Positions 1-33,188 are shown, counted from the stretch's first letter. The stretch is DNA of 33,188 nt from an uncultured Hyphomicrobiales bacterium (GCA_903892675.1 CAITJJ010000082.1:1-33188); one strand, 5' to 3'. The notes: a model not told the origin generated them from the letters alone. Translations and numbers: made by a program.

Positions 1-2
1 GC

Positions 3-197
3 CTCGACCCGGCGACGCCGGCCGCGGCGATTGCCCGCGCCACGCGGCCCGACCAAGAGGTCATTGCCGCGCCGATCGCCGAACTGCCGGTGCTGCTGGC
101 GCAAGCCGCGCTGCCGGGGCCGGTGCTGGTGATGATCGGGCGGGCGATGGAAAGCCTGGGCGACTCGCAACCGCAACGGATCGCCAGCACGGCCTAG
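3..197 (+). CDS. Uroporphyrinogen-III C-methyltransferase (siroheme synthase type), C-terminal fragment, 5' truncated by window edge
   Basis: Frame 3 reads LDPATPAAAIARATRPDQEVIAAPIAELPVLLAQAALPGPVLVMIGRAMESLGDSQPQRIASTA*; the 'GPVLVMIGRA' ending is typical of CobA/CysG-type methyltransferases. Confidence 0.75.
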   Translation, partial: LDPATPAAAIARATRPDQEVIAAPIAELPVLLAQAALPGPVLVMIGRAMESLGDSQPQRIASTA

Positions 198-198
198 G

Positions 199-239
199 AC
201 TCCTCGGGCTCCTGCGCTAAACAGGAGCCCACGAGGAGT
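199..239 (+). terminator. Strong stem-loop between the methyltransferase stop and the tetR start (terminator and/or SD-sequestering hairpin)
   Basis: ACTCCTCGGGCTCCTG (199-214) pairs with CAGGAGCCCACGAGGAGT (222-239), with a 2-nt bulge. The right arm contains the GAGGAG Shine-Dalgarno just before ATG 243. Confidence 0.5.
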
Positions 240-242
240 TTA

Positions 243-914
243 ATGGAAGGCAGTCAGCCTAAATCTCAGGTCAAGCCGCGCGCCGCCAGCCTGACGCGCG
301 ATCCCGAGCGTACGCGCGCGGCGATCCTGCGCGCCGCGACCGCCGAGATCACGGCCAAGGGGCTGACCGGCGCACGGGTCGACGCCATCGCGGCGCGGGC
401 CGGCGTCAACAAGCGCATGCTCTATCACTATTTCGGCGACAAGCAGGGCCTCTATCTCGCCGTGCTCGAACACACTTACGCGGCGATCCGCGCCGCGGAA
501 ATCGGCCTCAACCTGACCGAACTCGATGCCGCCGCCGGCATGCGCAGACTGGTGCTGTTCACCTGGCAATATTTCATCGACCACCCGGAATTCTTAAGTC
601 TGCTGGCGACAGAGAATATGAACCGGGCGGCTTATCTCAAGACCTCGAAACAAATCCGCACGCTGCATGCGCCGCTGGTCGGCATGATCGAGGTGCTGCT
701 CAAGCGCGGCGCCGCAGAGAAGGTGTTCCGCGCCGGCATAGACCCGATCGAGCTTTACATCAGCATCGCCGCGCTCGGCTTCTTCTACATGTCGAACCGG
801 CACACACTCTCGACCATCTTCGGCGAGAATCTCAGCGCGCCGGAACGGCTGGCGCGGCGCGGCGAACACATCGTTGAAGTCATCCTCGCTTTTCTGAAAC
901 CCACTAAATCCTGA
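243..914 (+). CDS. TetR/AcrR family transcriptional regulator
   Basis: N-terminal HTH 'RAAILRAATAEITAKGLTGARVDAIAARAGVNKRMLYHYFGDKQGLYLAVLE' is a classic TetR domain. Confidence 0.93.
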   Translation: MEGSQPKSQVKPRAASLTRDPERTRAAILRAATAEITAKGLTGARVDAIAARAGVNKRMLYHYFGDKQGLYLAVLEHTYAAIRAAEIGLNLTELDAAAGMRRLVLFTWQYFIDHPEFLSLLATENMNRAAYLKTSKQIRTLHAPLVGMIEVLLKRGAAEKVFRAGIDPIELYISIAALGFFYMSNRHTLSTIFGENLSAPERLARRGEHIVEVILAFLKPTKS

Positions 915-962
915 TCTTTTGCCCTCCGACGGGTCTTGACGGACCCCGGTCCGTCTCTGCAT

Positions 963-980
963 AGTAACCGTATAGTTACT
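963..980. promoter_or_regulatory. Operator-like inverted repeat AGTAAC-CGTATA-GTTACT, candidate TetR operator
   Basis: Perfect 6-bp arms in the tetR/oxidoreductase intergenic region, downstream of a TTGACG -35-like box (936-941). Closely matches a second repeat at 6077-6092. Confidence 0.55.
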
Positions 981-1030
981 TAACCGCGCCTGTAAGAGCG
1001 CCCGCTTAAAGCAATTTGGAGGACGGCTTC

Positions 1031-2185
1031 GTGGCAACCCGCAGATTAGGCATCGTGATGTACGGCATCACCGGACGCATGGGGCTCAACCAGCATCTGG
1101 TGCGCTCGATTGTGGCGATCCGCCAGCAGGGCGGCGTCCTGCTGCCGAATGGCGACCGCGTGATGCCAGATCCGATCCTGGTCGGCCGCAATGCCGAGAA
1201 GATCGCGGCGCTGGCCAGGCAGTACGGCATCGAACGCCACACCACCGACCTGACCGCGGCGCTTAACGATCCGAAGGACGAGGTATTCTTCGACGCGGCG
1301 ACGACGCAAATGCGCGCCGATTTGATTATGCAGGCGATGCAAGCCGGCAAGCACATCTATTGTGAGAAGCCGGTCGCCGACACGCTCGACAAGGCGATCG
1401 CGGTCGCCAAATTCGCCAAGGCCAAGGGCCTGAAGAACGGCGTCGTGCAGGACAAGCTGTTCCTGCCCGGTCTGCGCAAGATCAAGATGCTGCGCGAGGC
1501 CGGCTTCTTCGGCCGCATGCTCTCGGTGCGCGGCGAATTCGGCTACTGGGTGTTTGAAGGCGACTGGGGCCAGCCGGCGCAGCGGCCGAGCTGGAATTAC
1601 AAGAAGGCCGAGGGCGGTGGCATCATTCTCGATATGCTGTGCCATTGGCGCTACGTGCTCGACAATCTGTTCGGCAAGGTCGAGGCGGTAAGCTGCTTAG
1701 GGGCCACGCATATCCCCAAGCGCGTCGACGAAAACGGCAAGACCTATGAGGCCGACGCCGACGACGCGGCTTACGCGACGTTTCAGCTGGAAGGTGGCGT
1801 GATTGCCCACATGAACTCGTCATGGGCGGTGCGGGTGCAGCGCGACGACCTGGTGACGTTCCAGGTCGACGGCACGCACGGTTCCGCGGTCGCGGGCCTG
1901 ACCAAATGCGTGACCCAGGCGCGGGTCAACACGCCGCGTCCCGTCTGGAATCCCGATGTGCCGCAGACGATGAACTTCGCGTCGCAGTGGGAGGAAGTGC
2001 CGGACAATGTCACCTACGAGAACGGCTTCAAGATTCAGTGGGAAGATTTCATTCGCCATGTCGTCGCCGACACGCCGTGGCATCACGGCCTGATCGAAGG
2101 CGTCAAGGGCGTGCAGCTCGCCGAACTGGGTTTGAAGAGTTGGGCCGAGCGCCGCTGGCTCGACGTGCCGGAAATCAAGATTTAG
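1031..2185 (+). CDS. Gfo/Idh/MocA family oxidoreductase
   Basis: Rossmann-type N-terminus 'RLGIVMYGITGRMG' and 'GKHIYCEKPVADTLDKAIAVAKFAK' motif. GTG start at 1031 is preceded by GGAGGA (the ORF track starts at TTG 1016). Confidence 0.87.
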   Translation: MATRRLGIVMYGITGRMGLNQHLVRSIVAIRQQGGVLLPNGDRVMPDPILVGRNAEKIAALARQYGIERHTTDLTAALNDPKDEVFFDAATTQMRADLIMQAMQAGKHIYCEKPVADTLDKAIAVAKFAKAKGLKNGVVQDKLFLPGLRKIKMLREAGFFGRMLSVRGEFGYWVFEGDWGQPAQRPSWNYKKAEGGGIILDMLCHWRYVLDNLFGKVEAVSCLGATHIPKRVDENGKTYEADADDAAYATFQLEGGVIAHMNSSWAVRVQRDDLVTFQVDGTHGSAVAGLTKCVTQARVNTPRPVWNPDVPQTMNFASQWEEVPDNVTYENGFKIQWEDFIRHVVADTPWHHGLIEGVKGVQLAELGLKSWAERRWLDVPEIKI

Positions 2186-2196
2186 GGAGCAGGATA

Positions 2197-3363
2197 ATGG
2201 CGACGCTTTCGCTTCCTCAGGCCGGCGGCAAATTCTCGGCCTACACGACGGGCGAGCCGATCCAGTTCCCGTCTAGAGCCGAAACCGCGCGCTTCAACCG
2301 CGTCGCTTACGCGGCCGCGCATGTCGTTGCCGATCCGCTGGCCGATAACGATCCCTGGCTTGATACCAATATCGACTGGGACAAGACGATCGCCTTCCGG
2401 CATTACCTGTGGGATCTGGGCTTTGGCGTCGCCGAGGCGATGGACACGGCGCAGCGCGGCGGCGGCCTTGATTGGAGCGCCGCCAAGCAACTCATCAAGC
2501 ATGCGCTGGAAGCGGCCAAGTCCCGGCCAGATGCGAAAATATGCTGCGGCGTCGGCACCGATCATCTCGCGGTCAGCGATGACGTCACTATCGACGACAT
2601 CATCCGAGCTTATGAAGAGCAGATCGAAGCCGTCGAAAGCATGGGCGGCCAGCTTATCGTCATGGCGTCGCGGGCGCTGGCGCGCGTGGCCAAGTCGCCG
2701 GCCGATTACGAGCGCGTTTATGGCCGTATTCTCCGCCAGGTGAAGGAGCCGGTGATCATTCATTGGCTCGGCGAAATGTTCGATCCGGCGCTGGCCGGCT
2801 ATTGGGGTTCGATGGACCATTCAGTTGCGATGGAAACGTGCCTCGACATGATGCGGGATAACGCCGCCAAGATCGACGGCGTAAAGATTTCGCTTTTGTC
2901 GAAGAACAAGGAAATTGCCATGCGCCGCCGTCTGCCGCAGGGCGTACGCATGTATACCGGCGACGACTTCAACTACGCCGAATTGATCGCCGGCGACGAG
3001 CAGGGCTATTCCGACGCGCTGCTCGGCATTTTCGACGCCATTGCGCCGGCAGCATCCGCCGGCCTGGCGAAATTGTCGAAGGGCGACCTGCAGGGCTTCC
3101 ACGGCATCATGGAGCCGACGGTGCCGCTGTCGCGCCATATCTTCAAGGCGCCGACGCGCTTCTACAAGACCGGCGTCGTGTTCCTTGCGTGGCTCAATGG
3201 CCTGCAGGACCACTTCATCATGGTCGGCGGGCAGGAGAGTGCGCGTTCGATCCTGCATCTCACGGAGTTATTCCGCCTCGCCGACAGAGCGCGCGTGCTG
3301 CACGATCCGGATCTGGCGGCATCGCGCATGAGCAAGCTGCTTGGCGTGCACGGGCTGGCGTAA
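2197..3363 (+). CDS. DUF993 family protein (dihydrodipicolinate synthase-like TIM barrel)
   Basis: ATG at 2197 gives 'MATLSLPQAGGKFSAYTTGEPIQFPSRAETARFNRVAYAAAHVVADPLADNDPWLDTNIDWDKTIAFRHYLWDLGFGVAEAMDTAQRG'. 'DGVKIS...YTGDDF' resembles the DHDPS Schiff-base lysine and GDD regions. Confidence 0.82.
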   Translation: MATLSLPQAGGKFSAYTTGEPIQFPSRAETARFNRVAYAAAHVVADPLADNDPWLDTNIDWDKTIAFRHYLWDLGFGVAEAMDTAQRGGGLDWSAAKQLIKHALEAAKSRPDAKICCGVGTDHLAVSDDVTIDDIIRAYEEQIEAVESMGGQLIVMASRALARVAKSPADYERVYGRILRQVKEPVIIHWLGEMFDPALAGYWGSMDHSVAMETCLDMMRDNAAKIDGVKISLLSKNKEIAMRRRLPQGVRMYTGDDFNYAELIAGDEQGYSDALLGIFDAIAPAASAGLAKLSKGDLQGFHGIMEPTVPLSRHIFKAPTRFYKTGVVFLAWLNGLQDHFIMVGGQESARSILHLTELFRLADRARVLHDPDLAASRMSKLLGVHGLA

Positions 3364-3365
3364 CG

Positions 3366-4196
3366 CTAGAGTTCGCCGGTCTGCGCGTTGAAGTGCTTGC
3401 GAATGGTCTGCGACAATTCGACAAAGGCCGGGTCCGCCAGCATGTCGAGCGTGCGCGGTTTGGCCAGCGGCACCTCGTAGACAGCGGCGATGGCGCCGGG
3501 CCGGTCGGTCATCACCAGAATGCGGTCGGCCAGGAACACCGCTTCCGGAATCGAATGGGTGATCAGTAGCACGGTCTTGCGCGTCTCGCGCTGGATACGC
3601 TGCAACTCGACATTCATGCGCTCGCGCGTCATGGCGTCGAGTGCGCCGAACGGCTCGTCCATCAGCACGATCTTCGGGTCGTGCACCAGGGCGCGGCAGA
3701 TCGAGGCACGCTGCTGCATGCCGCCGGACAATTGCCAGGGATATTTGTTCTCGAAACCTTCGAGTCCGACCATCTTCAACAGCGCATGGGCGCGCGCCTC
3801 GTATTTCTCGCGCGGCAGCCTTTTCACCTCGACCGGCATCATCACGTTTTTGAACACGCTGCGCCACGGCAGCAGCATCGAGGTCTGGAACACGATGCCG
3901 ACGTCGCCATGCGGCTTGGTGATGACGCGGCCTTCGATTTTGATCTCGCCGGAGGAAGGCGGCAGCAGGCCGGCGATCATCTTCAGCAACGTCGTCTTGC
4001 CGCAGCCGGACGGGCCGACCACGACGACGAATTCGCCGTCGGCGATCTCGAAGTCGATCGGCCGCAACGACGGTACATCGCCGTCGCGCGTCCGATAGGT
4101 TTTCGAAACGGCCTTGCCTTCGATAATCACGGACCGCGCCGCCTCGGAGGAGGCGGCGCGGTTGTCTCGCTTCAGTGGGGTGACGTTATTTGTCAC
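3366..4196 (-). CDS. NitT/TauT-type ABC transporter ATP-binding protein
   Basis: Walker A GPSGCGKTTLL, signature LSGGMQQR, Walker B IVLMDEPFGALDAMTRE; GTG start. Confidence 0.93.
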   Translation of the reverse strand: MTNNVTPLKRDNRAASSEAARSVIIEGKAVSKTYRTRDGDVPSLRPIDFEIADGEFVVVVGPSGCGKTTLLKMIAGLLPPSSGEIKIEGRVITKPHGDVGIVFQTSMLLPWRSVFKNVMMPVEVKRLPREKYEARAHALLKMVGLEGFENKYPWQLSGGMQQRASICRALVHDPKIVLMDEPFGALDAMTRERMNVELQRIQRETRKTVLLITHSIPEAVFLADRILVMTDRPGAIAAVYEVPLAKPRTLDMLADPAFVELSQTIRKHFNAQTGEL

Positions 4197-4220
4197 TGAC
4201 CTGTCTCTTTTATTGAGTGC

Positions 4221-5204
4221 TTACAAGCCCGCTTTGGGCAGGTAGTCGTTGGTGTAATAGGTCTTCACGTCGGCCTTGGCCTTGGCGTCGAGGCCACCAT
4301 ATTCGACCATGACGTCGACCGTCTCGGCGACATTCTTGTCGCTGACGCGCAACGGTTGCTTCGAGGCGCCGGCCGGATCCTTGTAGAGCGGAATGGTCAG
4401 TTCAAAGCCCTGCGTCAGGGTTTCGATCTTGCCGCCCTTCGGGTTGGCGTTGAGGATCGCCTGCGCCGCGTCCTTCGGATGCTTGGAGGCTTCCTCGAGC
4501 GACTTGACGCTGGCCGCCATGAAGCGGCGCACCAGGTCTTCGTTCGCTTTGAGGTACTCGGTGTTGGTGATGACCCCCGACGAGATCAGGTTGATGCCGT
4601 AATCCGAAAACTTTATCGGATAGACGTCCTTGCCGGTGGCGTCCTTGATCTTCATCGACTGGTCCATGACATAGCCGAGCAGGAGATCGGCCTGACCGTT
4701 GATCACCGCGTTGAGCTTGGTCACTGCGTCGCCCGAGACGGTCTTGAAGTCGGTTTCCTTCAGGCCGGTCTTCTTCAGGAACAAGGGCCAGATCTGCGAC
4801 ATCGAATCGCCCGGCGTAGTGGCGACCGTCTTGCCCTTGATGTCTTCGGCCTTCTTGATGTTCTTGTCGGCAAAACCCATCGCCGACATCGGGTTGGTCT
4901 GCAGCGCGACGCCGACGGCGACGACCGGCGCGCCCTTGACGGCGGCCCGCATCATCGTCGGCACGTCGACATAGCCGAACTCCACGGTCTTGGCGGCGAC
5001 CACATTGGTCACCGTGGCCGAACCGCGGCCTTCCTGGATTTCCAAATCGATGCCGTTGGCGGCATAGAAGCCTTTTTCCTTGCCGTAATAGAACGGCGCA
5101 TGCTCGCCATAGACGTACCAGTTGAGCATCAACGTGACCTTGTCGGCGGCCAGCGCGGGTCCGGCGATAAGGATCGCTCCGAGCGTAACAATCAATCGCA
5201 ACAT
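4221..5204 (-). CDS. ABC transporter substrate-binding protein (NMT1/THI5-like, NitT/TauT family)
   Basis: Signal peptide, then 'DKVTLMLNWYVYGEHAPFYYGKEKGFYAANGIDLEIQEGRGSATVTNVVAAKTVEFGY'. Confidence 0.92.
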   Translation of the reverse strand: MLRLIVTLGAILIAGPALAADKVTLMLNWYVYGEHAPFYYGKEKGFYAANGIDLEIQEGRGSATVTNVVAAKTVEFGYVDVPTMMRAAVKGAPVVAVGVALQTNPMSAMGFADKNIKKAEDIKGKTVATTPGDSMSQIWPLFLKKTGLKETDFKTVSGDAVTKLNAVINGQADLLLGYVMDQSMKIKDATGKDVYPIKFSDYGINLISSGVITNTEYLKANEDLVRRFMAASVKSLEEASKHPKDAAQAILNANPKGGKIETLTQGFELTIPLYKDPAGASKQPLRVSDKNVAETVDVMVEYGGLDAKAKADVKTYYTNDYLPKAGL

Positions 5205-5228
5205 GGTTCTCTCCCTGTGGTTTTATAG

Positions 5229-6032
5229 TTAGGCGGCGACGATAAAATCCTGGCGCTGGCTGGCGTGCCACGGAATGGCGAAGCGTTCGATCAAGTCGAG
5301 GATCCAGAACAGGATCACGCCGATCAGCGACAGCACGACGAGCGCGGCGAACATGGTCGGCAGTTCGAAATTGCCGATTGAGCGTTGCAGCACGAAGCCG
5401 AGGCCCGAGTTCGAGCCGACGAATTCGCCGACCACGGCGCCGACGACGGCGAGCGTGATCGACACCTTCAGGCCGGAGAAAATCGCCGGCATTGCGTGCG
5501 GCAATCTTACCATGTGGAATATCTGCAGGCGATTGGCTTCCATGGCGCGCGCAAGATCGAGCATGTCCGGCTCGACCGACTTGAAGCCCTGCACAGCCGA
5601 CACCACGACCGGGAAGAAGCCGAGGAGGAAAGCTGCCAATACTTTGGGCACCATGCCGAAGCCGAACCAGACCACGAACAAAGGCGCGATGGCGATCTTC
5701 GGAATCGACTGCGAAAACACCAGCAGCGGATAGACGTAGCTTTCGACCGTGCGTGAGCCGACGATCAGCATGGCCATCGGGATGCCGAACAGGGCCGAAA
5801 GAATAAAGCCCTGCACCGTGGCGGCGGTGGTCGGCACCGCCTGCGCCAGCAGCATCGGCCAGTCGGCCCACAAAGTCGCGATGACGTCGGCGGGTTTGGG
5901 CACCTGATAGGGCGGGATGCGGAACAGGCGGATCGCCAGGTCCCAGAAAACGACCAATAACACAAGAAATATCAACGGCTTGATCCAGTCAGCCTGGAGC
6001 AGCTTTTGCCATCCTGGTTTAGGGTCGGCCAT
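5229..6032 (-). CDS. ABC transporter permease (NitT/TauT family)
   Basis: Multi-spanning hydrophobic protein with the permease motif 'GFFPVVVSAVQGFKSVEPDMLDLARAMEANRLQIFHMVRLPHAMPAIFSGLKVS'. ATG at 6032 is preceded by GGGAGGA; the track's 6074 start overlaps the operator-like repeat. Confidence 0.9.
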   Translation of the reverse strand: MADPKPGWQKLLQADWIKPLIFLVLLVVFWDLAIRLFRIPPYQVPKPADVIATLWADWPMLLAQAVPTTAATVQGFILSALFGIPMAMLIVGSRTVESYVYPLLVFSQSIPKIAIAPLFVVWFGFGMVPKVLAAFLLGFFPVVVSAVQGFKSVEPDMLDLARAMEANRLQIFHMVRLPHAMPAIFSGLKVSITLAVVGAVVGEFVGSNSGLGFVLQRSIGNFELPTMFAALVVLSLIGVILFWILDLIERFAIPWHASQRQDFIVAA

Positions 6033-6076
6033 CGCATCCTCCCGGCCCGGCGTCTTGCAGTGCGCCAGTGCCACAT

Positions 6077-6092
6077 GTAACCATTTGGTTAT
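6077..6092. promoter_or_regulatory. Operator-like inverted repeat GTAACC-ATTT-GGTTAT, second candidate TetR site
   Basis: Same 16-nt architecture as 964-979 (GTAACCGTATAGTTAC versus GTAACCATTTGGTTAT), in the divergent ABC/enolase intergenic region. Confidence 0.55.
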
Positions 6093-6109
6093 TTAAGGAG
6101 GTGTGCGCG

Positions 6110-6187
6110 GTGGGGTCAAGTCAACAAGACGCGGCGAAAGCACGCCTTTCGGCCTATGCCGGGTCGCCCCGGCGGGGCCACGCATGA
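6110..6187 (+). CDS. Possible 25-aa leader peptide/uORF, ATGA-overlapping with the enolase-superfamily gene
   Basis: GTG at 6110 is preceded by AAGGAGG (6094-6100, 9-nt spacing). Translation (M)GSSQQDAAKARLSAYAGSPRRGHA*; TGA 6185-6187 overlaps ATG 6184-6186. No homology evidence available. Confidence 0.3.
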   Translation: MGSSQQDAAKARLSAYAGSPRRGHA

Positions 6188-7614
6188 TCAATTCCGCGGC
6201 ACAACTGCGCCTGATCGGCGCCGAACTCTACGAACGGCCGGTGAAACTGCGGCTGCCGTTCCGCTTTGGCGTCGTCACGTTACGCGAGGCGCCGCAGCTG
6301 TTCGTGCGCGCGCGTGTGCGCATGGCCGATGGCCGCGACGGCGAGGGCGTGTCGGCTGAACTGCTGGTGCCGAAATGGTTCGACAAGTCGCCGGAGCTTT
6401 CCAACGACGACAATTTCAATCAGTTGCGGCGCGCGGTGGCGATCGCGCTGCGGCACATGACCGGCGTTGGCGAACAGACTGCCTTCGGCATCACCGCCGC
6501 CGCCAATGCAGGCCATCGCGCCGAATGTTCGGCGAATGGCCTCAACGGGCTGGTGGCATCGTTCGGCATGGCTTTGATCGAGCGAGCGATCATCGACGCG
6601 CTGGGCCGTCTCGATGGCGTGCCTGCCGCCGCGCTGGTGCGCGACAACCGCCTCGGCATTGACGCCCGATTGACCCCCGATCTCGCCGGCTTCGATCTCA
6701 ATAGATTCCTCAGCGGCATAAAGCCTGCCGGGACAATTTTCGCACGCCACACCGTCGGTCTTGTTGACGCCATCACCCGCGCCGATACGCAAGGCAAGCG
6801 CCTCGACGACGGATTGCCGGAAAGTCTGGAAGAAGTCATCGCCGCCTATGGCCATGTCTATTTCAAGCTCAAGGTCGGCGGCAATGCCGACGCCGATATC
6901 GAGCGCTTGGCGCAGATCGCCGCCGTGCTCGATCGCGCCAGTGCGCCTTACAAGGCGACGCTCGACGGCAACGAGCAATATGAGAACGTCGATGCAGTGC
7001 TGGAGTTATGGCGGCGCATTGGCGAGGACAAAAGACTGGCGCGATTGAAGGCTTCACTCTTGCTGATCGAGCAGCCGATCACGCGCGCGCAGGCTTTGAG
7101 CAAGCCGGTGCATGCTCTGGCGCGGGATATCGCTGTCGAGATCGACGAATCGGATTCCGATTACGACGTGTTTCCGCGCGCCCGCGCGCTCGGCTATCAC
7201 GGCATTTCGTCGAAGTCCTGCAAGGGCTTTTACCGGGCGCTGCTCAACAGCGCCCGCGTCGCGCAGTACAATGAGCAGCACGGCGGCGGCTTCGTCATGT
7301 CGGCGGAAGATCTCACCACCCAGGGCGGCATTGCCGTGCAGCAGGATTTGTTGCTGGCCTCGTTGGTCGGCGCGATCCATGTCGAGCGCAACGGTCATCA
7401 CTATGTCGACGGCATGGCCGGTGCGCCGCCGGCCGAGCAGGAAGCCTGGCTCGCCGCGCATAACGATGTCTATCGCCGCGCCGGCAACGGCCGCGCCCGG
7501 CTCGATATCCGCGACGGCATGGTGTCGCTGCGAACGATCGCGCAGGCGAATGGGCTCGGCAGCGCCGTTTTGCCCGACTGGATGTCAATGAACCCGAGCC
7601 CGAACGCGGAGTGA
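6184..7614 (+). CDS. Enolase-superfamily enzyme (mandelate racemase/muconate lactonizing enzyme group)
   Basis: 'VYFKLKVGGNADADIERL' (KxK), 'ATLDGNEQY', 'LLLIEQPI', 'IAVEIDESDSDYDVF' and 'GISSKSCKG' follow the order of MR/MLE catalytic and metal-ligand motifs. ATG at 6184. Confidence 0.82.
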   Translation: MINSAAQLRLIGAELYERPVKLRLPFRFGVVTLREAPQLFVRARVRMADGRDGEGVSAELLVPKWFDKSPELSNDDNFNQLRRAVAIALRHMTGVGEQTAFGITAAANAGHRAECSANGLNGLVASFGMALIERAIIDALGRLDGVPAAALVRDNRLGIDARLTPDLAGFDLNRFLSGIKPAGTIFARHTVGLVDAITRADTQGKRLDDGLPESLEEVIAAYGHVYFKLKVGGNADADIERLAQIAAVLDRASAPYKATLDGNEQYENVDAVLELWRRIGEDKRLARLKASLLLIEQPITRAQALSKPVHALARDIAVEIDESDSDYDVFPRARALGYHGISSKSCKGFYRALLNSARVAQYNEQHGGGFVMSAEDLTTQGGIAVQQDLLLASLVGAIHVERNGHHYVDGMAGAPPAEQEAWLAAHNDVYRRAGNGRARLDIRDGMVSLRTIAQANGLGSAVLPDWMSMNPSPNAE

Positions 7615-7616
7615 CG

Positions 7617-8474
7617 ATGCGAACCGAAGGCCTTTCGATCAACCTGGCCACCGTGCGCCAGCAGTGGAATCTCGTCGAGGCGGTCGAGGCCTGTGCGCGG
7701 CACGGGATCACTTGTATCGATCCGTGGCGCGATCAGGTGGCGGCGGTCGGACTCGATACTGCGGTTAAAGTCATCAAGGACAACGGCATGCGTGTCTCCG
7801 GCTATTGCCGCGGCGGCATGTTTCCAGCGGCCGATGCGGCGGGGCGTCAGGCGGCGATCGACGACAACAAGCGCGCCGTCGACGAGGCGGCGGCGCTCGG
7901 CGCCGAATGTCTGGTGCTGGTGGTCGGCGGCCTGCCGAAAGGTTCGCGCGACATCGGCGCGGCACGGCAAATGGTGCTCGACGGCATGGCAGCGCTTCTG
8001 CCGCATGCGCGCGCCAGCAAGATGCCGCTGGCGATCGAGCCGCTGCATCCGATGTATGCCGGCGACCGCGCCTGCGTGAATACGCTCAAGCAGGCGCTCG
8101 ATATGGCCGGGCACTTAGGTGATGATGTCGGTGTCGCCATCGATGCCTACCATGTCTGGTGGGACCCGGACCTGGAAGCGCAGATCGCGCGGGCGGGACG
8201 CGAAAACCGCATCCTCGGCTACCACATCTGCGACTGGCTGGTGCCGACCAAGGACCTGTTGCTCGACCGAGGCATGCCGGGCGATGGGGTCATCGACCTG
8301 CCACGCATCCGCGGCTGGATCGAAAAGGCCGGCTACACGGGCCACACCGAAATCGAGATTTTCTCGGCCAAGGACTGGTGGACGAGGCCAGGCGACGAGG
8401 TGCTGAAGACCTGCATCGCGCGCTATAACGACACCTTCGCAGCCCAGGCTGGTAAAGCCGCCGAAACGCGCTAA
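7617..8474 (+). CDS. Sugar phosphate isomerase/epimerase family protein (xylose isomerase-like TIM barrel)
   Basis: 'RTEGLSINLATVRQQWNLVEAVEACARHGITCIDPWRDQV', 'AIEPLHPMYAGDRACVNTLKQALDMA', 'VGVAIDAYHVWWDPDLEAQIARAG', 'GYTGHTEIEIFS'. Could also start at GTG 7611, overlapping the upstream stop. Confidence 0.87.
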   Translation: MRTEGLSINLATVRQQWNLVEAVEACARHGITCIDPWRDQVAAVGLDTAVKVIKDNGMRVSGYCRGGMFPAADAAGRQAAIDDNKRAVDEAAALGAECLVLVVGGLPKGSRDIGAARQMVLDGMAALLPHARASKMPLAIEPLHPMYAGDRACVNTLKQALDMAGHLGDDVGVAIDAYHVWWDPDLEAQIARAGRENRILGYHICDWLVPTKDLLLDRGMPGDGVIDLPRIRGWIEKAGYTGHTEIEIFSAKDWWTRPGDEVLKTCIARYNDTFAAQAGKAAETR

Positions 8475-8488
8475 AAGGGCCTTTAGCG

Positions 8489-8565
8489 GCGCTCGTAGCT
8501 CAGCTGGATAGAGCATCGGACTTCGAATCCGAGGGTCGGGAGTTCGAATCTCTCCGAGCGCGCCA
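8489..8565 (+). tRNA. tRNA-Arg (anticodon TCG)
   Basis: GCGCTCG...CGAGCGC acceptor stem; anticodon loop CTTCGAA flanked by TCGGA/TCCGA; T-loop GTTCGAATC; encoded CCA. Confidence 0.96.
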
Positions 8566-8610
8566 TTCCACCGGTATGGCCGGGCATTAACGCTGCGGCA
8601 TGGAATAGCC

Positions 8611-8630
8611 GCGATTTGGCAGCAAATCGC
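8611..8630. terminator. Possible terminator hairpin downstream of tRNA-Arg
   Basis: GCGATTT-GGCAGC-AAATCGC, followed by CCTTTCC; no long T-tract. Confidence 0.25.
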
Positions 8631-8811
8631 CCTTTCCGGCGCAATATTGGCCCTGACGATTGGCGCTTTTGCTTGTTCTGGTCTAAAGCATCCCCACATC
8701 ACCCAATTCGTCGTTTATCGCGGTGGCGCCGATGCGCTGCCGTGCCCGGCGCTTCCATTCGGTTCGTTTTACCCGTTCAAAAGCGGCCGCCAGCCCAAGG
8801 TCTGACATCTC

Positions 8812-10971
8812 GTGACATTCTTGCCGACAAGCCCGCAGCTCGACCGCGCCCTGGTTGAGCGCAATTACAATGAGCCGACACCGGTGCAAACAGCGGTGCT
8901 CGCTGACAGCGCAAGCGGCCGCGATCTTCTGGTTTCGGCGCAGACCGGCTCGGGCAAGACCGTCGCTTATGGCCTGGCAATCGGCAAAAACCTGCTCGGC
9001 GACAGCGGCCGCTTCGCACATGGCGCCAAACCGCTGGCTCTGGTCGTCGCGCCGACGCGCGAACTGGCCTTGCAGGTGCAGCGCGAATTGACCTGGCTCT
9101 ATCAATATACCGGTGCGCGCGTCGTCTCCTGTGTCGGCGGCATGGACCCGCGGCGCGAGCAGCGCGAACTGGCAGACGGCGCTCACATTGTCGTCGGTAC
9201 GCCGGGGCGTCTCTGCGACCATCTTCGGCGCAACCGTCTCGATGTATCGGAACTCAAAGCCGTCGTGCTGGATGAGGCCGACGAGATGCTCGATCTCGGT
9301 TTCCGCGAGGATCTCGAAGCCATCCTCAAGACCATGCCGGAAGAACGCCGCACCTTGATGTTCTCGGCGACCTTGCCGCGCGGCATCGTCGCGCTGGCCA
9401 GGCAATATCAGAAAAACGCGGTGCGCATCGAAGTGGCGGGCGATGAAGGCGGCCATGCCGATATCGAATATCGCGCCATTCGCGTCGCGACGCACGACAT
9501 CGAGCACGCGGTCGTCAACGTGCTGCGCTATTACGAGTCGCCGAGCGCCATCGTGTTCTGCAACACGCGCAATGCGGTCAATCATTTGCAGGCGGCGCTG
9601 CTGGAGCGCGGCTTCTCGGTGGTGGCGCTGTCCGGCGAACTGTCGCAGAACGAACGCACTCACGCGCTGCAATCGCTGCGCGATGGCCGTTCGCGCATTT
9701 GCGTCGCCACCGATGTCGCCGCGCGCGGCATCGATCTGCCCAATCTCGGCCTCGTCATCCATTCCGATTTGCCGAACGATTCGGAAGTGCTGCAGCATCG
9801 CTCCGGCCGCACCGGCCGCGCCGGCAAAAAGGGCGTTAGCGTCATGCTGGTGCCGCCGGCGCGACGGCGCAAGGCTGAGATATTGTTGAAGAACGCCGGC
9901 ATCGAGGCAGTCTGGGGCACCACGCCGCAAGCCGAGGAAATCCGCCTTCTCGATCAGCAGCGGATGATGCAGGATTCGCTTTTTACTGAGGAGCCTACCG
10001 AGGATGATCTGACGTTGGCGCGCGCACTTCTCGCCGAACGGACGCCGGAGGCAATTGCCTCGGCGCTGGCGCGGCTGTATCGCGCGCGTCTACCGGCGCC
10101 GGAAGATATCCTCGATCCGGGCCAGGATCGCTTTCAGGATCGCTTTGCCGAGCGCAACGATCGCAGCCATCAACGTAACCTTGGCCGCGACAGCCGCTCG
10201 TCACGCGGTGACGACAATTATGTGCCGCAAGATCGTCAAGAGCGCAGCGAGCGCAAACCGCGCGCCCGCGAAACTCTGCCGGGCGGCAGCGTCTGGTTTC
10301 GCGTGTCCGCCGGCAAGCAGAAAAAGGCCGAAGCGCGCTGGCTGCTGCCGATGATCTGCCGCCGCGGCGGAGTCAACAAGGACGAGATCGGCGCGATCCG
10401 GATTTACGAAGACCATTCGGAATTCGAAATCGCCAAGGACGCGGTCGACAAATTCACCACCAAGATCCAGCGCCCCGATAAAGAGCAGCACGTTATTACC
10501 GCCTTGCCGAACGGTCCGCAGGGCGAGGGCGCGCCGGTCAAAGCGAGCCCGCCGCCCTTCGTGCCCAAGGTTGAAGCAAAGGTTGAACCAAAGATTGAAT
10601 CACCGGCGGAAACCAAGCCGGTGCTGGTCGACCGGCCTCGTTTCGAAAAAAAGCCCTATCTCGGCAACAAGCCGCGTTTCGACAAGAAGCCGGACTACGA
10701 CAAGAAAAAGCCGGACTATGCCAAGAAGCGCGAATTCGGCATCAAGCCGGGCTTCGAGAAGAAGCCCTATGCCGGCAAAAAGACGCACTATGACCACAAG
10801 CCGCCAACCGACAGCGCGCCGCGCCGTGACGACAGCAAACCGGCATTCACCAAGCGCGATGACGGCAAACCGCATTTTTCCAAGGGCAACACCTTCGCCA
10901 AGCACAAAGGCCCGAAGAAAAACAAGAAGCCGAAGCATCGGCCCAACCCGATGATCACCGATACGCCCTAA
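8812..10971 (+). CDS. DEAD/DEAH-box ATP-dependent RNA helicase with DbpA-like RNA-binding domain and Lys/aromatic-rich C-terminal tail
   Basis: AQTGSGKT, PTRELALQ, VVLDEADEMLDLGF, FSATLP, HRSGRTGRAGKKG; then 'GGSVWFRVSAGKQKKAEARWLLPMICRRGGVNKDEIGAIRIYEDHSEFEIA' resembling a DbpA domain. GTG start. Confidence 0.94.
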   Translation: MTFLPTSPQLDRALVERNYNEPTPVQTAVLADSASGRDLLVSAQTGSGKTVAYGLAIGKNLLGDSGRFAHGAKPLALVVAPTRELALQVQRELTWLYQYTGARVVSCVGGMDPRREQRELADGAHIVVGTPGRLCDHLRRNRLDVSELKAVVLDEADEMLDLGFREDLEAILKTMPEERRTLMFSATLPRGIVALARQYQKNAVRIEVAGDEGGHADIEYRAIRVATHDIEHAVVNVLRYYESPSAIVFCNTRNAVNHLQAALLERGFSVVALSGELSQNERTHALQSLRDGRSRICVATDVAARGIDLPNLGLVIHSDLPNDSEVLQHRSGRTGRAGKKGVSVMLVPPARRRKAEILLKNAGIEAVWGTTPQAEEIRLLDQQRMMQDSLFTEEPTEDDLTLARALLAERTPEAIASALARLYRARLPAPEDILDPGQDRFQDRFAERNDRSHQRNLGRDSRSSRGDDNYVPQDRQERSERKPRARETLPGGSVWFRVSAGKQKKAEARWLLPMICRRGGVNKDEIGAIRIYEDHSEFEIAKDAVDKFTTKIQRPDKEQHVITALPNGPQGEGAPVKASPPPFVPKVEAKVEPKIESPAETKPVLVDRPRFEKKPYLGNKPRFDKKPDYDKKKPDYAKKREFGIKPGFEKKPYAGKKTHYDHKPPTDSAPRRDDSKPAFTKRDDGKPHFSKGNTFAKHKGPKKNKKPKHRPNPMITDTP

Positions 10972-11411
10972 ACCTGTTCGGCGTTGAGATAAGCGAGCCG
11001 GGCGCCGCAAAAGGCGCAGACCAGCCCGAGCGCCAGCGCGGTCAGGCCGGCGATGACGTCAAGGGTGCCGCCGAGATTGCCGCTCTTGCTCATGATGCCA
11101 CCGGCGGTGGCGACCGCGAATACCACCGCGATCAGGAAACGTTGCGCCAGCCGGAACACGAAATCGCGTTCGCGCGCCGCCGCGATCAGATAGGCGCCGG
11201 TGCCCCAGCCGCCGCCGAAACCGGCGCCGGCAATCGCCCACCAGGCCAGCGCCGAGGCGACCTGCTGCCGGTGCCCGGCCGCGGCGTCGCGCAGAACCGT
11301 ATCGAGCCCCGCGCCGAAAACCGTGAGGGCAATATGTACCGCCAGCGCCGCGAACACGCCGGAGGCAATCGCGGTGGCATAATGCAGGCGGCGGAGGGTA
11401 TCGGCTTCCAT
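10968..11411 (-). CDS. Hypothetical membrane protein
   Basis: Hydrophobic segments ('IASGVFAALAVHIALTVFGAGL', 'FLIAVVFAVATAGGIM', 'VIAGLTALALGLVCAFCGARLA'); ATG at 11411 preferred over 11462. Confidence 0.7.
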   Translation of the reverse strand: MEADTLRRLHYATAIASGVFAALAVHIALTVFGAGLDTVLRDAAAGHRQQVASALAWWAIAGAGFGGGWGTGAYLIAAARERDFVFRLAQRFLIAVVFAVATAGGIMSKSGNLGGTLDVIAGLTALALGLVCAFCGARLAYLNAEQV

Positions 11412-11519
11412 GGCGTGGGGTCCAAACGGCAACGGCGGCGAAAAGCCGCCGCCGCTGGACAATAGCCGATGATGTAAACCGTTGCGAACCGCGTCGGAAA
11501 ATCCCGCCGGACCGGCGGA

Positions 11520-11678
11520 TCAGCGCGCGGCGTGCTGCAACAGTTCCTCGAATTCACGCTCCAGCGCGTCGAGCGCGGCGCGCCGTGCCGGCGTCAGCAG
11601 GCTTTTTTCGTTCGGCCGGTCTTGTACGTTACGCTGGTCGGACTGAGTGGCTGGATAGTCGCTCGTCTCCAAGCGCAT
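11520..11678 (-). CDS. Small hypothetical protein (52 aa), absent from the supplied ORF track
   Basis: Manual translation: MRLETSDYPATQSDQRNVQDRPNEKSLLTPARRAALDALEREFEELLQHAAR*. Upstream GGGGGA on the minus strand 6 nt from ATG; C-terminal half is a plausible amphipathic helix. Confidence 0.5.
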   Translation of the reverse strand: MRLETSDYPATQSDQRNVQDRPNEKSLLTPARRAALDALEREFEELLQHAAR

Positions 11679-11855
11679 GCTTTTTCCCCCGAATCAGGCC
11701 CTGGACGCTCAATGGGTATCTGAGTCGGGTGGCATCGAACTACCTGTGGATAACCCGGCGGCAGCGATTGATTTGGCGTGTTGCATTTCAGCGACAATGC
11801 GCGCCGCGGCCGCCGAAAGTGAGTCGCATCAAGACCTTAGTGGCTGGCGTGAAAA

Positions 11856-13028
11856 TCAGCCCTCGCCGATCTCCTTCAAAATCTCCGCCGTATGCTCGCC
11901 GAGCCGCGGCGATGGCCGTTCGCTCGCGGCGCGCCAGCCGTCGATGACGATCGGCGTGCGCACGCCGGGGATTGTGCCGCCCTTGGCGGCGGCGCTCGGC
12001 AGGTCGAGCTTCATGCCGCGAAATTTCACCTGCTTATCGTTGAACACCTGCTCGAGATTGTTGATCGGGCCCGCCGGCACCTTCTGCTCCTCCAGTTTGG
12101 CGAGCAGATCGTCACGTTTCATCTTTGCAGTCAGCGCCGACAACTTTGGCACCAGCTCGCCTCGATGCTTCAGGCGCCCAACATTGTCTTTGTATTCGGG
12201 ATTGTTTGCGAGGTCCCCGGCGCCGAGGACATGACAGAATTTGACGTATTGATTGTCGTTGCCCGTGGCGACGATGATATGGCCGTCGGCGGTCGGGAAT
12301 TCCTGATACGGCACGATGTTGGGGTGCGAATTGCCGATGCGTTGCGGCAGGTCGCCGGACACCAGGTAATTCAACGCCTGATTGGCGAGCACGCCGACGG
12401 TCGAGTCGACCAGCGCGGTATCGACATAGCAACCCTTGCCGGTCTTCTCGCGCTCGACCAAGGCCGCCAGAATACCGATTACCGAATAGCACCCCGTGAA
12501 CACGTCGGAGATGGCGACGCCGACGCGGGTCGGTGGGCCGCCCGCCATGCCGGTCAGGTCCATCAGGCCGCCCATTCCCTGCGCCATCAGGTCGTAGCCC
12601 GCGCGTGTGGCATTCGGGCCGTCCTGGCCGAAGCCGGTGACCGAGCAATAGATCAGCCGCGGAAATTCCTTCGACAGGCTTTTGTAGTCGAGGCCGAATT
12701 TGGCCAAGCCACCTACTTTGAAGTTTTCGATCAGGATGTCGGACTTGGCGGCGAGCTTGCGGACGATGCGCTGACCTTCCGGGTCTTCGAAATCGAGTTC
12801 GATCGAACGCTTGCCGCGATTGGCGGCATGGAAATAGGCGGCGCCGAGATTGCCGCCGTCGGCGGCTTCCACGAAGGGCGGGCCCCAGCCGCGGGTGTCG
12901 TCGCCGGCGCCCTTGCGCTCGACCTTGATGACGTCGGCACCGAGATCGGCCAAGGTCTGCCCGGCCCAGGGACCGGCCAGAATGCGGGCGAGTTCGAGGA
13001 CGCGGATTCCGGCGAGGGGTTTAGGCAT
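11856..13028 (-). CDS. CaiB/BaiF family (type III) CoA-transferase
   Basis: 'PLAGIRVLELARILAGPWAGQTLADLGADVIKVERKGAGDDTRGWGPPF', 'NRGKRSIELDFEDPEGQRIVRKLAAKSDILIENFKVG'. Confidence 0.95.
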   Translation of the reverse strand: MPKPLAGIRVLELARILAGPWAGQTLADLGADVIKVERKGAGDDTRGWGPPFVEAADGGNLGAAYFHAANRGKRSIELDFEDPEGQRIVRKLAAKSDILIENFKVGGLAKFGLDYKSLSKEFPRLIYCSVTGFGQDGPNATRAGYDLMAQGMGGLMDLTGMAGGPPTRVGVAISDVFTGCYSVIGILAALVEREKTGKGCYVDTALVDSTVGVLANQALNYLVSGDLPQRIGNSHPNIVPYQEFPTADGHIIVATGNDNQYVKFCHVLGAGDLANNPEYKDNVGRLKHRGELVPKLSALTAKMKRDDLLAKLEEQKVPAGPINNLEQVFNDKQVKFRGMKLDLPSAAAKGGTIPGVRTPIVIDGWRAASERPSPRLGEHTAEILKEIGEG

Positions 13029-13122
13029 GGATTTTCCTTGCGGCTTCTTTAGCAGCGCTTATTGAAGGTTTTATAGGGGCGCCCCTTAATGCACCGCAAA
13101 AAAGCGCGCGATCCCGGCGTCC

Positions 13123-14034
13123 TTATACCTTGAAGCGCGGATCGAGGAAGTCCCGCAGGCTGTCGCCAAACAGGTTGAAAGCGAACACCGCCAGGCTGAT
13201 CGCCACGCCCGGAAACAGGATCATCCAGGGCGCCTGCCGGTAGAAGTCGGCGGCATTGCCAGACAGCATCAGGCCCCAGGCGGCGGTCGGCTCGGTGACG
13301 CCGAGGCCGAGGAACGACAGCGAGGCCTCCGCCAGGATCGCCTGGGCGATGAAGGCAGTCAGCATGATCAGGTAGGGCGCCACCACGTTCGGCGCCATAT
13401 GACGGAAAATGATCCGGGTATGCGAATAGCCGGCGGCGCGCGCCGCGGCGATATAGGGCGCGACCCGCACCGACAGCGCAGCCGCGCGCACCACGCGGGC
13501 GACGCGCGGCAGGATCGGTATGGCGATGGCGACAATCAGATTGATGTCGACGCCGCCGACGGAGAATTTGCGGAACGCCGCCACCACCACCAGCGCCAGC
13601 ACGATCAGTGGGAAGGCCAGCAGCACGTCGACGAAACGCTGGATCCAGGCGTCGATTCTGCCGCCGAAATAAGCCGACGCGATGCCGAGAATGGCGCCGA
13701 GCGACGAGCCGACGAATGACGAGGTGAAGCCGATCACCAGCGCCGTGCGCGCGCCATAGATCAAGCGCGAGCAGATATCGCGGCCATAGGCGTCGGTGCC
13801 GCACCAGTGGTCTGCCGAGGGCGGGGCCAGAAGCGACGCGAAATCGATGGTCAAGGGATCGTAGGGCGCGACCAGCGAAGAGAAGATGCCGGCAAACATC
13901 ATGGCGAAGATGATGAGGAAACTCGCGGCGCCGAGCGGCTGCTGGCGGCAAAAGTCGACAAATTTGCTCGGCTGACGCGACGGCGCGGCCGCGCTCGCGG
14001 GGACAAGGGGAAGTGTCGGGTCGGCTATCGTCAT
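13123..14034 (-). CDS. Dipeptide/oligopeptide-type ABC transporter permease (DppC-like)
   Basis: 'LAPPSADHWCGTDAYGRDICSRLIYGARTALVIGFTSSFVGSSLGAILG' and 'ASLSFLGLGVTEPTAAWGLML'. ATG at 14034 overlaps the DppB-like stop. Confidence 0.93.
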   Translation of the reverse strand: MTIADPTLPLVPASAAAPSRQPSKFVDFCRQQPLGAASFLIIFAMMFAGIFSSLVAPYDPLTIDFASLLAPPSADHWCGTDAYGRDICSRLIYGARTALVIGFTSSFVGSSLGAILGIASAYFGGRIDAWIQRFVDVLLAFPLIVLALVVVAAFRKFSVGGVDINLIVAIAIPILPRVARVVRAAALSVRVAPYIAAARAAGYSHTRIIFRHMAPNVVAPYLIMLTAFIAQAILAEASLSFLGLGVTEPTAAWGLMLSGNAADFYRQAPWMILFPGVAISLAVFAFNLFGDSLRDFLDPRFKV

Positions 14035-14987
14035 GAATTGTACCGGATGCGCGGGTCGAAGACGGCGTAAAGCAGGTCGATGGCCAGATTGACGAACACG
14101 TAGAACGCGGCGATCAGCATGACCATGCCCTGGATCAGCGTGAAGTCGTTGCGCGACACGCTCTGGACGAACAACTGGCCGATGCCGTTGAGGTTGAACA
14201 CCTGCTCGGTGACCACAAGGCCGCCGATCAGGAAGGTGAATTCCAGGCCGATGACGGTGATCGCCGGCAACAAGGCGTTGCGCAAGGCGTGGCGCGAGAC
14301 GACGAGCTTCTCGTAGACGCCCTTGGCGCGCGCGGTGCGGATGTAGTCTTCGTTCATCACTTCGAGCAACGATGAACGAATCATGCGCGCCACCACGGCG
14401 CAATATCTGTAGCCGACCGCCAGCGCCGGCCAGATCAACTGCGTCAGGTTGGCGACCGGATCGACATAGATCGGCGTGAAGGTAATCGGCGGCAGCCAGT
14501 TGAACAGGCTGAGCAGCGACAGCATGATGATCATGCCAAACCAGAACGACGGTATGGACAGGCCGCCTATGGTCACCAGGCGCACTGTGTAGTCGATCCA
14601 CGATCCGCGGAACAATGCGGCGGCAGTGCCCATGGGAATAGCGAGCAGCACGGCGATGATGGTCGCCATGATGGCGACCTGCAATGACAGCTCCAGCCGG
14701 CCGGCGATTTCGGTGACTACCGGCCGCTCGGTCCACATCGAGTTGCCGAAGTCGAGCTTCGCCATATCGACCATCCAGGTGCCGAACTGATTGATCAGCG
14801 GACGATCAAGGCCGAGGCGCTTGCGCTCCAGCTCGATGGTTTCCTGCGTGACCGTGCCGCCGTCGCCGCGCAGCTTGATCTCGACGATATCGCCCGGGAC
14901 GATCCGCAACAGAAAAAACACGAGCACCGCGACCCCGACCAAGGTCGGGATCATCAGCAGGATGCGGTTGATGGAGTAGCGAAGCAT
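14031..14987 (-). CDS. Dipeptide/oligopeptide-type ABC transporter permease (DppB-like)
   Basis: 'MLRYSINRILLMIPTLVGVAVLVFFLLRIVPGD' and 'MNEDYIRTARAKGVYEKLVVSRHALRNALLPAITVIGLEF'. Confidence 0.95.
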   Translation of the reverse strand: MLRYSINRILLMIPTLVGVAVLVFFLLRIVPGDIVEIKLRGDGGTVTQETIELERKRLGLDRPLINQFGTWMVDMAKLDFGNSMWTERPVVTEIAGRLELSLQVAIMATIIAVLLAIPMGTAAALFRGSWIDYTVRLVTIGGLSIPSFWFGMIIMLSLLSLFNWLPPITFTPIYVDPVANLTQLIWPALAVGYRYCAVVARMIRSSLLEVMNEDYIRTARAKGVYEKLVVSRHALRNALLPAITVIGLEFTFLIGGLVVTEQVFNLNGIGQLFVQSVSRNDFTLIQGMVMLIAAFYVFVNLAIDLLYAVFDPRIRYNS

Positions 14988-15045
14988 GCTATGCCTTTGC
15001 GCCCTCTCCCCGCAAAAAGCGGGGAGAGGAAAGTGAGGTGGTTGT

Positions 15046-16659
15046 TTACGTGTTCATCCAGACGTCTTCGAGCTGCTGGCCGAGGTTGTGGCTCGGCGAC
15101 ATTTTCCAGCCCATCAGCGTTTTGTGCGTCGGCACGATGCGGTGCCACCATAACAAGGGCTGCTGATAGCCCTGCTCGAACACGCGCTTCTCGAAGGCGC
15201 GGATCATCGCCTTGCGCTTTTCCGGATCGCGCTCGCGCAGATGATCGTCATAAATCTTGTCGAGCGTTTCGTCCTTCGAGCGCGACCGGTTTTCCGGCGA
15301 ACGGCCGATCGACAGATACTTGGCAAGGCCGAGGCTCGAATCGTCCATGAACAGGTTGGAGAAATCGATCGCCACGTCATGGTTGCCGGCGTTCATGGTC
15401 GCGAGGTAAGCGCCGGTGTCGGACTGCTTGTGTTCGACTTCGACCCCGATCTGCCGCCACTGATCGACGAGGAAAATGCCGGCCGGTGTATAGGGCATCG
15501 CCAGGTTGCGGTTCCACAAGGTGAACTTCAGGTTCTCGTGGCCCGCTTCCTTCAGGAGTTTCTTGGCTTCCTCGCGGGATTTCTTGATGTCCTTCGAGAA
15601 GCCCGGCAGTTTGACCAGTTCCGATTCCGGCGTTGCGAATGGCGAGCCGGGGCGAATGACGCCGCCGACCGAGCGCAAGGTCGAAATCTTGGAGAGGCCG
15701 ACGCTGCCGCCCCAGCGGTCGATCGCCATCAGCAATGCGCGACGAACCCGCACGTCGTCGAACGGCTTCTTGTCGACGTTGAAGCAAACCAGCAGGTTGA
15801 GCGTCCAGCTCGACTCCTCGATACGGATCTTGTCGCCCATGGTCTGCACCAGGCGGTCGCGCTCGGCCGGCGAGATGCCGCGGAATTCGCCGAGTACCTG
15901 GCCGCCTTGCACGGCATTGAGCATCGCCGCCGCCTGAAGCGTGAAGATGCCCTTGAAGCCGTCCAGATAGGGAAAGCCCTTCTTGAAGTAGGCGTCGTTC
16001 TTCTTGCCGGCGACGTGACTGCCTTTGACGTGTTCGACGAAGATGAACGGCCCGGTACCGTTGATCTTGGTGCGCGGGCCGGCAGGATTCTCGGCAAGGT
16101 CCTTGGCCGAGTAGATGACATTCCAGGGCGACGCGAAGTGTTCGAGCATCGATGCATTCACCGCCTTCATCTTGAAGATGACGGTGAGCGGGTCCGGCGT
16201 TTCGATCGAGCCGATATCGGCGAAGGTCGCCTGGCGCGTCGACACCACACCCGTTGGCGGGTTGCGCATGCGGTCGTAGGTCGCCTTGACGTCGGCGGAA
16301 GTGAGCGGCGTGCCATCGTGAAAATTGACGTTCGGCGTCAGCTTGAACGTATAGGTCATGAGATCGGGCGCAACCGTGTACGACGTCGTCAAATCGTTCT
16401 CGACGGCCGGAAATTTCGACAGGTTGAAGCGCAGCAGCGTCGAATAGAACGGCGCGGCGAAATGCAGCGTGGCGTAGGTGTCGCTGCCGGCCGGATCGTA
16501 ATGCGGCGCCTCGGCGCTGATCGCGAAGTTGAGAACGCCGCCGCGCTTGACGTTCGGCGCCTGCGCATTGGCCTTGGTGAAATCCCAATCGAACCCGCTC
16601 ACGCCGAGAGCCAGCGCTCCCGCCGTCCCTTGCAAGGCCGTCCTTCTGGAAATCTTCAT
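15046..16659 (-). CDS. ABC transporter substrate-binding protein, solute-binding family 5 (peptide type), Tat-like signal
   Basis: ATG 16659 'MKISRRTALQGTAGALALG'; 'YDPAGSDTYATLHFAAPFYSTLLRFN', 'TYTFKLTPNVNFHDGTPLTSADVKATYDRM'. Confidence 0.93.
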   Translation of the reverse strand: MKISRRTALQGTAGALALGVSGFDWDFTKANAQAPNVKRGGVLNFAISAEAPHYDPAGSDTYATLHFAAPFYSTLLRFNLSKFPAVENDLTTSYTVAPDLMTYTFKLTPNVNFHDGTPLTSADVKATYDRMRNPPTGVVSTRQATFADIGSIETPDPLTVIFKMKAVNASMLEHFASPWNVIYSAKDLAENPAGPRTKINGTGPFIFVEHVKGSHVAGKKNDAYFKKGFPYLDGFKGIFTLQAAAMLNAVQGGQVLGEFRGISPAERDRLVQTMGDKIRIEESSWTLNLLVCFNVDKKPFDDVRVRRALLMAIDRWGGSVGLSKISTLRSVGGVIRPGSPFATPESELVKLPGFSKDIKKSREEAKKLLKEAGHENLKFTLWNRNLAMPYTPAGIFLVDQWRQIGVEVEHKQSDTGAYLATMNAGNHDVAIDFSNLFMDDSSLGLAKYLSIGRSPENRSRSKDETLDKIYDDHLRERDPEKRKAMIRAFEKRVFEQGYQQPLLWWHRIVPTHKTLMGWKMSPSHNLGQQLEDVWMNT

Positions 16660-16706
16660 GGTGTCTCCTCCTCTATGTGCTCTTATTGAACGTCTTGAGC
16701 GTTGTC

Positions 16707-18767
<2,061 letters not shown>

Positions 18768-18891
18768 GCCTTCATCCCTCTCAAAAGCACTGCGAGAACA
18801 CCCGTTTAGGCTGTTCCCGTCCTCCCGGGCGGCAGAATGCTGTGCGCGTGTTCATCGCGCAAGTCTGGTGATTGGTCGCAGCCGGACTTCT

Positions 18892-18907
18892 TTCCGGCCG
18901 GCCGGAA
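18892..18907. repeat. 16-bp perfect palindrome in the divergent ABC/malonyl-CoA decarboxylase intergenic region
   Basis: TTCCGGCCGGCCGGAA is identical to its reverse complement. Confidence 0.5.
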
Positions 18908-18942
18908 CCCCGGCTCGTGGTAATTTGTTGTGGTGAAATAGC

Positions 18943-18958
18943 AGGCAGTGCGATTGCG
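18943..18958 (+). promoter_or_regulatory. Weak candidate sigma-54 -24/-12 promoter for malonyl-CoA decarboxylase
   Basis: AGGCAGTGCGATTGCG retains GGCA-N6-TTGC with correct GG/GC spacing. Confidence 0.25.
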
Positions 18959-19040
18959 TCCACAGTAGGATGTCGCAGGGCCGGCTTTTGTGCATATTTG
19001 GTGCGGCGCGATACCGGGACTGCGCCGCTTCGGGGACCGA

Positions 19041-20408
19041 ATGAACACCTCTTTCTTCGGCGAATTGCTGCAAACCATCTCGGAGCGCGGCCGCGCGCTG
19101 CTGGACCGCGGCCGCGACCGGCGCGGCAATCCCGCGGCACGATCGGAAAACCTGATCGGGCTATGCGAAGATTTGCTCTCCGGCCGCGGTGAGGCTTCCG
19201 GGGTGGCGCTGGCGCGGGAAATCCTCGGCCACTATGCCGATCTTACCATCGGACCGCGCATCGCCTTTTTCGAGTCGCTGGCGCAGCGCTTCGGGACCGA
19301 TCCCGAGCGCATGGAAGATGCCATCGCGGCCTGGCGGGCGCAGCCGTCCGACACAACCGCGGCCGACGTCCACGCCGCGTCCGAGCCGCGCCGGCAGGAG
19401 CTTTTCCGTCGCCTCAATCTTGCTCCCGGCGGCACCCAGGCACTGGTGCGCATGCGCGAGCAATTATTGGACGTGATCGGCAAACGCGAAGACCTCACCG
19501 CGGTCAATGACGATTTTGTGCACCTGTTCTCGTCCTGGTTTAATCGCGGCTTTCTGGTGCTGCGGCGGATCGACTGGTCGACACCGGCGATCGTGCTGGA
19601 AAAGATCATTCGTTACGAGGCGGTCCACGAAATTCGTGGCTGGGACGACCTGCGCCGCCGCATCGATCCGCCGGATCGGCGCTGCTTCGCGTTCTTTCAT
19701 CCAGCGCTGATCGACGAACCGTTGATCTTCGTTGAGGTGGCTCTCGAACGGGAGATTCCGGGCGCGATCGCGCCGATCCTGGCCAGTGGACGGGTGGATT
19801 TCGTGCCGTTGGAGAAGGCGCGCGTTGCGGTGTTCTATTCGATCTCCAATTGCCAGCGCGGCCTTGCCGGCGTGTCGTTCGGCAGCTTCCTGATCAAGCA
19901 GGTGGTCGAGGAGATCTGCCGCGAATTGCCGAAGCTTTCGACGTTCGTGACGTTGTCGCCGGTGCCGAACTTTGCGCGCTGGCTGTCACACGAGCTTAAG
20001 GCGGAAAATTCGCCGGTCATCGCCGAAGCCGACCGTGCCGTGCTGTCGCTGATGGAGCGCCCGCATTGGTGGACCGATCCGGAAATTTTCTCGAAACTTG
20101 AAGACCCGCTGTTGCGCCTGGCTGCGTTTTATTATCTGCGCGGCAAGACGCCGGCCGGTCTGCCGGTCGATCCCGTCGCAAGATTTCATCTCGGCAACGG
20201 CGCGCGGCTTGAACGGATCAACTGGCTGGGCGACACGTCCAAGAAGGGCATCGATCAAGGCTGCGGCCTGATGGTCAATTATCTCTACGACCTCGACGAA
20301 ATCGAGAAGAACCACGAGGCCTTCGCCGAAAGCCGAACGGTGGTTGCGTCCAACGCGGTGCAGCGTTTTCTGCGTCCAACGCTCGAACTGGTGCCGGTCG
20401 CGGGGTAG
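19041..20408 (+). CDS. Malonyl-CoA decarboxylase
   Basis: 'AVFYSISNCQRGLAGVSFGSFLIKQVVEEICRELPKLSTFVTLSPVPNFARWL' and 'DPVARFHLGNGARLERINWLGDTSKKGIDQGCGLMVNYLYDL' are characteristic. ATG 19041. Confidence 0.95.
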   Translation: MNTSFFGELLQTISERGRALLDRGRDRRGNPAARSENLIGLCEDLLSGRGEASGVALAREILGHYADLTIGPRIAFFESLAQRFGTDPERMEDAIAAWRAQPSDTTAADVHAASEPRRQELFRRLNLAPGGTQALVRMREQLLDVIGKREDLTAVNDDFVHLFSSWFNRGFLVLRRIDWSTPAIVLEKIIRYEAVHEIRGWDDLRRRIDPPDRRCFAFFHPALIDEPLIFVEVALEREIPGAIAPILASGRVDFVPLEKARVAVFYSISNCQRGLAGVSFGSFLIKQVVEEICRELPKLSTFVTLSPVPNFARWLSHELKAENSPVIAEADRAVLSLMERPHWWTDPEIFSKLEDPLLRLAAFYYLRGKTPAGLPVDPVARFHLGNGARLERINWLGDTSKKGIDQGCGLMVNYLYDLDEIEKNHEAFAESRTVVASNAVQRFLRPTLELVPVAG

Positions 20409-20414
20409 TTACTC

Positions 20415-21107
20415 TCAAGCCATCCCATAAACCGGCACGATGGCGCCGCGCGTGACCTTGTTGTCGGAAGAGGCGAGAAACAAAATCGTCGCCGCGACTT
20501 CATCGACCTTCGGCCATTTGTCGAAGTCCGCCTTCGGCATTGCCGCGCGGTTGGCCGGTGTATCCATAATCGAGGGCGCCACCGCATTCACCAGAATGCC
20601 CTGCTTCGCGACTTCCTCGGCGAGCGCCATGGTCAGCGCCGCCACGCCCGATTTGGCAATCGTATAGGCGGTCATGCCGGCGCCCAGGCGCGGCTCCAGC
20701 GCTGGACGCGCCGCGACATTGACGATGCGGCCGCCATTGTCCGCCATCGCCTTGATGGCCACGCGGCAGCACAGAAAGCACGAGACCAGATTGCTATCCA
20801 GTTGCGCCATCAGCGCGGTCTTGTCGGTGTCGCCGATATTCGCCGCCGCGAAGCCGCCGGCGATATGAATCGACGCCCAAGGCGCCACGCCCTGAAACAG
20901 TTTCGCTACGTCGTTCTCGTCTGAAAGGTCGGCGACCTTTATCAGGCTGACTTTGGCATCGTCTTTGTGTGCGAAGCGCGCCATTTCGGCGTCATGCACA
21001 TAAGGCACCGCGCAGCTCGCGCCGGCTTTCAACAGTCCATCGACGACCGCGGCGCCGAGTGCGCCGGTCCCGCCGGTGACGACGACGTGTTTGTTGGTGA
21101 AGTTCAT
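20415..21107 (-). CDS. SDR family NAD(P)-dependent oxidoreductase
   Basis: 'KHVVVTGGTGALGAAVVDGLLKAGA', 'GRIVNVAARPA...YTIAKSGVAALTMALAEEVAKQGILVNAVAPSIMDT'. ATG at 21107. Confidence 0.93.
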   Translation of the reverse strand: MNFTNKHVVVTGGTGALGAAVVDGLLKAGASCAVPYVHDAEMARFAHKDDAKVSLIKVADLSDENDVAKLFQGVAPWASIHIAGGFAAANIGDTDKTALMAQLDSNLVSCFLCCRVAIKAMADNGGRIVNVAARPALEPRLGAGMTAYTIAKSGVAALTMALAEEVAKQGILVNAVAPSIMDTPANRAAMPKADFDKWPKVDEVAATILFLASSDNKVTRGAIVPVYGMA

Positions 21108-21120
21108 ATAATTTTCCTTA

Positions 21121-21194
21121 GCGCATGATCTTGTCCGAAAACCGGTCCCCACCCCCGGGTCAAGCCCGAGGGCATGCTTTTCGGGATCATGCGC
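21121..21194. repeat. Imperfect palindromic repeat element (GCGCATGATC...GATCATGCGC, Rhizobiales-type dispersed intergenic repeat)
   Basis: Perfect 10-nt terminal inverted repeats GCGCATGATC/GATCATGCGC, inner CCGAAAA/TTTTCGG, and a nested CGGGTCAAGCCCG hairpin. Recalled as similar to repeats common in Bradyrhizobium-like genomes. Confidence 0.75.
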
Positions 21195-22060
21195 TATCCC
21201 CTCCCGCGCTTCACCCGCATCGGCAGCACCTGATACTCCATCCAGTTCGCTACTTCGCTGACGCGCAGCTTCTTGTCGAGCACATTGCGGCTGATGCCAT
21301 GGCGCCACGACAGCCGCTTGCAGTCGGGATCGGTGTCGAGCGTGTCGAGGTCCTGCGCGAAAGTCTTGATGTCGCTCTCGTCGGCAAAGAAGCCCTCGCG
21401 GATCAGGCCCGTGCCGATGCGCCGCACGATGGTCGCAAGTTCGCGCAGCGGATATTCGGGATGATATTGCACGCCCCAGGCGACCGACTCCGGCGTGCGG
21501 ATTTCAACGCTCTGCACCGCCGACACCGCATTGCTGGCCAGCACCGTCGCGCCCGGCGGCAGCGTCTCAACCTCGTCGAGATGCACGGTCGGCGCGTTGA
21601 ACACGTCGAGCTTGCCGACATACATCGGATGCTGGCGGCCGGCCGCGGTCAGCCGGATGCCGCGTCCGAAACCAATCTCGCGGCCATTCGGATTTTTCCG
21701 CACCACGCCGCCGGCGGCGACCGTGATGATCTGCAACCCCCAGCACGAGCCAAACAACGGCGTTCCGGTCGTCAGCGCTTCGCGCACAAGATCGATCTGG
21801 CGCGTAACCGCCGCGCCGCCGTTGTAAATGTGCAGGCTGGAGCCGGTAATGGCGATGCCGTCATAGCCCTGCAGGGATTGGCCGTCCGGCAAGACCGCGC
21901 CGGGGTCGGCCGGGTGGCAGATGTCCACCGCCGCGCCCGGCAGCAATTCGCGCAACAGGTCGGAATAGCCCGTGCTTGCCGGGACGCCGCCGAACGACAC
22001 ATGTTCGGCCATGGTCTGCGGCGAATTGCCTTCGATGACGAGCAGGCGCGGGGAGGGCAT
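21194..22060 (-). CDS. Class I glutamine amidotransferase-like protein (GMP synthase GATase type)
   Basis: 'YDGIAITGSSLHIYNGG', 'TPLFGSCWGLQIITVAAGG' (GxCxGxQ nucleophile elbow), 'VAWGVQYHPEYPLRELA'. Likely ATG 22060. Confidence 0.9.
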   Translation of the reverse strand: MPSPRLLVIEGNSPQTMAEHVSFGGVPASTGYSDLLRELLPGAAVDICHPADPGAVLPDGQSLQGYDGIAITGSSLHIYNGGAAVTRQIDLVREALTTGTPLFGSCWGLQIITVAAGGVVRKNPNGREIGFGRGIRLTAAGRQHPMYVGKLDVFNAPTVHLDEVETLPPGATVLASNAVSAVQSVEIRTPESVAWGVQYHPEYPLRELATIVRRIGTGLIREGFFADESDIKTFAQDLDTLDTDPDCKRLSWRHGISRNVLDKKLRVSEVANWMEYQVLPMRVKRGRG

Positions 22061-22253
22061 TTCCAGTCCTTGAACGGTCGGGCGAGGCAGGAATCGCATC
22101 AGAACGGCCGGTAAATTTATCGCCCGGTCTGTGGCCAAGCCAAGGCGCGGCCTGTTTTCGCGCCTGAATCCGGAAGCTTTAAGCGGTGTTAACGCGCCAG
22201 GCGCTAGATTGTGCCCGGTTTTGTCTCACTCCCGAGAGCTTTAGTTCAAGGCC

Positions 22254-23780
22254 ATGGCCGATTACGACCTCGCAATCATCGGCGGCGGCATCAACGGCAC
22301 CGGGCTGGCGCGCGACGCCGCCGGCCGCGGCCTGCGCGTGCTGCTGGTCGAAACCAACGATCTGGCGTCCGGCACCTCGTCGGCTTCCTCGAAGCTGATC
22401 CATGGCGGCCTGCGCTATCTCGAGCACGGGGCGTTCCGGCTGGTGCGCGAAGCGCTTGGCGAACGCGAGGTGCTGCTGCGCATGGCGCCGCATCTGATCC
22501 GCCCCATGCGCTTTGTACTGCCGCCGGTGCCGGGCATGCGCGCGCCGCTCCTCTTGCGCTTCGGCCTTCTAGTTTACGACTGGCTCGGCGCGCGCAAGCT
22601 GCTGCCGCCGTCGCGCACCATCGATCTGACGCATAACGTGGTCGGCCAGCCGCTCAAACGGTCGTTCCGCTACGCCTTCGAATATTCCGACTGCTGGGTC
22701 GACGACAGCCGGCTGGTCGTTCTTAACGCGGTCGATGCCGCAGAGCGCGGCGCCACCATCCGCACCCGCACCCGCTGCGTCCGCGTGGAGCGGCGCGACG
22801 AATGGGAGCTGGTGCTCAATAGCCGCGGCAAACGCGACACCGCGACCGCGCGCGTTCTGGTGAATGCCGCGGGCCCGTGGATCGGCGAAGTGGCGGATAC
22901 GATCATCCGGCGGCCCCTGCCGGCGCCGGTACGCCTGATCAAGGGCAGCCACATCGTCGTGCGCCGCCGGTTCGATCATAGCGACGGCTATATCCTTCAG
23001 GCCAAAGGCGGGCGCGTCGTCTTCGCGCTGCCGTTCGCGGAAGACTTTACGCTGATCGGAACGACGGACGAGAATTTCGTCGGCGATCTGAAATCGCCGG
23101 CGCCGAATGCGGCCGAGATCATGTATCTCTGCGACGTGGCGAACCAGTATTTCCGCGACAGAATTACGCCCGACGAACTGGTCTGGTCTTATGCCGGCGT
23201 GCGGGCGCTGTACGACGACGGCGCCGGCAAACCGGAAGACGTGACGCGCGACTATGTGCTGACGCTCGACGAGCAGCGGCATCTGGCGCCGCTGCTCACC
23301 GTTTATGGCGGCAAGATCACCACCCACCGGCGGCTGGCCGAAGCCGCCATGAGCAAGATGCGCCATTTCTTTTTGGCGAAGCCGGCCTGGACTGCGAAAT
23401 CGTCGTTGCCGGGCGGCGAATTTCCACCAGATGGGTTTGCCGAAGTCGTAACCGCGATGCGGGCGCGCTGGCCATTTCTCACCGAGGCGACGGCGCAGCG
23501 TCTGGCGCGCGCCTATGGCCTGCGCTGCGAGCAGTTTCTCGGCGAGGCGAAAAGCCTGGCCGATCTTGGGCCCGTGCTGGCCGGCGATCTCACCGGCGCG
23601 GAAGTGCGCTATCTGGTCGCCCGTGAATGGGCGCAGACCGCCGACGACGTGCTGTGGCGACGCAGCAAGCTCGGCCTGTCGGCCAGCGTCGAGGAGCGCA
23701 CCGCGATCGCGCAGTTCATCGCCTCATTGCACGGCCCAGCCGCCGTCCCGAATGCGCCGGACGGGAAGGCCGCAACGTGA
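22254..23780 (+). CDS. glpD: Glycerol-3-phosphate dehydrogenase (FAD-dependent)
   Basis: 'YDLAIIGGGINGTGLARDAAGRGLRVLLVETNDLASGTSSASSKLIHGGLRYLEHGAFRLVREALGEREVLLRMAPHLI'. Confidence 0.96.
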   Translation: MADYDLAIIGGGINGTGLARDAAGRGLRVLLVETNDLASGTSSASSKLIHGGLRYLEHGAFRLVREALGEREVLLRMAPHLIRPMRFVLPPVPGMRAPLLLRFGLLVYDWLGARKLLPPSRTIDLTHNVVGQPLKRSFRYAFEYSDCWVDDSRLVVLNAVDAAERGATIRTRTRCVRVERRDEWELVLNSRGKRDTATARVLVNAAGPWIGEVADTIIRRPLPAPVRLIKGSHIVVRRRFDHSDGYILQAKGGRVVFALPFAEDFTLIGTTDENFVGDLKSPAPNAAEIMYLCDVANQYFRDRITPDELVWSYAGVRALYDDGAGKPEDVTRDYVLTLDEQRHLAPLLTVYGGKITTHRRLAEAAMSKMRHFFLAKPAWTAKSSLPGGEFPPDGFAEVVTAMRARWPFLTEATAQRLARAYGLRCEQFLGEAKSLADLGPVLAGDLTGAEVRYLVAREWAQTADDVLWRRSKLGLSASVEERTAIAQFIASLHGPAAVPNAPDGKAAT

Positions 23781-23871
23781 ATGGCGATCGACAGGGTTGA
23801 TGAAACCTTAATGCCGGCGCGGAAATTGATTCGTCCGGCTTTATCGCAACGCCATAACTTTGTGCTTGAAT

Positions 23872-23887
23872 GGTAATGCGGATTACC
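23872..23887. promoter_or_regulatory. Operator-like inverted repeat GGTAAT-GCGG-ATTACC upstream of the first response regulator
   Basis: Perfect 6-bp arms, 24 nt upstream of ATG 23912. Confidence 0.3.
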
Positions 23888-23911
23888 GGTTTTGACCTGA
23901 ACGGATTAGCT

Positions 23912-24430
23912 ATGCCGATTGACACAAGATCGCTCGAAGCCCGGTTCGCCACCGCGAAGATTCTCATCGTCGACGATGAGCATTACATGCGGAAGGTCGT
24001 GCGCACTTTGCTTATGAGCATCGGCGTTCGCGACATTCACGAGGCTCCGGACGGCCCGGCCGGGCTGGAGATGGTCCGCAACGTCATGCCGGACATGGTC
24101 ATCCTCGATTGGGAAATGCCCGGGCTCGACGGCGCCGGCTTCGTGCGCATGGTGCGTTCGCCGCAGACTTTCCCCCTGCCCGATATTCCGATCATCATGC
24201 TCACCGGTCATGGCGAACGCTCGCGCGTGATCCAGGCGATCGAGCTTGGCGTCAACGAGTTCTTGCTCAAGCCGGTGTCGTCCAAGGCGCTGCGCGACCG
24301 CATTATCGCGGTGATGACCAAGCCGCGGCCGCTGGTGAGATCCGGCGATTACTATGGCCCGGCGCCGCGCAAGATGGCCAATATCCACGAAGACAACGAC
24401 AATGCCGGCCATCTGGTGATGCTCACCTGA
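23912..24430 (+). CDS. Single-domain response regulator (CheY-like receiver)
   Basis: 'AKILIVDDEHYMRKVVRTLLMSIGVRD...PDMVILDWEMPGLDGAGFVRMVRS...IPIIMLTGHGERSRVIQAIELGVNEFLLKPVS'; no output domain. Start 23912 inferred (23870 possible). Confidence 0.9.
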   Translation: MPIDTRSLEARFATAKILIVDDEHYMRKVVRTLLMSIGVRDIHEAPDGPAGLEMVRNVMPDMVILDWEMPGLDGAGFVRMVRSPQTFPLPDIPIIMLTGHGERSRVIQAIELGVNEFLLKPVSSKALRDRIIAVMTKPRPLVRSGDYYGPAPRKMANIHEDNDNAGHLVMLT

Positions 24431-24463
24431 CGCGGCCGGCGGCCCTGCTTGCGGCCAGCCTCC

Positions 24464-24490
24464 GCGCAAAACCGGTTTCCCCGATTGCGC
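24464..24490. repeat. Inverted-repeat segment GCGCAA-AACCGGTTT...TTGCGC in the regulator/glpK gap, possibly a degenerate palindromic repeat
   Basis: GCGCAA (24464-24469) / TTGCGC (24485-24490) enclosing the palindrome AAACCGGTTT. Confidence 0.35.
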
Positions 24491-24534
24491 TTCGTGCGCT
24501 AGCGTCGGCCTGACAGCCAAGGCCGGGGACCGCT

Positions 24535-26031
24535 TTGCCGAACCATCTCATCGCCATCGATCAGGGTACCACCTCGACGCGCGCCATTGTGTTCGATGCG
24601 GCCTTGAAGCCCTGCGCCAGCGCGCAGCGCGAGCTGCGGCAGTATTATCCGGCGCCGGGCTGGGTCGAGCACGACCCGGAGGAAATCTGGCAGGCGACAG
24701 TCGCCACCGTGCGCGAAGCGATGGCGTCGGCCGGCGTGAGCGCCAAGGATATCGCCGGCATCGGCATCACCAACCAGCGTGAGACCAGCGTGATCTGGGA
24801 TCGTGCGAGCGGTGCGCCGATTCACAAGGCCATTGTCTGGCAGGACCGCCGCACCGCCGACGCTTGCGATGTCTTGCGCGCCGGCGGCCATGAGCCCGAG
24901 ATCGTCAAGCGGTCCGGGCTGCTGCTCGATCCTTATTTTTCCGCCAGCAAGATCGCCTGGCTGCTCGACAATGTCGAAGGCGCGCGCGTCAGGGCCGGCG
25001 CCGGCGAACTCGTCTTCGGCACCATCGACAGTTTTCTGCTGTGGCGGCTGACCGGCGGCAAGGTGCACGCCACCGACGCCACCAATGCCGCGCGTACCAT
25101 GCTGCTCGATATCGGCAAGGGCGTCTGGGATGAAGGATTATGCGAAATATTCGGCGTACCGCGCGCGATGCTGCCGCGGGTGCGCGACTGCGCCGGCGAA
25201 TTCGGCGTCACCGAGCCGGAGCTGTTCGTCGGACCGATCCGCATCCTCGGCATCGCCGGCGACCAGCAGGCCGCGACCATCGGCCAGGGCTGCTTTGCGC
25301 CCGGCATGATGAAGTCGACTTACGGCACCGGCTGCTTCGTGCTGCTCAACACCGGCACTGAGCGCATCGCCTCGCAGAGCCGGCTGCTCACCACTATCGC
25401 CTATCAACTCGATGGCAAACGCACTTATGCGCTGGAGGGTTCGATCTTCATCGCCGGCGCCGCCGTGCAATGGCTGCGCGATGGCTTGAAGATCATCGCC
25501 AGGTCGTCCGATGTCGGCGCACTGGCCGAACGCGCCGATCCGGCCGAGGCGGTCTATCTGGTGCCGGCCTTTGTCGGTCTGGGCGCGCCCTATTGGGACC
25601 CGCAAGCGCGCGCCGCGATTTTCGGGCTGACGCGCAATTCCGGCGCAGCCGAAATCGCCCGCGCCACGCTCGATTCCGTCGGCTATCAGACCCGCGATTT
25701 GCTGGAGGCCATGCATGCCGACTGGCCGGCCTCGGGCTCCGCCCGAACCATCCTGCGCGTCGATGGCGGCATGACCGCCAGCGATCCCTGCATGCAGTTC
25801 CTGGCCGACATTCTGGCGAGCCCGGTCGACCGGCCGGTGGTCATGGAAACGACCGCGCTCGGCGCCGCCTATCTCGCCGGGCTTGCCGCCGGCATCTGCC
25901 CCGGCCTCGACGGCTTTGCCGCGCAGTGGCGGCTGGACCGCCGTTTCGAGCCGTCGATGGCGCCGGCGCAGCGGGAAGCGAAATATGCCGGCTGGAAGGA
26001 CGCGGTTCGGCGCACATTAACGGCAAGGTGA
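24535..26031 (+). CDS. glpK: Glycerol kinase
   Basis: '[59 protein letters not shown]', '[32 protein letters not shown]', '[17 protein letters not shown]'. TTG start. Confidence 0.97.
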
Positions 26032-26070
26032 CTTTTGACCGCCATACTAACATACCGGTCGGGTCGCGCG

Positions 26071-26574
26071 ATGAACATCAATCCCAAACATGCCGAATAT
26101 CTGGTCCAGCAGCTCAACGTGCTGCTGGTTGACGATAATGCCTTCACGCGCAAACTGGTGCGCGGCCTGCTCAACACCATCGGCGTGAAATCGATCACCG
26201 AGGCCGGCGACGGTATTGCCGCGCTGGAGATGATCCGCGCCGCGGCGCCCGACGTGATCATTCTCGACTGGGAAATGCCGCTGCTGAACGGTCCGGAATT
26301 GGTGCGCATCGTGCGCTCGCCCGGCGTATTTCCGGTGCCGGACGTGCCCATTATCATGCTGTCCGCGCATGGCGAGCGCTGGCGCATCGTCGAATCGGTG
26401 AAGCTCGGGGTGAACGAGTTCCTGTGCAAGCCGGTTTCGGCCAAGTCGCTGCTCGACCGCCTGATCTCGATTCTGCTCAAGCCGCGCGCGACGGTCCAGT
26501 TCGAAGGCTATTACGGCCCGCTGCCGCGCGAGCCGGTATCGAAGGAACGACGCGGCGCAATTCCCGCTGCCTGA
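26071..26574 (+). CDS. Single-domain response regulator, paralogous to 23912-24430
   Basis: 'NVLLVDDNAFTRKLVRGLLNTIGVKSITEAGDGIAALEMIRAAAPDVIILDWEMPLLNGPELVRIVRSPGVFPVPDVPIIMLSAHGERWRIVESVKLGVNEFLCKPVS'. Shares a C-terminal YYGP motif with the first copy. Confidence 0.9.
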   Translation: MNINPKHAEYLVQQLNVLLVDDNAFTRKLVRGLLNTIGVKSITEAGDGIAALEMIRAAAPDVIILDWEMPLLNGPELVRIVRSPGVFPVPDVPIIMLSAHGERWRIVESVKLGVNEFLCKPVSAKSLLDRLISILLKPRATVQFEGYYGPLPREPVSKERRGAIPAA

Positions 26575-26593
26575 AGCGTCACGACCGGCGCGG

Positions 26594-28546
26594 CTACTGC
26601 TGCGGCGCCGGAGTGGCGACGGGAACCGCGGGCCCGGCCGCCGGAGCGGCCGGTGCGAGGGCATTGCCGGTCAGCCGTTCGATCGCCGAGCGGACGGCAT
26701 CGCGGGCGCTGCGTTCGCGTACCGCATCGAGCAGAGGGGCGGCGGCGCCCGAGCGGCGGATCAAGGATTCCGGATCGGGTAGCATGATCGGGTCGTCCCA
26801 GGAGCCTTGCACGATGAAGGGCAACTCGAACGTGGCCGCGCCAGCCCGGGCGGTGGAGACCAAGGTGGCGGTGCCTTTGAGGTCCAGTTCGCGGTCGGGG
26901 ATCGAGGCCGTGCCGGCCAGCGCCAGCCGCACTGCCGAACCTTCGACCTTCACGTCCTCGACCGACACGGTGCCCTTGGCGATTTTCAGGCCCACGGAAA
27001 TTTTGTCATAGGGGGTGCTGCCGCTGCGGAATTCGCCGCCGCCCGACAAAGGCCGCCGTTCCAGCCGGCGCAGCAATTGTTCGACATTGAGGCCGGTAAG
27101 CGCCCCCTTCTGGCCGACGAGCGTGGCGGTGCCGTTCATGGTGCGGGTGACGCCGAGCACGCTTTCGCCGGCGCCTTCGACGTTGAACGAAATATTGCCC
27201 TTGCCGGTCAGCCGGTGCAGGCCGAACAGCTGGCCGAGGCAGCTCTCCAGATCGACGTCGATGAATTGCATTTGCGATTTGAGATCGATGCCGGCTTCGA
27301 AATTGGCGAGCGCCAGCGAACCCTTGATCACGCCGCCATAGGCCTGCGCTTCGCCGATGGTCACCGCCAGGTGGCCGGCGCGCAAGTTGGCGCCGATGGC
27401 GGTGCGGCCGAACTTGGCATTCGACACGACGACATTGGCGGCCGACAGGCGCAAGTCGAAATCAATGCCGGCAAGCCCGTCCGGCGCGATACGCGTGCTG
27501 CTCCATTCGCGCTGGTTGCTGGTGAGCAAGCGGATCGTGGAAATATAAGGCGACAGGTCGAGCGTATCGGCGGCGAGCGTGCCTTGCAGCGTCTGCCGGC
27601 CGTCGGTGGCGAAAGTCAGCACGCCCTCGGCGCTGTTGCCGTCGAGTTCGACATTGACGCCCGACAGGCCGATCGTGCCGCCGACGACATTGGTCTGCGC
27701 CTTGATGGCGAAACGGCCGAAGCCGCCGCCGGGCAGAGGATTTTGTCCGGTCCACACCAAAGCCGTCCGCAGCGAGGCGGCGTCGGCGGCCAATGTGCCT
27801 TCAATCTTGAGCGTCGGCTTGACGCTGATCGAGCCTTCGAACGCCGCCTTCATCGGGCTGCCGGCGAGCCGCAACTTCAGGCCGCTGCGGTTGCCTTGCA
27901 GCGCCGCCGGAAAATCGGCGAGCGTCACGCTGGCGTCAACCGGCTCGTCGCGCCAGACAAAGTGTCCGGTCGCGCCGAAGCTTTTGGAAATCGACGGCCA
28001 GGCCAGAGAAAAGTCGACATTGCTCAGCGTCTCGACGGTCTTGGCGGCATTGTTGCGCAGGATGACGGTGCCACTCTCGATGCGCATTTCCGAGAAGGCC
28101 GCCACCGGCCGCGTTCCGTTGATCTTCTTGCCGCGCGCCAGCGCGTCGATCAGCACCGACCAGTTCGACCTGCCATCGGCTTCAAACTCGACGGCGATGG
28201 TCGGCCGTTCGAGCGAGACGTCGGCGATCTCGACGCGGCCGATCAGCAGCGGGAAAAACCGCAGGCGCGCGGTCAGCCGCTCCGCGGTCAGCGCCGGCTT
28301 GGCGGCGTCGCCGAGGATGACGTCGGCGAAGCTGACGCTGCCTTTGGGGAACAGCGATACGCTCGCCTTGCCGCGCAGGATCGGGTCCAGCCCGGTGGCG
28401 GTGCGGATGCCGTCCAGGACCTCGCTGCGCACCGTATCTGGCGAAATCAGGTAGCCCGCCGTGGTGAGCACGCCGGTCGCGGCCGCGATCGCGGCCAGCA
28501 ACACGAAACCCAAACGTCGGAGGCCAGTGTTGGCTGTCAAAATCAA
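26594..28546 (-). CDS. AsmA family protein
   Basis: N-terminal TM anchor, then 'LISPDTVRSEVLDGIRTATGLDPILRGKASVSLFPKGSVSFADVILGD' and C-terminal 'GKGNISFNVEGAGESVLGVTRTMNGTATLVGQKGALTGLNVEQLLRR'. Confidence 0.88.
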   Translation of the reverse strand: MILTANTGLRRLGFVLLAAIAAATGVLTTAGYLISPDTVRSEVLDGIRTATGLDPILRGKASVSLFPKGSVSFADVILGDAAKPALTAERLTARLRFFPLLIGRVEIADVSLERPTIAVEFEADGRSNWSVLIDALARGKKINGTRPVAAFSEMRIESGTVILRNNAAKTVETLSNVDFSLAWPSISKSFGATGHFVWRDEPVDASVTLADFPAALQGNRSGLKLRLAGSPMKAAFEGSISVKPTLKIEGTLAADAASLRTALVWTGQNPLPGGGFGRFAIKAQTNVVGGTIGLSGVNVELDGNSAEGVLTFATDGRQTLQGTLAADTLDLSPYISTIRLLTSNQREWSSTRIAPDGLAGIDFDLRLSAANVVVSNAKFGRTAIGANLRAGHLAVTIGEAQAYGGVIKGSLALANFEAGIDLKSQMQFIDVDLESCLGQLFGLHRLTGKGNISFNVEGAGESVLGVTRTMNGTATLVGQKGALTGLNVEQLLRRLERRPLSGGGEFRSGSTPYDKISVGLKIAKGTVSVEDVKVEGSAVRLALAGTASIPDRELDLKGTATLVSTARAGAATFELPFIVQGSWDDPIMLPDPESLIRRSGAAAPLLDAVRERSARDAVRSAIERLTGNALAPAAPAAGPAVPVATPAPQQ

Positions 28547-28672
28547 GGACTTCCGGGTGTTACGATAGCGGCGCCGTAGGACTATACCATCGGCCCCGTC
28601 GCCGCCAACCTGGGCGGCCTCTGTGACCCTTTGATGGCCGGGACCGCGCCCGCCGGCAAGGCCGCTGAAGGT

Positions 28673-29416
28673 TTATCGCATCCGGTGGCTGGGCGGCGTG
28701 GCATCTGCGATCTCGGCCACCATCTTCTTGATGATGGCTTCGCCGAAAGAGCCGAAGTCCTTTGCCTCGATGACGAAACTGCCGGGTCCGCCGGTGACGT
28801 TGTCGCGGTAGTATTTCGTCAGCCCGCCCGGCGGATTGGTGTGCTCCGGATTCCACGCCATCGGCGTGTCGGACAGGATCACCAGGCCGTTGATGGTGAT
28901 GCCGAGGCGCAGCGCCTCGTCGCGCGCCTGCGTCACGTCACGTCCGGCATTGTTGGTGCCGTCGCCGGACACGTCGATGGTCTGCCGCTCGGCGCTGAAT
29001 GGCGCGCGCATAAACTGCGCCACCGCCGCGTCGATTCCGCCACTGATCGAGGTGCGGTCGGCGAACGCGCGCGGCAATTCCAGCAGTTGATCGGCAAAGG
29101 CTTGCGCCGCTTTCGGGCCGTCGATCGCGGTCCAGTCGATCACGACTTTCTGATTGCCGTTCCCCGACCATTCCATGAACAGCACGGCGATGCGGTGGTT
29201 GCGGCCGGCAGCGATGGCGTCGAGCACGCGGCCATTGGCGATCGCCGCGGCGTAGCCTTCGCGCTGCAATTTGAATTTCGCGCTGTCGACGCTGCGCGAG
29301 ACGTCCGATGCCAGCACCAGCAGCAGATCGACAGGCTCGGCCGCGCGTATAGGCGGGACGACGGCCGCGCCCAGAAGTGCAATGAGAATGACGGCGCAAC
29401 GCAGAAGTCGGCGCAT
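28673..29416 (-). CDS. DUF1194 domain-containing protein (von Willebrand factor A-like, exported)
   Basis: Signal peptide, then 'EPVDLLLVLASDVSRSVDSAKFKLQREGYAAAIANGRVLDAIAAG...VLFMEWSG...RTSISGGIDAAVAQF...IDVSGDGTNNAGRDV'. Confidence 0.87.
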   Translation of the reverse strand: MRRLLRCAVILIALLGAAVVPPIRAAEPVDLLLVLASDVSRSVDSAKFKLQREGYAAAIANGRVLDAIAAGRNHRIAVLFMEWSGNGNQKVVIDWTAIDGPKAAQAFADQLLELPRAFADRTSISGGIDAAVAQFMRAPFSAERQTIDVSGDGTNNAGRDVTQARDEALRLGITINGLVILSDTPMAWNPEHTNPPGGLTKYYRDNVTGGPGSFVIEAKDFGSFGEAIIKKMVAEIADATPPSHRMR

Positions 29417-29422
29417 GGCAAC

Positions 29423-29439
29423 CTCTCTCGGTGAGAGAG
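29423..29439 (-). promoter_or_regulatory. Hairpin overlapping the Shine-Dalgarno of the DUF1194 gene
   Basis: Minus strand CTCTCTC-ACC-GAGAGAG followed by GTTGCC-ATG; the purine-rich right arm is the probable SD. Confidence 0.4.
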
Positions 29440-29454
29440 TTTAACCGATCCGGG

Positions 29455-32340
29455 TTATTCCGCCAGCACCCGCGTTGCCGGAAATGCCACCTCCACGAGG
29501 GTTCCGTCGTCAGGCTGGCTGGTGATGCGGAAGCGGGCGTGATTGGCTTCGGCCAGCGCCTTGGTGATCGGTAGCCCGAGACCGGTGCCGCTGGAACCCC
29601 AGCGCGACGATGTCGCCAGCTGGCGGAACGGTTCGAGCGCGGTCTGCAATTCATTCTCGCTCATGCCGATGCCGGTGTCGCGCACGCGCAGCACCGCCTC
29701 ATTATCGTCATTGAGCGCGGTCGAGACGATCATCTGCCCGCCGGCGCCGGTGAACTTGATCGAGTTCGACAAAAGATTCAGCGCGATCTGCCGCACCGAT
29801 CGGACGTCGGCGACAATGGACGGCAGTTTCAAGGGCAGCGAGGTGCGGATGATGACGCGCTCGCGGTTGGCCTGCTGCTGCATCATGGCGACGCATTGTT
29901 GCACGATGTCGTTGAGATTGACGCTGACGAAAGTCAGGTCGAGCTTGCCAGCCTCGATCTTGGACAGATCGAGTAGATCGTTGAGCAGCGAAATCAGATG
30001 GCCGCCGGAGGCGTGAATGTCCTTGAGATACTGCTTGTAGCGCTCGTTGCCGATGGCGCCGAAGCGTTCGTCCATCATCACTTCGGAGAAGCCTATGATG
30101 GCGTTGAGTGGCGTGCGAATTTCGTGGCTGATTTTGGCGAGGAATTCGGATTTGGCCGTCGAAGCCCGCTCGGCCTGCAGGCGTGAATTGATCAGTTCTT
30201 CCTCGGTGCGCTTCCAGGCGGTGATATCGCGCAACACCGCGCAGAATTTATCGCCGCCCTCGATGCGTCCCATGGTGATGTAGAGTGGGATCAGTCCGCC
30301 CTGGCGCACACGGCCGATCGTTTCATGTCCGGCATCGAGCAGGCGTTCGCCGCCGCCGCTCGCCAGCCGGTCGAGATAGTCGAGGGCGAAGCGCCGGCTC
30401 TCGGCCGCGAACAATTCGCCGAAGCTGAGCGTGGTGAAATCGGCGGCGCCATAGCCGAACAGAGCCTGCGCGCTGCGATTGGCCGACAGCACGCGGCCAG
30501 CGCGATCGAGCACCAGCACGCCGTCGGTGGCGGTGTCCAGAATAGCGCGCAATTCGTGGTTTTCGTCCGAGGCGCGGCGCAGTGTCGCTTCCGTCGACGC
30601 GATATGGTCGTCGGAAACGTTCTGCGTATTGATCATCAGCACGAGCGCGCTTTCCTGTGCCCACGGCACGCTGAACAGCCGGCCCTGCACCGGCTTTTGC
30701 GAGCCGCTGACGGTGGCGATGGTCAGCGTCTTGCCGCCGTCTTTGTCCGTCGTCTGGCCGGGCTCGATGAACAGCGCGTCCAGTCCGCCGGCCTCGGCCA
30801 ACGCTTGCAGGTTCTCGTAGCCGGTCCAGTCGAGGAAGGCGCGGTTGGCGTAAATCAGATTGTTGAGCCGATAGACCAGAACGCCGACCGGCAGCCGGTC
30901 GAGAATGGGCCGCCCGTCGGGCGACGGCGGGGCCGCGCTGGCGGCGGGCGGTGCGGCTTTTCGTGGCTCGGGCGGCGGCGCGTCTGCGAAAATATCGCCG
31001 CCGAATTCGTCGGTCTCTTCCGGTTCGGCGCGCCTGTTGGGTGCGCCTTTCAGCCGCGCATTCAGTTCGCGCGCTAATTCCTCGAACGCACTGTGTTCGC
31101 CCGGGCTCAGTGACGGCGCAGGCTCCGATGCCGGTTCGATCCTTTGTTCGGGCGGCGGCGCTGCCGCGGAGGTCGGCCGGAAAGCCAGGACATTATCCGG
31201 CGCGGGACTGTTGGCATTGACCGCGACAGGCGCCGACTGCGGGATGATCACCGGAGACAGTGCGGTAGATTCGCGGCAGACGCCGAAGCCGCGATAGCCG
31301 CGGAATTGCCGGTCGTGATCGAACACCGGCAACGCCGACAATTCGATCGGGGCGCGCTGGTCGCTGCCGTCGATCGGGAATTGCACGATCAGTCCGTTCC
31401 AGGTGTCGCGTGTCGCCAACGCCCGCGCGACGCTGCCGTCGCCGTCGAGTTCGAGCGTGGCGGCGGCTTCCGCCCAGGTGCGGTTGAGGACCGAGGCAGC
31501 TTCCGGCCCGATCACTTGCGCGAAATTCTCGATGCCGCCGGTCATATGCGTGGTCGCATCCATCTGCCAGACGAACCGGTACGGAACGCGGCGCACGCCG
31601 GGTTCCGCCGGACCGCGGTGCGACACAACGGAAGCGGCGATCGCGGCCGCGGCATCGTTGGCGCGCAGGCTGGCATGCGAGGCGACCGGCTCGGCGGAAA
31701 ACGTCAGCAGAAGCGCCACGGTGCCGCCGGCGCCAAGTTGAGTCATCACAATACGGCCATGGGCGGTATCGCCTTCGGCCTTGCCGTTCAGGCTGGCTTC
31801 GCGCGCTAATTTATCGGCGCCTATACCGATCAAATCGGTTTTGCCAGCGAGACGCTCGCGCGCGGCCGGCGTGGCGTCGATCAGTTCGCCATCGGCGCTG
31901 AAGATTGCCGACGGCATATTGAAGTCGGCGAGCAAACGGCGGGCGCGTTCGGGCAGGCTGAGATCCTTGCCGGCGCGCTCGCTCGCCGCCACCAGAATCG
32001 CGACGCTGTTATCGGCGAGGACGACCCGAGAGCACATGCAGACCAGGGTGCCGCCAATGCCGGCGCCAAAGCCGCGCAGCCGTTCTAGCCGCTGCGCGCT
32101 GCCGGCCGGCAGGGTGCCAGCGAGACGCACAATCTGCGCGGCGCTAGGATGCGTCACGTTGAATTCGCGTTTCGCCAGCGCGGCCGGCGAGTCCGCATCG
32201 AAGATCGCGGCCGCGGTCGGGTTGGCCCAGAGAATACGTTGCGCGTCGGCGCGCCACAGCCAGACCGGCGACGGATTGAGGGCGTGGTCGGCAAAACGCC
32301 GATCGTCCAGCCAGGTCATCTGAAGTTCGATGCCACTCAT
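29455..32340 (-). CDS. Large PAS-domain sensor histidine kinase, PleC/DivJ/PdhS-like
   Basis: HisKA 'FLAKISHEIRTPLNAIIGFSEVM', N-box 'LNLLSNSIKFT', G1 'DTGIGM', G2 'GTGLGLPITKALAEAN', C-terminus 'GTLVEVAFPATRVLAE'. PAS-like segment before HisKA ('ILDTATDGVLVLDRAGRVLSANRSAQALFGY'). Confidence 0.9.
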   Translation of the reverse strand: MSGIELQMTWLDDRRFADHALNPSPVWLWRADAQRILWANPTAAAIFDADSPAALAKREFNVTHPSAAQIVRLAGTLPAGSAQRLERLRGFGAGIGGTLVCMCSRVVLADNSVAILVAASERAGKDLSLPERARRLLADFNMPSAIFSADGELIDATPAARERLAGKTDLIGIGADKLAREASLNGKAEGDTAHGRIVMTQLGAGGTVALLLTFSAEPVASHASLRANDAAAAIAASVVSHRGPAEPGVRRVPYRFVWQMDATTHMTGGIENFAQVIGPEAASVLNRTWAEAAATLELDGDGSVARALATRDTWNGLIVQFPIDGSDQRAPIELSALPVFDHDRQFRGYRGFGVCRESTALSPVIIPQSAPVAVNANSPAPDNVLAFRPTSAAAPPPEQRIEPASEPAPSLSPGEHSAFEELARELNARLKGAPNRRAEPEETDEFGGDIFADAPPPEPRKAAPPAASAAPPSPDGRPILDRLPVGVLVYRLNNLIYANRAFLDWTGYENLQALAEAGGLDALFIEPGQTTDKDGGKTLTIATVSGSQKPVQGRLFSVPWAQESALVLMINTQNVSDDHIASTEATLRRASDENHELRAILDTATDGVLVLDRAGRVLSANRSAQALFGYGAADFTTLSFGELFAAESRRFALDYLDRLASGGGERLLDAGHETIGRVRQGGLIPLYITMGRIEGGDKFCAVLRDITAWKRTEEELINSRLQAERASTAKSEFLAKISHEIRTPLNAIIGFSEVMMDERFGAIGNERYKQYLKDIHASGGHLISLLNDLLDLSKIEAGKLDLTFVSVNLNDIVQQCVAMMQQQANRERVIIRTSLPLKLPSIVADVRSVRQIALNLLSNSIKFTGAGGQMIVSTALNDDNEAVLRVRDTGIGMSENELQTALEPFRQLATSSRWGSSGTGLGLPITKALAEANHARFRITSQPDDGTLVEVAFPATRVLAE

Positions 32341-32570
32341 CGCCTATTCGGCCCGAAGCCGTTCACGCATTTAAAGCTAATAAATTATTAATAAGGCTGC
32401 TTTGGGCCGTGAGTCCACGCTGCGACGGCTATCCCGGGCCGCCAAGCGGCGGTATCCTTAACGATCGGGTGTCAGGGCTGGTGCGACCGGGTCACCGTCA
32501 TACATACTCCGCAAGAATTGGTTATGGACCTTAACCGGCGCCGCCGGACTTCACCTTTAAGGAGGCTGCA

Positions 32571-32933
32571 ATGGCAAAAGACATGAAATTCGAAGTTCCC
32601 GCCGAGATGCGCGAATTGGCAGAGAAAAGCGTCGCCCAGGCCAAGCAGGCTTTTGACGGCTTCATTGCCGCCACCCAGCACGCTGTCGGTACGGCCGAGA
32701 CACAGGTCAAATCGATGCAGACCGGCGCCAAGGATGCGGGCGGACTGGCAATGAAATTCGCTGAGCGAAATGTCGCGGCGTCGTTCGACTTCGCCCAGAA
32801 GTTGTTGCATGCCAGGGATGCACAGGAAGTGACCGCCCTGCAGGCCGAGTATGTGAAGAGCCAGTTGGCCGCCTTGACCGATCAGGCCAAGGAATTGAGC
32901 CAACAGGCCGCCAAAATGGCCGGCCAAGGCTAA
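32571..32933 (+). CDS. Phasin family protein
   Basis: 'MKFEVPAEMRELAEKSVAQAKQAFDGFIAATQHAVGTAE...AMKFAERNVAASFDFAQKLLHARDAQEVTALQAEYVKSQLAALTDQAKELSQQAAKMA'; strong AAGGAGG SD. Confidence 0.93.
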   Translation: MAKDMKFEVPAEMRELAEKSVAQAKQAFDGFIAATQHAVGTAETQVKSMQTGAKDAGGLAMKFAERNVAASFDFAQKLLHARDAQEVTALQAEYVKSQLAALTDQAKELSQQAAKMAGQG

Positions 32934-33004
32934 GGCGCGCCAAAAAAGCCTCGATTTTGAATGTTGCCGTGGCTTCGAGCCGGCGGCGACGGAATTTGTC
33001 ATAA

Positions 33005-33038
33005 TGGTGCATTGCAATATTTTTATTGCAATGCACCA
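33005..33038. promoter_or_regulatory. Perfect 15-bp inverted repeat, candidate operator between the phasin gene and the next CDS
   Basis: TGGTGCATTGCAATA-TTTT-TATTGCAATGCACCA; each arm carries TGC-N3-GCA. Confidence 0.7.
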
Positions 33039-33170
33039 ATAATGTATTATATTGGGTTTATCGCTCCAGCCGGGAATTGGTCTGGGGCCTTCCATCAGGC
33101 ACGAGCCGATAGTCAGAGGGCGGCGGCTCGTTTTCAGCCGGAAACCGTCCTCACACAAAGGATGATTCCC

Positions 33171-33188
33171 ATGGCCGACATTCAATCC
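33171..33188 (+). CDS. Start of a CDS truncated by window end (MADIQS...), possibly a second phasin
   Basis: ATG at 33171 preceded by AAAGGATG; only 6 codons visible. Phasin identity inferred from the neighbouring gene only. Confidence 0.4.

Follow-up and report, generated by a model that had tools for sequence, protein, structure and literature searches.

A DUF993-centered gene island with a conserved enzyme core, a shared palindromic operator, and exchangeable transporters in Alphaproteobacteria

The window analyzed here, a stretch of 33,188 nucleotides, is one entire contig of a metagenome-assembled genome (MAG), G000 (3.6 Mb, 404 contigs); among named organisms, it is closest to Pseudolabrys, other Xanthobacteraceae, and Rhodopseudomonas MAGs. 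Near its left end, a TetR-family regulator gene is followed by genes for a Gfo/Idh oxidoreductase, a DUF993 protein, a NitT/TauT-type ABC transporter, an enolase-superfamily enzyme, and a TIM-barrel protein, which raises the question of whether these genes form a single catabolic unit and, if so, what kind of compound it degrades. The initial annotation had proposed such a unit, working by oxidation, dehydration, and aldol cleavage and marked by the NitT/TauT transporter; the idea of one unit held up in our analysis, while the dehydration step and the transporter signature did not. We consider it probable (about 0.62) that a repressor controls the island and that its genes serve the catabolism of a small organic acid, with the reactions and their order proposed below. 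G000 is a soil bacterium with a compact, jointly regulated uptake and breakdown set, the predicted substrate being a small organic acid.

Gene content and conserved core of the island

All eight named genes were found where they had initially been placed, and three gene starts were revised (cf. Table 1). For the Gfo/Idh gene, GTG at 1031 is the most likely start, judging from the ribosome-binding site and the N-terminus MATRRLGIV of the relative L162, whereas the DUF993 and enolase-family ORFs, listed from 1822 and 6103, respectively, are over-extended. For the TIM-barrel gene, an alternative start at 7617 is possible. The tRNA-Arg gene lies 15 bp past the last island gene and is a possible insertion border; an antisense ORF (8115-8702) from the mechanical ORF list runs through it. 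Elsewhere in the window (22254-26574), glpD-like and glpK-like genes, recognized by reading, are interleaved with response-regulator receiver ORFs (23870-24430 and 26071-26574).

Table 1. Features of the island and its right-hand border, in window coordinates
Feature	Position	Strand	Remarks
TetR-family regulator	243-914	+	PF17938 (3e-42), PF00440 (7e-14)
Sigma-70-like promoter, TTGACG-18-CATAGT	936-965	+	before dehydrogenase gene; a 9/12 consensus match only; also readable in L161
Operator site 1, GTAACCGTATAGTTAC	964-979	+	before dehydrogenase gene; kept in L161, with one change in L162
Gfo/Idh/MocA-family oxidoreductase (core)	1031-2185	+	PF22725, PF01408, PF02894; PDB 3oqb, E 1e-185
DUF993 protein, DHDPS/NAL-fold, putative Schiff-base lyase (core)	2197-3363	+	PF06187 (6e-187); PDB 4dnh, 68% identity
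ABC transporter ATPase, NitT/TauT type	3366-4196	-	PF00005
Periplasmic substrate-binding protein (SBP), NMT1/THI5-like	4221-5204	-	PF09084 (9e-47)
ABC transporter permease, NitT/TauT type	5229-6032	-	PF00528 (3e-32)
Operator site 2, GTAACCATTTGGTTAT	6077-6092	+	divergent permease/enolase gap; identical in L161
Enolase-superfamily enzyme, MLE-like active site	6184-7614	+	PF13378 (5e-7)
Xylose-isomerase-like TIM barrel (AP_endonuc_2), isomerase/epimerase (core)	7611-8474	+	PF01261 (8e-39); PDB 3ju2/3qc0 (SMc04130), E 6e-125
tRNA-Arg (TCG)	8489-8565	+	ARAGORN; right-hand border, outside the island

The comparison of DUF993 gene neighborhoods, proposed in the initial annotation as a check, showed that the Gfo/Idh and TIM-barrel neighbors are conserved together with DUF993 across Alphaproteobacteria. 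This core, usually accompanied by TetR, recurred in about 120 locus neighborhoods and in 80 loci with organism names, a conservation far beyond chance. DUF993 turned up in 117 of the 398 genomes that represent the order, in 25 of 289 at class level, and in 19 of 249 at phylum level, the three samples sharing related genomes; a family found in about 30% of the order's sampled genomes, and represented by a crystal structure, thus stands without a function that we could find. A literature search on DUF993/PF06187, the SMc04130-SMc04140 and SMa14xx genes, and the related PDB entries retrieved nothing functional; one transcriptome listing came up (PMC12542648).

The same gene set, with other uptake systems plugged in, is found in many plant- and soil-associated bacteria. 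The modules around the core comprised NitT/TauT ABC transporters of two unrelated families, the tripartite carboxylate transporter TctCBA, and a CUT1 sugar-type ABC transporter with extra Gfo/Idh genes, as well as a second TIM barrel, a second DHDPS-like protein (DHDPS2), an NAD-epimerase, a GNAT protein, and a PhyH-type dioxygenase. A further set of loci, termed class B, in which DUF993 is 53-61% identical, carried genes for a CoA-transferase, an enoyl-CoA hydratase, an acyl-CoA dehydrogenase, and GMC and aldehyde dehydrogenases. In the close relatives L163 and L164, transporters of the branched-chain amino-acid and TAXI-TRAP types lie beside the core, along with DHDPS and DUF1445-like genes assigned by reading. 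A link to 5-oxoproline or D-glutamate, read from flanking genes in L141, L163, L164, and L200, was not conserved and is kept as a lead.

A shared operator and its presumed repressor

A palindrome, GTAACY-N4-RGTTAY, is common to the intergenic stretch upstream of the Gfo/Idh gene and the divergent gap between the permease and enolase-family genes, and in relatives it precedes the same genes as in the window. The pattern GTAACYNTWTRGTTAY matched twice in the whole 3.6-Mb genome, both times within the island, with no match for the reversed control and none in shuffled versions of the window. Site 1 overlaps the -10 element of the sole promoter-like match upstream of the dehydrogenase operon, as expected for a repressor site. 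Furthermore, GTAAC-N6-GTTAC occurred 104 times in 4.28 Mb of fetched loci, always between genes, compared with a mean of 2.9 and a maximum of 36 matches (at most five intergenic) for 59 permuted half-sites made of the same letters and searched in the same loci. The sites preceded the Gfo/Idh gene (49), the CUT1 SBP (25), TetR (23), TctC (12), and the NitT SBP (11), and also DHDPS2, second TIM-barrel, PhyH, and DUF993 genes; the fetched loci include some near-duplicates, and neither the match nor the target counts are independent. In 35 genomes picked for carrying DUF993, 37 of the 43 perfect sites lay within about 20 kb of a DUF993 or enolase-family gene; the other six are in G202, G183, G145, G358, and G121. 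Bradyrhizobium has a conserved, diverged form of the operator, TTATCCAACGGGTTAA, with three mismatches, which counts against the proposed regulation.

The arrangement, a palindromic operator over the predicted promoter of linked genes, is that of a TetR-controlled operon. Since the TetR gene is linked to these sites and site 1 overlaps the promoter, its product is the predicted operator binder and the presumed repressor of the island. The RutR model gave this protein 57 bits, under its cut-off of 368, which rules it out as RutR. The conserved neighbors and the shared operator together bear out the view of one catabolic unit. The operator also defines a regulon, and the promoter at site 1 offers a direct handle for an inducer screen.

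In class-B loci, the operator stood before genes for an acyl-CoA dehydrogenase, an aldo/keto reductase, and a CoA-transferase, as in L244 (S. meliloti pSymA) and L249 (Sagittula), which look like a second, CoA-linked pathway under seemingly the same type of regulator; these two are among the operator-bearing loci whose covered stretch contains no TetR gene, a point against TetR as the binder. Two perfect sites 101 bp apart were also found far from any DUF993 locus (G202:C1:807489-807605), a possible extra member of the regulon.

Folds and active-site residues of the DUF993 and enolase-family enzymes

The sole solved relative of the DUF993 protein is 4dnh (SMc04132), and the family has had a crystal structure since 2012. 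The model of the protein itself was of medium confidence (pLDDT 75). In a Foldseek search, all matches listed after 4dnh were of the DHDPS/NAL type (E down to 7e-10, TMt about 0.75), and the DUF993 profile matched DHDPS-family proteins of G000 and related genomes with a probability of 88% (E 3e-6). Lys230, invariant in 32 diverse DUF993 sequences, aligned with the Schiff-base lysine of DHDPS, and GDD at 255-257 aligned with the GDD of DHDPS (254-257 on TGDD). Sequence and model thus place DUF993 among the DHDPS-type (beta/alpha)8 barrels. Since many members already carry the NCBI label "dihydrodipicolinate synthase family protein," the fold family itself is not new. The DUF993 alignments lacked the pyruvate-carboxylate motif TTG(E), with AEAMDTAQRG in its place, as well as the catalytic Tyr of YNxP, replaced by H189-W-L-G. 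The aldolase slot initially assigned to DUF993 therefore remains plausible in its broader form, since the fold and the invariant lysine at the Schiff-base position suggest a lyase or aldolase-like enzyme. A pyruvate-type aldolase is less plausible: without TTG and Tyr, the protein is not classed as a pyruvate-dependent DHDPS-family enzyme, the textbook cleavage of a 2-keto-3-deoxy acid to pyruvate is not indicated, and its chemistry may be quite different. In a Streptomyces plasmid (L248, 10004-11191), a DUF993 gene is immediately followed by one for a type I polyketide synthase, which suggests that the family is also used in a biosynthetic cluster.

The enolase-family protein gave no match when searched alone against the PDB, unlike the family profile, which found relatives among the muconate-lactonizing enzymes (MLE) and dipeptide epimerases. 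Its confident model (pLDDT 91) retrieved the MR/MLE fold in Foldseek (E 1e-15, 13-20% identity). Invariant in 27 sequences were K228, K230, D261, N263, E296, D321/E322, K344, and E375, which correspond, with strands assigned by the model, to the KxK on strand 2, the three acidic metal ligands, and the Lys on strand 6 of the MLE subgroup; a His-Asp dyad of the MR subgroup was not conserved in the strand-6 region, where Lys344 stands instead. By residues and model, the protein belongs to a deep, uncharacterized subgroup with two clades and an MLE-like active site. The initial assignment as an MR/MLE-type dehydratase or racemase thus holds as regards family and intact active site and lacks support as regards a classical sugar-acid dehydratase; a racemase, epimerase, or elimination reaction fits the MLE-type residues better.

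The enolase family occurred in 52 of the 398 genomes of the order, 51 of which also carry DUF993 (Fisher p 2e-30, shared ancestry ignored). In about a dozen genomes, its gene is found at a distance from DUF993, in most cases next to TctCBA, a second TIM barrel, TetR, NAD-epimerase, and DHDPS2, which argues for a link to DUF993 of function rather than of position alone. The one enolase-bearing genome without DUF993 (G245) has the gene next to DHDPS2 and TctCBA. Many otherwise complete clusters lack the enolase-family gene, which is thus peripheral to the core.

These observations bear directly on the classical non-phosphorylative sugar-acid pathway, in which a sugar would be oxidized to its acid, the enolase-family enzyme would dehydrate it, and DUF993 would cleave the resulting 2-keto-3-deoxy acid to pyruvate and an aldehyde. 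Although Gfo/Idh, MR/MLE, and DHDPS-fold enzymes do occur together here, and many class-B loci contain an aldehyde dehydrogenase, the frequent absence of the enolase-family gene and its MLE-type residues tell against the dehydration step, as the missing TTG and Tyr of DUF993 do against the cleavage; moreover, the island has no aldehyde or KGSA dehydrogenase and fills the dehydratase and lyase slots with candidates only. We therefore regard this pathway as unlikely.

Transporter exchange and the proposed pathway

The island encodes a NitT/TauT importer, i.e. an NMT1-type SBP with its own permease and ATPase. The curated taurine, sulfonate, and nitrate models all stayed below cut-off for these proteins (for the SBP, SsuA_fam scored 68 bits against 163.5), and identities as a sulfonate, taurine, nitrate, or pyrimidine importer were rejected, no curated family being reached. 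In the place that the inverted ABC genes occupy in the window and in L161, TctC-TctB-TctA is found in L160 and L162, whose DUF993 proteins are 93% and 84% identical, respectively. In the enolase tree, the window grouped with L161 and L162; the three lie within the TctCBA/CUT1 clade (100/99) and are separate from every Bradyrhizobium-type enzyme (100/100), whereas in the SBP and permease trees the window fell into the Bradyrhizobium-type ABC clade. These trees indicate that an ABC module from the latter clade replaced a TctCBA module, and we take the NitT/TauT transporter to be a recent swap. Since close relatives use TTT, sugar-type ABC, or other transporters instead, the NitT/TauT system is not the essential signature for which it had been taken.

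Replacement of the transporter module beside an unchanged enzyme set implies that the substrate stayed the same or nearly so. Carboxylates are the cargo of TTT transporters, and the known enolase-superfamily enzymes act on carbons adjoining carboxylates; from these two analogies, we infer an organic acid. That entire transporter modules were exchanged again and again around a fixed core narrows the class of substrate and is a clear natural case of transporter swapping. Against an acid stand the CUT1 sugar-type ABC transporters of some lineages. Together with the extra Gfo/Idh genes in Rhizobium/Sinorhizobium-type loci, they favor degradation of a sugar, polyol, or inositol-like cyclitol, in which the Gfo/Idh enzyme would form a keto-sugar, the TIM barrel would act as isomerase or dehydratase, and DUF993 as retro-aldolase, in the manner of IolG-IolE/I-IolJ. 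LacI and GMC dehydrogenases in class-B loci also fit, as do the nearest models, IolG and levoglucosan dehydrogenase for Gfo/Idh and IolO for the TIM barrel, all below cut-off. Nevertheless, the TctCBA transporters and the enolase-superfamily enzyme of the closest relatives point to an acid, which leaves this route improbable. Finally, although the ABC genes lie on the opposite strand, inserted between the DUF993 and enolase-family genes, and solved SBP relatives include THI5 and ThiY, chance placement of an unrelated importer (e.g. of sulfonate, nitrate, or a thiamine-precursor pyrimidine) is very unlikely and was rejected, because the ABC promoter has the shared operator and because Bradyrhizobium, Microvirga, Azospirillum, and Chelatococcus have the same ABC set collinear with the cluster; independent recruitment of a second NitT family, seen in the trees, and the low scores of the named models also speak against it.

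The proposed repressor-controlled unit would work on its small organic acid as follows. In the absence of substrate, TetR bound to the palindrome would cover the dehydrogenase-DUF993 promoter and the divergent ABC and enolase-TIM promoters, keeping all three off. With the substrate or an intermediate bound to the repressor, the acid would enter through the ABC transporter, and the enolase-family enzyme would take a proton next to the carboxylate, by racemization/epimerization or elimination, to feed the core. There, the Gfo/Idh enzyme would use NAD(P) to turn a hydroxyl into a ketone, the TIM-barrel enzyme would shift or invert a keto/hydroxy pair, and DUF993 would form a Schiff base through Lys230 and then cleave or dehydrate the keto compound. 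A broader proposal, which we put at slightly below even odds, is that DUF993 is a Schiff-base lyase for a new, non-pyruvate type of substrate and forms, with the dehydrogenase and the TIM barrel, the core of an undescribed pathway with plug-in uptake and front-end enzymes, one TetR operator extending from class-A loci with acid-type transporters to class-B loci with CoA-transferase and acyl-CoA dehydrogenase.

Several known systems resemble parts of the island. Bacterial inositol catabolism (IolG, IolE/IolI/IolO, aldolase) follows the same logic of dehydrogenase, TIM-barrel isomerase, and aldolase-like enzyme; however, the island has no IolB/C/D/J, and the NCBIfam Iol models all score far below cut-off. 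With the DHDPS/N-acetylneuraminate lyase superfamily of class I lyases, including L-2-keto-3-deoxyarabonate dehydratase, DUF993 shares the fold and the lysine and GDD in register, yet it is only about 14% identical, lacks TTG, has His for the catalytic Tyr, and is about 80 residues longer. The enolase-family enzyme has the KxK, the Asp/Glu/Asp-Glu metal ligands, the opposite-face Lys, and the fold of the muconate-lactonizing subgroup (muconate cycloisomerase, dipeptide epimerase, and N-succinylamino acid racemase), although at 13-20% identity, with about 100 additional residues and invariant motifs of its own (RHTVG, SSKSCKG, SAEDLTTQ, and ERNGHH). A further counterpart is S. meliloti SMc04130-SMc04133 (3ju2/3qc0, 4dnh), with Bradyrhizobium 3oqb: the structures are structural-genomics entries without known function, and the S. 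meliloti system has a sugar-type ABC transporter instead of NitT/TauT, but the core is orthologous (4dnh, 68%; TIM barrel, E 1e-125; oxidoreductase, E 1e-185), and related Ensifer loci share both the operator and the gene set.
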